64,000 bases of DNA, from contig NZ_CP048117.1 in the NCBI RefSeq assembly GCF_000469135.2, positions 797,001-861,000 on the forward strand, given 5' to 3'. Below are positions 1 to 64,000 of this stretch, piece after piece. Numbering within the stretch: the first letter of the stretch is position 1; each line of letters begins with the position of its first letter. The notes under the pieces are model-generated. The model ran no database searches. It was not told the origin of the DNA and saw only the letters and a program-made list of their open reading frames with translations. The stretch comes from Bacillus sp. SB49. Its GTDB lineage: Bacteria; Bacillota; Bacilli; Bacillales; Halobacillaceae. Made by a program: the position numbers and the translations under genes.

Positions 1-9
1 TACACTGCC

Positions 10-828
10 TCAAGCGTCATTAATGGTAACAAGCGCTTGTTTTAAGTCGTTAAACGTTTCTAGGTCTTTGAAATTCATGCCTGATTGTATCGCAGCAATG
101 GCCATTTCTGTGCGAATGCCGGTGAGCACTGTTCTAGTTCCCAGTAATTTAATCGTCTTCGTCAAATTAAATAAATCGTTGATAAAGACGTCATCGAACG
201 TAGCTATCCCTGAAAAATCGATAAAAAGAAGACGGAGGCTGTGCTCTTTTACTTTGTTCAACGTATGTTCCTTCACGATGTCGAATCGCTCCGGAGAGAA
301 TTCGCCCACAAGAGGAAGGACGGCCTGAAATTCATCGATGAGAACGACGGGAGTGGAAATTTCATTTAAATGGTTTTCCATTTCCGTATGTTCTTTTTCT
401 TTCGTCCAATTATAATTCGCGGTCGTCGCACGAATTGCTGCATCAAATGCTGCGACGATTTCCTCTGTTACGAGAAAGCCTTCATCTACTTTTGCTTCAT
501 AAATAAATTCTGATTTCCTCATATGTCTGATCAAGGCTAAGCGGAAAACACTTAACACATCCACGGTTTGTTTTAGCAGGATACCTTGAGAATATAAATA
601 GTTCTCCATATCATAACCGATTTCGGCAGCATTCGTTTCGTCTGGGTGCTGTAATAGACTTTTCGCAACGCGATCGAGTAGCAGGCGGAGCATTTCGAAG
701 TGGTAATTCAATTCTGATTCTGTATATTTGATCTGCAGCTCGTCCAATGTTTTTGGTAACAGTTCATTTACTAATGTGGTCTGATTGTCCGCTAAGTATT
801 GAGCAAAACGCTGATTCAGTGCCGTCAT
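10..828 (-). CDS. RsbR-type stressosome protein with C-terminal STAS domain
   Basis: A 272-residue cytoplasmic protein of the RsbT co-antagonist (RsbR) family. The N-terminal half is helical and variable, like the globin-like sensor half of RsbR paralogues. The C-terminal half (about 150-265) is a STAS domain: it begins with a STPVV segment followed by LPLVGEF, and has an IDFSG phosphorylation-loop region. In Bacillus such proteins form the stressosome with RsbS and RsbT and gate the sigma-B stress response. No rsbS or rsbT is nearby, so this is an orphan paralogue, like another at 27177-28010. It is monocistronic, facing leftward. ATG start at 828 with GAAAGGAG-type ribosome site just upstream. 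Family confident; sensed signal unknown. Confidence 0.85.
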   Translation of the reverse strand: MTALNQRFAQYLADNQTTLVNELLPKTLDELQIKYTESELNYHFEMLRLLLDRVAKSLLQHPDETNAAEIGYDMENYLYSQGILLKQTVDVLSVFRLALIRHMRKSEFIYEAKVDEGFLVTEEIVAAFDAAIRATTANYNWTKEKEHTEMENHLNEISTPVVLIDEFQAVLPLVGEFSPERFDIVKEHTLNKVKEHSLRLLFIDFSGIATFDDVFINDLFNLTKTIKLLGTRTVLTGIRTEMAIAAIQSGMNFKDLETFNDLKQALVTINDA

Positions 829-912
829 AATAGACTCCTTTCTAAAACCTCTTTTTCTTGTACCCTATTTTATACCAATATAACTTATTTGTATAATATT
901 CATAGAAGATAC

Positions 913-939
913 GAAAAGCCCCTGCTTTTAGCAGGAGCT
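913..939 (-). terminator. Intrinsic terminator overlapping the stop of the VCBS-like gene
   Basis: On the minus strand AGCTCCTGC pairs with GCAGGGGCT around a short A-rich loop, followed by TTTTCG. The stop codon of the upstream gene lies in the first arm. Confidence 0.7.
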
Positions 940-1678
940 ATTCATTGACTGCCGTTCCTAAGACGGCGGCATACTGATTGTCGAAGAAGGGGGAGAAGTG
1001 GTTGTCTTTCCAACTTAAAGGTGTCTGCATGAGACCGAGTCCATCTGCATTGTATTGCCCGATGATTCGCTGCAGAGCATATAATTCATAAATTCCATCT
1101 CCGTTGAAATCAATAGGATAGAGCTGGTTAAGTCCGGAAACAGATCCTGTAAGCGGTTGTTTCAATGCGCCGTCTTCATTATAAATGTCCGCTAAATATT
1201 GTTTGTCCCTATTGCTGAGGTCGATCATAAAGGATAAGTGGAGCGTGTTATTGATGACTTCAACCAAATAGTTATCCTTATAGGTAACGCTGTAGTCAAA
1301 TGTTTGATCAAACACTTCATAATCGAAGAGAAGCCGGGGGTGATTGGCTAGGAAGGAATAGATATAAAAATACCCAAATCCTCCACTCCCTCCAGAGTCC
1401 ATACTTACCAGGATGTCATCTGTACCGCTTCCTGTGAAATCTCCGAGGAAAAGACGCGGATTATAGCCTGTATTGGTCTTTAAAGGGATTGAGTGAAACT
1501 TGTTGTTTCTGCCATCCTGAATGACGAGTGTAATGTTCGTAATATAGGGGCTGTCGGGTGTTTCCTGCCCGACAAGATAAACTTGGTCTTCGAGGGAGTC
1601 CCCGTTAACCTCTCCTTGAGCATAAGAATAGATGGAAGAAGTATAGTGGTTCTGTCGGTGATATACGTATGGGTGCAT
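938..1678 (-). CDS. FG-GAP/VCBS-repeat-like hypothetical protein
   Basis: About 246 residues; not recognised as a named gene. Two segments resemble Ca-binding FG-GAP/VCBS blades: FLGDFTGSGTDDILVSMDSGG and PIDFNGDGIYELY, each with the DxNGDGxxE/D pattern of beta-propeller proteins. There is no obvious signal peptide, so location is uncertain. An in-frame TTG at 1720 would add 14 residues, but GGAAGG sits 10 bases before the ATG at 1678, so that start is preferred. It reads leftward and ends in a hairpin terminator. Proteins of this kind in Bacillaceae are often spore- or surface-associated, but nothing here proves it. Confidence 0.6.
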   Translation of the reverse strand: MHPYVYHRQNHYTSSIYSYAQGEVNGDSLEDQVYLVGQETPDSPYITNITLVIQDGRNNKFHSIPLKTNTGYNPRLFLGDFTGSGTDDILVSMDSGGSGGFGYFYIYSFLANHPRLLFDYEVFDQTFDYSVTYKDNYLVEVINNTLHLSFMIDLSNRDKQYLADIYNEDGALKQPLTGSVSGLNQLYPIDFNGDGIYELYALQRIIGQYNADGLGLMQTPLSWKDNHFSPFFDNQYAAVLGTAVNE

Positions 1679-1756
1679 GAGCATCAAACCTTCCGAAGGC
1701 ACTTTCCATACCATATGCAATCATTGATTGGTATGATCATAAAAAATGTAAAAATA

Positions 1757-1783
1757 AAAAACCCCGGATTGGCCGGGGTTTCC
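1757..1783 (-). terminator. Intrinsic terminator
   Basis: AACCCCGG / CCGGGGTT hairpin followed on the minus strand by TTTTTTATTTTTA, right after the stop of the 1785-2240 gene. Confidence 0.85.
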
Positions 1784-1784
1784 A

Positions 1785-2240
1785 TTATAATCGGTGAAAT
1801 CCTTCTTGTTCCAAGAAGTTGGCTGCCTCTTTATAGGTATTGAAAGCCCCTTCCAACTGTTCATCCGCATACACGTGATACCCATCTTCTTCCCGCATCA
1901 ATACAAGGGATTGGTCGTAGTCATTCAACCATTCCTCCATAACCGGGTTCTTCTCAGCAGGAGAGAGGGAGAGAGAGTCAATGGAACGGCGGATAAGAGA
2001 ACGGAGTTCATCCGCACTTATATCACGTATGTTTACCATCCCTTTGTTATCAGCAGGATAGTCTTCTATTTCTCCTGCATAGATGAAGCCGTTCCCGTTT
2101 GGATGAAGGCGGTAAACGACTATTTGTTTTTCGTATAAGCTTTCCTCGTAGTGGAAATTGATTCGACCGAGTGAGATCTCCCGTTTCGACAATTCCGGAA
2201 ATTCTTCAATGATTTCAAGTTTCTCTTCAAATGTAAGCAT
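1785..2240 (-). CDS. Hypothetical protein, Bacillaceae type
   Basis: A soluble, acidic protein of 151 residues with no membrane segment or signal peptide. I do not recognise a family. The N-terminal part (LTFEEKLEIIEEFPEL) is helical; the middle is beta-rich (RINFHYEES, QIVVYRLHPNG); the C-terminus has a DGYHVY strand and a KEAANFLEQEGF helix. The ATG at 2240 is chosen because AGGAGG lies seven bases upstream; the longer in-frame ORF to 2282 has no ribosome site. It is a single gene with its own terminator. Confidence 0.65.
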   Translation of the reverse strand: MLTFEEKLEIIEEFPELSKREISLGRINFHYEESLYEKQIVVYRLHPNGNGFIYAGEIEDYPADNKGMVNIRDISADELRSLIRRSIDSLSLSPAEKNPVMEEWLNDYDQSLVLMREEDGYHVYADEQLEGAFNTYKEAANFLEQEGFHRL

Positions 2241-2425
2241 GGCTGCCTCCTGGTGTTTATACTTGTCTTCAGTATAGCACATAGCTTCTGATGCAAAAAC
2301 GATTGCATTTGTGAGGGCAGAATGCTATAGTAATGAAGCGATGAGCTGTTTGTGTAAGACGAAGTACATGCTTCCGAGGAAGCTAAACGACGATGTGGCG
2401 TCGGTATATTCGCAACAAAAGTCGA

Positions 2426-2456
2426 AGAGCCTTCCCCTAGGGAAGGCTCTTTTTAT
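2426..2456. terminator. Bidirectional hairpin terminator
   Basis: AGAGCCTTCCC / GGGAAGGCTCT perfect stem with a short loop. T-rich tract follows on the plus strand (TTTTTATTTTC); on the minus strand the arm follows the stop of the DUF1206 gene. Confidence 0.75.
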
Positions 2457-3298
2457 TTTCTGCCGAAGTTCATCCGCATATATCTGCCTCTCACAATCTG
2501 GTACACACCATAAAGGATTAAACCTACCGCTATGATGCCGAGAATCCACCTACCATATGGCTGCTGGGATAATTCCGATAAAGCGCCATCCAAGCCTTTC
2601 GCTTCGTCCGGATCCGAAGTAAGTGCCGTTTGAATAAAGAAGAAACCTATAATTCCGAGTACAATACCTCTGGCGGCAAGGCCGTATTTTCCTGCTGTTT
2701 TTGCCGTGTTTACCTCTTTCTTTTCCATATCTTTCGTCCATAATTTTTTCATGAATTTACCGGTTATGCCACCAAAGAATTCATATAATCCATACCCGAT
2801 GATGATAACTCCAACTGCTCCGATGATCCATTCACCAAGTGGCTGCGACATAATTTGGGCGGAAATAGTCTTTTTAGAATCACCGCCTCCGGAACCTGCA
2901 TGCATCGCTATTTGGATTGCTTGATAAGCCAGAGAACCATAAACGACACCACTTACAACATAGCCGGTTCTCATAATCAGTCCTTTCGGATCTAATCCGT
3001 TGTTCTGTGGATCGAAGAACGCTTCTACTAAAACCCAGCAAATGTAGCCTATCAGTCCGATGCCGATCATCCAAAGCAGCCATTCCCCAAACTTCACCCC
3101 GGCCAAAGACTGGAACATACCGCTTGTCCCGGTCGTTTTACCCCCTATGCCGAGTACCGCCATAAACGTCAATATCCCTACAAGGAAGTACACAATTCCC
3201 TTTGCCATGTAGCCGATTCGTCCGATTCTGCGGATCCACGGCTTTACATCTTCCTTCGTTTTTCTGACGTGGCGATTGTCTTTTAATGACGTATCCAT
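2453..3298 (-). CDS. DUF1206 multi-span membrane protein
   Basis: 281 residues. After a charged N-terminus (MDTSLKDNRHVRKTKEDVKPW) come six hydrophobic segments arranged as three similar pairs, each starting with a GYxxxGIVY/GLAARGIVLG-like motif (about residues 30-95, 115-190, 205-275). This triplicated two-helix repeat is the signature of DUF1206. The function is unknown; in Bacillus it is an integral membrane protein. The ATG at 3298 is preceded by AAAGGA; the in-frame ATG at 3370 would add 24 unsupported residues. Monocistronic, with a terminator at 2426-2456. Confidence 0.8.
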   Translation of the reverse strand: MDTSLKDNRHVRKTKEDVKPWIRRIGRIGYMAKGIVYFLVGILTFMAVLGIGGKTTGTSGMFQSLAGVKFGEWLLWMIGIGLIGYICWVLVEAFFDPQNNGLDPKGLIMRTGYVVSGVVYGSLAYQAIQIAMHAGSGGGDSKKTISAQIMSQPLGEWIIGAVGVIIIGYGLYEFFGGITGKFMKKLWTKDMEKKEVNTAKTAGKYGLAARGIVLGIIGFFFIQTALTSDPDEAKGLDGALSELSQQPYGRWILGIIAVGLILYGVYQIVRGRYMRMNFGRK

Positions 3299-3422
3299 TC
3301 CATCACGGTCCTTTCTTGATACTTGTATACTTCGGTTATTTTCCCTATGGATAAATAAAGGAAACCGCATAGATAAAAGAATCCGCCAATGGTATGATTA
3401 TAAATAAGAAGAAGGTGAATAA

Positions 3423-3656
3423 ATGATGTATATGACGATTGAAGAAACGGCAGAGTACCTTGATCTGCCTGCTGACTATATAACGCATCTCGTCCATCAC
3501 CATAAGATAAAAACCGTCCATGACGGGACGCAGTTTCTCATTAATAAACATCAATTCAACAATCACTTGGAACAAATGGAAAAATACAGAGATATGATCC
3601 AGGCGTATTTGAACGAACCCATTCCTGAAGATCCTGACATCAAAGACGAAGATTAA
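3423..3656 (+). CDS. Small excisionase-like helix-turn-helix DNA-binding protein
   Basis: 77 residues. Residues 1-45 (MTIEETAEYLDLPADYITHLVHHHKI, then TQFLINKHQF) match the MerR/excisionase-type winged HTH (HTH_17) that reads 'EAAEYLgvs..tv..li..gkl'. The C-terminal tail is acidic (EDPDIKDED). A likely sequence-specific DNA-binding protein or small regulator; no integrase or phage gene is nearby, so it is not a phage excisionase by context. AAGAAGGTG precedes the ATG. Short gene with own terminator. Confidence 0.75.
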   Translation: MMYMTIEETAEYLDLPADYITHLVHHHKIKTVHDGTQFLINKHQFNNHLEQMEKYRDMIQAYLNEPIPEDPDIKDED

Positions 3657-3658
3657 AA

Positions 3659-3685
3659 AAAGCAGAGCATATGCTCTGCTTTTCG
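3659..3685 (+). terminator. Intrinsic terminator
   Basis: AAGCAGAGCAT / ATGCTCTGCTT perfect stem followed by TTCGAATT; A-tract upstream also suits the other strand. Confidence 0.75.
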
Positions 3686-3759
3686 AATTACACATAAAGC
3701 TATTTTTTAATGTAATGGGACAAAAAAACTTCTCTTACTTCGAATATTGTGAGTAAATG

Positions 3760-4140
3760 CTAAGATTTTACAGCTATCGCTTCGATTTCGACTTTTGCAC
3801 CTTTTGGAAGCTTGCTGACTTCCACAGCTGCCCTCGCGGGATAAGGCTCTTCTAGGAAGCCGGCATATACTTCATTTACAGTGGTGAAATCATCCATGGA
3901 ATCCAGGAAGATATTCATTTTCACGACATTGCGGAAGCTTAGTCCGGCTTCTGTCAATATAGCCTCGATGTTTTTCATTACTTGTGCCGTCTGTTCTTTC
4001 ACCTCGTCCGAAACGAACTCCATCGTTTTTGGATCAAGAGGAATCTGTCCAGAAATGAAAACCAAATTTCCGAGATCGGCAGCCTGGGAGTATGGCCCGA
4101 TGGCACTTGGTGCGTTTTCAGTCGAAATTGCTTTAAACAT
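3760..4140 (-). CDS. ridA: RidA family reactive intermediate deaminase
   Basis: 126 residues, typical RidA (YjgF/YER057c/UK114) length. Recognisable blocks: APSAIGPYSQA near the N-terminus, VFISGQIPLDP, EQTAQVMKNIEAILTEAG, VVKMNIFL and YPARAAVEVSKLPKGAKVEIEAIA, including the conserved Arg that binds the substrate carboxylate. RidA hydrolyses enamine/imine intermediates (e.g. 2-aminoacrylate) released by PLP enzymes. The ATG at 4140 has GGAGG eight bases upstream; the in-frame ATG at 4155 lies before that site and is not used. In B. subtilis the homologue (yabJ) sits by purR; here it stands alone. Confidence 0.93.
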   Translation of the reverse strand: MFKAISTENAPSAIGPYSQAADLGNLVFISGQIPLDPKTMEFVSDEVKEQTAQVMKNIEAILTEAGLSFRNVVKMNIFLDSMDDFTTVNEVYAGFLEEPYPARAAVEVSKLPKGAKVEIEAIAVKS

Positions 4141-4330
4141 GAAACATTCCTCCATATGTATGTTTTCATATATCCTAACATGAAGTCAGAAATAACAGAA
4201 CGTTTTTTTATTTCCCGGGCAATTCTCGACACTGTTCATAAACGGAAATTCATTGAATAGTAAAAGTTTGCTTAAAATAATGTTTAGATAGGAAATAAAA
4301 GGGTAATCTACATGAGAAGGAGCTGAGTAT

Positions 4331-4504
4331 ATGAATTACAAAGAAAAACTTGAAAGACAAATTGAAGAATTGAGAGTCCGAATGTATGATATATATAATC
4401 AGAATCCCAACGATGAAGAATTGCTTCGAGTATCTCAGGAGCTGGATGATCTTTTGAATAGATTCCGTGGCCAATCACTGGAATTAAAAGAACAACTCAC
4501 TTAA
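4331..4504 (+). CDS. Spo0E-like aspartyl-phosphate phosphatase (57 aa)
   Basis: Begins ATGAATTAC at 4331 and ends TAA at 4504; AAGGAG lies eight bases before the start. The protein is a short two-helix hairpin: LERQIEELRVRMYDIY, a turn NQNPNDEE, then LLRVSQELDDLLNRF. The SQELD motif (residues 35-39) is the signature of the Spo0E/YisI/YnzD family, which dephosphorylates Spo0A~P and so restrains sporulation entry. It agrees with the spore-coat gene in this window. The target regulator could be another response regulator; the family call is firm. Confidence 0.88.
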   Translation: MNYKEKLERQIEELRVRMYDIYNQNPNDEELLRVSQELDDLLNRFRGQSLELKEQLT

Positions 4505-4549
4505 TTGCATGTTAATATACATAGGTGCTGCTTGCTTACGGAGCTGGAT

Positions 4550-4665
4550 GTGTGATAATTTAAAAGCAATGCCACCCTGCAATCGATACGACTGCGGGAA
4601 CTTAACCAATTCTCTGGGTGGCAGGTTATTATAAAAGTAAAAGACAGATTAGCTCTGTCTTATAA
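4550..4665 (+). ncRNA. Candidate structured RNA element (unassigned)
   Basis: No ORF. TGCCACCC (4570-4577) pairs perfectly with GGGTGGCA (4616-4623), enclosing a 7-bp hairpin GCAATCG / CGACTGC with one mismatch and an ATA loop. A second hairpin, AAGACAGA / TCTGTCTT, follows at about 4640-4661 with a T-rich tail. It lies between the Spo0E-like gene and cstA; I could not match it to a known riboswitch. It may be a 3' UTR, an independent RNA or chance folding. Direction is inferred only from neighbours. Confidence 0.35.
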
Positions 4666-4680
4666 TATTAGTTTTAAAAT

Positions 4681-4720
4681 AGAAAAGGCCGCCGAAACCC
4701 AGTTTCCGGCGGCCTTTTCT
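4681..4720. terminator. Strong bidirectional terminator
   Basis: AGAAAAGGCCGCCG / CGGCGGCCTTTTCT stem (with one bulge) separating the Spo0E-side region from cstA. Confidence 0.85.
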
Positions 4721-4801
4721 ATGGAATTTTTCATTTGGTTCCATTGTATCCGCTACCAAATAAGAAAAAAAAGATAAAAAAATAAATATTCTGAAAATGG
4801 G

Positions 4802-4830
4802 TTGTTTTTCGACATCTGCACAGATAAAAT
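4802..4830 (+). promoter_or_regulatory. Putative sigma-A promoter of cstA
   Basis: TTGTTT at 4802-4807, 17-base spacer, TAAAAT at 4825-4830, about 35 bases before the cstA start. Consensus match is fair; not verified. Confidence 0.5.
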
Positions 4831-4864
4831 ACTCCTTACATTCCATTTGAGAGGGGGCTCAGCG

Positions 4865-6310
4865 ATGATTACATTTGTCGCATCCATCGTATTACTATTA
4901 TTAGGTTATCTCATATATGCAAAGGTGGTAGAACGAATTTTCGGGATTGATGACCAAAAGGCGACACCGGCCTATGAAAAGAACGACGGTTTTGATTACA
5001 TGCCGATGAGTTGGTGGAAAGCGAGTCTCATACAGCTTTTGAATATCGCTGGGTTAGGCCCTATATTCGGTGCCGTCATGGGGGCGTTATATGGACCGAT
5101 CGCCTTCTTGTGGATCGTAGTCGGTTCCATATTCGCAGGCGCGGTTCACGACTATTTCTCCGGGATGCTGTCCCTACGTCATAATGGAGCACAATTCCCG
5201 GCCCTTGTCGGAAAATATTTGGGTAAATACCCGAAAACGGTCATCAATGTTCTTTCCATCGCTCTGATGGTTCTCGTTACTGCTGCCTTTACTGCAGGTC
5301 CGGCACAGCTGATGGCTGAGGTTACACCTCTTGGATTCTTAACGTGTATCTTTATCATATTTGCTTATTTTCTGGCAGCAACCATCCTGCCTGTCAATAA
5401 AATCATCGGCAGGATCTATCCAGTGTTCGGGGCTATTCTTATCTTTATGGCGGCTGCTATAGGAATCGGCTTGTTTTTCTTCGACTATTCTGTGCCGAAC
5501 TTGACGATGCAGAATCTCCATCCAGATGAACTGCCAATCTGGCCGTTGCTGATGGTAACTGTTTCGTGCGGAGCGATTTCAGGATTCCACAGCACCCAGA
5601 GTCCGATACTCGCCAGAACATTGAAGAAAGAAAGTGAAGGAAGAAAGGTATTCTATGGAGCTATGATTGCTGAGGGGGTCATTGCTTTGATCTGGGCGGC
5701 AGCCGGTATGACCTTCTTCGGCAGTACGGAGTCCCTGCAGGCAGCACTTGCCTCCGGAGGGCCAGCGGGCGTCGTAAACGAAATCAGTACGACAACCCTT
5801 GGTACATTAGGAGGAATACTGGCAGTCCTTGGTGTCATCCTGCTCCCGATCACAACAGGAGATACCGCACTGCGCTCTTCGCGGATGATGTTGATGGACT
5901 TTGTTAAGGAAGTTACCAGTAAGAAACTGGACGGAAGATGGACAGCAGCTTTGTTTGCAATCCCTGTAGCAATTCCAGCATTCTTATTGACACAGATGAA
6001 TTATAATTTCCTGTGGCGTTACGTCGGATGGTCCAATCAGGTTGTGGCTACCGTTATGTTATGGACAGCAGCTATGTACTTGCTGAAAAATCAAAAGTTT
6101 CATTGGATTTGCAGCGTTCCCGCTTTGTTCATGACAGCTGTTGTAAGTTCTTATATCTTTTATGCTCCGGAAGGTTTCAGCATGTCCTACTCCACTTCCA
6201 TGGTCATCGGCTCAATCATCTGGGTTGCAGTCGCTTCGTGGTTCGTATGGCAGCTCATCCGTCATAAATCAGAAGGTAAGAGTAATGCACTGCCAGCAAA
6301 GGCAAGTTAA
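4865..6310 (+). CDS. cstA: Carbon starvation protein CstA family transporter
   Basis: 481 residues, of the short CstA form. It is a polytopic membrane protein of about 13 segments. Family blocks: PMSWWKASLIQLLNIAGLGPIFGA, VVGSIFAGAVHDYFSGMLSLRHNGAQ, CGAISGFHSTQSPILAR, and PITTGDTALRSSR near residue 325. CstA-type proteins import peptides or pyruvate (BtsT) during carbon limitation. The usual small YbdD partner is absent. The ATG at 4865 follows GAGGGGG; an earlier in-frame TTG at 4802 lies in the promoter. Monocistronic with terminator at 6391. Substrate in Bacillaceae is not settled. Confidence 0.9.
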   Translation: MITFVASIVLLLLGYLIYAKVVERIFGIDDQKATPAYEKNDGFDYMPMSWWKASLIQLLNIAGLGPIFGAVMGALYGPIAFLWIVVGSIFAGAVHDYFSGMLSLRHNGAQFPALVGKYLGKYPKTVINVLSIALMVLVTAAFTAGPAQLMAEVTPLGFLTCIFIIFAYFLAATILPVNKIIGRIYPVFGAILIFMAAAIGIGLFFFDYSVPNLTMQNLHPDELPIWPLLMVTVSCGAISGFHSTQSPILARTLKKESEGRKVFYGAMIAEGVIALIWAAAGMTFFGSTESLQAALASGGPAGVVNEISTTTLGTLGGILAVLGVILLPITTGDTALRSSRMMLMDFVKEVTSKKLDGRWTAALFAIPVAIPAFLLTQMNYNFLWRYVGWSNQVVATVMLWTAAMYLLKNQKFHWICSVPALFMTAVVSSYIFYAPEGFSMSYSTSMVIGSIIWVAVASWFVWQLIRHKSEGKSNALPAKAS

Positions 6311-6390
6311 TCTATCGGAGGAGAGATTAACCGGCGATATGTGGAAAGCACCCACTTTCCTGTGAGAAAATATTTCTTTCATAATCAGCA

Positions 6391-6426
6391 GAAACCATCC
6401 TTGAAGGGTGGTTTCTTTTTGTTTTT
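6391..6426 (+). terminator. Intrinsic terminator of cstA
   Basis: GAAACCATCC / GGGTGGTTTC hairpin followed by TTTTTGTTTTTT. Confidence 0.9.
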
Positions 6427-6520
6427 TAAGAAAAGAGTAGTCAAAAAATGTCTATAACCAAGTAAATTTATCGGTTTATTGTGTTAATATAGAAGAAAAG
6501 ATTGGGGAGGAGTCAGTTCA

Positions 6521-7459
6521 ATGAGCAAAATTTATGTACTTCACGAGAACGATGAGTGGACCGACCATTTAACCAAACGTCTGCAGGAGTTGAACCTACC
6601 GTATGAACTATGGCATTTGGACGAAGGAATGCTTGATTTGACAAGCGAACCGCCGGAAGGGATCTTTTATAATCGGATCAGCGCATCTTCCCATACGAGA
6701 AATCATCGATATGCTCCGGAATTTACAGAAGCTGTACTTGCCTGGCTGGAACGTCACGGGAGGACGGTGGTGAACGGAAGCAGGGCCCTCCGTCTGGAAG
6801 TCAGTAAAGTCAATCAGTATATGGCATTGAATCAGGCTGGTATCGAAGCACCTGCCACTATATCGGCTGTGGGGAAGGATAATATTATCAAAGCAGCGGA
6901 ACGCCTCGGATCCGAATCGTTCATCACGAAGCACAACCGTGCAGGAAAAGGGCAGGGGGTTCAACTCTTCCATTCGGTGGGAGCGCTGAAGGAATACCTC
7001 GACAGTGCGGCCTTTGAAGAACCAGTTGATGGTATAACATTAATTCAGCAATATATCGAAGCACCTGAACCATATATCGTTCGTCATGAATTCGTCGGCG
7101 GCAAGTTTCTGTACGGCGTAAGAGTGGATACGTCTGACGGCTTCGAGCTTTGTCCTGCGGACGCATGTTCGATCGAGGATGCCTATTGTCCGGCGGATGC
7201 TCCACAAGCGGCAAAGTTTGAAGTGTTGGAGAACTATCAACCCGACATCATCGACCGTTACGAAAGATTTTTAAGGGAGAATGACATTCAGGTTGCCGGT
7301 ATTGAAGCAATTCAGGACAGGCATGGATGGTTGTACACCTATGATGTAAATACGAATACGAATTACAATTCGGAGGCGGAAGAGAAAGCGGGAAGATATG
7401 GCATGCTCGAACTGGCTGAATACCTTGGCAGGCTGCTCCACAGAGTCCCCGTCCGATGA
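6521..7459 (+). CDS. ATP-grasp (RimK-like) carboxylate-amine ligase
   Basis: 312 residues. N-terminal pre-ATP-grasp domain (about 1-100), then the ATP-grasp fold: KVNQYMALNQAGI, FITKHNRAGKGQGVQLF (the glycine-rich ATP-binding loop with Lys), IQQYIEAPEPYIVRHEFVGGKFLYGVRV, and a metal-binding end YTYDVNTNTNYN. The last motif matches the DVNxNPxY signature of alpha-L-glutamate ligases. Such enzymes join an acyl-phosphate carboxylate to an amine, but the substrates here are unknown. GGGGAGGAG precedes the ATG by ten bases. Single gene; terminator shared with the convergent yutJ-like gene. Confidence 0.8.
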   Translation: MSKIYVLHENDEWTDHLTKRLQELNLPYELWHLDEGMLDLTSEPPEGIFYNRISASSHTRNHRYAPEFTEAVLAWLERHGRTVVNGSRALRLEVSKVNQYMALNQAGIEAPATISAVGKDNIIKAAERLGSESFITKHNRAGKGQGVQLFHSVGALKEYLDSAAFEEPVDGITLIQQYIEAPEPYIVRHEFVGGKFLYGVRVDTSDGFELCPADACSIEDAYCPADAPQAAKFEVLENYQPDIIDRYERFLRENDIQVAGIEAIQDRHGWLYTYDVNTNTNYNSEAEEKAGRYGMLELAEYLGRLLHRVPVR

Positions 7460-7465
7460 ATAATG

Positions 7466-7500
7466 AAAAAAAGATCACATCCTTCAGGGTGTGATCTTTC
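7466..7500. terminator. Bidirectional terminator between convergent genes
   Basis: AAAGATCACATCC / GGGTGTGATCTTT stem, A-tract before and T-tract after. Confidence 0.9.
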
Positions 7501-7505
7501 CTATT

Positions 7506-8561
7506 TTAGTGACGTTTGCTTAACCACAGCACTCCGGATTTCGCCAGACGCGGAAGCACTCCCGTCATAGGCTTTTGAAGCATATTTCCGAATCCATCAT
7601 TTTTACCAAGAGAACCAAGGGCTCCTTTGAGTTTGACGATGGAAGGTCTGTCCGGTTCTTTTCCTTGAAGAATCGCTGTTAAGACGACTGCGACACGCTC
7701 CCCCTGCTGTCCTGCCAACTGGGCACTCGGAGAATGTTCCGATGATGCGCAGTCTCCTACGACATACACGTTGGGACGGGAAGGTACCTGGTAATAGTCA
7801 TTGACGATGACTTTCTCCTGTTCGTCTTTATCAAAAGGCAGTTCCCTGACAAGGTAACTCGGGCGTACGCCTGCCGTCCATACGGTTACATCATTGATAT
7901 AACAAACGCCGTTGTTACAGACGCCGTCTTTCTCTACATATTCCACATTGGCATTATGAATCACTTCTACATCGTTCTCTTTAAACCATTTCTCTACATA
8001 GTTTTGAATCTTGGAATCAAAAGCTTTTAAGACGGTTTCCCCACGATCCAGCAGGCGGATGTTTAAGTCTGAGCGGCTTTCACGAACTTCTGAAGCGACT
8101 TCGATCCCGCTCAACCCTGCTCCTACCACGGTTACGCTGCCATAAGCATCTAAATTATTAATCGCATATCCTGCGCTTCGGGCTTTTGAGAACGTCTGGA
8201 CACTTTCTGTGAATTCCTGTGCTCCTACGATGCCGTGATAATTGTCTTCACAGCCGAGCCCTATAAGTAAATAATCGTAGGGAACATTTTCGCTCCCTTT
8301 TAATAAGATCTGCTCATTCGTAACATCAATCTTTTCAATTTCATCAAACACGTAGCGAACTTGTTCATGTTTCGGGAAATCCACACGAGCATGTCGGTCC
8401 GATTCGGTTCCGGCGGCAATCGTATAGAATTCCGTTTTTAAAGAATGATAAGGGTTTCTGTCCACGACGGTGATGCGCACATCATCTCCTATGTTATCCA
8501 GCAGACCGTGCAGTGTGTGCATACCCCCGTAGCCGCCCCCCAAAATAACGACTTCTTTCAT
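7506..8561 (-). CDS. yutJ: YutJ-like NAD(P)/FAD-dependent oxidoreductase (type II NADH dehydrogenase family)
   Basis: 351 residues, matching the length of B. subtilis YutJ. FAD-binding Rossmann motif GGGYGGMHTLHGL (residues 8-20), a second nucleotide fold VVGAGLSGIEVASEV, and the FAD-binding VYVVGDCAS near residue 265. The fold belongs with Ndh-type quinone reductases that pass electrons from NADH to menaquinone at the membrane; a role distinct from respiratory Ndh is possible. The C-terminus lacks an obvious membrane helix but ends in a short amphipathic basic stretch. ATG at 8561, preceded by GGTGGAAC. Symbol by resemblance only. Confidence 0.82.
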   Translation of the reverse strand: MKEVVILGGGYGGMHTLHGLLDNIGDDVRITVVDRNPYHSLKTEFYTIAAGTESDRHARVDFPKHEQVRYVFDEIEKIDVTNEQILLKGSENVPYDYLLIGLGCEDNYHGIVGAQEFTESVQTFSKARSAGYAINNLDAYGSVTVVGAGLSGIEVASEVRESRSDLNIRLLDRGETVLKAFDSKIQNYVEKWFKENDVEVIHNANVEYVEKDGVCNNGVCYINDVTVWTAGVRPSYLVRELPFDKDEQEKVIVNDYYQVPSRPNVYVVGDCASSEHSPSAQLAGQQGERVAVVLTAILQGKEPDRPSIVKLKGALGSLGKNDGFGNMLQKPMTGVLPRLAKSGVLWLSKRH

Positions 8562-8761
8562 CTTAGTTCCACCACCCTTTGCAGTATGAATTTCTTATGA
8601 AACGACACGTTCCATTCAGAAATATCCGGAAAAGCTTACTGAATTCCTCCAGTTTTAAGACTACCAAAGATGACGTCGAAAAACTAGAAGAAGTAATCAT
8701 TTATTGTCGCATCTTCGGAGGGAAACTGGGAGGAAAGAGGCTTTGTCGGGGAGGTGGAAAA

Positions 8762-8788
8762 ATGATACATTGGATGATAGGCACGTAA
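8762..8788 (+). CDS. Possible 8-residue leader peptide ahead of the C45 gene
   Basis: A tiny frame (MIHWMIGT, then TAA) with an excellent ribosome site GGGGAGGTGGAAAA immediately upstream, ending 20 bases before the start of the C45 gene. It could be a translated leader or chance; the region holds three other GGAGG tracts. Confidence 0.25.
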   Translation: MIHWMIGT

Positions 8789-8808
8789 TAGAGAAAGGAA
8801 AATTTACG

Positions 8809-9876
8809 ATGAAGAAGATATATAGTGATATTCTTTCGTTCAGGGGCTCGCATTATGACTTCGGGTTATATCAGGGTCAACAGCTCGCCGGGAGCTGGAC
8901 AGTGAAGAATAGGGAGAAACAATGGAAAGTACGTAAGCCCAGATTTGTCGTGGAGACAGAGGAAGTGAAAGCAGCTATTGTCCGATTTGCTCCAGGCTTA
9001 TGGGAGGAACTGCTCGGCTTAAGAGATGGATTGGGATGGCCCATGGAACAGGTGCTGATGGAATTTGGAGGATATAGAATTGATTACAAACGTTCCGGGT
9101 GCTCCATCATGACAGGCGATGGTTATATGATCCGCAACTATGATTATATGCCGAAGACTTACGAAGGAAGGTACAGCCTTTTCCAACCGACCGATCAGGG
9201 GTACGCCATCATAGGTCCAACTCAGCGAATTACCGGCAGAATGGATGGAATGAATGAAAAAGGGTTGGTGATGGGGTATAATTTCATGCATCGCAAACGT
9301 CCGGGCGATGGTTTCATCTGCTGTATGATTGGACGCATGATCTTGGAATCCTGTGCTGATGTACAGGAAGCAGTGGACATGCTGAAGGAGATACCCCATC
9401 GCCATTCGTTTAGTTATACGGTTTTTGATAGAAGCAATCAAACCTACATTGTCGAAGCCTCTCCAAGGGGAGTGGAGGTCCGGCAGTCCGATGTGTGCAC
9501 GAATCACTTTGAAATCATGACGAAAGAGAACCGGAATCACCTTGTGGATTCGATGAAGCGGATGGACGCCATCCAGTCGAATCGGCCAGAAGTAAAGAGT
9601 GCCATGGACGCCTTTCGTTTAATGAATGATACCGATCGAGGGGTTTTCTCTAAACAGTATAGGAATTGGGCGGGAACCATCCACACATCCGGTTATCTTC
9701 CCCAGGAACAAAAAGCGTGGATGGCGCTCGGTGGAGATAGAGAACCAGTAGAAATTGATTTCGGGAAATGGTTGACCGGTGCCGAGTTGGGATTCGAGAG
9801 GATAGAAGGTGAGGTCGACACGGATATTCCGTTTGCCCATATGGAAGACGGCGCTTATTGGAGTGGAAAAAAATAG
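8809..9876 (+). CDS. C45-family autoproteolytic acyltransferase/hydrolase
   Basis: 355 residues. The Ntn-hydrolase fold of the acyl-CoA:6-aminopenicillanate acyltransferase (C45) and choloylglycine hydrolase group. The predicted nucleophile is Cys98 in RSGCSIMTGDG, followed by the conserved MIRNYDYMP segment, RITGRMDGMNEKGLVMGYNFM, and SYTVFDRSNQTYIVEASPRGVEVR. In this group the chain is cleaved before the Cys, which becomes N-terminal and cuts or forms an amide bond. Substrate unknown. Start at 8809 is backed by AAAGGA nine bases upstream; the frame is open further 5' but without a ribosome site. Confidence 0.82.
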   Translation: MKKIYSDILSFRGSHYDFGLYQGQQLAGSWTVKNREKQWKVRKPRFVVETEEVKAAIVRFAPGLWEELLGLRDGLGWPMEQVLMEFGGYRIDYKRSGCSIMTGDGYMIRNYDYMPKTYEGRYSLFQPTDQGYAIIGPTQRITGRMDGMNEKGLVMGYNFMHRKRPGDGFICCMIGRMILESCADVQEAVDMLKEIPHRHSFSYTVFDRSNQTYIVEASPRGVEVRQSDVCTNHFEIMTKENRNHLVDSMKRMDAIQSNRPEVKSAMDAFRLMNDTDRGVFSKQYRNWAGTIHTSGYLPQEQKAWMALGGDREPVEIDFGKWLTGAELGFERIEGEVDTDIPFAHMEDGAYWSGKK

Positions 9877-9929
9877 GGTTGCTCTGTATGATAAGATAGA
9901 AGAAAACAGTAGAGTACTTGGAGGTCACT

Positions 9930-10709
9930 ATGGAAGATATATTACAGATGAAAGATAAAAATATTGTAGTTATGGGAGTTGCCAACAATCGCAGCCTTGC
10001 TTGGGGCGTAGCAAGATCCCTATATAAAGCAGGGGCGAACGTCATTTTTACTTATCGTAAAGAACGTTCCCAGGCGAAATTGGAGAAGCTTCTGAAAGAA
10101 AGCGACTTCGAGGCGAAAGCTATTGTACAATGTGATGTTAACAGCGATGAAAGTATCCAGGAAGCCTTCAAAACGATTGGCGATCGCGTAGGTGTCATAC
10201 ACGGCATCTGTCATTCCATCGCTTTCGCGCATGCAGAAGACTTGAAAGGCGGGTTCCTTGATACTTCCAGAGAAGGTTATGCTTTCGCACAGGACACAAG
10301 TGCCTATTCTTTGATTGCAGTAGCGAAAGCGGGTAAGCCTTATATGACGGAAGGTGGATCATTGATCGCTATGAGTTACCTTGGAGCAGAGCGGGTAGTA
10401 GAAGGCTACAACGTAATGGGAGTGGCCAAGGCCGCTCTGGAATCCACTGTTAAATACCTGGCTGCAGACATGGGACGTGACAATATTCGTGTAAACGCGA
10501 TTTCAGCCGGTGCTGTCCGTACGCTGGCGGCAAAAGGTGTCCCTTCGTTCAATGAAATCCTTCACAAGATTGAAGAAACGTCTCCGTTGAAGAAGAATGT
10601 GACTCAGGAAGAAGTAGGGGATATGTCTCTTGCAATGATGAGCCACCTTTCCCGTGGGGTAACGGGAGAAATTGTATATGTCGATTCCGGATACAACATC
10701 CTGGGATAA
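9930..10709 (+). CDS. fabI: Enoyl-[acyl-carrier-protein] reductase FabI
   Basis: 259 residues. NADH-dependent reduction of trans-2-enoyl-ACP, the last step of each fatty-acid elongation cycle. Diagnostic features: NIVVMGVANNRSLAWGVA nucleotide loop (residues 11-28), ICHSIAF, and the catalytic Tyr150, Tyr160 and Lys167 in SYLGAERVVEGYNVMGVAK. Target of triclosan. GGAGGT sits five bases before the ATG at 9930; an internal ATG (residue 7) is possible but less well placed. No FapR-type palindrome could be seen upstream. Monocistronic with a strong terminator. Confidence 0.96.
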   Translation: MEDILQMKDKNIVVMGVANNRSLAWGVARSLYKAGANVIFTYRKERSQAKLEKLLKESDFEAKAIVQCDVNSDESIQEAFKTIGDRVGVIHGICHSIAFAHAEDLKGGFLDTSREGYAFAQDTSAYSLIAVAKAGKPYMTEGGSLIAMSYLGAERVVEGYNVMGVAKAALESTVKYLAADMGRDNIRVNAISAGAVRTLAAKGVPSFNEILHKIEETSPLKKNVTQEEVGDMSLAMMSHLSRGVTGEIVYVDSGYNILG

Positions 10710-10714
10710 ATCTT

Positions 10715-10748
10715 AACCCCCTCCGATCTTCGGAGGGGGCCTTTCTAT
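10715..10748 (+). terminator. Intrinsic terminator of fabI
   Basis: CCCCCTCCG / CGGAGGGGG hairpin with ATCTT loop, then CCTTTCTATAC. Confidence 0.88.
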
Positions 10749-10781
10749 ACTCTTCGCTATAATCCTTACCATTTAATTACT

Positions 10782-10794
10782 TGAAAACGTTTCA
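10782..10794 (+). promoter_or_regulatory. Weak cre-like sequence upstream of the glutamate dehydrogenase gene
   Basis: TGAAAACGTTTCA resembles the CcpA site TGWNANCGNTNWCA but is one base short in the second half. About 68 bases upstream of the start codon. Tentative. Confidence 0.25.
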
Positions 10795-10861
10795 CTGCAA
10801 ATTGTGGGGGTACATGGAACTAAAGGATAAATAGTAGGAATAGAAGGGTGGATATTGATAC

Positions 10862-12238
10862 ATGCATAAACAACAATCAATCATTGAAGAATCGTTGAAA
10901 GCAATTATGGAAGATGAAGAGTTTCTTCCGGATTTAAAAGCACAGACGAGGGAACAGGCCTATCACTCTTTGTCTGCTCTATTGTCTACCCCGAACCATG
11001 TCCATAAATCATTTCTCCGAATTACCCTTGAAAACGGGACGATCGTCCGGATACCGGCGTTCCGGGTACAACATAGTGACACCGTCGGCCCTTATAAAGG
11101 AGGGATTCGTTTTCATGAGTCCGTGAATGAAGAAGAGGTGGCCAATCTTGCCAAGCTGATGACGCTTAAGAACACGCTTCATGAGCTGCCTTTCGGGGGT
11201 GGCAAAGGTGGTGTTGTCATCAATCCGAAAGATTATTCTGTGAAAGAACTCAATCTCATTTGTAGGAAATACGTCCAGTACTTTAACGATATCATCGGCC
11301 CTGATAAGGATATACCGGCTCCTGATGTTGGAACTGGAGAAAGAGAGATGGACTGGATGATGGGCGAGTTCAAGAGTACCCATCCCGGAGAGCCGTACCG
11401 GAACAGTTTTACGGGGAAAAGCATTGTCAACGGTGGTTCTCTGGGAAGACGGGAGGCGACAGGGAAAGGCGTTTACTTCACGTTTCGTTACATGATGCAT
11501 GACTTCGTGAAGGAAAACAAGAAGTGGCTGTCTGATACGGATAATATTTTTGCGAAAACCGCTTTGGAACATGCAGATAAGAAATTGAAGATAGCAGTTC
11601 AAGGCTTTGGAAACTTAGGGTCGGTTGCTGCTTTGGAAGCGTACCAGTGCAATTATCTTCAGAATAAAATCGTTGCAGTCAGCGATGCCCACATTCTGCT
11701 TTACAATGAGGATGGATTGGACGTTCCGGCCCTTGTACACTTTGCTAAAGAAAACAACGGAGAGCTTCCTGCAACAGAGGAGGAACTGCGTGCTCACGAG
11801 ATTAAAGCAGAACTTGGAGAACGGGACGATTTGCTTTCAGCCGATGTCGATGTATTGATTCTCGCTGCACTCGAAGATCAAATTCGTGAAGACAATATAG
11901 ACTCCATCCAAGCACGAATCATAGTGGAAGGTGCCAATGGTCCGATAACAGAGGAGGCAGACAAATATTTAGCGGATAAAGGGGTACTGATTGTTCCGGA
12001 CATTCTCGCAAACGCTGGAGGTGTCATCGTTTCTTACTATGAATGGGTACAAGGGAAAGAAGCGCAGTTTATGGAAGAGGACGAAATTTTCCGGCGGTTG
12101 TTTCAGAAAATGAAAGGAACGATGGATACGATTCTCCCACAATTTTTTGGTGATCCGTTTCCACTGCGCCAAAATTGTTATATACACTCTGTCATGAAGT
12201 TATCCACTATTATGTATCGTCAAGGGAAGTTATATTAA
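10862..12238 (+). CDS. Glu/Leu/Phe/Val-family dehydrogenase, probably glutamate dehydrogenase
   Basis: 458 residues. Glutamate dehydrogenase signature: VGPYKGGIRFHESVNEEEVANLAKLMTLKN with the substrate Lys, then LPFGGGKGGVVINP (residues 109-122), PAPDVGTGEREMDWM, the Rossmann AVQGFGNLGSVAA and IIVEGANGPIT. It interconverts glutamate and 2-oxoglutarate. It is longer than RocG/GudB (about 425), mostly through an insertion of about 25 residues before the Rossmann fold (KENKKWLSDTDNIFAKT). Glutamate is also the precursor for the proHJA operon further on. ATG at 10862 with AGAAGGGTGG upstream. A lone gene. Confidence 0.9.
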   Translation: MHKQQSIIEESLKAIMEDEEFLPDLKAQTREQAYHSLSALLSTPNHVHKSFLRITLENGTIVRIPAFRVQHSDTVGPYKGGIRFHESVNEEEVANLAKLMTLKNTLHELPFGGGKGGVVINPKDYSVKELNLICRKYVQYFNDIIGPDKDIPAPDVGTGEREMDWMMGEFKSTHPGEPYRNSFTGKSIVNGGSLGRREATGKGVYFTFRYMMHDFVKENKKWLSDTDNIFAKTALEHADKKLKIAVQGFGNLGSVAALEAYQCNYLQNKIVAVSDAHILLYNEDGLDVPALVHFAKENNGELPATEEELRAHEIKAELGERDDLLSADVDVLILAALEDQIREDNIDSIQARIIVEGANGPITEEADKYLADKGVLIVPDILANAGGVIVSYYEWVQGKEAQFMEEDEIFRRLFQKMKGTMDTILPQFFGDPFPLRQNCYIHSVMKLSTIMYRQGKLY

Positions 12239-12267
12239 CGATCACGTTTTTTTAACCGCTTAAAACA

Positions 12268-12297
12268 AGAAAACCCGGCCGTAACGGCCGGGTTTTT
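12268..12297. terminator. Bidirectional terminator between the dehydrogenase gene and ppc
   Basis: AAAACCCGGCCGT / ACGGCCGGGTTTTT stem, suitable for both converging genes. Confidence 0.9.
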
Positions 12298-12321
12298 AGA
12301 TAGTATAAAATTGTGCTGAAA

Positions 12322-15081
12322 TCAACCCGTGTTTCGAAGCCCGGCTGCGATTCCACTGATCGTCAGCAGCACTTCTGTCAGAGTCTCTTCATCGTCCCCA
12401 TCGACATCCCGAAGCTTCTTGATCAAATCTACCTGCAGGAAGTTAAGAGGATCCACGTAAGGATTTCTTAGTCGGACGGATTCTTTGATTGTCGGCTGAT
12501 GATCAAGCAGTTCTTGATCACCGGAAATCTTCAGTAATACTTCCTTCGTTCGCTCATATTCCTCCACGATATTCTTGAAGATACGTTCGCCGAGTTTCTG
12601 GTCATTTACGAGGGCTGTATATTCTTTTGCTGTCTGAATATCCGCTTTCGTTAACGCCATCTGCAAGTTGTTGATGGTGGAATGGAAGAACGGCCAGTTT
12701 TCGTACATTTGCTTTAATGTAGCGAGATTGTTTTCATTTTTCTCCACATAAGAAGCCAATCCTGTACCGGAAGCGTACCAGGCAGGAAGCAGCTGGCGGT
12801 TCTGCGTCCAAGCGAATACCCATGGAATAGCCCGCAGATTTTCGAACTTGGAGCTGTCTTTCCGTTTGCTTGGCCGGGAGCCGATATTCAGTTGGCTTAC
12901 TTCCTGAAGTGGTGTCGCTTCGTTGAAGTAGGTTAAGAAGTCGGAGTCACCGAAAACAAGCGATTGGTATTTCTCAAGCGATACATCCGAGATGTCATCA
13001 AGCGCCTGTTCCCAGACTTCTTCCCGGTGATGGCCTTGTTCTGATTCTTTCGAAACGTTCGCAGCTCCCTCGAGCAGAGTAGATGCTGCCTGCTCCAAGC
13101 TTCGATAAGCAATATCACGAAGCAGATAGCGGGAGGATAACACTTCTCCTTGTTCGGTAATCTTCACGCTTTCTCCAAGCGTTTCCACAGGCTGGGAAAG
13201 CAGGCTTCGGTTAAGTGGCCCGCCGCCCCGGCCGAGGGAGCCGCCGCGTCCGTGGAAGAATTTAAGGCTGACGTCATAGGCATGAGCCATATCATGGATT
13301 TCCTGTTGCGCTTTATATAGCTTCCAGTTGGCCGTCAGTGTCCCACCGTCCTTACTGCCATCCGAGTATCCAAGCATGATTTCCTGTTTGTTGCCGCGGA
13401 TGTTTAAATGCTTACTGTACAGGTCCATTTCAAACAGTGTTTTTAGAATATCTGGTCCCGCGACCAAATCATCCACTGTCTCCAATAATGGGGCAATATT
13501 CAAGTTGCTTTCGACGGATCCATCAGCATGAAGGCGGTAAATGCCCGCTTCCTTGGCCAGAACGAGCACCTCCAGGAGATCGCTTGCGGATTCGCTCATA
13601 CTTATTAGATAAACTTCAATGGATCGCTTTCCGAATTCAAGGTGTGCTTTTCTGATCATATGAAAGACGTTGAGCATTTCCTGGGTCGATTCGGTATAAT
13701 CCTCGTTCAGAAGCGATATCGGACGCGGATCCTTTAAAACATCCTGTAATGTATTCAGCTTCTCCTGCTCGGAAAGGGCAGCGTAATCGTCAACGATGCC
13801 GACTTTACGTAACAGTTCGCTGACAGCCGATTCGTGCTCACCGCTGTGATTCCGGATATCCAAAGTTGCCAGGTGGAAGCCGAACAACTCGACTTGGCGG
13901 ATAAGCTTTTTCAACTTCTTCAATTCAATGCTTCCAGGTTGGTGTGCCTGAGCGCTTCTCTGAATTTGGTGGAGGTCGTCCAACAGCTCTTCCGCATGCG
14001 TATATCCGGTATCAGATTGACCCACCTGCTCCAGCCTTTCCAAAATGATGGCGAACTTTCTTCGATAAATCTCTTTGTCTACCCGCCACTTTTTGCCGGA
14101 TGGAAGCAGTGCTTCTTCTTTTTCGATCGCCTGTTTAAGCTCGTTGGAAACGTTCACCAGAGCGGAAGACTGACTGAACCGTTTCATCAATTCTATGAGA
14201 ACGTTTCTGTATTTTTTGAGTACAAGGGTACGCTGCTTCTGTAATGTTTCCCAAGTAATGTCCGGGGTGACGTTCGGATTTCCGTCACGGTCTCCGCCAA
14301 TCCAGGATCCGAAACGGAGAAAATTTGGTACAGACCATTCTTCGTCCGGGTACTGTTCTTCGAGCCTCGCTTCCAGTTCCTGATGAATTTCCGGAAGGAC
14401 ATCAAACAGCGTCTCGTCAAAATAATAAAGGCCGTTTCTTACTTCATCCATTACTGTTGGTTTTCTTTCTCTGAGCTCGTCCGTCTGCCAAAGGACAGTT
14501 ACTTCATTCTGAAGACTTTCCTGAAGGCTTTCCCGTTCTCTTTGCGTCAACTGTGGATGGTCAAGTTTCTGAAGGATTGTTGCGATCCGCTTCTGTATCT
14601 CAAGAACGGTTCGTTTCGTCGCTTCCGTCGGGTGGGCAGTGATGATCAATTCCAAGGAGAGATGGTGGAGCACATCCTGGATGACATCTTTGGAGAAATT
14701 ATTGTTCTTCAGGTTAAGTACGGCGCTTTCTAGAGAGAAGGGCTGGACACCATGATCCTCTCTTATCTGATATTCTCGTCTGCGGCGGATCCGGTGATTT
14801 TGTTCAGCGATGTTGACGAGGTGGAAATAGATTGAGAATGCGCGGATGACCTGGGCCCGCATCGGTGGTTCGAGGTTTTGAATTTCCTGTTTCAATTGCT
14901 GATAAGTGGCAGGGTCCGGGTTACTTCTCAAGTCTTTCGTCCATTGTCGAATCGTTTCCACTTTATTCAATAATTCTTCTCCTCCATGATGGACGAGGAC
15001 ATGCCCGAGCATTTTGCCGAGGGATCTGATGTCACGTCTTAGAGGGGTTGTATGATCGTTGCTTTTTCTTTTCGTAGTCAC
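12322..15081 (-). CDS. ppc: Phosphoenolpyruvate carboxylase
   Basis: 919 residues, full length. Carboxylates PEP to oxaloacetate, replenishing the TCA cycle. Visible landmarks: the catalytic His150 in LIITAHPTEATKRTV, GSWIGGDRDGNPNVT, the glycine-rich FHGRGGSLGRGGGP loop that binds the phosphate, and the invariant C-terminal RNTG. Starts with GTG at 15081; CAGGAAGGTG lies a few bases upstream. Many Bacillus species rely on pyruvate carboxylase only, so ppc adds an anaplerotic route that would feed 2-oxoglutarate/glutamate and hence osmolytes. Monocistronic. Confidence 0.96.
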   Translation of the reverse strand: MTTKRKSNDHTTPLRRDIRSLGKMLGHVLVHHGGEELLNKVETIRQWTKDLRSNPDPATYQQLKQEIQNLEPPMRAQVIRAFSIYFHLVNIAEQNHRIRRRREYQIREDHGVQPFSLESAVLNLKNNNFSKDVIQDVLHHLSLELIITAHPTEATKRTVLEIQKRIATILQKLDHPQLTQRERESLQESLQNEVTVLWQTDELRERKPTVMDEVRNGLYYFDETLFDVLPEIHQELEARLEEQYPDEEWSVPNFLRFGSWIGGDRDGNPNVTPDITWETLQKQRTLVLKKYRNVLIELMKRFSQSSALVNVSNELKQAIEKEEALLPSGKKWRVDKEIYRRKFAIILERLEQVGQSDTGYTHAEELLDDLHQIQRSAQAHQPGSIELKKLKKLIRQVELFGFHLATLDIRNHSGEHESAVSELLRKVGIVDDYAALSEQEKLNTLQDVLKDPRPISLLNEDYTESTQEMLNVFHMIRKAHLEFGKRSIEVYLISMSESASDLLEVLVLAKEAGIYRLHADGSVESNLNIAPLLETVDDLVAGPDILKTLFEMDLYSKHLNIRGNKQEIMLGYSDGSKDGGTLTANWKLYKAQQEIHDMAHAYDVSLKFFHGRGGSLGRGGGPLNRSLLSQPVETLGESVKITEQGEVLSSRYLLRDIAYRSLEQAASTLLEGAANVSKESEQGHHREEVWEQALDDISDVSLEKYQSLVFGDSDFLTYFNEATPLQEVSQLNIGSRPSKRKDSSKFENLRAIPWVFAWTQNRQLLPAWYASGTGLASYVEKNENNLATLKQMYENWPFFHSTINNLQMALTKADIQTAKEYTALVNDQKLGERIFKNIVEEYERTKEVLLKISGDQELLDHQPTIKESVRLRNPYVDPLNFLQVDLIKKLRDVDGDDEETLTEVLLTISGIAAGLRNTG

Positions 15082-15430
15082 ATTTTCACCTTCCTGTTGG
15101 AAATAATATGGAGTAATGGCTGTGTTTCATAATGTTATCAGAATAATTTGTATAGTCAAACACTTATGCTCGTTACGGACCGTGAGAAAGTTGTCATTTA
15201 CAGTAGGATAAGACGGAAAATTCCCGGTTTGTTTGTGTTATTTTAGCTTCTCGTTCATCCAGCGTAAAGAGGGATAATTTCCAGAGTTGGAAGCTGGAAG
15301 GAGATTCGTTTACACATATAACCAAACGCTTTAAAGTGTTAAAAATTCGCTGTTTATATGTCTATACACTTGGTGGTAAACTGTAGTAGTGCATCACTAG
15401 ACAGAACAAGAGATAGAAGGAGGACATCTG
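15082..15430. other. Divergent intergenic region ppc / nhaC (349 bp)
   Basis: Holds no ORF. One reasonable ppc promoter (15132-15159). A short inverted repeat TTCCAG / CTGGAA lies near 15279-15300. TATACA near 15361 may be a weak -10 for the antiporter gene. Nothing else stands out. Confidence 0.5.
15132..15159 (-). promoter_or_regulatory. Putative sigma-A promoter of ppc
   Basis: On the minus strand TTGACT (15159-15154), 16-base spacer, TAACAT (15137-15132), about 50 bases before the GTG start. Confidence 0.45.
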
Positions 15431-16921
15431 ATGTCAGACAGACAAAAGGATCAAGTGGTTGACGAGGCATTAGGGGAAAAATCAGTAGATCGATTAGAGT
15501 TCCGCGGGGGAGTCTTTGCTGCGACGATTCCTTTGGTGTTCTTCATCATTTGGGCAATAGTACTAAGCGTTACAGAATTAGTAACGGAGCAGGGATTAGT
15601 GCTTGGTATGGTGATCGGGATCGCACTTGGTTTGTTTTTCTGCCGATCGAAATGGGCGGACTATGCTCAAGCATTAATTACAGGTATGGCCCAGCCTGTC
15701 GGTATAGTTGCCATCATTGCATGGTTTTGGGCGGGTATGTTTGCAAATATGCTTTCTGCGGGTGGTCTGGTGGATGGCCTTATCTGGTTCGGGTTTCAGA
15801 CCGGCCTTGAGGGGGGCATGTTCGTCGGAATCACCTTCCTGCTTGCCGGATTATTTGCTACAGCCGTAGGTACAGGTTACGGTACAGTAGCAACGTTTGG
15901 TGTGTTGATGTATCCGGCTGGTGTCATTCTGGGAGCAGATCCTGTGCTGCTTCTGGCTGCAATATTGAGTGGAGCGGTATTTGGAGATAACCTGGCTCCG
16001 GTTTCTGATACGACGATCGTGTCAGCTACGACACAGGAAGCGGACGTCCCCGGTGTTGTACGGTCAAGATTTAAGTATTCCATAGCAGCTGCAATACCTG
16101 CACTTATTTTATTCGTTACATTCGGAGGCGGTGGGGAGACCGGCAGCGAAGCCATCATCTCACAGCTTCAGAATGAAGTATCGCCGAACGGTCTTGTCAT
16201 GCTGATTCCTTTTGCGCTCGTACTTTACCTGGCGTTGAGCGGTCAGCATTTATTGACTTCTTTATCATGGGGAATTCTAGCATCCGTCGTATTCATCTTT
16301 CTATCAGGGACTTCTTTGACAGAAGTGCTTCATATTTATAAAAATGAAGCTGGAGAAGCGGTGGTAGAAGGAGCATTGATCGATGGAATCGGCGGCTACT
16401 TCAACATGGCTGTCCTCATCCTGTTCATTTTGGCGGCTGCCTACCTTCTGGAAGTAGCTGGAACGATGGATGTTATCAAGAATTTCTTCCTTCGACTTAT
16501 CAATAACGTGGTACGCAGAGCAGAGCTGTCGATTTTTGGTATTGTGGCGTTTCTCAATATGTTCATCACCATTAATACAGCGGCAGAAATTGCGGCTGCA
16601 CCGTTTGTGAGGAAGCTAGGAAAAGAGTTGAACATTCATCCTTACAGACGTGCCAATTTTCTTGATACTGTCACTTCTTCACTCGGGTATATCTTCCCTT
16701 GGAGCGGCGGTGTCCTGCTTGCCTGGACGACTGTAAGAGGAGCGGCTGAGCAGTATGACTTCCTTCCTGTTATCGGACCCGGAGAAGTATTCCCGTTCGT
16801 ATTCCAGGGCTGGGGACTGTTGATTGTCATGCTGATTGCTGCCTGGACAGGCTGGGGTCTTCGCTATACCGGCAAGAACGGAGAAGAAATTAAGCCTGAA
16901 GATTACAAAGGTCAAGCATAA
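15431..16921 (+). CDS. nhaC: NhaC-family Na+/H+ antiporter
   Basis: 496 residues with about 11-12 membrane segments. NhaC-family hallmarks include ATAVGTGYGTVATFGVLM, SGAVFGDNLAPVSDTTIVSATTQEADV (the GDNLAPVSDT ion-binding region near residue 180) and SLGYIFPWSGGVLLAWTT. Exchanges cytoplasmic Na+ for H+, a core need of a halophile. AAGGAGGAC lies seven bases before the ATG. An individual member could instead exchange malate and lactate (MleN), but the acidic soluble N-terminus and gene isolation do not tell. Followed by a strong terminator. Confidence 0.85.
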   Translation: MSDRQKDQVVDEALGEKSVDRLEFRGGVFAATIPLVFFIIWAIVLSVTELVTEQGLVLGMVIGIALGLFFCRSKWADYAQALITGMAQPVGIVAIIAWFWAGMFANMLSAGGLVDGLIWFGFQTGLEGGMFVGITFLLAGLFATAVGTGYGTVATFGVLMYPAGVILGADPVLLLAAILSGAVFGDNLAPVSDTTIVSATTQEADVPGVVRSRFKYSIAAAIPALILFVTFGGGGETGSEAIISQLQNEVSPNGLVMLIPFALVLYLALSGQHLLTSLSWGILASVVFIFLSGTSLTEVLHIYKNEAGEAVVEGALIDGIGGYFNMAVLILFILAAAYLLEVAGTMDVIKNFFLRLINNVVRRAELSIFGIVAFLNMFITINTAAEIAAAPFVRKLGKELNIHPYRRANFLDTVTSSLGYIFPWSGGVLLAWTTVRGAAEQYDFLPVIGPGEVFPFVFQGWGLLIVMLIAAWTGWGLRYTGKNGEEIKPEDYKGQA

Positions 16922-16924
16922 TAC

Positions 16925-16953
16925 AACCCCCCGGAGTAAAGCTCCGGGGGGTT
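16925..16953. terminator. Bidirectional terminator
   Basis: AACCCCCCGGAG / CTCCGGGGGGTT stem between converging genes. Confidence 0.9.
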
Positions 16954-16956
16954 TAA

Positions 16957-17445
16957 TCATGTATTTAAAGATTGGTTAATTTCTTTGATCTGATCGAGGT
17001 GGCGAAGTTCGTGCCAGCCGATAAATTCGACCCATTGTTCCAGGTTCATGTCACCAAGAGCAGGATGTGGAAATGCTCGGTTCTGCAACGTTTCTTTTTC
17101 TTTATTATGAATGAGGAATAATGTAGCTTCCCTTGATTTTTTGAGTCCGTCTTCCGCTTCCTTCAGGTTATGAAAAATACCCTTTGGACGAACAGACTCT
17201 GGAGCTTCCAATGTGTAAGAGCGGTTGGTTACCTTATGGACTGGTTTTTCCGTCACCTGCTGCTGATCTCCTTGCTTAAGTGATCTGTTCACCTGATGGA
17301 TGACGAACTGTTCGATTAAGTACAAATGCTCCAATACTTCCATAATAGACCAGCGATTTTCTGCCGGTTTCACCGTATGTTTGGAGGCGGGAATCTCCCT
17401 CACATATTCGAGCAGCTGCTCTCTTTTCTCATCTAAACCATACAT
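16957..17445 (-). CDS. DinB/YfiT-type putative metal-dependent hydrolase
   Basis: 162 residues, four-helix DinB fold. The three expected metal-binding His are visible: MEVLEHLYLIEQ (helix 2), and GWHELRHLDQI near residue 150. Proteins of this group include thiol S-transferases (BstA in bacillithiol use) and damage-inducible proteins of unknown role. The ATG at 17445 follows AAAGGAGAG; the frame is open to 17589 but without ribosome site. Second DinB protein in the window is at 28175. Confidence 0.8.
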   Translation of the reverse strand: MYGLDEKREQLLEYVREIPASKHTVKPAENRWSIMEVLEHLYLIEQFVIHQVNRSLKQGDQQQVTEKPVHKVTNRSYTLEAPESVRPKGIFHNLKEAEDGLKKSREATLFLIHNKEKETLQNRAFPHPALGDMNLEQWVEFIGWHELRHLDQIKEINQSLNT

Positions 17446-17525
17446 ATATAGCTCTCCTTTTGTGTAATGACATGGTAACCCGAGTCTACCATAACAGTAG
17501 TGCTGATACGTAAAGAAAAGGACTT

Positions 17526-17551
17526 GAGTAAGTTGAAACATTAGCGGGTAT
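17526..17551 (+). promoter_or_regulatory. Possible sigma-B-type promoter before the AIM24 gene
   Basis: GAGTAA, 14-base spacer, GGGTAT (6/6 at -10, 4/6 at -35 against GTTTAA-N12-14-GGGTAT), 59 bases before the start codon. Tentative. Confidence 0.3.
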
Positions 17552-17609
17552 GGAAACGTATGACAATCATGAGCTTCTACATTGGCCAATCATTGAGGGA
17601 GGAATCAGG

Positions 17610-18305
17610 ATGGGAAATTATTCAATACAGGAATTTATCAGGCAGACGAAGCAGGACGATTCGGAAAACGATTACTTTGAATTGGAAACCCCGAGGATAT
17701 TGGAAGTTAATTTGATGGACCAGGTGTGGGCGAAAGCCGGGTCTATGATTTCTTATAACGGAGATATTAAATTTGAAAGGGAAGGAATATTGGAGCATGG
17801 AGTGGGCCGCTTGTTCAAGAAGGCGATGACTGGAGAGGGAAGCTCTCTTATGAAAGCAACAGGGAGGGGGGCATTATACCTCGCTGATCAAGGTAAGAAG
17901 ATTACAATCTTTGACTTGGACAATGAGACGCTGACGGTGAACGGCAATGACCTTTTGGCCTTTGAACCGAGCATAAACTGGGACATCAAATTGATGAAAA
18001 AAGTAGCCGGTATGGTATCCGGCGGATTGTTTAACGTTACTCTCTCCGGAAGTGGTCGTGTAGCTATTACCTCTCATTATGAACCGCTGACTTTATTAGT
18101 GAAGCCCGGTCAGCCTGTTTTGACCGATCCTCATGCAACAGTTGCCTGGTCCGGGCATTTGGAGCCTGCTTTCAAGACAGATGTCAGTTTCAAGACTTTC
18201 ATCGGCAGAGGGAGCGGGGAATCCATTCAGATGAAATTCGAAGGGGATGGATTTGTCATCGTCCAGCCGTTTGAAGAAGTTTACACAACGAATAGTCAAG
18301 GCTGA
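17610..18305 (+). CDS. AIM24 family protein
   Basis: 231 residues, beta-rich. AIM24 (TIGR00266-like) features: a first beta-sandwich half with AKAGSMISYNGDIKFEREG, GEGSSLMKATGRGALYLAD, then VNGNDLLAFEPSINWDIKLMKKVAGMVSGGLFNVTLSGSGRVAITSH and a late FIGRGSGESIQMKFEGDGFVIVQPFEE. The family is widespread and its biochemical role is unknown. Start ATG 17610 is preceded by GAGGGAGGA; the upstream in-frame ATG (17550) has no ribosome site. Confidence 0.88.
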   Translation: MGNYSIQEFIRQTKQDDSENDYFELETPRILEVNLMDQVWAKAGSMISYNGDIKFEREGILEHGVGRLFKKAMTGEGSSLMKATGRGALYLADQGKKITIFDLDNETLTVNGNDLLAFEPSINWDIKLMKKVAGMVSGGLFNVTLSGSGRVAITSHYEPLTLLVKPGQPVLTDPHATVAWSGHLEPAFKTDVSFKTFIGRGSGESIQMKFEGDGFVIVQPFEEVYTTNSQG

Positions 18306-18438
18306 TTATCGTCATTCCCGTTGTTGTTCCTGCATAGAATGAAGGGAGAGTCCTTACAAAAAAATTGAGCTTCCCCCTTTACTTCATTGGAAAAACGTTG
18401 TAGTATGTAAATTAACTTAAATTAAATAATAACGGAAA

Positions 18439-18619
18439 CTTCTTATCCAGAGAGGCGGAGGGACTGGCCCTTTGATGCCCGGCAACCATCGAATCAATTG
18501 TACAATTGACGAGAACGGTGCCAATTCCTGTAGAGTATTTATTGCTCTAAGAGATGAGAGGATCGTACGGATATTTACGACCCCCTTTTCTTACTGGATA
18601 AGAAAAGGGGTCTTTTTGT
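18439..18619 (+). promoter_or_regulatory. SAM-I (S-box) riboswitch with terminator, upstream of msrA
   Basis: Conserved S-box core in order: TTATCCAGAGAGGCGGAG, GGACTGGCCC, TTTGATGCCCGGCAACC, the ACGGTGCCAATTCC block, and GATGAGAGGA closing P1 (18439-18562). A hairpin terminator GACCCC...GGGGTC followed by TTTTTGTTT (18579-18619) completes a transcription-attenuation switch. High SAM should stop transcription before msrA, which starts 59 bases later. Core sequence match is unmistakable. Confidence 0.96.
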
Positions 18620-18677
18620 TTACTATACCGTAAAGGCTCTCGATAGAAGTTGCGTTAAGGGAAGGGAAAGATGTCAA

Positions 18678-19151
18678 ATGGCAACAGCTATTTTCGGTGC
18701 AGGATGTTTTTGGGGAGTAGAGGCGTTTTTTGAGAAATTTGAAGGCGTAACAGCTACAAAGGTCGGCTATATCGGCGGGAAACTGGAGAATCCAACCTAC
18801 GAACAAGTCAAAACAGGTAAAACGGGGCACGCGGAAGCCGTCAGAATCGAATATGACCCGACAAGAATTACGTATTCCGAATTAATTAACATTTTCTTTG
18901 AAGCACATGATCCTACTTCTAAGAACAAGCAGGGAATTGATGTAGGACATCAGTACCGCTCAGCGATTTTCTATTCCGACGCGAGTCAGAAATATATTGC
19001 GGAAGAGAAGATTAAAGAGTGGGAGGAGAAGGGGACGTTCAAGCGGGCGATCGTCACGGAAGTGGAAGAAGCGACCTCCTTCTTTGAAGCGGAAGAATAC
19101 CATCAGAAATATTTGCAGAAAAACGGTTCTGCTGCATGCAGCATCGGATAA
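18678..19151 (+). CDS. msrA: Peptide-methionine (S)-S-oxide reductase MsrA
   Basis: 157 residues. Reduces methionine-S-sulfoxide in proteins and free Met using thioredoxin. Catalytic GCFWGVEAFF motif with Cys10, then VGYIGGKLENPTYEQVKTGKTGHAEAVRIEYDP and HDPTSKNKQGIDVGHQYRSAIFY. A C-terminal Cys (SAACSIG) can act as the resolving residue. Directly downstream of an S-box leader, so expression should rise when SAM (methionine) is low. No msrB follows. GGGAAAG lies seven bases before the ATG. Confidence 0.96.
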   Translation: MATAIFGAGCFWGVEAFFEKFEGVTATKVGYIGGKLENPTYEQVKTGKTGHAEAVRIEYDPTRITYSELINIFFEAHDPTSKNKQGIDVGHQYRSAIFYSDASQKYIAEEKIKEWEEKGTFKRAIVTEVEEATSFFEAEEYHQKYLQKNGSAACSIG

Positions 19152-19161
19152 TAAATGGATC

Positions 19162-19190
19162 AAGACTCCTGGGGCCCGGGAGTCTTTTTT
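19162..19190 (+). terminator. Intrinsic terminator of msrA
   Basis: AAGACTCC / GGGAGTCTT hairpin followed by a T-tract. Confidence 0.88.
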
Positions 19191-19213
19191 AGAGGGAAGA
19201 GAGGGATGGGGTT

Positions 19214-20353
19214 TTGTGGTTCAATGACGGCGTACTCATTCTGCTGTGCCTGTTTATGGTTGCCGGAGCATTTGATTATTATTTTCTAAATAACCGCCTT
19301 AAAATCGGGGCACGTTTCTATGAAGCGTTTACGATGATGGGTTCGCTCGCCTTATCCATGATTGGGATCATTTCTCTTGCTCCCGTTTTGTCCGAATGGC
19401 TGGCGCCCGTAATTTCTCCGGCATTTCAGTGGTTCGGAGCAGATCCTTCCATCTTTGCTTCCATGGTGCTTGCCATAGATATGGGGGCGTACCCTTTGTC
19501 GGAGGCGCTGGCGGTCGATGGCAGGGCCGCCCTGTTTTCCTGGACGCTCCTCGGAACGATGATGGGACCGACACTCGTGTTTACGATTCCGGTCGCGCTT
19601 ACGATCATCAAAAAGGAGGACAGTCCTTACTTTGCGAAAGGAGTCCTTGCTGGTATAGCGACCATTCCGCTCGGCTGCCTTGTTGGAGGAGCGTCCGCCG
19701 GATTTGAATGGGGGTGGATGTTCAAACAGTTACTCCCTGCCATCTTATTAGCAGTACTTGTCAGCGCAGGTTTATTTCTTTTTCGTAGGCTTACGATTAG
19801 AGTGTTCGCTTATTTAGGCAAGGGTATGGAAGCGATCCTGTTGATCGGATTGTTGCTGATTGCCATTGAAACATTGACGGGGCTTGTCCTGATCCCTGGT
19901 ATGGCTCCTTTTTCTGAAGGGATCATTATCGTAGGTAAGATTACCATTACGCTTGCTGGGGCCTATCCGTTTGTAACCATTCTGAATCACTACTGCCGAA
20001 AGTATTTCTCTGCTTGGAGCCGTGTACTGGGCGTGAACGAAACGGCGCTTACCGGACTGCTTGCTTCCTTAGCGCATCATCTGCCCATGTTTGCAATGAT
20101 GAAGGAGATGAACCCGCGCGGTAAGGTGATCAATTCCGCCTTTGCGGTGAGTGGGGCTTTCGTCATCGGCAGCCATCTCGGTTTCGTTGCCGGGGTTGAA
20201 CCGGAGATGATCCTGCCGGTTATCATCGGCAAACTTACTGCCGGCATGCTGGCCGTTCTGCTTGCCCTGTTTATAACCAGAAAAGATGCTGTCGAAGAGA
20301 AAACGACACCTTCTGCAGTACATCTCTCATCTAATAAAAATTATGTTTTGTGA
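19214..20353 (+). CDS. eutH: EutH-family ethanolamine transporter, outside a eut operon
   Basis: 379 residues, about 10-11 membrane segments. EutH blocks: MVLAIDMGAYPLSEAL, GTMMGPTLVFTIPVAL, GVLAGIATIPLGCLVGG, and LTGLLASLAHHLPMFAMMKEMNPRGKVINSAFAVSGAFVIGSHLGF. EutH eases ethanolamine entry across the membrane. No eutBC or microcompartment genes are nearby, so the substrate may differ or the enzymes lie elsewhere. The start is TTG at 19214, preceded by GGATGGGG; family members commonly begin MWxND, agreeing with this start. Confidence 0.85.
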   Translation: MWFNDGVLILLCLFMVAGAFDYYFLNNRLKIGARFYEAFTMMGSLALSMIGIISLAPVLSEWLAPVISPAFQWFGADPSIFASMVLAIDMGAYPLSEALAVDGRAALFSWTLLGTMMGPTLVFTIPVALTIIKKEDSPYFAKGVLAGIATIPLGCLVGGASAGFEWGWMFKQLLPAILLAVLVSAGLFLFRRLTIRVFAYLGKGMEAILLIGLLLIAIETLTGLVLIPGMAPFSEGIIIVGKITITLAGAYPFVTILNHYCRKYFSAWSRVLGVNETALTGLLASLAHHLPMFAMMKEMNPRGKVINSAFAVSGAFVIGSHLGFVAGVEPEMILPVIIGKLTAGMLAVLLALFITRKDAVEEKTTPSAVHLSSNKNYVL

Positions 20354-20359
20354 AACTGA

Positions 20360-20394
20360 AAAGAGGCGCATACATTTGATGTATGCGCCTCTTT
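20360..20394. terminator. Bidirectional terminator
   Basis: AAGAGGCGCATAC / GTATGCGCCTCTT stem between converging genes. Confidence 0.9.
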
Positions 20395-20653
20395 AGTTGT
20401 ATCCAAAAATCAATCGTGTGAAGAATAGATACCCAAGAATAACGGTTATGATAACAAGGATTTGCAGACATAAACCAATAATACTGCACACCTTACCGCT
20501 GATGGCTAAATTCCTTCCCTCCGCTTCCTCTCCCGTGCTGAGTACGGTGTTGGCATAAATGATCCCCATGATTCCTGTAATAAGTCCGAGGAAAGGTAAA
20601 AAGATCGACAAAATGCCTAAAACGAGTGACGTCATTGCTTTTTCGTTCATCAT
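20393..20653 (-). CDS. Small DUF4190-type membrane protein
   Basis: 86 residues with two hydrophobic segments: AMTSLVLGILSIFLPFLGLITGIMGIIYA and VCSIIGLCLQILVIITVILGYLFF, joined by a short charged loop with the GRNLAISGKVCSIIGL motif typical of DUF4190 ('G...A..glilGii'). Function unknown. AGAGG lies six bases before the ATG at 20653; a neighbouring ATG at 20650 is equally possible. It may be co-transcribed with the YkuK-like gene upstream (66-base gap). Confidence 0.7.
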   Translation of the reverse strand: MMNEKAMTSLVLGILSIFLPFLGLITGIMGIIYANTVLSTGEEAEGRNLAISGKVCSIIGLCLQILVIITVILGYLFFTRLIFGYN

Positions 20654-20719
20654 CAACATCCTCTGCCTGTGTTTCTCTATAATAGAAGTATAACAAAAAG
20701 AAGAGAGGGAGGAGTCCAT

Positions 20720-21244
20720 TCATTTTGTATATCGGTTCGCATAACTGCTGGCCACAATGGAGTCCGGTTTGATTTTCGGTTCCATTCCCAGGGATTCAAT
20801 CCTTGCGACCATTTCGTTCACATACACCCTGGTCCTGTTACGCTCGCCGGAACCGATGTCCAGATGCCCTTCCATTGTAAATGTGGCCCCTTTATAAATG
20901 TGGGGGAGAACGATTTCTATCAGCTCGTTCTTCCGTTCTTCTGTGAACAGCGATGCTACCTGTTCTGTAAGGGAAGTTTCATAGGAAATGCGCTCATGGA
21001 GCGTGGTCATTTTCCTGGGAACAGATTCTTTGCGGAAACAAGCCCAAGCTCCTTTGCCTACCCTTTGAATGACAATTCCGGTAATGAACAACGTGTGGGA
21101 AGGGTGTACTTGAGAATCGGTACCAAGCATCAGGCGGTAATTGGCAAGGGGGTCGCTCAACATGAACGTCTTAATATGCGAGAATGCTTCGGCAAAGCTC
21201 ATTTTCTTATGGGTAAGGTTTTGAAACATATCGAATGGATTCAT
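20720..21244 (-). CDS. YkuK family protein (DUF458), RNase H-like fold
   Basis: 174 residues. Contains the LMLGTDSQVHPSHTLFITGIVIQ strand-loop with the acidic residue expected for an RNase H-like fold, and HLDIGSGERNRTRVYVNEMVARIESLGMEPKIKPDSIVASSYANRYTK at the C-terminus, characteristic of YkuK. Biochemical role unknown; spore-former distribution has been noted for the family. AAAGGAG precedes the ATG at 21244. Confidence 0.82.
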   Translation of the reverse strand: MNPFDMFQNLTHKKMSFAEAFSHIKTFMLSDPLANYRLMLGTDSQVHPSHTLFITGIVIQRVGKGAWACFRKESVPRKMTTLHERISYETSLTEQVASLFTEERKNELIEIVLPHIYKGATFTMEGHLDIGSGERNRTRVYVNEMVARIESLGMEPKIKPDSIVASSYANRYTK

Positions 21245-21436
21245 ATCAAACAGCTCCTTTGTTTTCTATAAAGAAAATATCGGACTACATAGTTTTGTCT
21301 CATTACTGTTTAATAGAAGTATGTACAGAAATAACTGGGAATATATGTTTTGAGTGGATTGCTGACAATGGTTGTACATTCTATGCTCTGTGAGGGGCCG
21401 GTATACCTCGGGCAGTGGAAAGGGGAGGGGAACAGC

Positions 21437-22096
21437 ATGTACGAGGCAGAGGAGAAGAAGCGAAGCTTAAAAGGCAGAGTGATTGTCGGAATTGATGGAT
21501 GGAGCCGATCGGGAAAAACGACATTCGTGCATCACCTGTGTCAAAGATTTGAAGAAGAAGGAATCCATACGGTAGTCTTTCATTTGGATGATCACATCGT
21601 AAACTGGAAAGACCGGTATCAAACGGGATACCCTTCCTGGCAGGAATACTACTATTTTCAATGGAAAGTGAAATGGCTGCAGGAGCATTTGTTCCGCTTT
21701 GTGCGCGAGAAGGATAAGGTCTGTCTTCCTTACTATGCCCCTGATGCAGATGACCATCAATGGAAGGAAACGCGACTTCCGGAAGCCTGTGTTATTTTCA
21801 TAGAAGGTGTCTTCCTGCAGCGCGAAGAATGGCGTACCTTTCTTGATTATGTTGTATTTCTAGATTGCGACAGGGATGTGCGCTTTCAGCGGGAATCATC
21901 AGAAACACAAAAGGATATTCATAAGTTCAGAGAACGGTATTGGCCGGCGGAAGACCATTATCTGCTTCAGGTTGATCCGACCGGCCTCGCGGATCATGTA
22001 ATAGATACAACCCGAAAAGACGGCTGCTCAAAAGATGAAAATCCATACGAGCACAATAGTAACAGCGAAAGTAATGGCATATATCGTCGACAGTAG
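21437..22096 (+). CDS. P-loop kinase, uridine-kinase-like
   Basis: 219 residues. Walker A loop GIDGWSRSGKTTF at residues 18-30; FHLDDHIVNWKDRYQTGYPSWQEYYYFQW resembles the lid/substrate region of uridine kinase and phosphoribulokinase-type enzymes; VIFIEGVFLQREEW gives the Walker B strand and VVFLDCDRDVRFQRE the following strand. Substrate unknown. AGGGGAGGGG precedes the ATG at 21437. The last 23 codons overlap the convergent small membrane-protein gene (22028-22258), and the tail (NSNSESNGIYRRQ) looks like read-through from that gene. Confidence 0.75.
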   Translation: MYEAEEKKRSLKGRVIVGIDGWSRSGKTTFVHHLCQRFEEEGIHTVVFHLDDHIVNWKDRYQTGYPSWQEYYYFQWKVKWLQEHLFRFVREKDKVCLPYYAPDADDHQWKETRLPEACVIFIEGVFLQREEWRTFLDYVVFLDCDRDVRFQRESSETQKDIHKFRERYWPAEDHYLLQVDPTGLADHVIDTTRKDGCSKDENPYEHNSNSESNGIYRRQ

Positions 22097-22258
22097 TGGA
22101 ATGCTGCTGGAATTCCTCCGGTCGTCCTTCAGATTGTTTACATCATTTTCGTACGAGGGATTTTCCTCCTCTTTTGACACAGATCGGGCAATCCAAACCG
22201 TCCCGATGAGGGCTGTGACAGATACGGCAAGAATGATTCCAAAATAAAAAGCGTACAC
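22028..22258 (-). CDS. Small two-helix membrane protein, unknown
   Basis: 76 residues: a hydrophobic segment at each end (FYFGIILAVSVTALIGTVWIA; LLSTIYAITFAVTIVLVWIFIF) and a charged middle loop (SKEEENPSYENDVNNLKDDRRN). GTG start at 22258 with AGGAG eight bases upstream, which supports it as real despite the tail-to-tail overlap of 69 bases with the kinase gene. No family recognised. Confidence 0.65.
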   Translation of the reverse strand: MYAFYFGIILAVSVTALIGTVWIARSVSKEEENPSYENDVNNLKDDRRNSSSIPLLSTIYAITFAVTIVLVWIFIF

Positions 22259-22304
22259 GGCATTCTCTCCTATCCTTGGCTTACTTCCATTATAAGGGTT
22301 ATCA

Positions 22305-22328
22305 CGTATCGGGCGATACCGGTTTTTT
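22305..22328 (+). terminator. Weak possible terminator
   Basis: GTATC / GATAC short stem with GGGC loop, then CGGTTTTTT. Could end the kinase transcript. Stem is short. Confidence 0.35.
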
Positions 22329-22509
22329 CAATTATTCTGGAGCTTGAAAAAGATCCGCGTTAATCCCACCTTCTGCAAAGCATCTCCTGCGAATCACAAC
22401 AGACGCATACTGTTGCTTATCAGTATAATTGAGGAAATTGGATAATAATGATTCATCTTGCAGGATAAACCAATTTATTTTGGAAAGCATACATAGGGAG
22501 GTGAGAGCG

Positions 22510-23118
22510 ATGGATTGGATATGGAAAGCGATTTTGATCATATTTGTCGGCACCATTATTCTAAGAATAGCCGGCAGAAAGTCGATTTCACAAATGACCT
22601 TGTCCCAAACAGTAATTATGATTGCCATTGGATCCTTGTTGATACAGCCGGTAGCCGGCAAAAATATCTGGGTCACCTTCGGGGTAGGCGGTGTCCTGGT
22701 ATTGACGCTGATGCTCATGGAATACGCTCAGGTAAAATTTGATTTTATGGAGAGATTTCTTACAGGACGATCCGTCTCTATCATAGAAAATGGTCGTATG
22801 AATGAGAAAAACATGAAGAAGTTACGCTTCACTGTGGATCAATTGGAGATGAAGCTGAGGCAATTGAACGTTACCTCCATCCAAGATGTGAAAACGGCTA
22901 CCCTGGAACCGAATGGACAGATCGGTTATGAATGGAAAGACTTGAAGCAACCTGCGACGAAACAAGATGTTCAGATGATCCACACAGAGTTGAATCGTAT
23001 TCTGCAGGCGTTGCAGTTGAATGGTACACAGGATAGGAATGGAAAGGGTAATCCAGATATATTCCAAGAAGTCGAACAGAAGAAGCATATCCAGCCACCT
23101 CCGGATCGACTACAGTGA
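22510..23118 (+). CDS. DUF421/YetF-type membrane protein
   Basis: 202 residues. Three N-terminal membrane helices (residues 1-75) containing the family block RIAGRKSISQMTLSQTVIMIAIGSLLIQPV, followed by a cytoplasmic domain with SVSIIENGRMNEKNMKKLRFTVDQLEMKLRQLNVTSIQDVKTATLEPNGQIGYEWK. Function unknown; several Bacillus paralogues are sporulation- or stress-linked (YetF, YrbG, YdfR type). GGGAGGTGAGAG precedes the ATG. The C-terminal tail is polar and low-complexity. Confidence 0.85.
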   Translation: MDWIWKAILIIFVGTIILRIAGRKSISQMTLSQTVIMIAIGSLLIQPVAGKNIWVTFGVGGVLVLTLMLMEYAQVKFDFMERFLTGRSVSIIENGRMNEKNMKKLRFTVDQLEMKLRQLNVTSIQDVKTATLEPNGQIGYEWKDLKQPATKQDVQMIHTELNRILQALQLNGTQDRNGKGNPDIFQEVEQKKHIQPPPDRLQ

Positions 23119-23181
23119 TTCAAGTTTTACAAGAAGTAAAACATTCCGAATCCTGATATAATGAAAAGGGAGGTGAGCATA

Positions 23182-23511
23182 TTGAAATCATTACACTCTA
23201 TAGAGGAAGTGGATGAGTTTGTCGCAGGGAAAGGCTTGTCCGTCCTTTACGTTTCCCGACAAGGCTGTTCCGTTTGTCATGGTCTGTATCCTCAAGTAGA
23301 GGAATTACTGGAGGATTATCCAGAGATTGAGGCGAGACATGTCGATACCGATCAACTTCCTGAAGTAGCCGGACAGTATTCAGTCATGACCGTCCCGGCG
23401 GTCCTTGTTTATTCAGAAGGGAAAGAATGGTTTCGAAAGGCACGTTTTGTACCTATAGGAGAACTGAACGCGCAGCTGGCAAAGCTGAATCACTTTATTA
23501 ACGAAGAATAA
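23182..23511 (+). CDS. Thioredoxin-fold protein with CxxC active site
   Basis: 109 residues. The fold runs VLYVSRQGCSVCHGLYPQVEELL with a CSVC redox pair, then EARHVDTDQLPEVAGQYSVMTVPAVLVYSEGKEWFRKARFV, including the cis-Pro of VMTVPA. Resembles YusE/YtpP-type small thioredoxins of Bacillus. GGGAGGTGAGCATA places the start at TTG 23182; the upstream ATG (23161) lies ahead of that site. Followed by a strong terminator. Confidence 0.85.
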   Translation: MKSLHSIEEVDEFVAGKGLSVLYVSRQGCSVCHGLYPQVEELLEDYPEIEARHVDTDQLPEVAGQYSVMTVPAVLVYSEGKEWFRKARFVPIGELNAQLAKLNHFINEE

Positions 23512-23513
23512 GG

Positions 23514-23552
23514 GCATCTGTTGAGGTAGGATCAACAGATGTCTTTTTTATT
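23514..23552 (+). terminator. Intrinsic terminator
   Basis: GCATCTGTTGA / TCAACAGATGTC hairpin, then TTTTTTATTT. Confidence 0.92.
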
Positions 23553-23687
23553 TGGACTCACTTTAATTTATCAGTTAATTCAGTTAATTTGCGCTTATCG
23601 GGATTTTCTAGAAAATTCAACCCGCATATACAATCATGAGCCGAGATTATTCACGATGAGACGGTGTGAAGTGGATATATCTCTCCT

Positions 23688-23701
23688 TGAAACCGTTTAC
23701 A
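23688..23701 (+). promoter_or_regulatory. cre-like site (CcpA) upstream of proHJA
   Basis: TGAAACCGTTTACA fits the relaxed cre consensus TGWNANCGNTNWCA at every position. Centre lies about 84 bases before the predicted transcription start, a position seen for CcpA-activated rather than repressed promoters. Confidence 0.5.
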
Positions 23702-23743
23702 CTCACTAATTGGCTCTTAGAGAGGTGACTTGCCGAAAAACCC

Positions 23744-23771
23744 TTGAATAACTATCTGCCAGTGTTATTAT
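23744..23771 (+). promoter_or_regulatory. Putative promoter of proHJA
   Basis: TTGAAT, 16-base spacer, TATTAT; the start codon of proH follows 55 bases downstream. No T-box or other riboswitch is seen in the leader. Confidence 0.55.
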
Positions 23772-23826
23772 GAAAAACGTCTTGAAGAAAGCGAACAAAA
23801 AACGCGAACGGGAGAGATTAACCCAA

Positions 23827-24669
23827 ATGATTAAACAAACGATTGCTTTTCTAGGTGCAGGCTCAATGGCTGAAGCGATGATATCCGGAATGGTGGAATC
23901 CGGCAATATTCCAGCGGACAACATCGTTGTAACCAATCGAAGTAATCAACAACGTTTAAATACAATTTATAATAAATACGGCGTGCGTACAGTATTGAAA
24001 GATGATCTGGATTATTCGGAAATCGACCAGTTCATTCTTGCAATGAAGCCAAAAGATATTGATGGAGTCTTAGCGGACTTGAAAGATAAATTAACTGCTG
24101 ATCAAGTGCTCGTATCTGTTCTTGCAGGTATATCCACATCTTATATGGAGGAGCGCTTAAACGAAGGACAGAAAGTGATCCGTGTCATGCCGAACACATC
24201 GAGCATGCTTCGGGAATCCGCTACGGCGATTTGTCCGGGAGCATTCGTAGACATGGAGAATGTCACAGTGGCTAAGGACCTGCTTCGTTCCATCGGAGAA
24301 GTTTTCATTATTGATGAAGACAAAATGGATGTATTTACTGGAATTGCGGGTAGCGGACCGGCTTACTTCTATTATCTAATGGAGCATATTGAAGAAACGG
24401 GACGTGCGGAAGGCATGGACCGCGAAACCTTACGCGAGATCGGAGCACAGACATTACTTGGAGCAGCCAAGATGATGTTGGAAAGAGAAGAAAGCCCGAC
24501 GGAGCTGCGTGAAAATGTGACATCCCCGAACGGTACGACTGCAGCAGGTTTAGAAGCTTTGGATGCCAATGGTGGAGGTCATGCCATTTCCCAGGCAATC
24601 TTGGGTGCAGCAGGACGTTCCAAGGAACTAAGTAAAGAATTAGAAGGACTACTTGTAGGAAGTAAATAA
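23827..24669 (+). CDS. proH: Pyrroline-5-carboxylate reductase (ProH)
   Basis: 280 residues. Final step of proline synthesis: P5C + NAD(P)H to proline. N-terminal dinucleotide motif FLGAGSMAEAMISGM (residues 8-22), central VIRVMPNTSSMLRESATAICPG, and C-terminal signature FTGIAGSGPAYFYYLMEHIEETGRAEGMDRE with TSPNGTTAAGLEAL. First gene of a proH-proJ-proA operon of the osmoregulatory kind known from Halobacillus halophilus, where proline accumulates at high salinity. Start at 23827 uses GGGAGAG; the longer frame begins inside the promoter's -10. Confidence 0.95.
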   Translation: MIKQTIAFLGAGSMAEAMISGMVESGNIPADNIVVTNRSNQQRLNTIYNKYGVRTVLKDDLDYSEIDQFILAMKPKDIDGVLADLKDKLTADQVLVSVLAGISTSYMEERLNEGQKVIRVMPNTSSMLRESATAICPGAFVDMENVTVAKDLLRSIGEVFIIDEDKMDVFTGIAGSGPAYFYYLMEHIEETGRAEGMDRETLREIGAQTLLGAAKMMLEREESPTELRENVTSPNGTTAAGLEALDANGGGHAISQAILGAAGRSKELSKELEGLLVGSK

Positions 24670-24711
24670 GCGGAATCAATAGATGCGAAAATGTTAAATA
24701 GGAGTGATAGG

Positions 24712-25839
24712 TTGACTCAACAGAAAAAAAGGGTAGTAATTAAAATAGGCAGCAGTTCTCTTACCAGTATGCATGGTGAAATCAGCAGACGTAAATTAGA
24801 AAAATTAGTAGATGAAGTCGTCCGTTTGAAGGACGACGGCCACGAAGTTTTACTCGTATCCTCAGGTGCCGTAGCGGCAGGCTATCGCAAACTCGGTTGT
24901 CTGGAACGCCCAAGTTCCCTTCCGGAAAAACAAGCCGCAGCATCCATTGGCCAAGGATTATTGATGGAATCTTATTCCGATCTTTTCCTGTCCCACGGCT
25001 ATATGGGCTCACAAATTCTCATCACTAGAAGCGACTTCTCAGACGAAAATCGTTATACCAATGCACGTAACACAATCAATGTCCTCTTAGAACGCGGTAT
25101 CATCCCGATTGTAAACGAGAACGATACCATTACCATCGATCGACTGCGGTTCGGAGACAACGATACGCTTTCTGCTAAAGTAGCTGGACTCGTCGATGCA
25201 GATCAACTAATCATTCTATCTGACATTGATGGACTTTTCGATGACGATCCACGTAAAAATGAAAATGCTGAACTACTCGATAAAGTCCACGAAATTACAC
25301 CGGAAATCGAAGCTGCAGCCGGTGATCCGGGAAGTGCAGTAGGCACCGGTGGAATGAAGTCCAAGATTGATGCCTTTAAGATATCCATGGCATCCGGAAT
25401 TTCTTCCTTCCTGGGTAAAGCAACGACGCCCGGAATCGTCTATGATGCCGTTTATCAAAAGGCGAAGGGAACTTACTTCGTAACCGACAAAGAAGCAGAA
25501 AACTTGGATCATAAGAAACAGTGGATTGCTTTCAATTCCGGTCCTGAAGGGGAAGTAATCATTGACCACCGTGCACAGGAAACATTCATCGACAATAAGC
25601 AGAGCTTGATGCCGACGAACATCCATCATGTCCAAGGACGCTTTGACAAAGGGGCTGTTGTCCGTATCCATGACCTGAATGGTGAAGAAATGGGTCTTGG
25701 TGTCGTCAATTATTCTTCGGAAGAAATGGAAGAAATGATCGGTCTTACAGAACCGGAACTGGAGTCTTATGAACAAGCAGCAATTGAACGGAAAGACTTT
25801 GTCTGCCACTTGGAAGTTGCCCTGCCCGTAGGTGTGTAA
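24712..25839 (+). CDS. proJ: Glutamate 5-kinase with PUA domain (ProJ)
   Basis: 375 residues. Phosphorylates glutamate to gamma-glutamyl phosphate. Amino-acid kinase domain (1-255) with VVIKIGSSSLT, VSSGAVAAGYRKLG, RNTINVLLERGIIPIVNENDTI, FGDNDTLSAKVAGLVDADQLIILSDIDGL, and GTGGMKSKIDAF; then a C-terminal PUA domain (about 275-365). TTG start at 24712 placed by AGGAG seven bases upstream. Lies 42 bases after proH. As osmolyte enzyme it might be less feedback-inhibited by proline than ProB, which the sequence alone does not show. Confidence 0.95.
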   Translation: MTQQKKRVVIKIGSSSLTSMHGEISRRKLEKLVDEVVRLKDDGHEVLLVSSGAVAAGYRKLGCLERPSSLPEKQAAASIGQGLLMESYSDLFLSHGYMGSQILITRSDFSDENRYTNARNTINVLLERGIIPIVNENDTITIDRLRFGDNDTLSAKVAGLVDADQLIILSDIDGLFDDDPRKNENAELLDKVHEITPEIEAAAGDPGSAVGTGGMKSKIDAFKISMASGISSFLGKATTPGIVYDAVYQKAKGTYFVTDKEAENLDHKKQWIAFNSGPEGEVIIDHRAQETFIDNKQSLMPTNIHHVQGRFDKGAVVRIHDLNGEEMGLGVVNYSSEEMEEMIGLTEPELESYEQAAIERKDFVCHLEVALPVGV

Positions 25840-25859
25840 AATAAACAAGGAGGTCTTTG

Positions 25860-27122
25860 ATGACTCAAACGAAAAAGAATGTGAATGTAGAGCAGCAAGC
25901 AATCGAAGCCAAAAAAGCATCCAAGAAGTTGATGGTTTTATCAGAAAAAGAAAAGGATGAAGCATTAAACCATCTTGCTGATGTGCTGGAGCGCGACTAT
26001 GAAACCATTCTTGCCGCTAACGAGAAGGATTTGCAAAACGGCCGGGAGCAAGGTTTCACAGAAGCCTTCATGGACCGATTGGCATTGTCTAAAGAAAGAA
26101 TTGCGGATTTTGCACAGGGACTTAGAGATGTGGCTAAACTGGAAGATCCTACACGCCGCGTCCTATCCGACTGGACGCTTGAGAACGGGTTGAAAGTGGA
26201 AAAGGTAACCGTTCCATTGGGCGTTATCGGCATGATTTATGAAGCTCGGCCTAATGTAACAGTAGATGCTACCGGTCTTGCGCTTAAATCAGGTAACGCT
26301 ATCGTACTGAAGGGTGGTTCTTCTGCCATCCATTCCAATGAAGCGATCGTTCAAGTCATGCACAAAGGCTTAGCAGAAACGAAAATACCAAAGGAAGCTG
26401 TCCAGTTCATTGCTTCCACTGATCGAGCGGCGACCAACGAGCTGTTTACGATGAAAGAGCACATTGATGTGCTGATTCCGCGCGGAGGCGGCAAGCTTAT
26501 CCAAGCTGTGGTTGAGAATGCAACGGTCCCTGTTCTTGAAACAGGGGTAGGTAACTGTCACGTTTATATTGATCAGACGGCCGATGTAGAAAAAGCGATC
26601 CAAATTCTCGTCAATGCAAAAACAGATCGTCCGGCTGTTTGTAATGCCGCGGAAACGCTGGTCGTTCACAAAGAGTGGTTGGAACAGCATACCGAAGCAT
26701 TGATTGCTGCTTTCGAACAGAACGGCATTACCGTTCATGGTGACGAATATATTCAAAAAACGATTCCAGGAACGATTCCTGCAGGGGAAGAAGACTGGGC
26801 AAACGAATATTTGAGCACAGATATTGCAGTAAAAGCTGTCGATGATCTCACGGAAGCAATCGCTCATATTGAAGCATATGGTACGAAGCATTCGGAAGCA
26901 ATCATTTCCGAAGATCAGGAGTCCGTCGATACCTTCTTCGCATTGGTGGACGCGGCAGCACTTTATCATAATGCTTCCACGCGTTTTACGGACGGAGGAG
27001 CGTTAGGTTTTGGTGCGGAAATCGGTATCTCCACACAAAAATTGCATGCGCGTGGTCCAATGGGATTGCCTGCATTGACGACAGTGAAGTTTCTTATGAA
27101 GGGAACCGGCCAAATCAGATAA
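25860..27122 (+). CDS. proA: Glutamate-5-semialdehyde dehydrogenase (ProA)
   Basis: 420 residues. NADPH-dependent reduction of gamma-glutamyl phosphate to the semialdehyde that cyclises to P5C. Recognised by GVIGMIYEARPNVTVDATGLALKSGNAIVLKGGSSA, the catalytic Cys in KTDRPAVCNAAETLVVH, and HNASTRFTDGGALGFGAEIGISTQKLHARGPMGL. AAGGAGG stands six bases before the ATG; 20 bases separate it from proJ. Completes the operon, which ends in a clear terminator. Confidence 0.96.
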   Translation: MTQTKKNVNVEQQAIEAKKASKKLMVLSEKEKDEALNHLADVLERDYETILAANEKDLQNGREQGFTEAFMDRLALSKERIADFAQGLRDVAKLEDPTRRVLSDWTLENGLKVEKVTVPLGVIGMIYEARPNVTVDATGLALKSGNAIVLKGGSSAIHSNEAIVQVMHKGLAETKIPKEAVQFIASTDRAATNELFTMKEHIDVLIPRGGGKLIQAVVENATVPVLETGVGNCHVYIDQTADVEKAIQILVNAKTDRPAVCNAAETLVVHKEWLEQHTEALIAAFEQNGITVHGDEYIQKTIPGTIPAGEEDWANEYLSTDIAVKAVDDLTEAIAHIEAYGTKHSEAIISEDQESVDTFFALVDAAALYHNASTRFTDGGALGFGAEIGISTQKLHARGPMGLPALTTVKFLMKGTGQIR

Positions 27123-27133
27123 GAACAGAATGA

Positions 27134-27170
27134 AAAAAGGAAGCCGTCTACTCTACGGCTTCCTTTTTCT
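27134..27170. terminator. Bidirectional terminator after proHJA
   Basis: AAGGAAGCCGT / ACGGCTTCCTT stem with a T-tract on both strands. Confidence 0.92.
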
Positions 27171-27176
27171 ATGAAA

Positions 27177-28010
27177 TTAAAACGATTCACCGACCATCGC
27201 CTGTGCGAGAGTGGCCGTCGTAGTGACGTTGCTGAAATCTACTCCGAGCTGGACCGCTGTCTGAGCAATCTCAGGGCGGATGCCGACGACGGTCGTTCTC
27301 ACACCAATCAGACGCAGCCCATCAATCAATTGGAAAATCTGGTGGGCAACCATCGTGTCTACTAGATACACACCGGAGAGGTCTATGTATAAATCAGCGA
27401 CACTCTGACTGGTGCATTTCTGTAAAGTATTATCCAAAATGGCGCTAGCTCTCGCTGTATCGATGTTGCCTACAAGAGGCAGTAAGGCCCTACCATTGGA
27501 TAATTGAATCAAAGGAGAACTTAATTCATTAATCGTGTGTTTCTGCTTCTGAATCTGTGTGTTCAACTGATTGGACTTTTCTTCTGCAACTTTGTACATA
27601 ATCTGATCGAACGCTTCTATCAACTTACGTGTCCAAAGCGCCTCACGATCTCTCGTAATTTGAATACCGTCTCTCGCTTTGAACTCTTGCAGGAAATCAA
27701 GGTACTGCAGCCGGACCCGCATGAATTCACGCATGATCTCATGGGTAGGTGTTTCCAGATGGTGAGGGTCGCTGCCTATTTTTACAATCCATTCATGGAT
27801 GTGGAGATAAAAGCTTTCCATATCCATCATAAACAGCTGAGACAGGTATGTGTGGAATTCGTTGTTCTGTGCTTTCAGATTGGTAATCGTATCGATATCT
27901 GTCGAGCCGTAGACGCCGGTTCCTGATTTATCAAGAGACTCGTACCATTCTTCCGTAAGTATAGAGGATTTGGATAACAAAAAATCACGAAACGCCTGGT
28001 TGACCTGCAT
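27177..28010 (-). CDS. RsbR-type stressosome protein with STAS domain (second paralogue)
   Basis: 277 residues, same architecture as the protein at 10-828. Variable helical N-terminal half (to about 150), a linker with ELSSPLIQLSNGRALLPLVGNID, and a STAS core LYIDLSGVYLVDTMVAHQIFQLIDGLRLIGVRTTVVGIRPEIAQTAVQLG. Expected to join stressosome complexes and tune RsbT release towards sigma-B. No rsbS/T/U genes adjacent. AGAGAGGAGAAGGAAG precedes the ATG. A run of TATATAAT-like sequence near 28050-28075 could hold its promoter. Confidence 0.87.
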   Translation of the reverse strand: MQVNQAFRDFLLSKSSILTEEWYESLDKSGTGVYGSTDIDTITNLKAQNNEFHTYLSQLFMMDMESFYLHIHEWIVKIGSDPHHLETPTHEIMREFMRVRLQYLDFLQEFKARDGIQITRDREALWTRKLIEAFDQIMYKVAEEKSNQLNTQIQKQKHTINELSSPLIQLSNGRALLPLVGNIDTARASAILDNTLQKCTSQSVADLYIDLSGVYLVDTMVAHQIFQLIDGLRLIGVRTTVVGIRPEIAQTAVQLGVDFSNVTTTATLAQAMVGESF

Positions 28011-28174
28011 CTTCCTTCTCCTCTCTTTTGTTTCTACCGTCGGGAAAACTATAATTATATAACATTCATTATATAGAGGTTTTACTAAATTTCCAACAAT
28101 AATCGTCTGTAATAACTATGGAGCGGAATATGCCTGACAGGATGGGGGAATAGAAGAGATTAGGAGGTGACACC

Positions 28175-28633
28175 ATGACAATCAGAAGTATTTTGTTGGA
28201 ACAGTTGGAGGCGGTGTATGACAGGAATCACTGGTTCGTTTGTTTTGAGATGGCGGTCAAAGATTTGACGGAAGCAGAGGTGCATTGCAAAGGAGAGGAC
28301 GGTCATTCCATCTTTGAGCTTGTCCATCATCTTTACTTTTATAATGAAAGGTACCTCTGCAAGTTTCTCGGTGAAGAAGTGCAGGAACTGCCCAGAAACT
28401 ATAATACATTTCAAGCCCGTGATGCCATGGACTGGAGTGAGTGTATCGCCGACTTCCGCAAAGTCATGTTGAAGTTTCGAAAAGAAATAACCGCGTGCAG
28501 TGAAGAGAAATTGACGAAGTGGGGTGGGACACTAACACATTTATTTATCCACAACGCCTATCATATCGGTCAGATCGTCAGTATCCGCAAGCAGAAGAAG
28601 TGGTGGAGTACTCACCCTGTTGTTAAAGGCTAA
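28175..28633 (+). CDS. DinB-type four-helix protein
   Basis: 152 residues. Metal-binding His of the DinB fold appear in SIFELVHHLYFYNERY (helix 2) and LTHLFIHNAYHIGQIVSIRK (helix 4). Resembles Bacillus YfiT/DinB-family thiol transferases or hydrolases; substrate unknown. TTAGGAGGTGACACC gives a strong ribosome site. Monocistronic, ended by a GC-rich hairpin. Confidence 0.85.
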   Translation: MTIRSILLEQLEAVYDRNHWFVCFEMAVKDLTEAEVHCKGEDGHSIFELVHHLYFYNERYLCKFLGEEVQELPRNYNTFQARDAMDWSECIADFRKVMLKFRKEITACSEEKLTKWGGTLTHLFIHNAYHIGQIVSIRKQKKWWSTHPVVKG

Positions 28634-28667
28634 GACGCGTGTGTGGAATGCCCACGCACGCGTCTTG
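28632..28667. terminator. Hairpin between converging genes
   Basis: AAGACGCGTGTGTGG / CCACGCACGCGTCTT long stem; U-tract is poor on both strands. Confidence 0.65.
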
Positions 28668-28680
28668 CTTAAACAAATAA

Positions 28681-29202
28681 TTAATCTTCGAAAAGTGGAG
28701 TAGTAGCTTCCAGACAGGTGATGCTGCAGACACAATCCAAATCTACAGTAATGCACACCCCTGTAGCCAATAGGTTACGGACACTGGTCGTAGGGAAGTA
28801 GTCACAAACAGTATCTCCACCGAGATCTAATGGGTTACCACTAGCATCTGCAGGAAGCAGCAATTCAAGCTTCACACAGTTCTTTTTACCATCAACGAAT
28901 TTCTTCGCTTTGAAGATCGGGCTTTGAACGCAGTCAAGGTACGTTCCGCCCCCTCCAGGAAGGCGGCGTCTGACAACGCTGCTTCCGATGAACGGTTTAC
29001 AATCTTTACAGTAAAGAATAAACGGAACAGTCGTAGGTCCATTACCGTTTGATTCCGGAGACAACAGGTCTCTGATGGAACGCTCACAGCTTACATCGCA
29101 GCAGCGATCCCTGCCGGCAACCTCCTCCTGTGCAGCGATGATTTTCTTGATGACATCACGTACACATCCGCTATCTTTACCACTAGAATGACAAGAGCTC
29201 AT
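28681..29202 (-). CDS. Spore coat protein of the CotY/CotZ family
   Basis: 173 residues with 14 cysteines, notably CCDVSC (34-39), YCKDC (64-68) and a C-terminal CITVDLDCVCSITCLE. Family blocks: ERSIRDLLSP, VPFILYCKDCKPFIG and FKAKKFVDGKKNCVKLELLLP. CotY/CotZ build the disulfide-linked crust or outermost coat of Bacillus spores. AAGGAGAG precedes the ATG. On the minus strand a CATAGACTG near 29240 loosely resembles a sigma-K -10. Confirms that the organism is an endospore former; CotY versus CotZ cannot be separated by eye. Confidence 0.92.
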   Translation of the reverse strand: MSSCHSSGKDSGCVRDVIKKIIAAQEEVAGRDRCCDVSCERSIRDLLSPESNGNGPTTVPFILYCKDCKPFIGSSVVRRRLPGGGGTYLDCVQSPIFKAKKFVDGKKNCVKLELLLPADASGNPLDLGGDTVCDYFPTTSVRNLLATGVCITVDLDCVCSITCLEATTPLFED

Positions 29203-29357
29203 TCAATTTCTCTCCTTTATAAGTTATTCCTTAACAGTCTATGGAAATTACTAGATTGCGCTTGTACAAACGTCTATTTCTATGAAAAAATCTTTCATGT
29301 CGGATAGAATAGGTGGAAGCCGTCTCTAGCATCGCTCGAACAACATATATTATTTTA

Positions 29358-29448
29358 TCTACTTGCTTCTGCAGGTAGAAGAATGGTTCACCACGCCATT
29401 GTATTTCCCTGCGTGTGGACACCTGCATGGGGCAGGTGTCTTTTTTTT
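29358..29448 (+). ncRNA. Candidate small RNA ending in an intrinsic terminator
   Basis: No ORF precedes it, yet three consecutive hairpins are present: CTACTTG / CAGGTAG (29360-29379), AATGG / CCATT (29382-29400), and a perfect 9-bp GACACCTGC / GCAGGTGTC (29418-29440) followed by eight T. The last is a textbook terminator for a plus-strand transcript. The upstream neighbour is divergent (cotY/Z), so the terminator needs its own transcript. The 5' end and promoter are not clear. Confidence 0.45.
29418..29448 (+). terminator. Intrinsic terminator without an upstream gene
   Basis: Perfect GACACCTGC / GCAGGTGTC stem and T8 tract on the plus strand. Confidence 0.85.
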
Positions 29449-29497
29449 GGGTTTATAGCAGTTCAATTGGATAGTAATGAATGTCCACTCATTTTTA

Positions 29498-29526
29498 TTG
29501 AATTTTCTAAAAAATAGGTATAAAAT
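29498..29526 (+). promoter_or_regulatory. Promoter of the acyl-CoA operon
   Basis: TTGAAT, 17-base spacer, TAAAAT; start codon of the first gene lies 65 bases downstream. Confidence 0.65.
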
Positions 29527-29531
29527 GGTTA

Positions 29532-29551
29532 CATACTGAACGGTTAGTATG
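29532..29551 (+). promoter_or_regulatory. TetR-type operator at the acyl-CoA operon promoter
   Basis: CATACTGAACGGTTAGTATG is an imperfect palindrome with 6-bp perfect outer arms (CATACT / AGTATG), placed at the predicted transcription start. Its form is typical of TetR-family repressors controlling acyl-CoA genes. The regulator is not in the window. Confidence 0.6.
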
Positions 29552-29562
29552 TTATTCAGAAA

Positions 29563-29576
29563 TGTAAGCGGTTTAA
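29563..29576 (+). promoter_or_regulatory. cre-like site in the acyl-CoA operon leader
   Basis: TGTAAGCGGTTTAA fits TGWNANCGNTNWCA except for A in place of C at position 13. Downstream of the start point, the usual place for CcpA repression. Confidence 0.4.
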
Positions 29577-29590
29577 AAGGAGGTTGAACG

Positions 29591-30370
29591 ATGCACGTTA
29601 TGGAATTATTTGATTTAAGCGGGAAGACCGCCATCGTTACAGGAGGCGGGCGCGGGCTTGGGGAGCAGATTGCTGCAGGCCTGGCGGAAGCAGGAGCGAA
29701 CATCGTCGTATGTTCGAGAAAGCAGGACGCCTGCGAGACGGTTGCTTCTTCTTTGAAAGAAAAAACTGGTGTAAAGACGCTGGGAATGGCTTGTGATGTC
29801 ACGGACCCTTCCCAGGTGGAGGAAGTCATTGCTGCAGTAAAAGAGCAATTTGGAACGATTGATATACTCGTTAACAACAGTGGAGCAACGTGGGGGGCGC
29901 CTACACTGGAAATGCCGGTGGAAGCTTTTCAGAAAGTGATGAACGTCAATGTCACAGGGACGTTTCTAATGTCACAAAAGGCCGGGGAAGTAATGATGGA
30001 GCAAGGGTACGGGAAGATCATCAATATTGCCTCCGTGGCCGGACTCGGCGGTGCGGACCCGCGCTTCATGGAAACGGTAGGGTACAACGCAAGTAAAGGT
30101 GCCGTCATCACTTTCACAAAAGATTTGGCTGTTAAATGGGGTTCGTCCAATATTCAGGTGAATGCACTGGCCCCGGGGTTCTTCCCGACTAAGATGTCCA
30201 AGGGAGTATTGGATCAGGGAGGGGAGTTCATTTTAGACCGGACCCCACTCGGGCGCTTCGGTTCAGAATCCGACCTTAAAGGGGCGGCACTGTTCCTCGC
30301 ATCCAAAGCATCTGATTACGTCACCGGTGACGTGCTTGTCGTAGATGGCGGGATGCACGCATCCTGTTAA
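29591..30370 (+). CDS. SDR-family 3-oxoacyl/hydroxyacyl oxidoreductase
   Basis: 259 residues. Classical short-chain dehydrogenase: cofactor loop VTGGGRGLGEQIAAGLAEAG, NNSG (residue about 98), catalytic Ser in INIASVAGLGG, YNASKGA (Tyr/Lys), and C-terminal LASKASDYVTGDVLVVDGGMHASC. First gene of an eight-gene operon, so it probably acts on a hydroxy- or oxo-acyl substrate. Its position beside a kinase and acyl-CoA dehydrogenase recalls LvaD of levulinate catabolism, but many SDRs look alike. Start ATG 29591 with AAGGAGG seven bases upstream. Confidence 0.85.
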   Translation: MHVMELFDLSGKTAIVTGGGRGLGEQIAAGLAEAGANIVVCSRKQDACETVASSLKEKTGVKTLGMACDVTDPSQVEEVIAAVKEQFGTIDILVNNSGATWGAPTLEMPVEAFQKVMNVNVTGTFLMSQKAGEVMMEQGYGKIINIASVAGLGGADPRFMETVGYNASKGAVITFTKDLAVKWGSSNIQVNALAPGFFPTKMSKGVLDQGGEFILDRTPLGRFGSESDLKGAALFLASKASDYVTGDVLVVDGGMHASC

Positions 30371-30392
30371 TTAATGAAGGAGGATGATAGAG

Positions 30393-31259
30393 ATGGAACG
30401 ATTGACGGTCGTAGGAGCAGGGAGTATGGGACATCAGATCGCCATGCTTGGAGCTCTGGCAGGGTATGAAACGAACCTTCATGATAAAGAGGAATCATCG
30501 CTTCATAAAGCCGAAGAGAAGTTAAAAGGAATTATGGATAAGTGGATCGATAAAGGGAAAATTTCACCGGAAGACTCCCGGGAAGCATTCGGACGTCTTC
30601 ATTACACGACGGACTTAAGAGAAGCGGCCGGCCAGGCGGATATCGTCATAGAAGCCGTCGTTGAAAAGCTGGAAGTGAAGCGGGAAGTGTTCGGACAGCT
30701 GGACTCGATCGTACCCTCCCATACGATTCTTGCTACGAATTCTTCTACTATTGTCAGCTCGCTGATTGCAGATGTGACGACGCGCCCGGATAAGGTTTGC
30801 AATATGCACTTCTTCTTTCCGCCGCTGGTTATGGACTGTGTGGAAGTGGTGAAAGGGGAACACACCTCTGATTCCACAGTGGAAACAGCCATGGAGGTCT
30901 GCAAACGCATGAACAGAACAGGTGTGTTGCTGGAGAAGGAAATATCCGGATTCATTGCAAATCGTATCTTGTTCGCTGTTCAAAGAGAAGCGATGCACCT
31001 TTACGAAGAAGGCTATGCCGACTTTAAGGATATTGATAAAATCGTCAAAAAAGCGTTGAGTCATCCACTAGGTCCGTTTGAACTGATGGACTTGTCCGGA
31101 ATTGATGTCGGTTATTATGTCATGCAGCAGCATTACGAAGAAACCGGAGATCCGGCGGTCAAACCTTCTAAGACGTTGGAGGAGAAACTGAAGGCGGGAG
31201 AGTTGGGAAGAAAGACCGGTAAAGGATTCTACCAGTATGATTCCACCGTAAAGAGTTGA
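30393..31259 (+). CDS. 3-hydroxyacyl-CoA dehydrogenase
   Basis: 288 residues, the single-domain (HbdA/PaaH) size. NAD-binding VVGAGSMGHQIAMLGALAGYETNLHD, VIEAVVEKLEVKREVF, ATNSSTIVSS, the catalytic His in NMHFFFPPLVMDCVEVV, and C-terminal EISGFIANRILFAVQREAMHLYEEGYADFKDIDKIVKKALSHPLGPFELMDLSGIDV. Oxidises L-3-hydroxyacyl-CoA to 3-oxoacyl-CoA. GGAGG lies nine bases before the ATG at 30393; an ATG at 30384 is too close to it. Second gene of the operon, 22 bases after the SDR. Confidence 0.92.
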   Translation: MERLTVVGAGSMGHQIAMLGALAGYETNLHDKEESSLHKAEEKLKGIMDKWIDKGKISPEDSREAFGRLHYTTDLREAAGQADIVIEAVVEKLEVKREVFGQLDSIVPSHTILATNSSTIVSSLIADVTTRPDKVCNMHFFFPPLVMDCVEVVKGEHTSDSTVETAMEVCKRMNRTGVLLEKEISGFIANRILFAVQREAMHLYEEGYADFKDIDKIVKKALSHPLGPFELMDLSGIDVGYYVMQQHYEETGDPAVKPSKTLEEKLKAGELGRKTGKGFYQYDSTVKS

Positions 31260-31270
31260 GGAGGGAGGAG

Positions 31271-31672
31271 ATGCATGAGTGGGAAGTGACCATCCGATTT
31301 TGTGAAACCGATTTGCTTGGACATGTGAACAACAGCAACTACTTCATCTATATGGAAGATGCAAGGGTCCAGTTTTTTTCAGACTGTGATCTCGTCGGGG
31401 AGCGCTGGAATTTCGTATTAGCATCAGCGACGTGCGATTTTCTCAAGCAGGTACACTTCGGCCAAACGCTCCTTCTTCGCAGCCGTATCGTAAAAATAGG
31501 GAGCTCAAGCTTTCATTTGGAACAGGAAATGGTAGATAAGGATACGGAAGAGACGGCAGCAAAAGGGCTTTCGATTGTTGTCCAATACGATTTCGACAAT
31601 GGAAAAAGTCTACCGCTGTCGGAAGCTCAGCGCAGCAATTTGGAAAAATATCGATACGTAATGAGTGAATAG
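31271..31672 (+). CDS. Hotdog-fold acyl-CoA thioesterase (4HBT family)
   Basis: 133 residues. The ETDLLGHVNNSNYFIYMEDARVQFF segment carries the catalytic Asp and 4-hydroxybenzoyl-CoA thioesterase signature (D..GHVNN..Y). Likely hydrolyses an acyl-CoA intermediate or relieves CoA sequestration in this pathway. GAGGAGGG precedes the ATG at 31271, which overlaps nothing but lies only 11 bases after the previous stop. Tightly coupled third gene of the operon. Confidence 0.88.
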   Translation: MHEWEVTIRFCETDLLGHVNNSNYFIYMEDARVQFFSDCDLVGERWNFVLASATCDFLKQVHFGQTLLLRSRIVKIGSSSFHLEQEMVDKDTEETAAKGLSIVVQYDFDNGKSLPLSEAQRSNLEKYRYVMSE

Positions 31673-31687
31673 AGTGGGGGCGTGGAT

Positions 31688-32743
31688 ATGAAAAGAGACA
31701 CACTTCCTGTCCGTTCGGGAGAGGAACTGGAAATCGAGCGGATCGAGCAGTGGCTTAGAGACCGCATGGAACTGCCTTCAGGAGAACTGGCCGTCCGCCA
31801 ATTTGGAACCGGCCATTCGAATCTGACTTACGAGCTTTCCATTCGTGACGAGTGGAAAGCCGTGCTGCGTCGTCCTCCGCTTGGTCCAGTGGCTCCGAAA
31901 GCCCATGATATGGAAAGAGAGTTTGCCGTGCTTCAGGCTCTCCATCCCTTTTTTCCTTTGGCACCTGAACCGTATATGTATGATTCCGGAGAAGTCATCG
32001 GGAGTCCCTTCTTCTTGATGGAAAGAAGGGAAGGAGTTGTTTTTGATTCCAGTTTTCCTGAAGGGATAAAACCGTCCCGGGAGTTAGGTCGTGCTCTGTC
32101 GGAAACGATGGTGGACCGGCTCGTAGAACTGCATGCTATTCCTTACAAAGAAACGGCTTTGAAGGACATGGTAAAGCCGGAGGGTTTTATGGAAAGACAG
32201 GTACACGGCTGGATCAAACGCTATGAGAAAGCACGCACGGATGATGTTGTATCCGGGGAAAGATTAATGAAGTGGCTGATTAGTCATATCCCAGATTCTG
32301 ATAAAGCTGCCATTATCCATTATGATTACAAGCTGAATAATGCCATGTTCCAGAAGGATGATCCATCCAGAATGGTCGGTCTATTTGACTGGGAAATGAC
32401 AACGGTCGGTGATCCTCTCGCTGATCTTGGAGCGGCGATGGGGTACTGGATTCAATCGGATGATCCGGAATCGTTGAAAACCGGACTTGGTAAACCTTCT
32501 GTTACGATTCAGGACGGTTTCTATACAAGGGAACAGTTCATATCCAGGTATGCGGAGAAAAGCGGCCGGGATGTGTCCAACGTCCATGTGTACGTAACCT
32601 TTGCTTATTTCAAACTGGCAGGAATCATTCAGCAGATTTATTACCGTTATAAGCGGGGCCAGACGGACGACCCCCGATTTGAGGGAATGAACGTGTTCGT
32701 CAATCATTTGATCGAACATGCAGAAGAAACGGCGGGATTATAA
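31688..32743 (+). CDS. APH-type phosphotransferase (ACAD10/11- and LvaA-like kinase)
   Basis: 351 residues. Kinase landmarks: RQFGTGHSNLTYEL nucleotide loop (38-50), VLRRPPLGPVAPKAHDMEREF, the catalytic loop IIHYDYKLNNAMF with Asp213 and Asn218, and LFDWEMTTVGDPLADLG with the metal Asp234. This is the pattern of the kinase domains fused to acyl-CoA dehydrogenases in ACAD10/11 and of LvaA, which phosphorylate 4-hydroxyacyl-CoA so that the hydroxyl can leave as phosphate. The fourth gene of an acyl-CoA operon, fitting that role; substrate unproven. Start ATG 31688 with GGGGG seven bases upstream. Confidence 0.82.
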   Translation: MKRDTLPVRSGEELEIERIEQWLRDRMELPSGELAVRQFGTGHSNLTYELSIRDEWKAVLRRPPLGPVAPKAHDMEREFAVLQALHPFFPLAPEPYMYDSGEVIGSPFFLMERREGVVFDSSFPEGIKPSRELGRALSETMVDRLVELHAIPYKETALKDMVKPEGFMERQVHGWIKRYEKARTDDVVSGERLMKWLISHIPDSDKAAIIHYDYKLNNAMFQKDDPSRMVGLFDWEMTTVGDPLADLGAAMGYWIQSDDPESLKTGLGKPSVTIQDGFYTREQFISRYAEKSGRDVSNVHVYVTFAYFKLAGIIQQIYYRYKRGQTDDPRFEGMNVFVNHLIEHAEETAGL

Positions 32744-32744
32744 T

Positions 32745-33491
32745 ATGGGAAAAATCCAAGTAATTTTTAAGAAAGAGGATATCCGCCCGGATGATCTGGA
32801 AGGGAAAGTGGCCGTTGTTTTCGATGTCTTGTTTGCGACCTCTACCATAACGGCGGCTCTGGCTGACGGGGCTGCTGCTGTCATCCCGGTATTTGATGCA
32901 GAACAGGCGAGAAAGAAGGCGGCTGTTATGAAAGAGCCGTTTTTGCTTGCCGGAGAAGATCAAGGAAAAGGAATAGAGGGCTTCCATCCACCGCTTCGGA
33001 CTCATTTAAAGCCACATATCAAGAATCATCATCTCATTTTGTCCACAACCAACGGTACCGTCGCCCTGCACCGAGCCCGGAGAGCAAAGCGTCTCTATGC
33101 TGCTTCCCTATTAAATAATCCAGCTATGGCTGAGCATCTTGTCAGGTTACATGGAGGGGATACAATCGTTATCATCTGCTCCGGGTCAAGCGGTCACTTT
33201 ACGCTTGAAGATTTCTACGGTGCCGGGAGTCTTATAACCTATATGGAGCAGGAAGGAGTATGGACGCTTTCCGACGCTGCCATCGCTGCCCGCGATTTTT
33301 ACAACAGTAAGGGAACTGCGAGAGCAGAGGTGCTTTTGGAGTGTCGTATCGGACAAATGCTGTTATCGGAAGGGTTAAATCCGGAAGAAGTGGAGTTTGT
33401 GGCTGAAGAAGGTCATTTTGATACGATTCCTACTTATGATGCGGAAGAAGCTGTGTTGAAGGAGGGAAGACATGCCGCCAGTAAAATATAA
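32745..33491 (+). CDS. Divergent ComB (2-phosphosulfolactate phosphatase) family protein
   Basis: 248 residues. ComB-family blocks in order: VVFDVLFATSTITAALADGAAAVIPV (22-49), LAGEDQGKGIEGF (69-80), LSTTNGTVAL (99-108), and IICSGSSGHFTLEDFYGAGSLI (143-164). ComB hydrolyses 2-phosphosulfolactate in coenzyme M and spore sulfolactate synthesis. Here Phe stands where I recall Arg in DVLRATST, and the GNSP motif after the GF is missing, so substrate may differ. No ComA/sulfolactate genes are nearby. Starts two bases after the kinase stop and overlaps the next gene by 20 bases, so it is an integral operon member. Confidence 0.75.
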   Translation: MGKIQVIFKKEDIRPDDLEGKVAVVFDVLFATSTITAALADGAAAVIPVFDAEQARKKAAVMKEPFLLAGEDQGKGIEGFHPPLRTHLKPHIKNHHLILSTTNGTVALHRARRAKRLYAASLLNNPAMAEHLVRLHGGDTIVIICSGSSGHFTLEDFYGAGSLITYMEQEGVWTLSDAAIAARDFYNSKGTARAEVLLECRIGQMLLSEGLNPEEVEFVAEEGHFDTIPTYDAEEAVLKEGRHAASKI

Positions 33492-35244
33492 AGTAGCCGG
33501 CGGGGAATTTCTTGTACGTGACCTGCCGCTGGATGTTGTTTTCACACCGGAAGAACGAACAGAAGAACACAAAATGATTGGTGACACCGCTCGACAATAT
33601 ATTACCCGGGAAATACACCCAAATAGAAAGAGAATAGAAAGTGGAGATTATGCTTTTGTCACCTCCAAAATGAAAGAAGCCGGAGAGTTAGGGCTGCTTG
33701 CCCATAGTATTCCCGAACGGTTTGGCGGTCTGGGTCTGGATAAAATGAGTAAAGGTATCGTCGGGGAAGCGCTGGGCAGCGGTGGTGGATACAGTGTCGC
33801 TCATTCGAACCATACGTGCATCGCAACCTTGCCGATCACTTATTTCGGGTCGGATGAGCAGAAAAGGAACTATCTTCCGAAACTTGCCAGTGGAGAGTAT
33901 ATTGGAGCATACTGCCTGACAGAACCGGAGGCGGGATCTGATGCGCTGGCGGCTAAAACGACAGCGGTCATGAATGAAGAGAAGTCCCACTACTTATTGA
34001 ACGGTACAAAAATATATATCACCAACGCTTCCTTTTCCGATACGTTCATTGTGTACGCAAAAGTGGATGGGAAGGACTTCACTGCTTTCATCGTAGAGAA
34101 GGATTTCCCTGGATTATCCATTGGTCCTGAGGAAGAGAAGATGGGAATTAAAGGGTCTTCCACCTGCTCGGTCGTGATGGAGGATTGTGAGGTTCCGGTC
34201 GAGAATGTACTTGGAGAAATCGGCAAAGGACATCTGATTGCATTAAACGTATTGAATTTAGGGAGGTTCAATTTAGGTTTCGCTGCTCTCGGTGCAGCGA
34301 AGCAGGCCCTGCAGCTGGCTGTTCAGCATACTTCGGAGCGGAAGCAGTTTGGAAGAGCGATTTCGGCATTCCCTGCTACTAAAGAAAAATTGGCCAGGAT
34401 GGCCGGCGATATCTTTGCTTCTGAATCGCTTTTGTATCGGACAGCTGGTCATATAGAATCTGCTCTTGGGTATTTGGATGAAGCAGCGGAGCCTTCCGAG
34501 ACAGCTAGAGCGATGAACGAGCATAAGATGGAAGCGGCGATTTGTAAAGTTGCGGGATCCGAGACCTTGGATGCCGTTGTGGATGAAGCGCTCCAGCTTC
34601 ATGGGGGTGCCGGTTTTATTAAAGAATATCCGATTGAACAAATGTACAGGGATGCGCGCATCAATCGAATTTTCGAAGGAACGAACGAGATTAACCGTCT
34701 TCTGATCGCCGGATCTTTCTTGAAATCAGCAGAAAAGGAGAGGACAAGCTTCCAATCTATTCTGGAACAAGCAGAATACTCTTTAAAGAATAGAGGTTAT
34801 ATGAGGTCTACGGGAGAGCTTGGTGATGCAGAAGAAGCGGTAGCCTTATACAGGGATTTATTTCTTGTGACGGTTGGTTCGGCTGTCCGTAAATATGGAA
34901 AGTCCCTCTCTGAAAATCAGGAAATAATGATGGCTCTTGCTGATCTTGCAATGGAATTATATCGAACGCAATCGGTTGTCTGGCGTGTCAAGAAGTCCTT
35001 ACAAAGACAACATAAGGACGCTTCTTGGCAGAAGAAGCTTGTCTATTTGATAGTGGAGGACGCCAACCTGCGCATTCAGTCTTCCGTAATATTCCTTTTG
35101 TCGGACCTGCTGGAGGGAGAAGAAAGAGTTCATACACTCAGGAATGTCAGCGGGCTGTTAAGTGTGTATCACTGGCCGGATTCTATCCAAAGGAACAGGG
35201 AAATTGCAGAAGCGTTGCTTGAGTTCAGACAGTATCCAAACTAA
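33472..35244 (+). CDS. Acyl-CoA dehydrogenase, long (FadE/VLCAD-like) form
   Basis: 590 residues, close to B. subtilis FadE (YusJ, about 594). Acyl-CoA dehydrogenase core (about 30-410): AYCLTEPEAGSDALAAKTTA, KIYITNASFSDTFIVYAKVDG, RKQFGRAISAFPATKEKLA, ALQLHGGAGFIKEYPIEQMYRDARINRIFEGTNEINRLL with the base Glu in FEGTNE; then an extra helical C-terminal domain (about 430-590). FAD flavoprotein making trans-2-enoyl-CoA; in the LvaC/ACAD11 scheme such an enzyme also eliminates phosphate. GAAGGAGGG precedes the ATG. Electrons would pass to ETF, not encoded here. Confidence 0.93.
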   Translation: MPPVKYKVAGGEFLVRDLPLDVVFTPEERTEEHKMIGDTARQYITREIHPNRKRIESGDYAFVTSKMKEAGELGLLAHSIPERFGGLGLDKMSKGIVGEALGSGGGYSVAHSNHTCIATLPITYFGSDEQKRNYLPKLASGEYIGAYCLTEPEAGSDALAAKTTAVMNEEKSHYLLNGTKIYITNASFSDTFIVYAKVDGKDFTAFIVEKDFPGLSIGPEEEKMGIKGSSTCSVVMEDCEVPVENVLGEIGKGHLIALNVLNLGRFNLGFAALGAAKQALQLAVQHTSERKQFGRAISAFPATKEKLARMAGDIFASESLLYRTAGHIESALGYLDEAAEPSETARAMNEHKMEAAICKVAGSETLDAVVDEALQLHGGAGFIKEYPIEQMYRDARINRIFEGTNEINRLLIAGSFLKSAEKERTSFQSILEQAEYSLKNRGYMRSTGELGDAEEAVALYRDLFLVTVGSAVRKYGKSLSENQEIMMALADLAMELYRTQSVVWRVKKSLQRQHKDASWQKKLVYLIVEDANLRIQSSVIFLLSDLLEGEERVHTLRNVSGLLSVYHWPDSIQRNREIAEALLEFRQYPN

Positions 35245-35261
35245 TGAAGGAGTTGGAGAAA

Positions 35262-36044
35262 ATGAGAGGTAATGAACATTTGACTGTACAGGTGAACGGA
35301 CCGATTATGCATTGTGTGCTAAACCGACCGGAAGCGCTTAATGCCTTTTCCGACCAAATGATTTCCGGTTTAATGAAGGCTTTGAAGGAAGCGGAAGAAT
35401 CAGAAGATGTGAAGGCAGTCGTCCTATCAGGTGCCGGTAGATCTTTCTCCGCCGGAGGTGATGTGAAGGGTATGGGGCAGGCGAGTGCTGCTAAGCTGTA
35501 TGATCATGTGGGGAAATTGAATCAATTGATATTGGCTATCAAAGCACTTCCGAAGCCGGTTATAGCTGTCGTTCACGGATATGCAGCCGGTGCCGGTTTC
35601 AACCTTGCTCTCGCTTGCGATCAAATTCTTGCAGCAGAAAAGAGCAAGTTCGTCATGAGCTTCGCTCAAGTCGGCCTTATCTCTGATGGTGGCGGTCATT
35701 ATTTCTTAACGAAAGTACTTGGTCCATATCGTGCCAAAGAGTTACTGTTCCGCGCAGAACCGATCAACGTGGAGCAGGCATATGACTGGGGTATGGTAAA
35801 CCGGATTCTTCCAGTCGATGATCTTGAGGGCGCGGCCATGGAATACGCGCTTGAAATAGCCAACGGGCCTGCACGGGCAATCGGCATGATTAAAAGGGTG
35901 GTCGACCAGGCGGATCAATCCGATCTTGCGGCCATTCTCGAGCAGGAAAGAATCTCACAAACGATGATGATCGCAACCGAAGATCATAAAGAAGGCGTCG
36001 AAGCGTTCAAGAATAAACGCAAGCCGGAATTTGCAGGGAGGTGA
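35262..36044 (+). CDS. Enoyl-CoA hydratase/isomerase family protein
   Basis: 260 residues, crotonase fold. VLNRPEALNAFSDQMISGLMKALKEAEES, VLSGAGRSFSAGGDVKGMG (oxyanion-hole and CoA-binding region), KPVIAVVHGYAAGAGFNLALACDQILA and FAQVGLISDGGGHYFLTKVLGPYRAKELLFRAEPI. The second catalytic position carries Asp (ISDGGG), typical of PaaG/PaaF-like isomerases and hydratases. Hydrates or isomerises the enoyl-CoA from the preceding enzyme. AAGGAG is nine bases before the ATG at 35262. Last codons abut the next gene. Confidence 0.88.
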   Translation: MRGNEHLTVQVNGPIMHCVLNRPEALNAFSDQMISGLMKALKEAEESEDVKAVVLSGAGRSFSAGGDVKGMGQASAAKLYDHVGKLNQLILAIKALPKPVIAVVHGYAAGAGFNLALACDQILAAEKSKFVMSFAQVGLISDGGGHYFLTKVLGPYRAKELLFRAEPINVEQAYDWGMVNRILPVDDLEGAAMEYALEIANGPARAIGMIKRVVDQADQSDLAAILEQERISQTMMIATEDHKEGVEAFKNKRKPEFAGR

Positions 36045-36049
36045 ACGAA

Positions 36050-37024
36050 ATGAAAGCCATACAATTCAAAGCATACGGAGGTCCGTCTGTCCTTGAGGAG
36101 GTAACCATTGACGTACCAACATTGGAGAAGGACGAGGTGCTGCTGAAAGTGGAGGCTGTCGGTGTGAATTACGCCGATACTGCGAGACGGGAAGGAGCCT
36201 ATGTCGTACCTACCCCGCTCCCTTTCATACCTGGAGCTGAGGTAGCCGGTGTTGTTGCAGGCACGGGTTCAGATGCCTCTCGTTTTAAAGAAGGGGACAG
36301 GGTGGTTACTTTAATTGGATCAGGTGGATATGCAGAGTTTGTGAAAACGAAGGAGAGCACCTTAATTCCAATCCCGGACGGAGTCGACTACGAAACAGCT
36401 GTCGCTTTACCACTTCAGGGACTGACTGCTTACCATATTCTAACGACGATGGGACGGATGGAAAAAGGAGAAACCGTCCTTATTCATGCCGCGGCCGGCG
36501 GTGTTGGTTCTCTTGCGGTTCAGCTCGCCAAGCATTTTGGAGCGGGAAACGTTATTGCTACGGCAAGTACAGAAGAGAAACTGCTTCTTGCCAGGGACCT
36601 TGGTGCCGATCATGTCATTAACTATACACATGAGCATTGGCGGGAAGACGTTATGGATGTTACGGGAGGTAAAGGAGTTGACGTTGCACTGGAGATGGCA
36701 GGTGGAGAAGTTTTTCTTGAGACGGTGAAGTGTATGAGATCTTTCGGCCGCGTCGTCGTTTATGGAGTGGCAAGCGGTAATCCTGCGACGATGTATCCAT
36801 CTGGACTCATGAACCGTAACCTCTCTGTCATCGGATTCTTTCTTCCTCAAATCATGAAGAAGCCGGTCTTGTTTGAGAAGAGTCTTGACCATCTTCTACA
36901 GTTAGTGAATACCGGAGATTTAAAGCTGACTATCGGCGGAGTATTCAAGCTTGAGGAAGCAGCGCGTGTCCACGAGATGATGCAGGGGAGACAAACGACA
37001 GGTAAAATTGTATTAAAACCTTGA
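36050..37024 (+). CDS. Zinc-free MDR-family NADPH:quinone (enoyl) reductase
   Basis: 324 residues. QOR-type medium-chain reductase: GroES-like half with VGVNYADTARREGAY and PFIPGAEVAGVV, then Rossmann VLIHAAAGGVGSLAVQLAKHFGAGNVIATASTEEKLLLARDLGADHVINY. No zinc ligands seen. Such enzymes reduce quinones or the double bond of enones/enoyl-CoA with NADPH. As the last gene of the acyl-CoA operon it may saturate an enoyl intermediate. GGGAGGTGAACGAA leads to the ATG at 36050, five bases after the hydratase stop. Terminator follows. Confidence 0.87.
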   Translation: MKAIQFKAYGGPSVLEEVTIDVPTLEKDEVLLKVEAVGVNYADTARREGAYVVPTPLPFIPGAEVAGVVAGTGSDASRFKEGDRVVTLIGSGGYAEFVKTKESTLIPIPDGVDYETAVALPLQGLTAYHILTTMGRMEKGETVLIHAAAGGVGSLAVQLAKHFGAGNVIATASTEEKLLLARDLGADHVINYTHEHWREDVMDVTGGKGVDVALEMAGGEVFLETVKCMRSFGRVVVYGVASGNPATMYPSGLMNRNLSVIGFFLPQIMKKPVLFEKSLDHLLQLVNTGDLKLTIGGVFKLEEAARVHEMMQGRQTTGKIVLKP

Positions 37025-37028
37025 AGAG

Positions 37029-37060
37029 AGAAGCAGGGGAACCTGCTTCTTTTTTTGTTT
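37029..37060 (+). terminator. Terminator of the acyl-CoA operon
   Basis: AGAAGCAGG / CCTGCTTCT hairpin, GGAA loop, then TTTTTTTGTTT. Confidence 0.93.
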
Positions 37061-37161
37061 TCTTCACTTGGAGCTGTGAAAGTAGGGATATCTGTCGAAA
37101 GCAGGAGATTTGGAAATGAATCCAGAATAAGTAAGGTTACTGATAGAAGAGGAGGATGGCT

Positions 37162-37701
37162 GTGTTTATACATAAAGTAGACGAGCAATTATCTTTAAAA
37201 CTGATTGGTTTCGAGGATGCAGAAGAACTTTACGAATTGTCGGACCGTTCTCGTGAGCATATAAGGACATGGCTTCCTTGGGTCGACTACACCAAGTCAC
37301 CGGAGGATACGAGAAAATATATCCAAGGGTGTTTGGAGAGCTATGCGGATAACAATGGTTTGACCGTCTGTTTGCTGGAAAGTGGGAAGATTGCTGGTAT
37401 TCTCGGGTTCCATGAATATGATTGGGGGAATAAGAAGGCGAGTGTCGGCTACTGGATGGGGACAGATTTCAAGGGCCGTGGTTTATTGACAAGGGCATGC
37501 CGTGCCTTGTTCGATTATGCGTTCAAAGAATTAGGGTTAAACAGAATTGAAATCCGGGCGGCGGAGGGGAATATCAAAAGCAGAGCGGTACCGGAACGCC
37601 TGGGCTTTGTACAGGAGGGGATCATCCGCGACGCGGCATTACTGTATGGGAATTACACCAACCACGTGGTGTATGGGATGCTTTCAAAAGATTGGGAGTA
37701 G
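37162..37701 (+). CDS. RimJ/RimL-type GNAT N-acetyltransferase
   Basis: 179 residues. GNAT fold: LKLIGFEDAEELYELSDRSREHIRTWLPWVD (typical RimJ/L start), VCLLESGKIAGILGFHEYD, ASVGYWMGTDFKGRGLLTRACRALFDYAF with the acetyl-CoA binding loop (Q/R-x-x-G-x-G/A as FKGRGLL), and IEIRAAEGNIKSRAVPERLGFVQEGIIRDA. Resembles Bacillus YdaF and ribosomal-protein or antibiotic acetyltransferases. GAGGAGG lies eight bases before the GTG at 37162; the ATG at 37156 is directly against the ribosome site. Single gene. Confidence 0.88.
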   Translation: MFIHKVDEQLSLKLIGFEDAEELYELSDRSREHIRTWLPWVDYTKSPEDTRKYIQGCLESYADNNGLTVCLLESGKIAGILGFHEYDWGNKKASVGYWMGTDFKGRGLLTRACRALFDYAFKELGLNRIEIRAAEGNIKSRAVPERLGFVQEGIIRDAALLYGNYTNHVVYGMLSKDWE

Positions 37702-37710
37702 AACACAGCA

Positions 37711-37747
37711 AAAAAACCGCCTGGGGACCAACCCAGGCGGTTTTTTT
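37711..37747. terminator. Bidirectional terminator
   Basis: AAAAAACCGCCTGGG / CCCAGGCGGTTTTTT stem between converging genes. Confidence 0.93.
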
Positions 37748-38534
37748 ATAGAATGGCAGTTGATTCGTTTTTAATATCTGTAATGAACATGTGGCCGGGA
37801 GCGTGTGTAATCATGATATCGGGTTTTTGCTGCATGGCCACCGCTTGCGGGGTAACACCGCAGGCCCAAAAAACCGGTACTTCATCACGGTGTATGGTAA
37901 CAGACTCTCCAAAGTCGGGAGAATTTAAGTCTTTAATTCCGATTTTGCCAGGATCACCTATGTGTACAGGAGCGCCGTGAACGTTTGGAAATCGGCTTGT
38001 TACTTGAACGGCCCGGATTGCGTCCGCCTGTTTCATCGGCCGCATGCTGACAACCATTGGACCATGAAAGTTACCAGCCGGAACGCACTCGATGGAGGTT
38101 CGGTACATTGGTACATTACGATTTTCCTCGATATGACGGACGGGGATGTTGTTTTCAAGCAGTGCCTGTTCAAATGTGAAACTGCATCCAAGCAGAAACC
38201 CGACCATGTCCTGTGTCCAGGCATTTGTAATGTCCGTGGTTACCTCGGACAACACGCCGTCCTTATATATATGATACTTAGGAAGGTCTTTCCTAAGATC
38301 GGCTCCCGGAGCGGTTAACAACGGGGCGAAGCTGCCCGGGTCTGTAACATCAAGAACCGGGCACGGTTTAGGGTTTCTTTGGCAAAATACAAGAAAATCA
38401 AAGGCCAGTTCCCGGGGGACAACGGCAAGGTTTCCCTGTACAAAACCGTTGGCCATTCCGGCGGTAGGGCCTTTCCAACTACCTTCCCGGATCATTTCTC
38501 GCGCCTCTGAAGGGGACAGTATAGATGGTTCCAA
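37746..38534 (-). CDS. ycsI: YcsI/DUF1445 family putative hydro-lyase (D-glutamate cyclase-like)
   Basis: 262 residues. DUF1445 blocks: SPSEAREMIREGSWKGPTAGMANGFVQGNLAVVPRELAFDFLVFCQRNPKPCPVLDVTDPGS, LGCSFTFEQALLENNIPVRHIEENRNVPMYRTSIEC, FHGPMVVSMRP, HGAPVHIGDPGKIGI and VFWACGVTPQAVAMQQKPDIMITHAPGHMFITDI. A homologue is D-glutamate cyclase, which makes 5-oxo-D-proline, fitting the 5-oxoprolinase cluster here. Start taken as TTG 38534 (AGGAG eight bases upstream); GTG at 38543 is the alternative. Last gene of the pxp cluster. Confidence 0.88.
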   Translation of the reverse strand: MEPSILSPSEAREMIREGSWKGPTAGMANGFVQGNLAVVPRELAFDFLVFCQRNPKPCPVLDVTDPGSFAPLLTAPGADLRKDLPKYHIYKDGVLSEVTTDITNAWTQDMVGFLLGCSFTFEQALLENNIPVRHIEENRNVPMYRTSIECVPAGNFHGPMVVSMRPMKQADAIRAVQVTSRFPNVHGAPVHIGDPGKIGIKDLNSPDFGESVTIHRDEVPVFWACGVTPQAVAMQQKPDIMITHAPGHMFITDIKNESTAIL

Positions 38535-38545
38535 TGACAACACTC

Positions 38546-39739
38546 CTACTGGAATAATTTAGGTATACCTTGGAACAGGGACAAGCCTCCCATGTAAGCC
38601 ATGGCTATAACGATAATGACGCCAAACACGGTAAGCCATATTGGGTGTTTGTAGTCCTTACCGACAATTTTTCGGTTGTTTGCTGCAACCAGCATGACGC
38701 CTAAAGCGATCGGCAGAATCAAACCATTTAAAGATCCGACAAGTATTAAGATTTTTACCGGTTGTCCGATAGAAACGAATACGCTTGTAGAAATGATGAT
38801 AAAGGCAACGATAAACCACTTATGATATTTTTCGATGGTTTTACTGAATGTCCGTATAAAGGAAACGGAGGTATACGCAGCGCCTACGACAGAAGTTACC
38901 GCGGCTGCCCACATGATAACACCGAATATTTTGTAACCTACGTTTCCAGCTGCCGCCTGAAATACGGAAGCAGGAGGGTTGTCCGGGTTTAAAGTGAAAC
39001 CTGATGCGATAACGCCGAGAGATGCGAGGAAGAGAAAGATCCTCATGACGGATGCGATACCGATTGCTGAAACGGAGCTTTTCGTAACTTCACCGAGAGA
39101 TTCTTTCCCTTTGACGCCCGCATCAAGGAGACGGTGGCCGCCGGCAAACGTGATATAGCCGCCGACCGTACCTCCGACGAGGGTTGTAATAGCCAGGAAA
39201 TCAATCGTATCCGGTACAAATGTCTTCGTGATCGCTTCTCCTACCGGTGGTTCTGCTGAGAACATGACAAAGATCGTCAAGGCAATCATGACGAACCCGG
39301 CAATCTGCGCGAATCGGTCCATGACTTTTCCAGCTTCCCGGACGAGAAAGACACCGACGGCAACGATTCCACTAAAGAGCGCCCCGAGTTCAGGAGATAT
39401 CCCGAAGAGTACGTTGGTTCCAAGTCCTGCACCGGCGATATTTCCGATGTTGAAGGCTAGACCACCGGCGACGATCAGTACGGATAAGAAAACACCGAGA
39501 CCTGGAACCAGACTGTTCGCTATGTCCTGTGCTGGTTTCTCGGCAATTGCAATAATGCGCCAAATATTGAGCTGGGCACCGATATCGATAATGATGGAAA
39601 TAAGGATGACAAATCCGAAACTTGCTGCTAATTGTTGAGTGAAATGCGTAGTCTGGGTAAGGAAACCGGGTCCGATAGCTGAGGTGGCCATCAAAAACGC
39701 GGCGCCTAATAGGAGACTTCTGTTTGATTGTTGTTTCAT
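38546..39739 (-). CDS. ycsG: NRAMP-family transporter (YcsG-like)
   Basis: 397 residues with 11 predicted membrane helices. NRAMP/SLC11-like core: SAIGPGFLTQTTHFTQQLAASFGFVILISIIIDIGAQLNIWRII (helix 1 region, with GPG as unwinding point but not the metal-binding DPGN). The first-helix motif differs from Mn2+ transporters, so a non-metal substrate is plausible, and the location between pxpA and ycsI suggests 5-oxoproline or a related compound. AAAGGAG precedes the ATG at 39739. Counterpart of B. subtilis ycsG by context. Confidence 0.85.
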   Translation of the reverse strand: MKQQSNRSLLLGAAFLMATSAIGPGFLTQTTHFTQQLAASFGFVILISIIIDIGAQLNIWRIIAIAEKPAQDIANSLVPGLGVFLSVLIVAGGLAFNIGNIAGAGLGTNVLFGISPELGALFSGIVAVGVFLVREAGKVMDRFAQIAGFVMIALTIFVMFSAEPPVGEAITKTFVPDTIDFLAITTLVGGTVGGYITFAGGHRLLDAGVKGKESLGEVTKSSVSAIGIASVMRIFLFLASLGVIASGFTLNPDNPPASVFQAAAGNVGYKIFGVIMWAAAVTSVVGAAYTSVSFIRTFSKTIEKYHKWFIVAFIIISTSVFVSIGQPVKILILVGSLNGLILPIALGVMLVAANNRKIVGKDYKHPIWLTVFGVIIVIAMAYMGGLSLFQGIPKLFQ

Positions 39740-39760
39740 GGAGCTGCTCCTTTCTGCTGC

Positions 39761-40534
39761 TTAAATAGTAATGAATTTTCCACTTGCCTGCAGTTTTATA
39801 TCTGATTCTTTCAATGCACCGGTAATGTACTTAGCAAATTCGACAGCATGGGCGCCATCTCCGTGAATGCAGATGGTTTGAGCTTGGATGTCAATATCCA
39901 CATTCTGCATTGTGTGCACTTTGTTTTCTTTAATCATGCGGATGACTTGATCCACCGCAAGTTTACGATCAGTGATCAAGGCATCCGGCAGCCTTCTTGA
40001 GGTAAGGCTGCCATCCTCTTGATACGTGCGGTCGGAGAATACTTCGCTCGCTGTTGGGAGGTTATATGTACGGCCTGCTGCAATCAGTTCGCTGCCAGCA
40101 AGGCCGTATAACAACAGCCCGGTATCTACATCCCTGACCGCTTTCGCAATTGCTTCTGCCAGTGTCTTATCTTTGGCTGCCATATTATACAGCGCCCCGT
40201 GCGGCTTCACGTGCTGCAATTTCTCACCTTCCGCATGAACAAAACCTTGAAGGGCACCGATTTGATAGACGACTAAATCATAAGCTTCTGCAGGAGAAAG
40301 GTCCATCGGTCGTCTTCCGAAGCCTTGAAGATCCGGCAGCCCTGGATGCGCCCCGATACCGACCCCGTTTGCTGCGGCTTTTTTAACTGTTTCTCTCATA
40401 GTCGAAGGGTCGCCTGCATGATAACCGCAGGCGATATTCGCTGATGTGACATAGGTTAGGATTTCTTCATCCTGCCCCATTTTATACGCTCCAAAGCTTT
40501 CTCCCATATCACAATTTAAGTCTACGATATGCAT
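39761..40534 (-). CDS. pxpA: 5-oxoprolinase subunit PxpA (LamB/YcsF)
   Basis: 257 residues. Unmistakable LamB/YcsF start [66 protein letters not shown], and [14 protein letters not shown], ending with [17 protein letters not shown]. With PxpB and PxpC it forms the ATP-dependent 5-oxoprolinase that opens pyroglutamate to glutamate. AAAGGGTGATCC precedes the ATG. Glutamate so recovered could join proline synthesis. Confidence 0.96.
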
Positions 40535-40550
40535 ATTGGATCACCCTTTC

Positions 40551-41552
40551 CTAATTAAATTTCCTTTGAATACTCTGTTGTAACAGCTTCAGCTGCTTTT
40601 CACGATCTATATAGAGATGTTCTGCTTCCTCATGGGAAACGAGAGTGAAGGAGATCGTTTCTCCTGGTCGTTTCTGGGCGAGCTTTGGAAGATCCGTTGT
40701 AATGACTTGAGCAATTTTGGGGTAACCGCCTGTCGTTTGTCTGTCTGCCAATAATACAATCGGATTTCCTTCTGGAGGTACTTGGATCGTTCCGAACATG
40801 ACTGCTTCTGACAACATATCTCTTTTATGCGATTGTTGAAGCTTCTCTCCCTTCAATCGATACCCCATCCGATCGGACTTGGAGTCAATTTTAAAGGTGT
40901 GTTCTAAGATAGCTTCCCGGCTCTCTGCATCAAACCAATCGTACTCTCTTCCTTTTATTATGCGGATGGGTTCATCGGGAGAAGGAGAGAGTCGGAACTC
41001 CGCAGAAGTTGACCAATTCGCTTCTGAAAAGGATGCGGAATGCTTTCTTTCTTTCAAGTGTTGAAGCATGTGAACCGATTTTTGGGAAAGCTCACCAATA
41101 GGAAGCTCATCCCCTTTTTCCAATGAACGTCCTTGAAATCCACCGATTCCTGCTCTTAAGTATGTCGAACGACTGTTAAGAACTTCAGGAACATCAAAGC
41201 CTCCTGCTACAGCTAAATAGGAACGAAAACCTTGTTTCGGTTTCCCGAATCTCAATTCACTTCCTTTTTTTATAAAAGCAGGCTTCCATGTATGGAGAGG
41301 TTCACCGTCAACCATCGGTGATAGATCCCCTCCACATACAGCGATTAATGCATCTGTCTGAAACTCAAGTACCGGTCCGAGGAGCGTAATTTCCATTGTT
41401 GCCTCTCCGGAGTCGTTGCCGACAAGAAAATTGGCGATTCTATGAGCTTCCTTATCCATCACCCCGCTTGCAATCACACCATGTTTTTGGAACCCATAGC
41501 GGCCGAGGTCCTGAATTGTCGTCAATAGACCGGATTTTGTCACTTGTATCAT
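40551..41552 (-). CDS. pxpC: 5-oxoprolinase subunit PxpC (KipA-like)
   Basis: 333 residues. Biotin-dependent carboxyltransferase-like domain: VTKSGLLTTIQDLGRYGFQKHGVIASGVMDKEAHRIANFLVGND, ATMEITLLGPVLEFQ, SYLAVAGGFDVPEVLNSRSTYLRAGIGGFQGRSLEKGD, and PPEGNPIVLLADRQTTGGYPKIAQVITTDLPKLAQ. Subunit of the 5-oxoprolinase complex (formerly KipA). The ATG at 41552 overlaps the pxpB stop by four bases (translational coupling); AGAGGGGT is upstream. The longer open frame to 41690 lies wholly in pxpB and is not used. Confidence 0.95.
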   Translation of the reverse strand: MIQVTKSGLLTTIQDLGRYGFQKHGVIASGVMDKEAHRIANFLVGNDSGEATMEITLLGPVLEFQTDALIAVCGGDLSPMVDGEPLHTWKPAFIKKGSELRFGKPKQGFRSYLAVAGGFDVPEVLNSRSTYLRAGIGGFQGRSLEKGDELPIGELSQKSVHMLQHLKERKHSASFSEANWSTSAEFRLSPSPDEPIRIIKGREYDWFDAESREAILEHTFKIDSKSDRMGYRLKGEKLQQSHKRDMLSEAVMFGTIQVPPEGNPIVLLADRQTTGGYPKIAQVITTDLPKLAQKRPGETISFTLVSHEEAEHLYIDREKQLKLLQQSIQRKFN

Positions 41553-42262
41553 TGGGAACCCCTCTTTCTTTCCTGGTATTCTTCTTCTGTAATTGGAACG
41601 AACTGGATTCGATCTCCCGCTTGAAGGAGGGAGGGGATATCTTGATCCGGTTGGAAGAGAGAAAGAGGGGTTCGGCCGATCAACTGCCAACCTCCAGGCG
41701 TTTCTATCGGGTATACACCAGTCTGACCTCCGGCTATACCGACAGAACCTTCAGGGATCGCAAGGCGTGGATCGTCTCTTCTTGGAGTAGCGATTTCAGG
41801 ATCCATCCCCCCGATATAAGGGAATCCGGGAGCGAAACCGATCATATAGACGAGGTAGTCTCCCGCCATGTGCTTTTGTATCACTTCTTCCTCTGATAGA
41901 CGGTTGTGCTCTGCTACGGCAGCTAAATCAGGACCGAATTCCCCTCCATAACAGACCGGAATTTCAATGGTGCGTGAATGTTCTGCTTTGTATTCCGTCC
42001 TTTCCTTGAGGATAAGTTGAAGCTGCTCACATATCCAATGGTAAGGTCGCACACCGGCGGCATGACGCTTGCGTATATAGAATGGATCATATGTAATGGT
42101 GATGGTTGTAAACGCGGGGATGTATTCTATCATCCAATCCGGTTTGTGTTTGTCGAAATGTGCGGAGATTTTTCTTACATGTTGATTGACTTGTTCATCG
42201 ATGGTATCACCAAGCTGAAGTAGTACGGCCTGGTCACCTACTGGATGGAATGTGATGTCCAA
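41549..42262 (-). CDS. pxpB: 5-oxoprolinase subunit PxpB (KipI-like)
   Basis: 237 residues. Family blocks FHPVGDQAVLLQLGDTIDE, IPVCYGGEFGPDLAAVAEHNRLSEEEVIQKH, YMIGFAPGFPYIGGMDPEIATPRRDDPRLAIPEGSVGIAGGQTGVYPIETPGGWQLIGRTPLSLF. ATP-binding subunit of 5-oxoprolinase; the B. subtilis protein also inhibits the sporulation kinase KinA as KipI. Start is TTG at 42262, with AAGGAGG eight bases upstream. First gene of pxpB-pxpC-pxpA-ycsG-ycsI; no kipR repressor gene is adjacent, and gene order differs from B. subtilis. Confidence 0.95.
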   Translation of the reverse strand: MDITFHPVGDQAVLLQLGDTIDEQVNQHVRKISAHFDKHKPDWMIEYIPAFTTITITYDPFYIRKRHAAGVRPYHWICEQLQLILKERTEYKAEHSRTIEIPVCYGGEFGPDLAAVAEHNRLSEEEVIQKHMAGDYLVYMIGFAPGFPYIGGMDPEIATPRRDDPRLAIPEGSVGIAGGQTGVYPIETPGGWQLIGRTPLSLFQPDQDIPSLLQAGDRIQFVPITEEEYQERKRGSQ

Positions 42263-42471
42263 TAGTTAAACCTCCTTGTAAAGTACGATAATCAGTGATG
42301 GAAAGTAACAAGTGGATAATTGGCGAAATTGTTTGAAATGGGAGACTTTTTTATAGTATCTTATTTCAGCCGTGCTTTCAAATTAGTTTAGCAATCGTAA
42401 CGTTTGTTTATAAATTCAAAGTGGTGGTAATTATATCTATAAAATACAAAATACATGAGAGGGGTTTATCC

Positions 42472-42936
42472 ATGCCTTGGGATACCAATGACTATCCAAG
42501 TTCCTTAAAGAACTTGGATACACCTGTCCACAAGAAAGCCATCGACATTGCTAATGCAATGATAGAGGAAGGGTATAAAGAAAATCAGGCCATTCCAATT
42601 GCTACGGAACAGGCGAAAGAATGGTATGAAAACGCGGAGGAGAAAGAAATCAATCGTGTCACACAAATGAGTGACGAAAATTTGAAAAACAGAGACGATG
42701 ATGTGAAGAATAGTACGAAGAGCCGCCCGGAGCTTCTCGATAAGGGAGAGCATGTCATGGTGCATGAAGACGGCTGGGCTGTAAAAGCGGAAGGCGCGAA
42801 GCAGGTATCTAATGTGTTTGATACGAAGGAAAAAGCGATTAAAAGAGCGGAAGAAATCGCTGAGAATAAACAGACCAGTGTGATTATTCATAAGAAGGAC
42901 GGAAGTATTCAGGATCGAAAGGAATTTAATGGATAA
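42472..42936 (+). CDS. YdaT-like protein with DUF2188 domain
   Basis: 154 residues. N-terminal part PWDTNDYPSSLKNLDTPVHKKAIDIANAMIEEGYKENQAIPIATEQAKEWYENA is a helical ChaB-type motif (W-x-x-A-I-A at its heart). C-terminal DUF2188 part EHVMVHEDGWAVKAEGAKQVSNVFDTKEKAIKRAEEIAENKQTSVIIHKKDGSIQ is a small alpha/beta module. B. subtilis YdaT is a sigma-B general stress protein. GAGAGGGG precedes the ATG; followed by a shorter paralogue of its C-terminal half. Confidence 0.82.
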   Translation: MPWDTNDYPSSLKNLDTPVHKKAIDIANAMIEEGYKENQAIPIATEQAKEWYENAEEKEINRVTQMSDENLKNRDDDVKNSTKSRPELLDKGEHVMVHEDGWAVKAEGAKQVSNVFDTKEKAIKRAEEIAENKQTSVIIHKKDGSIQDRKEFNG

Positions 42937-43004
42937 AAAGGGGTTTACAGGGATGCTGGAGTGGTAATAAACCATATATAAGACGAAGCGAAGGAGGGTT
43001 CGGA

Positions 43005-43217
43005 ATGGCGGATACTAGAAACCAAGCGGAACATGTCCTTACACATGAAGATGGCTGGGCCGTTAAAGCAGAAGGTGCTGAGCAGCCAACGCAGGTATTT
43101 GACACGAAAGAAGAAGCGATTCAAAGGGCGAAGGAAATTGCTCAAAACAAAGGCACCAGAGCAGTCATCCATATGAAGGACGGTACAATCCAGACCCAGC
43201 ACGACTACTCCTCATAA
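43005..43217 (+). CDS. Single-domain DUF2188 protein
   Basis: 70 residues consisting only of the DUF2188 module: EHVLTHEDGWAVKAEGAEQPTQVFDTKEEAIQRAKEIAQNKGTRAVIHMKDGTIQTQHDY. Very similar to the C-terminal half of the gene just upstream, so a local duplication. Highly charged, probably a stress protein; function unknown. GAAGGAGGG precedes the ATG. Terminator follows. Confidence 0.85.
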   Translation: MADTRNQAEHVLTHEDGWAVKAEGAEQPTQVFDTKEEAIQRAKEIAQNKGTRAVIHMKDGTIQTQHDYSS

Positions 43218-43224
43218 GAATTCC

Positions 43225-43259
43225 AGAAAAACACTCATGCGAGTGTTTTTCTTTTTTTG
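43225..43259 (+). terminator. Intrinsic terminator
   Basis: AGAAAAACACTC / GAGTGTTTTTCT hairpin with ATGC loop followed by seven T. Confidence 0.93.
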
Positions 43260-43320
43260 CAGGGGAAGAACCCTTCCTGTATGATGAGAAGGGCAGATGA
43301 TGACGATGGAGGTACTTTAC

Positions 43321-43518
43321 ATGAATGGACAAAAACGAAGCGATATTAAGATCGGTGCAGATGTAGAAATTGTTCTGAAGAAAGATCAACGAACGGGAGC
43401 ATTAACCTCCGGCAAAGTAAAAGACATTCTGACCAAGTCTCCCAATCACCCTCACGGTATTAAGGTGCGGTTGGAGGATGGACAGGTAGGCCGTGTGAAG
43501 AAGGTCCACAGCGAATGA
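43321..43518 (+). CDS. ywbE: YwbE family protein
   Basis: 65 residues. The full YwbE pattern: KRSDIKIGADVEIVLKKDQRTGALTSGKVKDILTKSPNHPHGIKVRLEDGQVGRVKKV, an SH3-like small beta-barrel of unknown function. GGAGGT lies seven bases before the ATG at 43321; the frame runs further 5' without ribosome site. Monocistronic with a strong terminator. Confidence 0.92.
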   Translation: MNGQKRSDIKIGADVEIVLKKDQRTGALTSGKVKDILTKSPNHPHGIKVRLEDGQVGRVKKVHSE

Positions 43519-43519
43519 A

Positions 43520-43563
43520 AAACAGCCCGAAATCACTGGAATGATTTCGGGCTGTTTCTTTTC
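43520..43563 (+). terminator. Intrinsic terminator of ywbE
   Basis: AAACAGCCCGAAATCA / TGATTTCGGGCTGTTT long stem with CTGGAA loop and T-rich tail. Confidence 0.93.
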
Positions 43564-43888
43564 TAATATAGGAAAAGCGAATCAGACAATCGTCCAACCC
43601 GCTTTATTATAGAGTCCTCTGCATAGATGGAGGACTACTTAAGTTTGTTTCGGAAAATATCAAGTTACACATATTTGTGGAAATTACATCCATGTTGTTG
43701 CCGCGGTTCAAAATTCTACATGGTAGTTTGTTTCAACTTAAACGACGCAATCCCTACCTCTATTGCATCCTTACAGCTCCGAAGCTGATCCAGTGTGATT
43801 AAGTTGTATCAAAACGTAGCAGAATGCCAGTCTCATACAAATCACTCTTTTCTTTTCCGAGTTGCCTTTCTTATGAAGGCACCATCTT
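43564..43888 (-). ncRNA. Candidate structured RNA transcribed from a perfect promoter
   Basis: No ORF on either strand worth calling. Read leftward from the promoter at 43892-43920, it contains an 8-bp closing stem (43799-43806 with 43734-43741) enclosing two hairpins (43774-43787; 43744-43769), then a 6-bp stem CCATGT / ACATGG (43690-43723) and a 7-bp AGTCCTC / GAGGACT hairpin (43613-43636). In the fourth hairpin loop a TTGAACCGCGG matches the T-box core UGGNACCGCG at nine of ten bases, but no Stem I or downstream gene is evident. It may be an RNA gene, a leader whose gene was lost, or a decayed mobile element. Confidence 0.45.
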
Positions 43889-43891
43889 CAA

Positions 43892-43920
43892 ATTATATGG
43901 GATGTTAAGTCTTTTGTCAA
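43892..43920 (-). promoter_or_regulatory. Perfect consensus sigma-A promoter, minus strand
   Basis: TTGACA (43920-43915), 17-base spacer, TATAAT (43897-43892). Both hexamers match the consensus in full. It reads away from the AcuI-like gene into a 370-base stretch without a gene. Confidence 0.75.
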
Positions 43921-43948
43921 CACCCTGCGTTTTGAATAGGAACTACCA

Positions 43949-44944
43949 TCAATCATTGATTTTAATGACGGTACGACCTTGTATTTGCCCTTTAAGGATT
44001 TGGTCCAGCGTTTCGGGGACCTTTTGTAACGGCTGCACCGTCTTGATAGCATCAAACGCTTCTTTGACTTTCATGTCGTTCGCTAACCGGTGCCACACTT
44101 TTTCTCTCATTTCCATCGGGCAATTTACAGAATCAATACCTAGAAGGCTGATACCCCTTAGAATGAAGGGATAAACTTGCGTAGGTATTTTCGTCCCTCC
44201 GGTGAGACCACTAACAGCTGCTGCGCCACTGTATTTCAATTTGCTTAGTACAGAAGCGAGCTGTTCACCGCCGACCGGATCAACGGCAGCAGCCCAGCGT
44301 CCGCTGGCGAGTGCTTTCTGTTTGCCGTCATAGACATCTTCTCTGGAAAGGATGGTTTCTGCGCCTAAATTCTTTAAGAAATCTGCATTTTCCTTACTCC
44401 CGGTACTTGCGTGCACTTCATACCCTCGCTTAGCCAGCATAGCGACCGCCATACTGCCGACGCCTCCCGATGCTCCGGTGACGAGTACGGGCCCGGCTTC
44501 CCGGGTCAGGCCGTTGTGCTCCAACCTGTGAATGGACAACGCAGCCGTAAAACCGGCGGTTCCATAAATCATTGCCTCTTCCGTCGTCATCCCATCGGGA
44601 AGAGGGACAATCCAGTCGGCGGGGATACTTGCATATTCGCTGTAGCCGCCGGGATGATTAACGCCGATCTCATAGCTGGTGGCAATAACCTTATCCCCTT
44701 GGTGGAAGCGAGTGTCATCAGAGTGGACGACTTCTCCCGCCAGGTCTATACCAGGGATAATCGGGTATGCTTTTACAAGAGCATTGTCCTCCTGTGTAAC
44801 CATTCCGTCCTTGTAGTTGACGCTTGAATAATGAACTTTAATGGTTACGTCACTGGAAGGAAGATCGCTCATCTGAAGTGTTTTTATAGCTCCGGTTATG
44901 CCTTCATCATCTTGAGATAACTGATAGGCCTGAAATTCTTTCAT
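43949..44944 (-). CDS. YhdH/AcuI-type acryloyl-CoA reductase or quinone oxidoreductase
   Basis: 331 residues. MDR protein of the YhdH/YhfP/AcuI subfamily: VKVHYSSVNYKDGMVTQEDNALVKAYPIIPGIDLAGEV, IGVNHPGGYSEYASIPADWIVPLPDGMTTEEAMIYGTAGFTAALSIHRLE and VLVTGASGGVGSMAVAMLAKRGYEVHASTGS. The subfamily reduces acrylyl-CoA to propionyl-CoA with NADPH. The ATG at 44944 follows GAGGTGAAAGAC. It starts just before the stop of the small acidic gene upstream, so the two are probably cotranscribed. Confidence 0.9.
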   Translation of the reverse strand: MKEFQAYQLSQDDEGITGAIKTLQMSDLPSSDVTIKVHYSSVNYKDGMVTQEDNALVKAYPIIPGIDLAGEVVHSDDTRFHQGDKVIATSYEIGVNHPGGYSEYASIPADWIVPLPDGMTTEEAMIYGTAGFTAALSIHRLEHNGLTREAGPVLVTGASGGVGSMAVAMLAKRGYEVHASTGSKENADFLKNLGAETILSREDVYDGKQKALASGRWAAAVDPVGGEQLASVLSKLKYSGAAAVSGLTGGTKIPTQVYPFILRGISLLGIDSVNCPMEMREKVWHRLANDMKVKEAFDAIKTVQPLQKVPETLDQILKGQIQGRTVIKIND

Positions 44945-44961
44945 GTCTTTCACCTCATAAA

Positions 44962-45153
44962 TCATGGTCTTAAGTCTTCGTTATGTCTTTCTTCTGTGGA
45001 AGAGTCATTTTTGGATGTTTTTCCCTTTTGTTCTTCTAGCTGTTCCTTCTTCAGATCATCGACGGGAATTTCATCCATCAGCTCTTCTTTTCGTTTCTTC
45101 TCTTCGAAACTTTGATCTTCTTCACTCAGCTTATGGCTGTTTTTTTTGGACAT
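44962..45153 (-). CDS. Small highly charged protein, unknown
   Basis: 63 residues; about half are Glu, Asp or Lys (SEEDQSFEEKKRKEELMDE, DLKKEQLEEQKGK). No hydrophobic core, so likely disordered or a single helix. GGAGGTGAGGGG precedes the ATG at 45153, an unusually strong ribosome site, and its stop lies 18 bases before the downstream AcuI-like start; both support a real gene. No family recognised. The composition is common among small stress or spore proteins of Bacillaceae. Confidence 0.65.
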   Translation of the reverse strand: MSKKNSHKLSEEDQSFEEKKRKEELMDEIPVDDLKKEQLEEQKGKTSKNDSSTEERHNEDLRP

Positions 45154-45245
45154 CCCCTCACCTCCGATGGTGGATTCTCTTCTCTCATTCCTTTTTTGTG
45201 GTTAAATAAAACGTAATTATTGGAAGAAAAAGTAATAAGGGTCCC

Positions 45246-45881
45246 TTATTTATTGCTGGAGAACTTAGACTTCAGCAATTGGACAATGGGGGAGTGAATA
45301 ATATAGTCCGCCAACGTGCTGATGATAAGCCCGTGCAGGATGACGCCGAATATGGTCAGGGTCACGATGATGACTTGACCGGCTGCCGTCTCCGGTTCAA
45401 ATCCTGATCGTCCGAAGAATGTAAGGGACAAAATGGCACTTACCCAGGCATCGGAGTAGGAATCCAACTCATTTTCAATCAGCGTCAGAGGGATGATCAG
45501 AAGGAAGATTAAGAGAAACGTAATACTGGTGACCGTCCACAGGTGCTGTCTTTTTAAAAAGCGGATGAAAGGCATCGTGTAGTATTTGGTGATTGATTTC
45601 AAACGCAGCAGGTGGAGGATGCGGGCGAACCGGGCAAATTGAAAGATCGCATCCAGCGGAATGGCGGCGATAACGATGAAGGGATTCTTTTTAATGAATT
45701 CCCACTTGCTGTCGCTCCGGTGCAGACGGTATAAGAAATCGACAAAGAAGATCGTCCAAGTCGTCCAGATAATGATGCTGTTATATCCGGTTTTCTGCCA
45801 AATGGTCGAAACAGATAAGGCGGCGAGAGCAATCATAATAAGTTCATAGAATGTTTTTCCTGGTTTTCGTTTTAAGCGCAT
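45246..45881 (-). CDS. Ion-channel-like membrane protein lacking the K+ selectivity filter
   Basis: 211 residues with the layout of a small voltage-gated-type channel: S1-S4-like helices, including an S4-like Arg-rich segment RFARILHLLRLKS (84-96), an S5-like helix (about 117-136), a pore-loop LSLTFFGRSGFEPETAAG (152-168) and an S6-like helix. Where K+ channels read TVGYGDxxP.T..G, this one reads FFGRSGFEPETAAG, so the filter is gone. Selectivity is therefore unknown. GGAGGAGCAGAC precedes the ATG. It follows the sigma-54 activator gene by 38 bases and is probably cotranscribed. Confidence 0.72.
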   Translation of the reverse strand: MRLKRKPGKTFYELIMIALAALSVSTIWQKTGYNSIIIWTTWTIFFVDFLYRLHRSDSKWEFIKKNPFIVIAAIPLDAIFQFARFARILHLLRLKSITKYYTMPFIRFLKRQHLWTVTSITFLLIFLLIIPLTLIENELDSYSDAWVSAILSLTFFGRSGFEPETAAGQVIIVTLTIFGVILHGLIISTLADYIIHSPIVQLLKSKFSSNK

Positions 45882-45919
45882 GTCTGCTCCTCCGCACCTC
45901 CTTATCCCGGTTTTCTTAA

Positions 45920-47944
45920 TTATAACATTTGTCCTATATGTTGTAGGTAATCAGCCCCTGAAGGAGTGATTTGTGTGCCTCCCCGTCCTTGTTTGGAAAC
46001 AATCCATCCTTCTGCTTTCATGTGTTCCAAAAAACGACGGATCTGCTGGTCTGATAAAGGGACGCCCCGTTTGTCCATATGTTCTCGGACCTTTTTTCTG
46101 CTCGCACGCTCATAGTTTTCTTTGCAAAGGAAAAGGTACGTGAGTATTTCCTTCGTAACTTCTTTGTCTGCAAGGCTTTGCTCAGCCTTCTCGTTCTGAG
46201 CAGGTTTCTGAAAAAAGTCCGAAGCCGGTAAGTCTTTCCTTGTAATCATTTCTCCGTCTGACACAGTAGTGAGGTAATCGATTGTGTTTTTTAATTCACG
46301 CACATTCCCGAACCATTGGTGCCTTGCGAGTTCTTCTGAGGTTTCCTTGCTTAATGTCATGCTCTTATTGCTGCTTTCGGTAAGGAATCGGTCTGCTAGT
46401 ATTGGAATATCTGCTTTTCTTTCCCTTAAGGGAGGAATAGGCAGAAATAAGACTTTTAATCTGTGATACAGGTCTTCTCTAAATTCTCCCTTTTCCATTA
46501 ATAGCGATAGATTTTTATTTGTTGCCGCTATGATGCGTACATCGACAGGAATGTTCTTGGTCCCGCCGATCTTCCTGATTTCTTTTTCCTGGATGACCCG
46601 GAGTAAGCGGGCTTGCAGCTTCGGACTGATATCCCCGACTTCATCAAGGAATAAGGTTCCTCCATCCGCTTGTTCGAACAGCCCTTTCTTTCCTCCTTTT
46701 TTTGCCCCGGTAAAAGCACCGTCTTCATAGCCGAATAATTCACTTTCCAATAAATCTTCAGGGAGGGCACTGAAGTTGACAGCGAGGAATGGGGACGACG
46801 CGCGGTCGGATTCTTGGTGAATCGCATGGGCGAACAATTCCTTCCCTGTTCCGCTTTCCCCTTGTATAAGTACAGGGAAGGATGCCTTGGCCAGCTTCCT
46901 GGCTATATGTTTCACTTCCCGGATTGCTTCGCTCGTACCCAGGATATCGTCAAAACTGTATTTGGCAATATACCCTGTCTTTAATAACTCTTTTCTTGCG
47001 GCCTTTTCCATCAATATCGTTTCATCCGCATTCTTGAAGATGAAGAGTGTGTTATCGTGCTGATCCCATTCTATTCGATAGACCATTAAATTAAAGCCGT
47101 TCCATGTAAGGTAAACACTCTCTTCTTTCGATGCGGTCATAAATGGAATGATAGACGAGTTCTTCCATATTTTGTTGATATGTTTTCCTTTCGCGAAAGT
47201 GGAGGAAATTCCGCTGTATTTTTCCATCAGAGGATTGAAAATAGTAATTATGTTCTGTGCATCCACGGCCATGACCCCGTCATTTACACCATCCACCACT
47301 TGTTGGAGGTGTTGGTTTAAGCGGGCAGCTTGTTTGTTGATACTCGTCAACTTCCTGCTGAGGTCAATAATCTTTCCTGTGTACCGTTTGGATATGGTCC
47401 CGCCTAGTGGTTGTTTCAGGTGGAAGTGATCCAGGATATCGATGAGAGTGGTAATATCAATAAGTCTTACACCTATGTCAATCACCTGCTCCAGGCTGGC
47501 AGGAGCAAAGGCTCTCTCTCCCGGCGTAATTCCGATCCGGATGTCTTCGGGAGCGTTATTCCCTGTCGTGTGAGGTGTGTAATGGAGATGGTTGATCCCT
47601 GATTCCATGAGTGTATCAATCGTTTCCTGAGCCATTTCTTCTGTGTCATTAATACAAAGTACCTTTGTACCTGCCTCAAGGTCCAACAGTTTCTCAATAT
47701 ATTGATAGTTAATGGTTCTTAAAGCTGTCATGGTTTTGCAGCCATCAAAGGTATGAATAGTAGCTTCCTGCTCGACAAGACGGGAGGAAAAGATGATTAA
47801 AGGGTCCGTAGTGGAGGCGGGAACATAGTCATCAATGGCGAAGCAGGTAATATCAATATATTTGCCAATAAGGTCTTGTAGTTGAGTTTGAAGTGCCTCG
47901 CAAGTTTGTATCGTTCCGGTAATAAGGGTTAATCGATTGATCAT
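45920..47944 (-). CDS. Sigma-54-dependent activator with winged-helix C-terminus
   Basis: 674 residues. N-terminal PrpR-like sensory region (1-175), a helical linker and PAS-like domain (about 215-315), AAA+ sigma-54 activation domain (about 332-565) with Walker A GESGTGKE (362-369), the sigma-54 contact loop GAFTGA (409-414) and Walker B TLFLDE (430-435), NVREL near 555. The C-terminus does not show a Fis-type HTH; residues about 600-670 look like a winged helix (RRFLEHMKAEGWIVSKQGRGGTQITPSG). The divergent yfcC-iadA pair has a canonical -24/-12 promoter and is the obvious target. ATAAGGAG precedes the ATG. Confidence 0.92.
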   Translation of the reverse strand: MINRLTLITGTIQTCEALQTQLQDLIGKYIDITCFAIDDYVPASTTDPLIIFSSRLVEQEATIHTFDGCKTMTALRTINYQYIEKLLDLEAGTKVLCINDTEEMAQETIDTLMESGINHLHYTPHTTGNNAPEDIRIGITPGERAFAPASLEQVIDIGVRLIDITTLIDILDHFHLKQPLGGTISKRYTGKIIDLSRKLTSINKQAARLNQHLQQVVDGVNDGVMAVDAQNIITIFNPLMEKYSGISSTFAKGKHINKIWKNSSIIPFMTASKEESVYLTWNGFNLMVYRIEWDQHDNTLFIFKNADETILMEKAARKELLKTGYIAKYSFDDILGTSEAIREVKHIARKLAKASFPVLIQGESGTGKELFAHAIHQESDRASSPFLAVNFSALPEDLLESELFGYEDGAFTGAKKGGKKGLFEQADGGTLFLDEVGDISPKLQARLLRVIQEKEIRKIGGTKNIPVDVRIIAATNKNLSLLMEKGEFREDLYHRLKVLFLPIPPLRERKADIPILADRFLTESSNKSMTLSKETSEELARHQWFGNVRELKNTIDYLTTVSDGEMITRKDLPASDFFQKPAQNEKAEQSLADKEVTKEILTYLFLCKENYERASRKKVREHMDKRGVPLSDQQIRRFLEHMKAEGWIVSKQGRGGTQITPSGADYLQHIGQML

Positions 47945-48046
47945 TGGCAGCTCCTTATGTCTTTTTAGTTTTAATTATATCACCCAATTAGACCCTATAA
48001 AGTCTGTTAACGGTATAAAAACAGTGAATATTCCGAAAAAGATAAT

Positions 48047-48062
48047 GGCACATTTCTTGCAT
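48047..48062 (+). promoter_or_regulatory. Sigma-54 (-24/-12) promoter of yfcC-iadA
   Basis: TGGCACATTTCTTGCA fits TGGCACRNNNNTTGCW; GG and GC are 12 bases apart as required. Start codon 34 bases downstream. In the 100 bases upstream, two TATAAAA words (47996, 48015; 19 apart) and an AGAC / GTCT inverted repeat could be activator sites. Confidence 0.9.
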
Positions 48063-48095
48063 GATGGAAAGTAAGTAGAAAAGGAGGAGTTTTAT

Positions 48096-49589
48096 ATGGG
48101 TTTGAAAAGAAAAAGAAAGTTGGAAATGCCGCATACTTATGTCATTATCTTCTTCGTCGTATTGGTTGCAGCAATTCTGACCCATCTTATTCCGTCAGGA
48201 GTATTTGATACCAAAGAGGTATCCTATGATAACTCGGGAACAGAGGAAACAAGGACGGTCCTTGTACCGGAGAGTTTTTCTGTTTCCGAGGGCGACGGGG
48301 GAGGCACGGGACTGTTTGAAGCAGGTGGTGGAGCTGGTTTTCTCAATTATATGTTCGAGGGGCTGACGTCCGGGGATAAATGGGGATCGGCTGTCGGGGT
48401 TGTAGCTTTTATTCTAATCATTGGTGGGGCTTTTGGAATCATTCTGAAAACCCGTGCTGTTGAGGAGGGTATTCTTTCTGTCATTGATAAGACAAAAGGC
48501 AGGGAAGTTTTGATCATCCCGGTCATGTTCTTTCTATTTTCTTTAGGGGGAGCGGTATTTGGGATGGGAGAAGAAGCCATAGCATTCGCAATGATTCTTG
48601 TACCGCTTGTCATTGCGCTTGGGTATGATGCGATAACAGGGATCATGATTACTTATGTCGCTACTCAAATCGGCTTCGGAACATCCTGGATGAATCCATT
48701 CGGGGTAGCGATCGCGCAAGGGGTTTCGGATGTCCCGGTTCTTTCCGGCACACCTTTCCGGTTTGTCATGTGGTTTGTGTTTACGTCTGTCGGGACTTAT
48801 TATACTTGGAAATACGCCAGCCGAATTAAAAAGAACCCGCGTTTATCTTTTTCTTACCAATCGGATCAATATTTCCGTGATGATTTTAATCCGGAAGATT
48901 GGAAGGCGCGCTTTCAGTTAGGACACCTGTTGGTTATTGGGACAGTCATCCTCGGAGTTGTATGGATTGTCTGGGGAGTTATTGAACATGCGTACTATAT
49001 TCCTGAAATCGCAAGCCAATTTTTCACAATCGGACTGATTGCCGGAATCATCGGAGTGCTTTTTCGATTAAATGATATGCGGGTTAACGATATTGCGGAA
49101 GGATTTGCCCAAGGGGCGAAAGACCTGCTGCCTGCAGCTCTGGTAGTGGGAATGGCGAAGGGAATTATCATTATACTCGGGGGAGATGATCCGGGTAGTC
49201 CATCTGTGTTGAATACCATATTACATCAAACAGGACAGCTTTTCGAGGGAACGCCGGAAGCATTGTCCGCCTGGCTCATGTTCCTTTTTCAGTCTGTTTT
49301 TAACTTCTTTGTCGTTTCAGGTTCAGGGCAGGCCGCTTTGACGATGCCGTTGATGGCGCCTTTGGCGGATGTTGCCGGTGTGACCCGACAAGTAGCTGTA
49401 CTGGCGTTTCAATTAGGGGATGGTTTGACAAACATCATTGTCCCGACGTCTGCTGCGTTGATGGGTACCCTTGGAGCAGCGCGTCTCGATTGGGCCAAGT
49501 GGTTTCGATTTATCATTAAATTCCAGCTGGTTTTGTTTGGGCTGGCATCTGCCTTTGTGGTTATCGCAGTATTGATCAATTTCAACTAA
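48096..49589 (+). CDS. YfcC family transporter
   Basis: 497 residues, about 12 membrane helices. YfcC/DcuC-like blocks: KRKLEMPHTYVIIFFVVLVAAILTHLIPSGVF, a variable outside loop (residues 40-95), IIGGAFGIILKTRAVEEGI, GMGEEAIAFAMILVPLVIALGYDAITGIMITYVATQIGFGTSWMNPFGVAIAQ, and VVSGSGQAALTMPLMAPLADVAGVTRQVAVLAFQLGDGLTNIIVPTSAALMGTLG. Family members are predicted amino-acid or dicarboxylate/peptide carriers. Under a sigma-54 promoter with iadA, so an isoaspartyl peptide or its products is the likely substrate. AAAAGGAGGAG precedes the ATG. Confidence 0.88.
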   Translation: MGLKRKRKLEMPHTYVIIFFVVLVAAILTHLIPSGVFDTKEVSYDNSGTEETRTVLVPESFSVSEGDGGGTGLFEAGGGAGFLNYMFEGLTSGDKWGSAVGVVAFILIIGGAFGIILKTRAVEEGILSVIDKTKGREVLIIPVMFFLFSLGGAVFGMGEEAIAFAMILVPLVIALGYDAITGIMITYVATQIGFGTSWMNPFGVAIAQGVSDVPVLSGTPFRFVMWFVFTSVGTYYTWKYASRIKKNPRLSFSYQSDQYFRDDFNPEDWKARFQLGHLLVIGTVILGVVWIVWGVIEHAYYIPEIASQFFTIGLIAGIIGVLFRLNDMRVNDIAEGFAQGAKDLLPAALVVGMAKGIIIILGGDDPGSPSVLNTILHQTGQLFEGTPEALSAWLMFLFQSVFNFFVVSGSGQAALTMPLMAPLADVAGVTRQVAVLAFQLGDGLTNIIVPTSAALMGTLGAARLDWAKWFRFIIKFQLVLFGLASAFVVIAVLINFN

Positions 49590-49610
49590 AAGCGCCGGGG
49601 AGGAACGTAT

Positions 49611-50777
49611 ATGATTACACTTATTAAGAACGCGGAGATTTATACGCCTGATTATGCAGGGAAGAAGGACGTGCTGATTGCAGGAAGTAAAATAGCGGAT
49701 ATTCGGGATGAGATTATGATAAGCGGACAAGATGTCCAGGTGATAAACGCGGAAGGAATGGTTATGACACCGGGATTTGTAGATGGGCATGTCCATATAA
49801 CAGGTGGTGGAGGAGAAGGAAGCTTCCGATCGCGGACGCCGGAGCTGACATTGACTCAGGCGACAATGAGCGGCGTCACTACTGTTGTCGGTGTGATCGG
49901 GACGGATGGTACGACGAGAACGATGACAAATTTGCTGGCTAAAGCGATGTCGCTTCGTGAGGAAGGGCTGACTTGCTATTGTCATACAGGTTCTTATCAG
50001 GTTCCAGTAAGAACGCTTACTGGAAAAATGGAAGACGATATCATGCTGATAGACTTAATTATCGGAGCAGGTGAAATTGCAATATCCGATCATAGATCTT
50101 CCCAACCCACGGTAAAGGAATTGACAAGAATTGCCTCGCAGGCCAGGATCGGCGGCATGCTTTCGGGTAAAAAAGGCGTGGTCAATATTCATGTGGGTGA
50201 TGGGGTAAGAGGATTATCTTTAATTGAACAAGTCGTTGAAACGTCGGATATCCCGATCACTCAATTTTATCCAACGCATATAAACAGAAATCAGGCCTTG
50301 TTCGAGGCGGGGATTCTCTATGCGAAGAAGGGGGGATATGTTGACTTCACTACCAGTACAATCCCTGAATTTCTTGAAGAAGGTGAGGTGAAAAGCAGCG
50401 AAGCGCTGGCCAGAATGTTGGATTGTGGTGTTCCAGTGGAGCAGATAACATTTACTTCCGATGCGCAGGGGAGTCTTCCGGATTTTGATAAGCAGGGAAA
50501 TTTGACCGGATTAAAAGTAGGCGAAATTCGTTCTTTACTAGAAGCCTTCCATGAGGCAGTCTTTGTACACGGTGTTTCTATGGAAGATGAACTTAAAGTG
50601 GTGACGTCGAACCCAAGTGACATTCTGGGATTATCGAATAAGGGAAGGTTGGTTCCCGGTAAAGATGCAGACCTTATACTTATGGAAAAGGAGACACTGA
50701 ACATCTCCCGGGTCATCGCTCTTGGCAGGGAAATGGTGCACGAAGGCAATGCGTTGGTAAAAGGAACGTTTGAGTAA
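49611..50777 (+). CDS. iadA: Isoaspartyl dipeptidase (beta-aspartyl-peptidase)
   Basis: 388 residues, amidohydrolase fold. VTPGFVDGHVHITGGGGEGSFRSRTPELTLTQATMSGVTTVVGVIGTDGTTRTM (HVH metal site with substrate Glu), DHRSSQPTVKEL, VNIHVGDG, ITQFYPTHINRNQALFEAG, and ITFTSDAQGSLPDFD (final metal Asp). Cleaves beta-aspartyl dipeptides from damaged proteins, yielding aspartate and an amino acid. GGGAGGAACGTAT stands before the ATG, 21 bases after yfcC. Second gene of the sigma-54 operon. The Lys that bridges the two metals in E. coli IadA was not positively placed by eye. Confidence 0.94.
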   Translation: MITLIKNAEIYTPDYAGKKDVLIAGSKIADIRDEIMISGQDVQVINAEGMVMTPGFVDGHVHITGGGGEGSFRSRTPELTLTQATMSGVTTVVGVIGTDGTTRTMTNLLAKAMSLREEGLTCYCHTGSYQVPVRTLTGKMEDDIMLIDLIIGAGEIAISDHRSSQPTVKELTRIASQARIGGMLSGKKGVVNIHVGDGVRGLSLIEQVVETSDIPITQFYPTHINRNQALFEAGILYAKKGGYVDFTTSTIPEFLEEGEVKSSEALARMLDCGVPVEQITFTSDAQGSLPDFDKQGNLTGLKVGEIRSLLEAFHEAVFVHGVSMEDELKVVTSNPSDILGLSNKGRLVPGKDADLILMEKETLNISRVIALGREMVHEGNALVKGTFE

Positions 50778-50860
50778 GATTTCCTGCGAGGGTTTTAAGT
50801 GTCTCTATCAGGCTGTCTGTGGTATTCTCATAGTAATTACTAGGAGAAAGGGTTGTCTTT

Positions 50861-51439
50861 GTGAGGATCCTGTCAAGATTAATCGGCTACCTGTTTTGGA
50901 TAGGAATCCTGGCTGCATTATTGTTCTACTTAGTACCGCAGGTCCAGAGGGATATGCCGCCGGGAGTTTTTTATAAAGAAGAAGATACCGTACCGACGGA
51001 TCTTCATCCTGTAGTGGAGCAGAAGAAAGAAGAATTGATGGACGCCGTTCGTGCCAAGGGTATTGATGTCGTCATTACGGAAGGTCATCGTACCATGGAA
51101 CGACAAGACGCGCTCTATGCCCAGGGGCGTTCCGAAGGTGGGAGCATCGTCACATCCGCCAAAGGTGGGGAGTCTTATCATAATTATGGCCTTGCCATTG
51201 ATTTCGCCCTTCGAACAGCGGAAGGGGACGTCGTGTGGGACAGGGTCAGAGACGATAATGGGAACGGTGAACCTGACTGGATGGAAGTGGTCGAAGAAGC
51301 GAAGTCCCTCGGTTTTGAATGGGGAGGGGATTGGTCAAACTTTAAAGATTACCCTCATCTGCAGATGGATTTCGGATTAACGATACGGGATTTGAAGAAC
51401 GGCAAGCGCCCGGTCGTCGATGATTTTGCGGATGATTAA
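50861..51439 (+). CDS. Membrane-anchored M15 peptidase (CwlK/VanY-like)
   Basis: 192 residues. One N-terminal membrane helix (LIGYLFWIGILAALLFYLV) then an outside peptidase domain: VITEGHRTMERQDALYAQGRSEGGSIVTSAKGGESYHNYGLAIDFALRT with the zinc ligands in SYHNYGLAIDF (HxxxxxxD), and FKDYPHLQMDFG (last His). CwlK-type L-alanyl-D-glutamate endopeptidases trim cell-wall stem peptides. GTG start at 50861 after TAGGAGAAAGGG. Terminator follows at 51475. Confidence 0.9.
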   Translation: MRILSRLIGYLFWIGILAALLFYLVPQVQRDMPPGVFYKEEDTVPTDLHPVVEQKKEELMDAVRAKGIDVVITEGHRTMERQDALYAQGRSEGGSIVTSAKGGESYHNYGLAIDFALRTAEGDVVWDRVRDDNGNGEPDWMEVVEEAKSLGFEWGGDWSNFKDYPHLQMDFGLTIRDLKNGKRPVVDDFADD

Positions 51440-51474
51440 CTGGGAATAAGGAGGCTTCCTCCGCCTCATACAAA

Positions 51475-51530
51475 AGAAAATCCGAACGTCCCTGCTTATT
51501 TGTTAACAGGGGAGCGTTCGGATTTCTTTT
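51475..51530. terminator. Long bidirectional terminator
   Basis: AGAAAATCCGAACG...CCCTG pairs with CAGGG...CGTTCGGATTTCT around a 12-base loop; T-rich on both strands. Confidence 0.92.
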
Positions 51531-51537
51531 GTATGAT

Positions 51538-52458
51538 CTATGCTTGATAAGCTTCATACGGCTTAATGACAGCACGGATTGTCTCGATATACGGCATGGA
51601 AAGGCCGGCTTCTTTCCCTAGCCTCAAGGCTCCGCCGTGGAGGTGCTCTACTTCCAGAGGGAGTCCTTTACGACGATCCTGGTGCATGGAAGAGGTCATC
51701 TCACCATCCAGCTTACGAAGGCGTTGAAAGGCGTCTTCCACTTGATCATCTGTCAAATCAGCGTGATGTGCGTTAGCGAGTTCCTTCATCTCCTCAAGCA
51801 TATGCTTCGCTGTCTGGAGCGTTTGTGGAAAGCTTCTCACTACCCCGATCGGCTGATTGACTGCCGTCGTAATACCGGAGAAGGCTGTGATGAACATATA
51901 TTTCTTCCACATATCTTTAAGAATGTGCGGACTCAATGTGCCGTTCAGGTTGGCCTGATTGCAGGCGATAGCAAGCTCTTCGCATATACTTTGTTGAGAA
52001 GGATGGAGAGGACCGAAATAAAGGTCGTGGAATTTACTGGTATGTACAACATGACCCATTTCATCCAATGTTGCAATAATATAGGCGTGACCGCCGATGA
52101 CGGCCTCTTCTCCAAGCTCTTTTTGCAGAATGTGAATGTGCTCCATGCCGTTCAGGACCGGGTAAACTTTCGCTCCTTTTTCTACCAGCAGTTTCAGCCA
52201 TTCCAGTGTGCCGCTTAAATGGTATCCTTTCACGGCTAGAAAAACGACATCAGGGTGTTCGATTTCTTCAGGGTGACGCGCGATTTGTGGGTTCGTTACT
52301 TCGTAATCTCCCATCGTGCTGTGCAGCTTCAAGCCGTTCTTCTCTATTTGATCCGCGCGTCCATCTCTGACTAAATTTACGACTTCGTGGCCGGCCTCTT
52401 CCCACCTTGCTCCGAAGTAAGCGCCAAGCGCTCCTGCTCCAAGTACAACGATTTTCAT
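51538..52458 (-). CDS. 2-dehydropantoate 2-reductase family protein
   Basis: 306 residues. Ketopantoate reductase fold: nucleotide loop VVLGAGALGAYFGARWEEAGHEVVNLVR, VVFLAVKGYHL (with catalytic Lys), VYPVLNGMEHIHILQKELGE, and C-terminal KKYMFITAFSGITTAVNQPIGVVRS plus KGLPLEVEHLHGGALRLGKEAGLSMPYIETI. Reduces ketopantoate to pantoate for CoA, or another 2-oxoacid; Bacillus genomes often hold more than one paralogue. GGGGGAAGAAAC precedes the ATG. The terminator at 51475 follows. Confidence 0.9.
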   Translation of the reverse strand: MKIVVLGAGALGAYFGARWEEAGHEVVNLVRDGRADQIEKNGLKLHSTMGDYEVTNPQIARHPEEIEHPDVVFLAVKGYHLSGTLEWLKLLVEKGAKVYPVLNGMEHIHILQKELGEEAVIGGHAYIIATLDEMGHVVHTSKFHDLYFGPLHPSQQSICEELAIACNQANLNGTLSPHILKDMWKKYMFITAFSGITTAVNQPIGVVRSFPQTLQTAKHMLEEMKELANAHHADLTDDQVEDAFQRLRKLDGEMTSSMHQDRRKGLPLEVEHLHGGALRLGKEAGLSMPYIETIRAVIKPYEAYQA

Positions 52459-52478
52459 GTTTCTTCCCCCGATCGAAT

Positions 52479-52847
52479 TTATTTCATCTGTGTTGTCGGT
52501 TCTGTGGTGAAGCTGGAAGTGACGACCCTGTTCATTTCAACAATGTCTTTAATGTGACCGTTCAAGTAATGAATGATGTCATTAAAACCGATAGACTTCA
52601 TGACTTCATGGTAGCTTTCTTCACTCTCAAATATGCTCTGGCCGAGGAGAAGCTCTTCATCCTCTTCCAGTTCAATCAAATTGAGGATGCCCATGGAACC
52701 CTGCCGCCCTGTCAGTTCTTTTGAAAAATAGATCGTATGCTCAAGCGAACCGTGGGATTGCAGCATTTCTCCGGATTTCTTGGCCGTCTTCAGGAAATCA
52801 TCCAGTTTCTCTTTCTTCACACGGAAAATGCATAACACCGTGTACAT
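52479..52847 (-). CDS. Dimeric alpha/beta-barrel protein, DUF1428/ABM-like
   Basis: 122 residues. YTVLCIFRVKKEKLDDFLKTAKKSGEMLQSHGSLEHTIYFSKELTGRQGSMGILNLIELEEDEELLLGQSIFESEESYHEVMKSI reads as the ferredoxin-like fold of antibiotic-biosynthesis-monooxygenase/DUF1428 proteins. Function unknown. AAGGGGG lies eight bases before the ATG at 52847. Lies just upstream of the ketopantoate reductase gene, on the same strand, so perhaps cotranscribed. Family assignment is by pattern only. Confidence 0.55.
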   Translation of the reverse strand: MYTVLCIFRVKKEKLDDFLKTAKKSGEMLQSHGSLEHTIYFSKELTGRQGSMGILNLIELEEDEELLLGQSIFESEESYHEVMKSIGFNDIIHYLNGHIKDIVEMNRVVTSSFTTEPTTQMK

Positions 52848-52881
52848 AAAAACGTCCCCCTTGAAAATAGGAATGGGCTTT

Positions 52882-53193
52882 TTATTCTGCTGCTTTTTTA
52901 TCCAATGCTGTAGATCGGCCTGCGTCAATGAGAAGGATGACGGCAGTGATAGTGTGCAGGATCCATCCAATTACCGGAATCCATCCAAGCACGTTCGTTA
53001 CGAGACCAAATACGCTTCCTACATAAGCACGGTTATCTTTAACGGCAATTACTAGTGTGATTAAATGCAGAATAAACATGGTCATAAGCGGAGCCCAGCC
53101 GCTGCTGACAATGAATAGACCACCGGCGATGGGAATAGCTAAAAGTGCTTCACATACTCCGGTCACCCATTTCAATATAGTGGATAGTTTCAT
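52882..53193 (-). CDS. Small membrane protein, three to four helices, unknown
   Basis: 103 residues: STILKWVTGVCEALLAIPIAGGLFIVSSGWAPLMTMFILHLITLVIAVKDNRAYVGSVFGLVTNVLGWIPVIGWILHTITAVILLIDA. Hydrophobic throughout with a charged tail. Sequences of this kind are annotated as hypothetical in Bacillaceae. AAGGAG lies eight bases before the ATG at 53193. Precedes the alpha/beta-barrel gene by 34 bases. Confidence 0.7.
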   Translation of the reverse strand: MKLSTILKWVTGVCEALLAIPIAGGLFIVSSGWAPLMTMFILHLITLVIAVKDNRAYVGSVFGLVTNVLGWIPVIGWILHTITAVILLIDAGRSTALDKKAAE

Positions 53194-53337
53194 TTCCGAG
53201 TCTCCTTGTTTAGGTAGTGTACATGGCAAGTTTTCACCCGATAACGGAGTTTTAAACATCTTAAGTGTTGGAGAATCGACCCTATTCTTATCCTATTCGA
53301 CATAGATGGACGAAATCCTTTCTTCGTTAAAGAACAA

Positions 53338-53361
53338 ACCCCGCCTTATAAGGGCGGGGTA
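53338..53361 (-). terminator. Terminator of mreBH
   Basis: ACCCCGCCCTTATAAGGCGGGGTT hairpin core on the minus strand (arms CCCCGCC / GGCGGGG) followed by TGTTCTTT. Confidence 0.85.
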
Positions 53362-53370
53362 TTCATTGTT

Positions 53371-54378
53371 TTATTTAGATGCTTTTTGCAGTTTTTGTAT
53401 CATTTTGATAGATCGTCCGGTACCAATCGCAACGGATTCCAGCGGACTTGGTGCCATATGCACAGGAACAGAAATTTCATTGGAAAGCCATTCCTGCATG
53501 CCGTTAAGCAAAGAGCCGCCGCCGGTAAGAATTACGCCATGGTCGACGATATCCCCACTCAATTCAGGCGGGCATTCTTCAAGCGTCGCCCGAATGGTTT
53601 CAAGCAGCTGTTCCAGGGACTCTTTCAATGCTCCTTGAATTTCCGTGGATTTAAGTTCGATTGTTTTAGGGAGGCCTGTGACCATATCTCGGCCGCGCAC
53701 TTCCATCACTTCTTCTTCATGATCAATCAGTGCATAGCCGATCTCCATCTTCACCTGTTCAGCTGTGCGTTCACCGATTAAGACGTTATAAGCTTTGCGT
53801 ACATACTGGATGATCTCCTCATCCATTACGTCTCCACCGGTACGGATGGACTTGCAGGAAACGACACCACCGAATGATATGATGGCTACTTCACTGGTTC
53901 CACCCCCGACATCGACGACAACGTTGGCGATCGGTTCATCTACAGGAAGGTCGGCTCCGATTGCAGCAGCAATCGGTTCTTCGATTAAATGGACGTGTTT
54001 AGCTCCATAACTTTTTACTGCGTTATGTATAGCACGTCTTTCTACAGATGTAGAGCCGGAAGGTGTACAAATCACGACCGTTGGTTTTCTCATGGAAATA
54101 CCGGATTTCTTGGAAACTTTTTTCAATAGTTCTTTCAACATTTGGGCTGTCATATCGTAGTCGGCGATCACTCCGTCGCGTAATGGACGGACAGGGATGA
54201 TATTTCTTGGGGTCTTTCCTACCATTTCTTTGGCTTCTTTCCCCACAGCTACCACATTCTTTGTTTCTGTATTGTAAGCTACGACGGAAGGTTCATTCAG
54301 CAGGATTCCTTTTGACTTAGAGTAGATCAGTATATTCGCAGTACCGAGGTCGATACCGATTTCAGCATTTGATAACAT
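53371..54378 (-). CDS. mreBH: MreB-family actin-like cell-shape protein, probably MreBH
   Basis: 335 residues, exactly the B. subtilis MreBH length. Actin fold: [12 protein letters not shown] phosphate-1 loop, [87 protein letters not shown] (phosphate-2), and [20 protein letters not shown] (adenosine motif). It guides the side-wall synthesis machinery and LytE. As it stands alone, away from mreCD and the spoIIID-mbl region, MreBH is the best call. GGAGGTACGCC precedes the ATG. Confidence 0.92.
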
Positions 54379-54545
54379 TTAGGCGTACCTCCAAAGATGA
54401 CATATTTCTTAATTATATACTTTCTTTCATCATAGTTTTTTTATGGGGGTGGAACAAGAGGAAATTCGTGGTTAGGTCTATGGTGGTAGCGATGCTTGCA
54501 AGAGATGTATAATAGAGACAACGATAGATGGAGGAGTTTTTCCTT

Positions 54546-55289
54546 ATGAGTTTTCTAAAACATGAAGAAATTATCAAAAAATGTGAGAAGATCAACCAGT
54601 CCTATGAAGTGGACCCGGCATTTTTCGATGACATTATAGATCATCTGCTGGATAGTGAGCAGGATACGGAAACAGTCATATTGGACGGTTTCCAGCGTTT
54701 ATTGAAAGAAGTGGATGCAGAAATAGAACGTATGGAGGAATTCGCAGGTATGAAGCCGAATTGTTTCATGGGATGTGCATTCTGCTGTTATTTTCCAATA
54801 GTCGTTTCGAAGATGGAAGCGAGGATGATGTTCCGTTCTATTGAGCAATTCTCTGAGGACAGGAAGCAGGCTATCTTCCAACATTGGGATCGGTACTATG
54901 TCCGGCAGGAAGAGAAGTTGAACAAAGCTATGAAGATGGATCATGAAGCGCCGGAAACGAAGTTAGCCTACAAACAACTGGATCTTCCTTGTCCCATGCT
55001 GGATCCGGAAACGAAGTTATGTATGGCATACGAAGTCCGACCGATTCCCTGCCGTACCTACTTAAACTACAGTGATCCGCAAGTCTGTGCGAAGAACGAT
55101 ATGCCGAAGGAACCTTTCAGCTATGAGTTTCTTTACACGTATTACTTCGGGGCAGTGAATGAATTGATTCAGGCGTTGTATGAGAACGGGGAGGATGTCT
55201 TCGTAGATTATCCGATGGATGCCTGGCAGTACGATTATCTCCCTGCCTGGGTCCAACAATACAGAGAGGGGACATGGAGTGAATTATAA
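54546..55289 (+). CDS. YkgJ-type cysteine cluster protein
   Basis: 247 residues. The CxxxCxxCC cluster NCFMGCAFCCYFPIVVSKMEA (Cys73, 77, 80, 81) and CPMLDPETKLCMAYEVRPIPCRTY (two further Cys in a CPxLxxxxxCxxYxxRPxxCR pattern) define the YkgJ family, predicted to bind a metal or Fe-S cluster. Function unknown. GGAGGAG precedes the ATG at 54546; the frame could begin at 54528 but only before the ribosome site. Overlaps the next gene by 11 bases. Confidence 0.87.
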   Translation: MSFLKHEEIIKKCEKINQSYEVDPAFFDDIIDHLLDSEQDTETVILDGFQRLLKEVDAEIERMEEFAGMKPNCFMGCAFCCYFPIVVSKMEARMMFRSIEQFSEDRKQAIFQHWDRYYVRQEEKLNKAMKMDHEAPETKLAYKQLDLPCPMLDPETKLCMAYEVRPIPCRTYLNYSDPQVCAKNDMPKEPFSYEFLYTYYFGAVNELIQALYENGEDVFVDYPMDAWQYDYLPAWVQQYREGTWSEL

Positions 55290-55917
55290 ACTGTTATCCT
55301 TGAATGTCGGCCGTCCGGAAGTATATGCCACAGATAAGGGCGACCTTGAGAGTGCCTATCGGAAGAAACCTGTGAGTGACCGGGTTCCTTTGTCCTTCAC
55401 CAACCTGGCAGGAGACGAACAGGCGGATAAAAAGAACCACGGCGGCCGTGATAAGGCGCTCTGCTTATACCCTGCCCAGCACTACAGGCATTGGGAAAGT
55501 CACTACGGGCATACGTTTTCCTTTCCTTCTTTCGGAAAAAACCTGACCGTGGAGGGAATTCAGGAAGCCGAGGCTCGAATCGGCGATATATACCAATTGG
55601 GTAGTGCGGTGGTTCAAGTGTCTGAACCAAGAAAACCCTGCTATATCATCGCACGTACCCATGGTATCGATGATTTTCCTGCGCGCGTCATCGACAGCGG
55701 GTTTACCGGATTCTATCTTCGTGTCCTGAAAGAGGGGGAGATTGCTGCGGGGGATATGTTGGCATTGATCGAAGCTCATCCGGAAGGTGTAACGGTTTCG
55801 GACGTCAATGACGTCAGGTACGGGCATAACGAAAGCCCTGCCTTGCTTGAACGTATAATTCGTTTAGAACCGTTAGCGGAAGGATTAAAACAAAACCTCC
55901 GGAAGAAGCTTTTATAG
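55279..55917 (+). CDS. MOSC domain protein (YiiM-like)
   Basis: 212 residues. MOSC signature: LAGDEQADKKNHGGRDKALCLYPAQHYRHWE, FGKNLTVEGIQEAEARIGDIYQLGSAVVQVSEPRKPCYIIA with the conserved catalytic Cys (RKPCY), then the 3-alpha C-terminal domain seen in YiiM (DVNDVRYG to the end). YiiM-type proteins reduce N-hydroxylated base analogues with a molybdenum cofactor. GTG start at 55279 with GAGGGG seven bases upstream, overlapping the YkgJ stop. Confidence 0.9.
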   Translation: MNYKLLSLNVGRPEVYATDKGDLESAYRKKPVSDRVPLSFTNLAGDEQADKKNHGGRDKALCLYPAQHYRHWESHYGHTFSFPSFGKNLTVEGIQEAEARIGDIYQLGSAVVQVSEPRKPCYIIARTHGIDDFPARVIDSGFTGFYLRVLKEGEIAAGDMLALIEAHPEGVTVSDVNDVRYGHNESPALLERIIRLEPLAEGLKQNLRKKLL

Positions 55918-55956
55918 GGAACTGCTGTCCGTATTTCGCTGAGAGGGTGGGGAAAG

Positions 55957-56328
55957 ATGGATTATTATCACATCGTCGAAGAGAAGATTAAGCAGGCTTT
56001 AAAAAACGGGGAGTTCGACGATTTGCCCGGAAAAGGTAAACCTCTCCCGAAAGACGAGTTTGCCCACCTTCCGGAAGAATTGCGTAACGGGTATCGTATT
56101 TTAAAGAATGCCCATATGCTTCCTGAAGAAATGATGCTGAAAAAAGAGATGGTCGACCTTGAGGAATTACTGTCGGCAATCAACGATCCATCCCTTATTT
56201 CCCACTACACAAAGGAATGGAAAGAGAAGAAGCTGCGCTTCGATATGATGATGGAGAAGAGAGACACCGGGAATACCGGAGTTTTCCGAAGGTATCAAAA
56301 CAAAATACACCGCAAGTTCGGTTTTTAG
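55957..56328 (+). CDS. DnaJ-related DUF1992 protein (YhdN-like)
   Basis: 123 residues. DUF1992 pattern: VEEKIKQALKNGEFDDLPGKGKPLPKDEFAHLPEELRNGYRILKNAHMLPEEMMLKKEMVDLEELL, with the invariant FDDLPGKGKPL. Found at the C-terminus of some J-proteins; function unknown. GAGGGTGGGG precedes the ATG. 40 bases after the MOSC gene, so perhaps part of the same transcript. Confidence 0.9.
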   Translation: MDYYHIVEEKIKQALKNGEFDDLPGKGKPLPKDEFAHLPEELRNGYRILKNAHMLPEEMMLKKEMVDLEELLSAINDPSLISHYTKEWKEKKLRFDMMMEKRDTGNTGVFRRYQNKIHRKFGF

Positions 56329-56413
56329 CAAGGAGACGCAGGTATCTGTGTCTCCTCTTTGTATAAAGGGAAGGGTGCTACATATATAATAGAAGAAAAA
56401 GGGGGCTTTTCCT

Positions 56414-57079
56414 ATGTGTGGAAGATACACGCTGCTGGCTGACGAGTCGGAGATCCGGAAAGAATTCGGAATTACTCGTCCGATTCCCGACTATCAGATA
56501 AGGTATAATATAGCACCCGGCCAGAAGGTGCTTGCGGTTATTCATGACGGTTCTGAAAAGCGGGCCGGATATATGAAATGGGGGCTCGTGCCTTCTTGGG
56601 CGAAGGATGAGAGAATCGGCTACAAGATGATCAATGCAAGGAGCGAAACAGCTCATGAGAAACCGAGTTTCCAGAAGCTGATCCAAGAGCGAAGGTGTCT
56701 CCTCCTTGCAGACAGCTTCTATGAGTGGAAACAGACGGAAGATGGGAAGCAGCCTATGCGCATTTCGAGGAAAGATGGACGCGTGTTTGCTTTTGCCGGT
56801 CTTTGGGATAAATGGGGAAAGGGGGATGGCGATCTTTTCACCTGTTCCATTTTGACGAAAGAAGCGGACGCTTTCATGAATCCAATTCATCATCGTATGC
56901 CTGTCATTCTTTCCAGAGAGACCAGCCAGAACTGGTTAGACCCTCATCGCTGGACGAAGGAACAGGCTCAGGCATTCATACAAAAGGTGGAAAGTGCAGA
57001 TATGGAAGCCTACCCCGTCAGTGATTATGTGAATAAGGCAGGGAATGAAGGAGAAGCATGCATACAGCCGCTGGCATAA
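56414..57079 (+). CDS. SOS response-associated peptidase (YedK/HMCES family)
   Basis: 221 residues. Starts MCGRYTLL; Cys2 becomes N-terminal after Met removal and forms a thiazolidine link with abasic sites in single-stranded DNA. Further landmarks: RYNIAPGQKVLAV, KWGLVPSWAKD, MINARSETAHEKPSFQ, CLLLADSFYEWKQ and the catalytic HHRMPVIL near residue 160. Shields abasic sites from error-prone repair. AAAAAGGGGGCTTTTCCT precedes the ATG. Terminator follows. Confidence 0.96.
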   Translation: MCGRYTLLADESEIRKEFGITRPIPDYQIRYNIAPGQKVLAVIHDGSEKRAGYMKWGLVPSWAKDERIGYKMINARSETAHEKPSFQKLIQERRCLLLADSFYEWKQTEDGKQPMRISRKDGRVFAFAGLWDKWGKGDGDLFTCSILTKEADAFMNPIHHRMPVILSRETSQNWLDPHRWTKEQAQAFIQKVESADMEAYPVSDYVNKAGNEGEACIQPLA

Positions 57080-57081
57080 GC

Positions 57082-57109
57082 AAACCCTCCCGCATTTGCG
57101 GGAGGGTTC
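57082..57109. terminator. Bidirectional terminator
   Basis: AACCCTCCCGC / GCGGGAGGGTT perfect stem with ATTT loop. Confidence 0.92.
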
Positions 57110-57112
57110 TAA

Positions 57113-58486
57113 TTATCCTGCCTGTTTCGCTTCTTTTTCCTGCTGTCGTTCTTTCTTAGCAACTTTCAGGAATTTGTTCGTTTCTGAGACGACGACCCCG
57201 GAAAGAAGGAGAAGGCCGATTAAGTTAGGGAAAGCCATTAGACCGTTCATAATATCTGCAAAAATCCACACCGTGTCGAGCTGGGAGACTGCACCGACTA
57301 AAACAAACAGGACGAAGACGGATTTGTAGATACCTATTCCCCGCTGCCCTGTAATGTAGCCGAAGCACTTCTCCCCGTAGTAGGACCAACCGACGATGGT
57401 GGAGAAAGCGAAGAATACAAGGCCGATAGCGACAATGTAGGAGCCGACATCACCAAGGAAGATAGCGAAGGATGCAGAGGTCAGGTCTGCTCCATCTAAT
57501 CCTCCTGTGTACTGATCAGCCATGACGATCGTCAAACCCGTCATGGTACATACAATGATGGTATCGATGAAAACTTGAGTCATAGAGACCAATGCCTGCC
57601 GTCCGGCATAATCGGTTCTGGCTGCAGCGGCAGCGATTGGTGCAGATCCAAGTCCTGCTTCGTTCGAGAACACACCACGCGCTACACCATAGCGGATGAC
57701 GGTTCCCAGAATTCCTCCGCCGACGGCGCTGGCAGTGAAAGCGTCTGTCAGGATCGTTTCGAAAGCCGGGATGATCAAATTGTAATTGAGTACGAGTATG
57801 ATCAATGCACCAATAACATAAAACAAAGCCATTACTGGAACGAAAAATGCGGTGACCTTACCGATGCTCTTAATTCCACCTAGAAGCACTAGTCCTGCCA
57901 AAAGAGTTAATATGATTCCCGTTACCCATGTCGGTACATTAAAGGTTCCCTGCATAACGTCTGATACGGAGTTGGACTGTACCATGTTTCCGATACCGAA
58001 AGCTGCAATCGCACCGAATACAGCAAAGAGCATGCCCAGTGGTTGTCCAAGCCACTTCATTTTCAGACCGCGGGAGAGATAATACATCGGTCCTCCTGAC
58101 ATTTCTCCGTTCTTTCCTTCAACGCGGTACTTAACGGCAAGGACAGCTTCGGCGTATTTCGTAGCCATTCCGAACACGGCTGTGATCCACATCCAGAATA
58201 CGGCTCCGGGTCCTCCGAGTACGACAGCTGTCGCCACTCCTGCGATGTTACCTGTTCCGATCGTAGCAGCCAGAGCTGTAGTCAATGCCTGGTAATGAGA
58301 AATGTCCCCTTTCTCATTCTTCCTCTTCTTCTGTCCCGGTTTGAAGGCTAGCTTCAATGCATAAGGCAGGGACTTAAATTGCAGGAAACCGAGACGCAGG
58401 GTCAAATAAATGCCTGTACCTACCAACAGAATCAACAGGACAGGTCCCCATACGACTCCGCTGATATTGCTCAGAAAATCGTTCAA
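57113..58486 (-). CDS. AGCS-family sodium:alanine/glycine symporter
   Basis: 457 residues, about 11 membrane helices. AGCS signatures: NISGVVWGPVLLILLVGTGIYLTLRLGFLQ, ALTTALAATIGTGNIAGVATAVVLGGPGAVFWMWITAVFGMATKYAEA and YGVARGVFSNEAGLGSAPIAAAAARTDYAGRQALVSM. Imports Ala/Gly with Na+ (the AlsT subgroup may carry glutamine). TTG at 58486 is taken as start: GGGGG is nine bases upstream and homologues begin with xNDFLSNISG; the ATG at 58495 touches the ribosome site. Single gene. Na+ coupling fits a halophile. Confidence 0.92.
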   Translation of the reverse strand: MNDFLSNISGVVWGPVLLILLVGTGIYLTLRLGFLQFKSLPYALKLAFKPGQKKRKNEKGDISHYQALTTALAATIGTGNIAGVATAVVLGGPGAVFWMWITAVFGMATKYAEAVLAVKYRVEGKNGEMSGGPMYYLSRGLKMKWLGQPLGMLFAVFGAIAAFGIGNMVQSNSVSDVMQGTFNVPTWVTGIILTLLAGLVLLGGIKSIGKVTAFFVPVMALFYVIGALIILVLNYNLIIPAFETILTDAFTASAVGGGILGTVIRYGVARGVFSNEAGLGSAPIAAAAARTDYAGRQALVSMTQVFIDTIIVCTMTGLTIVMADQYTGGLDGADLTSASFAIFLGDVGSYIVAIGLVFFAFSTIVGWSYYGEKCFGYITGQRGIGIYKSVFVLFVLVGAVSQLDTVWIFADIMNGLMAFPNLIGLLLLSGVVVSETNKFLKVAKKERQQEKEAKQAG

Positions 58487-58709
58487 AATGGTCATCCCCC
58501 TTTTATATTTGTCTAAATGGACCATATTAAAATATTCCGAAAATTTAAACAGAATGTCAAGGACAATTCCGCGCGTTCCTGCAAAAATGTGGTTCGTTTC
58601 GACAGGATATGGGAAGATATTGAGAGGGGAATCCATGGTTTAGCAGGATTTCCGTCACCTTTCATAGAATGAAAAGAATGGGAAATACTACTATACGGAG
58701 GAACGGAAA

Positions 58710-59177
58710 ATGATACATGTATTATTCGTTTGTTTAGGGAACATCTGTCGTTCACCGATGGCTGAAGCCGTCTTCAGGGATTTGGTCAAGAGAGAAAAAC
58801 TGGAGGGGAAGATCACAGTCGATTCTGCCGGAATTGGTCATTGGCATGTCGGCTCGTCCCCTCATGAGGGAACAAGACAAATTTTGAGCAGTAAAAATAT
58901 TTCTTATGACGGCATACAGGCGCGTCAAGTGAAAGAAGCGGACTGGGACGATTTCGATTATATAATCGCAATGGACGATAAGAATATGAAAGATTTAAAC
59001 GCGATTCGAGTGAAAAACGACGTGACAATCAGGAAGTTGATGGATTATGTACCGGATGCAAAGGAAGAAGAGGTGCCGGATCCATACTTCACAGGTAATT
59101 TTGAATACGTTTATGAACTCGTGTACGATGGGTGCCTGCGTCTCCTGCAAGACATTAAGCAGAAAAATAACCTGTAA
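58710..59177 (+). CDS. yfkJ: Low-molecular-weight protein tyrosine phosphatase (YfkJ-like)
   Basis: 155 residues. Signature at the N-terminus VCLGNICRSPMAE with nucleophile Cys8 and Arg14 (CX5R), DSAGIGHWHVGSSPHEGT, and the acid DP in VPDPYFTG. Gene order yfkJ - YtxH-domain gene - YihY gene matches the yfkJIH operon of B. subtilis, where it is linked with ethanol and osmotic stress. CGGAGGAACG precedes the ATG. Confidence 0.94.
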   Translation: MIHVLFVCLGNICRSPMAEAVFRDLVKREKLEGKITVDSAGIGHWHVGSSPHEGTRQILSSKNISYDGIQARQVKEADWDDFDYIIAMDDKNMKDLNAIRVKNDVTIRKLMDYVPDAKEEEVPDPYFTGNFEYVYELVYDGCLRLLQDIKQKNNL

Positions 59178-59189
59178 GGAGGAAATAGG

Positions 59190-59519
59190 ATGAGTCGAAG
59201 TAATTTGTGGAAAGGCCTGGTGTACGGGGCTGTGGCTGGAGGGGTCATTGCTCTTCTGGATAAAGATACGAGGAGTTATACGATGGAGCAGACGCGTGAT
59301 GCCGGAAGGAAATGTCGTTCTTATGTGAAGCACCCGTCGGAAGCCATCCACAATCTACGTATGTGTTATGAGGGGTTCTCTGCGCAAGTGAACAAAGGGG
59401 TGGAAGATCTCCTTGAATTAATTCAGAAAGCGGAGAGTATGCTTAATAAAGTAGGTGAACTCAACCGGGAAGTGAAGGAACAGCTGGAAGCTGTCGATAA
59501 ACCGGAAGAGGCTTCTTAA
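59190..59519 (+). CDS. YtxH-domain protein (YfkI-like)
   Basis: 109 residues. Short N-terminal hydrophobic segment LWKGLVYGAVAGGVIALLDKDTR as in YtxH general-stress proteins, followed by a long amphipathic coiled-coil region (FSAQVNKGVEDLLELIQKAESMLNKVGELNREVKEQLEAV). Function unknown; membrane-associated. AAGGAGGAAATAGG precedes the ATG, 12 bases after the phosphatase stop. Confidence 0.82.
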   Translation: MSRSNLWKGLVYGAVAGGVIALLDKDTRSYTMEQTRDAGRKCRSYVKHPSEAIHNLRMCYEGFSAQVNKGVEDLLELIQKAESMLNKVGELNREVKEQLEAVDKPEEAS

Positions 59520-59538
59520 CTTCAAGAGGTGAGGGATT

Positions 59539-60369
59539 GTGAAAAGCATCATGAGTTTCATCAAAGAATTGTTTGTCCGTTTCGGCGAGGATGATGTAGG
59601 AGGGATGTCGGCACAGCTGGCCTATTTCTTTTTATTATCCTTGTTTCCGTTTATGATTTTCCTGGTGACTTTATTAGGGTATCTTCATATTGATGAAGAG
59701 AGGGTTCTTGCGTTTGTCAGCACGTATGCGCCTCCGGACACCTTTCAAATGATCACCGAGAATGTTTCCTCCTTGCTCCGTACCGAAAATGGAAGCCTTT
59801 TGTCCATTGGTTTGATCGGTACGCTGTGGGCGGCTTCCAACGGTGTGAATGCTATCATGAGAGCGTTCAACAGGGCTTACGGGGTCGAAGAGAACAGGAC
59901 GTTCTTCATTTCGAGGGTCCTTGCTATTGTATTGACGATCGCTATGGTATTCGTCATAGCTATTGCGTTCCTGCTTCCGGTGCTTGGGCATATGATCGGA
60001 GCTCAGCTGTTCTCTTTCTTTGGATTGTCGGAAGGTTTTCTGACAGTTTGGAATGGTCTTCGATGGGTGATTTCCTCCATCATTTTTTTCCTGGTGCTTT
60101 CTTTCCTGTATCTTACAGCGCCCAGTAAGCGGTTGAAGTATAAAGATACAATCGGTGGGACGCTGTTTGCTACATTCGGATGGCAGCTTGTATCGCTATT
60201 ATTTTCCTTTTATGTAAGTAATTTAGGTAATTTTTCGGCAACATATGGAAGTCTCGGTGGGGTCATCGTACTAATGATATGGTTTTATTTATCCGGTCTT
60301 GTGATTATTCTCGGCGGAGAAATTAATGCGATGACTCACAAGCGGAGACACAGCCGCACGGCTGAATAA
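59539..60369 (+). CDS. YihY/BrkB-family membrane protein (YfkH-like)
   Basis: 276 residues, six membrane segments. YihY blocks: GGMSAQLAYFFLLSLFPFMIFLVTLLGYL, LLSIGLIGTLWAASNGVNAIMRAFNRAYGVEENRTFFISR, and YKDTIGGTLFATFGWQLVSLLFSFYVSNLGNFSATYGSLGGVIVLMIWFYLSGLVIILGGEINA. Formerly mis-called RNase BN; function unknown. GTG at 59539 after GAGGTGAGGG. Last gene of a three-gene operon with terminator downstream. Confidence 0.92.
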   Translation: MKSIMSFIKELFVRFGEDDVGGMSAQLAYFFLLSLFPFMIFLVTLLGYLHIDEERVLAFVSTYAPPDTFQMITENVSSLLRTENGSLLSIGLIGTLWAASNGVNAIMRAFNRAYGVEENRTFFISRVLAIVLTIAMVFVIAIAFLLPVLGHMIGAQLFSFFGLSEGFLTVWNGLRWVISSIIFFLVLSFLYLTAPSKRLKYKDTIGGTLFATFGWQLVSLLFSFYVSNLGNFSATYGSLGGVIVLMIWFYLSGLVIILGGEINAMTHKRRHSRTAE

Positions 60370-60386
60370 GCTTGAACGTCAGGAGC

Positions 60387-60421
60387 AAGAAAACCGCTTT
60401 CCTCATGAAAGCGGTTTTCTT
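60387..60421. terminator. Bidirectional terminator
   Basis: AAGAAAACCGCTTTC / GAAAGCGGTTTTCTT stem with a short loop. Confidence 0.93.
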
Positions 60422-60435
60422 ATGGTCATTTATCA

Positions 60436-62355
60436 TTAGTTTCTTAAAAGTCTGAGGCCGTTCAAGATGACGAGAATGGTGCTTCCCTCGTGACCGATCA
60501 CTCCAAGTGGAAGGTCAAGAAACTGCAGGAAATTGCTGATAATGAGCAGTGTGATGACCAGAATGGAGAAGATGACATTTTGTTTGATGATCCGATTCAT
60601 ACGTTTAGACAAATGGATGGATTGCGTAATCTTTCTCAAGTCATTTTTCATCAGGACGACGTCTGAGGTTTCCAATGCTACATCCGTTCCTTCTCCCATG
60701 GCGATACCTACATCAGCGGCCGCCAGAGCAGGAGCGTCATTAATTCCATCACCGACCATGGCCACATGCGGGAAACGTTTTTTGAGCTCATTGATTTCTT
60801 TGAGCTTCTGATCCGGCAGGCACTCCGCAATGTATTGATCTATTCCTGCTTCCTCTGCGATTGCTTTCGCTGTTTTTGAATTGTCCCCAGTGAGCATCAG
60901 GGTATATATGCCCTGATCTTTCAGCATTCGTACGGCTTTCTTGGATATTTCGCGTACCGTATCCTTCGCGGCGAAAAGGGCGACGATCTTCTGATTTTTT
61001 TTGAGGAAAATGACGGTCTTCCCGTCGGACTCGAAATCTACTTCATGTTGCGATTTGAAGGCTGCTGCTTCCTCTCTTCCTACAAATTCCGCTTTTCCTA
61101 ATAACCAAGTGTCTCCATCATACGTACCTTCAAGTCCGTATCCACTGTGATTCTGCACGCTTTCAATGGGAACAGTGTTCACCTTGTGCTGTTCTGCATA
61201 ATTCATGATTGACTCGGCAAGTGGATGATTGGAATGCTCCTCGAGAGAAGCAGCGACAGCTAAGCAGGTTTGTTTATCCTTTTCATTTTCCACAATGAAT
61301 TCCGTAACGGATGGCTTTCCTTTTGTCAGTGTCCCCGTTTTGTCGAACGCTACTGCCCGAATATGTGCCAGGTGTTCAAGGTGGACACCTCCTTTATAAA
61401 GGATGCCGTTCCGTGCACCATGAGTGATGGCGGATAGAGTGGCGGGCATGATGGATGCCACTAAAGCACAAGGGGATGCAACGACAAGAAGAATCATCGC
61501 CCGGTAGATTGTCTCCATCCAGGTCCACCCAAAAAGAAAGTGGGGGAGGAAGAGCATCACGCTGACAGCAGCCAGGACGCCTTTGACATAGAGGCTTTCG
61601 AAACGTTCGATAAACAGTTGGGATGGTGGCCTTTCGCTCTGAGCATGCTGAACCATATGAAAGATCTTCTGAAAGAGAGTATCGTTCGCTTTTTTCGTTA
61701 CATGGACGACGATGCTTGCCTCCATGTTCATGGTTCCTGCATATACTTCTCCATCCGTTTGTTTATAAATGGGAGCGGCCTCTCCTGTTATGGCACTTTC
61801 GTCAATCGAGGATGCTCCTCGGGTAATGACTCCATCTGCAGGAACACGTTCTCCTGGTTTTACAAGAATACGGTCACCGATGTGCAGTGTGGATACATCG
61901 GTCCATTCATAGCCTGTATTAGTGACCAGCAGTGCCTGTGTGGGCTGGAGGCTCATCAAGGAAGACAGCTCTTTCTGGCTTTTGTTCATCGTATAAGTCT
62001 CCAGGGCCCCGCTTAAAGAGAAAATAAAGATCAATATGGCTCCTTCCATCCAATAACCGATGGACGCGGAGCCGACGGCTGCCAGAATCATGAGGAGCTC
62101 GACATTTAATTCACGTTCTTTCAGCGTTTCTGTTATTCCTTCTTTCGCTTTTGCGTATCCTCCGATTAGAAAAGCCGCCAGATAGATTCCTATGTAAATA
62201 GGAGGATCCCAGTGCGACTCCCCGTACCAGGCGAATAGAACAAGCAGACCGCTGAGTATTGCTGCCGCCAGTTCGGAATGGTCTTTCCAATGTTTCCCCC
62301 GGTTAGAAGATAGCAGGGAATGCTTTAATGTTCCGGATAGATTCAATGCTTTCAC
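60436..62355 (-). CDS. pfeT: P1B-4 type heavy-metal ATPase, PfeT/ZosA-like Fe(II) exporter
   Basis: 639 residues. P-type ATPase: TGEAAP (190-195), metal-site SPCALV (294-299), DKTGTLTKGKP with phosphorylated Asp338, MLTGDN and MVGDGINDAPALAAADVGIAMG, then the class-defining HEGST at 622-626 near the C-terminus. SPC plus HEGS/GT marks the P1B-4 group (CtpD, PfeT); there is no N-terminal HMA domain. In B. subtilis PfeT (old name ZosA) exports Fe2+ under peroxide stress and is PerR-controlled; a perfect PerR box lies just upstream here. GTG start at 62355 with AAAGG close by. Confidence 0.92.
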   Translation of the reverse strand: MKALNLSGTLKHSLLSSNRGKHWKDHSELAAAILSGLLVLFAWYGESHWDPPIYIGIYLAAFLIGGYAKAKEGITETLKERELNVELLMILAAVGSASIGYWMEGAILIFIFSLSGALETYTMNKSQKELSSLMSLQPTQALLVTNTGYEWTDVSTLHIGDRILVKPGERVPADGVITRGASSIDESAITGEAAPIYKQTDGEVYAGTMNMEASIVVHVTKKANDTLFQKIFHMVQHAQSERPPSQLFIERFESLYVKGVLAAVSVMLFLPHFLFGWTWMETIYRAMILLVVASPCALVASIMPATLSAITHGARNGILYKGGVHLEHLAHIRAVAFDKTGTLTKGKPSVTEFIVENEKDKQTCLAVAASLEEHSNHPLAESIMNYAEQHKVNTVPIESVQNHSGYGLEGTYDGDTWLLGKAEFVGREEAAAFKSQHEVDFESDGKTVIFLKKNQKIVALFAAKDTVREISKKAVRMLKDQGIYTLMLTGDNSKTAKAIAEEAGIDQYIAECLPDQKLKEINELKKRFPHVAMVGDGINDAPALAAADVGIAMGEGTDVALETSDVVLMKNDLRKITQSIHLSKRMNRIIKQNVIFSILVITLLIISNFLQFLDLPLGVIGHEGSTILVILNGLRLLRN

Positions 62356-62381
62356 ACACCTTTCTTATATCGTTTGTTAGA

Positions 62382-62396
62382 TTATAATTATTATAA
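62382..62396 (-). promoter_or_regulatory. PerR box upstream of pfeT
   Basis: TTATAATTATTATAA matches the PerR consensus TTATAATNATTATAA at all 15 positions, 27 bases before the pfeT GTG. Divergent to the ABC transporter gene on the other side, about 150 bases away. Confidence 0.88.
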
Positions 62397-62475
62397 TTTA
62401 GTATATGTTATAATCATAGCATGGTGCTCAAAAAAGTCAATTCCAACATGGAAAGAAAAAATTCCGCCTGGTCAG

Positions 62476-62505
62476 TTGAAAATACAGGTGTCAAGTTGCT
62501 ATATT
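62476..62505 (+). promoter_or_regulatory. Putative promoter of the amino-acid ABC operon
   Basis: TTGAAA, 18-base spacer, TATATT, about 38 bases before the start codon. Confidence 0.4.
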
Positions 62506-62543
62506 ATACAAGTGTGAAAAAAATCAGAAAGGTGGCACAGTCC

Positions 62544-63386
62544 ATGCGTAAACGTGTCTTATTTATACTTATGCTTGTCATGTCATTCCTCCTTGCTGCT
62601 TGTGGATCAGAGGAAGAATCCGCAGATAAATGGAGCGAAATCACAGATAAAGGGGAAATTGTTGTAGGAACATCAGGAACGCTTTATCCTGCTTCTTATT
62701 ATCCGGAAGGTTCTGATGAGCTGACAGGGTATGACGTGGAGGTAATGAAGGAAGTAGCAGACCGCCTCGGTCTGGAAGTGAAGTTCGAGGAATTCGGAGT
62801 AGACGGGCTTACGGCAGCCATTGAGAGCGGTCGTGTAGATGCTGTCATTAATGATATGGAAGTGACAAAGGAACGTCAGAAGAAATTTGACTTCAGTGAG
62901 CCGTATAAATATTCTTATTCCACTATGATTGTCCGTGAGTCGGATATGTCAGGCATTGAGACGCTTGATGATCTGGAAGGAAAAGTACATGGTGGTGGAG
63001 CCACGACAGTATTTGCTCAAATTGCAGAACACTTCGGCGCGGAAACGAAGACATATGGAAATGTTGCAAACGATGTATATCTTCGTGATGTGGAGAACGG
63101 TAACACAGACTTCATTATCAATGACTACTATCTGCAGTCTCTTGCACTTGAAGCGCTGCCGGACATCAAAGTCCAGCTGCATCCTGATTTGAAATTCTAT
63201 CCCACCAATTCTGCCATCGTCCTTCCGAAAGATGCAGGAGATATGAAGGAAGAAGTAGATGCGGTTCTTCAGGAAATGCGGGAAGACGGCACTCTGACGG
63301 AGATTTCAGAGGAATTCTTCGGCGGGCAGGATGCTTCCAAGAAACCGGATGAAGATATTCAGGAAATCGAAGGATTGGATATTTAA
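62544..63386 (+). CDS. Amino-acid ABC transporter substrate-binding lipoprotein
   Basis: 280 residues. Lipoprotein signal FILMLVMSFLLAACGSEEES with lipobox Cys20, then the SBP_bac_3 fold: GEIVVGTSGTLYPASYYPEGSDELTGYDVEVMKEVADRLGLEVKFEEFGVDGLTAAIESGRVDAVINDMEVTKERQKKFDFSEPYKYSY. Similar to TcyJ/TcyA-like cystine and polar amino-acid binders. AAAGGTGG is ahead of the ATG at 62544; the longer frame upstream (from 62421) contains the promoter. First gene of the operon with the permease. Confidence 0.92.
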   Translation: MRKRVLFILMLVMSFLLAACGSEEESADKWSEITDKGEIVVGTSGTLYPASYYPEGSDELTGYDVEVMKEVADRLGLEVKFEEFGVDGLTAAIESGRVDAVINDMEVTKERQKKFDFSEPYKYSYSTMIVRESDMSGIETLDDLEGKVHGGGATTVFAQIAEHFGAETKTYGNVANDVYLRDVENGNTDFIINDYYLQSLALEALPDIKVQLHPDLKFYPTNSAIVLPKDAGDMKEEVDAVLQEMREDGTLTEISEEFFGGQDASKKPDEDIQEIEGLDI

Positions 63387-63392
63387 GCTCTT

Positions 63393-64000
63393 ATGTTCGG
63401 AATAGAAATCAATAACATCCAAACAGACAAGTTGTTCGATGTCGATCGTGCACTGGAAAACCTGCCTTTTCTTTTGGAAGGTGTGCCGTATACGCTTCTT
63501 CTTGCTGTTGCTGGTATGCTGATCGGACTCGTGTTGGGCTTTTTTCTAGCTCTTGCGAGAGGATCAGAGCGCAGGTGGTTACGCTGGCCGGCCCGGTTCT
63601 ACATTTCGTTTATGCGCGGGACGCCGATTCTTGTTTATTTGTTCGTGCTTTATTTCGGTCTGCCTATTGCTGGAATCAAGCTTACTGCAACGGCTGCTGC
63701 CGTTATTGGTTTCGGTACCAACAGCGCCGCATATATTGCCGAGATTAACCGCGCTTCTTTGAATAGTGTCTCGTCCGGGCAATGGGAGTCGGCGCGTGCC
63801 CTCGGTTTTACGTACTGGCAGACCATACGGAGGATCATTACGCCGCAGGCAACGAGGATTGCGATCCCGCCCCTCGGTAATGTGTTTCTTGATTTGTTGA
63901 AAGCAACGTCGCTTGCGGCCATGATTTCTGTACCGGAAATATTAAACAAAGCTCAAATAGCTGCCGGCCGTACAGTAGACTCAATGACGATGTATATTAC
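63393..64000 (+). CDS. Amino-acid ABC transporter permease (3'-truncated by window end)
   Basis: At least 202 residues, open to the end of the window. Begins MFGIEINNIQTDKLFDV; membrane segments at about 31-55, 70-92, 98-118. Contains the HisMQ-type block YISFMRGTPILVYLFVLYFG and the EAA-like loop ESARALGFTYWQTIRRIITPQATRIAIPPLGNVF (132-164), which contacts the ATPase. Seven bases after the binding-protein stop, without a strong ribosome site, so translation may be coupled. An ATP-binding gene is expected beyond the edge. Confidence 0.9.
   Translation, partial: MFGIEINNIQTDKLFDVDRALENLPFLLEGVPYTLLLAVAGMLIGLVLGFFLALARGSERRWLRWPARFYISFMRGTPILVYLFVLYFGLPIAGIKLTATAAAVIGFGTNSAAYIAEINRASLNSVSSGQWESARALGFTYWQTIRRIITPQATRIAIPPLGNVFLDLLKATSLAAMISVPEILNKAQIAAGRTVDSMTMYI

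Follow-up and report, generated by a model that had tools for sequence, protein, structure and literature searches.

A kinase operon of Bacillus sp. SB49 as probable part of a split regulon for 4-hydroxyacyl-CoA catabolism

Genes and features of the locus

The window analysed here is a stretch of 64,000 nucleotides from Bacillus sp. SB49 (genome G000). On its + strand lie eight ORFs which, on inspection, either overlap or are separated by gaps of at most 13 bases; they look like one operon, and their family assignments were upheld by Pfam and NCBIfam. The locus comprises the following features.

29498..29526, +, sigma-70-like promoter site TTGAAT-17-TAAAAT (9/12 consensus matches, consensus only)
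29531..29552, +, 22-bp palindrome ACATACTGAACGGTTAGTATGT, just 3' of the -10 hexamer; presumed TetR-family operator
29591..30370, +, SDR oxidoreductase (Pfam, NCBIfam; present in 63/81 kinase loci)
30384..31259, +, 3-hydroxyacyl-CoA dehydrogenase, HADH (Pfam, NCBIfam)
31256..31672, +, 4HBT thioesterase (Pfam, NCBIfam; alternative ATG start at 31271)
31682..32743, +, ACAD11/LvaA-type acyl-CoA kinase (ACAD11 kinase-domain match; motif in 81/81 loci)
32745..33491, +, ComB-like phosphatase, DVLFAT subfamily (Pfam; alternative ATG at 32718)
33472..35244, +, conventional FadE/VLCAD-type acyl-CoA dehydrogenase (catalytic Glu, without phosphate-binding residues)
35244..36044, +, enoyl-CoA hydratase (ECH) family (Pfam, NCBIfam)
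36041..37024, +, MDR/PIG3-type reductase (Pfam, NCBIfam)
37022..37057, +, terminator-like hairpin, operon end

An earlier note on this DNA had proposed an eight-gene set running from 29498 to 37024. The gene set was confirmed. The first position is the -35 hexamer of the promoter-like site, and the last is the MDR stop codon, at the terminator-like hairpin. Taken by itself the promoter-like site is weak, as 14 sites of this consensus type occur in 8 kb against 8.9 expected from shuffles. The palindrome at 29531-29552 had been missed by that note, as had the acyl-CoA dehydrogenase (ACAD) of ACAD11 type and the TetR gene present at most kinase loci.

Identity of the kinase

The GTGHSN, HYDYKLNN and LFDWE motifs, already pointed out in the earlier note, were located in the kinase, which matched the ACAD11 kinase domain (8v3v) at E 7.5e-41 over nearly its whole length, and was also a near full-length match to 3dxp. 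By these matches the window kinase is a member of the ACAD11/LvaA family, in agreement with the 4-hydroxyacyl-CoA type first assigned to it. Residues H213, D215, N220, D236, W237 and E238, which make up HxDxxxxN and DWE, are invariant in 24/24 aligned kinases, and a HYD[YF]K[LFV]NN motif occurs at all 81 kinase loci. An identity as aminoglycoside or choline kinase was set aside on the much weaker similarity of the genome's own APH-family paralogues to the ACAD11 domain: five of six matched it at E 4e-5 or worse, one of these five with no hit at all.

The kinase tree was anchored with ACAD11, 3dxp and kinases beside ACAD11-type ACADs of other phyla (LvaA was absent), and its own-genome APH branches were 4.8 to 10 long. 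Branches of this length leave the deep splits open, so that the family call rests on the pairwise matches. By analogy with LvaA/LvaC and ACAD10/11, the kinase would phosphorylate 4-hydroxyacyl-CoA; at only ~31% identity to the ACAD11 kinase domain, however, its preferred chain length, and even the hydroxyl position, could differ.

Conservation across genomes

We compared gene neighbourhoods, up to 10 kb on each side of the kinase, in the window and in the best 80 of 372 confirmed relatives (n=81). Several of the neighbourhoods stop early at a contig end, and because the grouping of genes was based on sequence similarity, some copies may have been missed. The gene set is kept around the kinase: SDR in 63 loci, ComB-like gene in 59, MDR in 57, ECH in 53, HADH in 50, FadE-type ACAD in 49 and thioesterase in 47. 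Two further genes, both absent from the window operon, also occur at these loci, namely an ACAD11-type ACAD (61/81) and a TetR gene (59/81).

Among 150 genomes of the order, the kinase and the ACAD11-type ACAD were each found in 70, and these are the same 70; 77 of the 82 kinase genes have an ACAD11-type ACAD within 10 kb. These counts treat related genomes as independent and take in matches down to fixed thresholds (kinase E 1e-70, ACAD11-type 1e-100, lactonase 1e-80, ComB-like 1e-50). A kinase match is also carried by 288 plasmid records, nine of which were inspected.

Two acyl-CoA dehydrogenases

Kinase/elimination chemistry is already known from Pseudomonas and mammals, and in ACAD11 the residues R626, H634 and R637 are required, as established by substitution (PMC12440821). 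The earlier note had cast the operon's own ACAD as the eliminating enzyme. This we reject: at the positions of mouse ACAD11 R626, H634, R637 and D753 the window enzyme has V, L, A and E, and it scores 732 bits against the FadE family (cut-off 600). Judged by these residues it belongs with the conventional FadE enzymes and lacks both the Asp and the phosphate-binding residues that mark ACAD11/LvaC.

A better eliminase candidate lies 2.05 Mb from the operon, with a thiolase, an acyl-CoA ligase, a transporter and a TetR gene as neighbours.

G000:C1:2879828-2881042, ACAD11/LvaC-type ACAD, eliminase candidate (residues R, H, R, D)

This protein is 78% identical to an ACAD in L008, which scores 507 bits to 4hr3 and 480 bits to human ACAD11 (2wbi), and it retains the equivalents of R626/R631/H634/R637/D753. 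The motif RLGPGRIHHCMR is shared by 62 of the 63 proteins in its cluster and is absent only from a 176-aa fragment. A self-contained operon, in which the FadE-type enzyme itself eliminates the phosphate, would fit the 49 of 81 kinase loci that have such a gene nearby. Even so we consider it highly improbable, given the substituted residues, the 32 loci without a FadE-type ACAD in the available stretch, six Planococcus-group loci where the ACAD11-type ACAD stands as the sole ACAD beside the kinase, and the presence of the latter type in 70/70 kinase genomes.

A shared palindrome and a probable split regulon

Within the window the palindrome is matched once, against no match in 100 shuffles, and in the whole genome it occurs at five places, with none for a reversed-pattern control. 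The sites belong to the window operon, the ACAD11-type operon, a thioesterase-SDR-ligase-transporter operon, a carboxyltransferase-ligase pair and a phosphotriesterase-like lactonase. A site with at most 4 mismatches is present in 75/81 kinase loci, and the 19-base core (at most 1 mismatch) in 63 of the 70 kinase genomes and 5 of the 80 others, being thus missing from seven kinase genomes and present in five kinase-negative ones. A candidate repressor is encoded in the neighbourhood of the distant ACAD.

G000:C1:2877196-2877759, TetR-family gene, candidate repressor

Its product is probably the repressor that would bind the five palindromes.

The operon holds no genes for thiolase, acyl-CoA ligase or ETF, as the earlier note had observed. 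This is true of the operon; elsewhere in the genome, an ACAD11-type ACAD, thiolases and ligases lie downstream of the same palindrome; the lack of a thiolase thus follows from a larger module being split between loci. A broken or unfinished pathway was rejected, the missing thiolase and ligase genes sitting at the ACAD11-type locus. Kinase, ACAD11-type ACAD, SDR and CoA ligase are all present in G000, over loci sharing one palindrome, and in some relatives the regulon genes form one cluster. From the observed families, active-site residues, co-occurrence and shared palindrome, we suggest that the operon, with good probability, supplies the kinase half of a regulon for 4-hydroxyacyl-CoA catabolism, which in G000 is split over four places. 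The 4-hydroxyacyl-CoA pathway first proposed is still the best reading, and it seems to let salt-loving Bacillaceae use 4-hydroxy fatty acids, perhaps derived from lactones.

In the proposed scheme a TetR-family repressor would bind the 22-bp palindrome at its five sites. The lactonase would open gamma-lactones to 4-hydroxy acids, an acyl-CoA ligase would turn the 4-hydroxy acid into its CoA ester, the window kinase would phosphorylate the 4-hydroxyl, and the distant ACAD would eliminate the phosphate to give 2-enoyl-CoA, as LvaC and ACAD10/11 lead one to expect. ECH, HADH, FadE-type ACAD and thiolase could then complete ordinary beta-oxidation. The SDR may act in the pathway in a direction that is presumed here, possibly in an LvaD-like 4-oxo/4-hydroxyacyl-CoA role.

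The lva genes of Pseudomonas putida and P. citronellolis are similar: kinase and ACAD11-type ACAD are encoded separately there too, alongside an SDR and an acyl-CoA ligase, and P. citronellolis has a phosphatase-family gene near lvaA (PMC6692424). They differ in their sigma54-type regulator LvaR, where we find a TetR-type palindrome; and in having a histidine phosphatase (P. citronellolis) or LvaB (P. putida) instead of the ComB-like gene. The present regulon, for its part, includes a lactonase and beta-oxidation genes and is split between loci. It may be that the Bacillus genes, like those of P. putida, are for levulinate or another 4-oxo acid, with the SDR reducing 4-oxoacyl-CoA, which is the role of LvaD (PMC6692424), and lactones being incidental. 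The SDR near the kinase in 63/81 loci is consistent with this, as are the carboxyltransferase and convergent methylcitrate-cycle-like genes at one palindrome site, expected if propionyl-CoA is made. However, the matches of FadE-type ACAD and long-chain-type ligase suggest longer chains, and the lactonase has the same palindrome, which makes a levulinate pathway unlikely. In mammalian ACAD10/ACAD11 the same two chemical steps are expected and the ACAD active-site residues are identical; here the proteins are separate, and the phosphatase-like partner is from an unrelated family. Bacterial homologues of each domain could be substituted for ACAD10 domains on 4-hydroxyhexanoyl-CoA (PMC11342911). 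With the split regulon, the pathway for 4-hydroxy fatty acids described in mammals (ACAD10/11) and Pseudomonas would extend to Bacillota.

The phosphotriesterase-like lactonase

The lactonase was recognised by its similarity to solved family members (455 bits to 3f4c/3orw, 393 bits to 3fdk, DR0930).

G000:C1:2154318-2155340, phosphotriesterase-like lactonase

Such a gene was found in 20/150 genomes, all 20 kinase-positive; as these are just 20 of the 70 kinase genomes, lactones cannot be a general input of the pathway. It lies within 20 kb of the kinase in 8 of these 20 genomes, and within 10 kb in 6 of the 80 relatives (best 80 of 372). In four others of the 20 (G000, G146, G090 and G057) the palindrome is at most 1.5 kb upstream, the G057 site having 4 mismatches to the 22-base pattern and matching the 19-base core perfectly. 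Eight of the 20 lactonases are neither near the kinase nor linked to the palindrome, including that of G093, with a site ~1.8 kb upstream.

This family hydrolyses AHLs, and its precise biological function was described as unknown in a 2012 study (PMC3468530); here the gene has a control site in common with a 4-hydroxyacyl-CoA module. The family's activity would allow another explanation, that AHLs of other bacteria are disarmed and their acyl chains burned, the kinase acting on another hydroxyl. The qsd genes of Rhodococcus erythropolis similarly join lactonase, acyl-CoA ligase and TetR repressor (PMC6476934). We give this explanation very little credence: an opened AHL is an N-acyl homoserine, with no need for a 4-hydroxyacyl-CoA kinase or an ACAD11-type eliminase, and 50/70 kinase genomes are without such a lactonase at E 1e-80. 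The qsd operon is itself induced by gamma-caprolactone, which is assimilated through it, and differs in that the available text names no kinase or ACAD11-type enzyme (PMC6476934).

Among the open-access literature matches listed, none tied a phosphotriesterase-like lactonase to an acyl-CoA dehydrogenase/4-hydroxy gene cluster, and those for a 4-hydroxyacyl-CoA kinase in Bacillus with lactone were ACAD10/11 work only, with Bacillus unnamed. The Bacillota regulon, the lactonase link and the ComB-like partner appear new within the open-access literature searched. For a family of lactonases known mostly from work on organophosphate degradation and quorum quenching, the link offers a native role that can be tested.

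The ComB-like partner of the kinase

The earlier note had treated the ComB-like phosphatase as an addition to known schemes. It appears new within the literature searched, but far from being a stray gene it accompanies the kinase steadily, being found in 61/70 kinase genomes and 1/80 others (nine kinase genomes are without it). The protein scores 191.7 bits against Pfam PF04029 (cut-off 26.4) and 102-104 bits to 1vr0 and 2yyv, and retains the DVL-motif Asp and the NGT and Glu-Asp motifs; its best NCBIfam equivalog score, 140, is below the cut-off of 330. It shares the Pfam family of ComB 2-phosphosulfolactate phosphatase without the Arg of the latter: 3/3 solved ComBs (1vr0, 2yyv, 2z0j) have DVLRAT, DMLRAT or DVIRAT, where the window protein has DVLFAT. 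Of the 59 copies linked to a kinase, 58 carry L, F or M at the place of this Arg, and the remaining one did not fit the pattern.

The protein probably limits phosphoacyl-CoA, either as a hydrolase of this compound or of its free phospho-acid, or as a brake on the kinase. As a tentative proposal, to which we give somewhat less than even weight, the lactonases of this branch natively feed the kinase/ACAD11-type pair and, jointly, the ComB-like proteins form a new phosphatase subfamily for 4-phosphoacyl-CoA or the free acid. In ACAD10 a phosphatase-like HAD domain restrains the kinase (PMC11342911), and so steady a phosphatase-like partner bears on the purpose of that domain. In some other phyla a histidine phosphatase takes the place of the ComB-like protein. 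If the tentative proposal is true, unrelated families would have furnished this kinase with a phosphatase-like brake on three or more occasions: ComB-like in Bacilli, HAD in ACAD10, and histidine phosphatase in Proteobacteria and Streptomyces.

The kinase operon

The window spans C1:797001–861000 of its genome (G000). The eight genes of the operon either overlap or lie no more than 13 bases apart, and are framed by the following features:

29498–29526, + strand: promoter-like site (signal scan), immediately 5' of the palindrome
29531–29552: 22-bp palindrome, directly 3' of the promoter-like site
29591–37024, + strand: eight genes, by family profiles SDR, 3-hydroxyacyl-CoA dehydrogenase (HADH), 4HBT thioesterase, APH-type kinase, PF04029 (ComB), FadE-type acyl-CoA dehydrogenase (ACAD), enoyl-CoA hydratase (ECH) and MDR
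37022–37057, + strand: terminator-like hairpin (signal scan)

Because such promoter and terminator sites are only somewhat commoner here than in shuffled sequence, the two are weak evidence on their own. On the − strand, genes adjoining the operon (37746–40534) resemble by eye a LamB/YcsF (5-oxoprolinase PxpA-type) protein, an NRAMP-like transporter and a DUF1445-type hydro-lyase. A cysteine-rich ORF on the same strand (28681–29202) has by eye a CotZ/CotY-like spore coat protein resemblance, and the cluster to which it belongs is represented in 15 of 83 grouped stretches.

The kinase family proposed in the earlier note, that of ACAD11 and LvaA, is borne out on the ACAD11 side by matches to the ACAD11 kinase domain (8v3v, 144 bits) and to 3dxp (161 bits) and by the catalytic H, D and N and the DWE residues, unchanged in 24/24 aligned kinases from Bacilli, Deinococcus and Proteobacteria. 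The nearest solved structure is 9o56 (453 bits), deposited as an aminoglycoside phosphotransferase. The genome encodes six further PF01636 proteins; among the five compared, the best match had E 4e-5. The top 20 relatives listed (L008–L027) are all from Halobacillus, at 64–77% identity (also given as 68–77%), which places the window's genome in or near Halobacillus.

A distant ACAD11-type dehydrogenase

The same note took the operon's own ACAD for the eliminase, which its active-site residues do not support: V, L, A and E occupy the equivalents of mouse ACAD11 R626, H634, R637 and D753, residues that extracts of PMC12440821 describe as common to ACAD10/11 and LvaC and missing in conventional ACADs. 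A second ACAD is found near the kinase, mostly just 5' of the SDR, in 61 of 81 loci (the window and the best 80 of 372 relatives, up to 10 kb each side), the window being one of the 20 without it. This enzyme is ACAD11-type: it retains all four equivalents, and the protein from the Halobacillus stretch L008 scores 507 bits against 4hr3 and 480 bits against human ACAD11 (2wbi).

The window's own genome encodes its ACAD11-type enzyme at C1:2879828–2881042, 2.05 Mb from the operon, with 78% identity to the L008 copy. Along that gene's strand the order is ACAD, SDR, two MaoC-like genes (by eye), ACAD11-type ACAD, SDR, thiolase and TetR, and continues with thioesterase, SDR, acyl-CoA ligase, branched-chain-type ABC transporter (by eye), ACAD, thiolase and ECH. 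G006, a genome of the same family, has the identical split with nearly the same gene order at both places, and its kinase operon lacks the FadE-type gene.

Among 150 genomes sampled from the order, the kinase (E ≤1e-70) and the ACAD11-type ACAD (E ≤1e-100) are each present in 70, and the two genome sets are identical; formal co-occurrence probabilities are overstated because the sampled genomes are related. An ACAD11-type ACAD lies within 10 kb of 77 of the 82 kinase genes, the exceptions being the kinase genes of the window's genome and of G006, plus a single gene in each of G143, G045 and G133.

In Halobacillus hunanensis (L020:8600–13600) the HADH, thioesterase, kinase, ComB, ECH and MDR genes are retained with a palindrome 65 bases 5' of HADH, and no SDR, FadE-type or ACAD11-type gene was seen within the stretch. 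A divergent second module class (L134:4606–7598, L136:4841–7906, L135:3657–6665) has ACAD, kinase and ComB-like genes side by side; its ACAD is 40–42% identical to the ACAD11-type, with HAMR replacing HCMR and all five key residues kept, and its kinase is 40–46% identical to that of the window.

A shared palindrome

The window palindrome is repeated 5' of the ACAD that opens the ACAD11-type operon. A whole-genome scan (≤3 mismatches) placed it at five sites, against 0 for the reversed pattern:

Site 1: window kinase operon
Site 2: ACAD11-type operon
Site 3: thioesterase-SDR-ligase-transporter operon (3 mismatches)
Site 4: carboxyltransferase followed by acyl-CoA ligase
Site 5: phosphotriesterase-like lactonase

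At ≤4 mismatches, 105 sites are spread over 77 of the 83 stretches (75 of the 81 kinase loci, together with L098 and L099 from the distant locus), compared with one site in mononucleotide-shuffled stretches. All except about 15 are no more than 50 bases from where a downstream gene begins, and that gene is in most cases ACAD11-type, SDR, HADH or kinase. The 19-base core (≤1 mismatch) is present in 63/70 kinase genomes versus 5/80 others, and its reversed pattern in 3/150 (G076, G110, G122); at that threshold it was not found in the kinase genomes G002, G007, G009, G021, G035, G065 and G096. The kinase-negative genomes carrying it are G015, G031, G060, G066 and G083.

The TetR gene of the ACAD11-type locus is the single clear copy in its genome (next best 32% identical), and relatives of it lie near the kinase in 59/81 loci. 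We infer that this TetR protein binds the palindrome.

Convergent to the carboxyltransferase-ligase pair are methylisocitrate lyase-, 2-methylcitrate dehydratase- and citrate/methylcitrate synthase-like genes (L112:10090–13666, by eye), hinting at propionyl-CoA as a product. L040, titled Pseudomonas sp. ISL-84, carries a Bacilli-type cluster with the palindrome and may be a misnamed Bacillales contig.

The lactonase and the proposed pathway

The lactonase (C1:2154318–2155340) scores 455 bits against both 3f4c and 3orw and 393 bits against DR0930 (3fdk). At E 1e-80 it occurs in 20 of the 150 genomes, all kinase-positive, and in eight it is no more than 20 kb from a kinase gene. Stretches around the kinase hold a lactonase in 6 and a carboxyltransferase in 7 of 80 relatives; genes scattered in the window's genome are therefore clustered together elsewhere. 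Four genomes have a palindrome within 1.5 kb 5' of the lactonase (G000, the window's own, G146, G090 and G057, the last with 4 mismatches to the 22-mer and a perfect core) and none was found at that distance in the other 16. Eight of these 16 are the lactonases close to a kinase, and of the remaining eight the G093 gene is preceded by a site at about 1.8 kb. Ring opening of a gamma-alkyl lactone gives a 4-hydroxy acid, which by analogy would be the substrate class of the kinase and ACAD11-type pair. Extracts of PMC3468530 state that some members of the lactonase family cleave gamma or delta lactones, not AHLs, and called their precise biological functions unknown in 2012; Rhodococcus qsd, as excerpted from PMC6476934, already groups such a lactonase with a TetR repressor and a ligase and is tied to the use of gamma-caprolactone. 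Since the lactonase is found in a minority of kinase genomes, other pathway inputs must exist.

The system most likely constitutes a route from lactone or 4-hydroxy acid to beta-oxidation. A lactone, a 4-hydroxy acid, or a 4-oxo acid acted on by an SDR, would enter; the 4-hydroxy acid would be ligated to CoA, the window kinase would phosphorylate the 4-hydroxyl, the distant ACAD11-type ACAD would carry out elimination, and ECH, HADH, thiolase and the FadE-type ACAD would complete ordinary beta-oxidation. The kinase and elimination chemistry is carried over by analogy from LvaA/LvaC and ACAD10/11, and each ACAD10 domain is, according to extracts of PMC11342911, replaceable in vitro by bacterial homologues.

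A cytochrome-P450-like gene (by eye) lies 3' of the kinase in 11/81 loci, of the Planococcus group (L038:11170–12372, and in L033, L035, L039, L044, L047, L048, L053, L055, L064 and L082), six of which show only the ACAD11-type ACAD and the kinase. Its product is possibly a fatty acid hydroxylase producing the 4-hydroxy substrate.

Phosphatase-like partners

ComB-like matches (E ≤1e-50) occur in 62 of the 150 genomes, 61 of them kinase-positive, and at this threshold were not found in nine of the 70 kinase genomes. The sole match in a kinase-negative genome (G124:C2:13881–14606) has one TAA counted inside it. A kinase gene is no more than 300 bp away from 52 of the 65 ComB-like genes; six others have an ACAD11-type gene within 4 kb. 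The proteins retain the Asp, NGT and Glu-Asp motifs; at the position of an Arg present in all three solved ComB proteins (DVLRAT, DMLRAT or DVIRAT), the residue is L, F or M in 58/59 kinase-linked copies, the other falling outside the pattern.

Outside Bacilli, in eight annotated plasmid loci whose gene table is by its own account incomplete, a histidine phosphatase gene comes directly 3' of the kinase in those of Azospirillum, Pseudoalteromonas, Ideonella and Streptomyces; in the other four (Deinococcus, Rhodococcus, Pseudosulfitobacter, Haladaptatus) the kinase has no annotated phosphatase as a neighbour. A Cytobacillus plasmid shows no ComB-like gene beside its kinase. An HxMR-motif ACAD is near the kinase in all nine. 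Extracts of PMC6692424 describe a P. citronellolis cluster that encodes a histidine phosphatase but lacks an lvaB homologue, and those of PMC11342911 an ACAD10 HAD domain that restrains the kinase, yet has negligible phosphatase activity. Unrelated families thus repeatedly supply a phosphatase-like partner; its job, we infer, is to limit 4-phosphoacyl-CoA, and in view of the ACAD10 HAD result it may work without catalysis.
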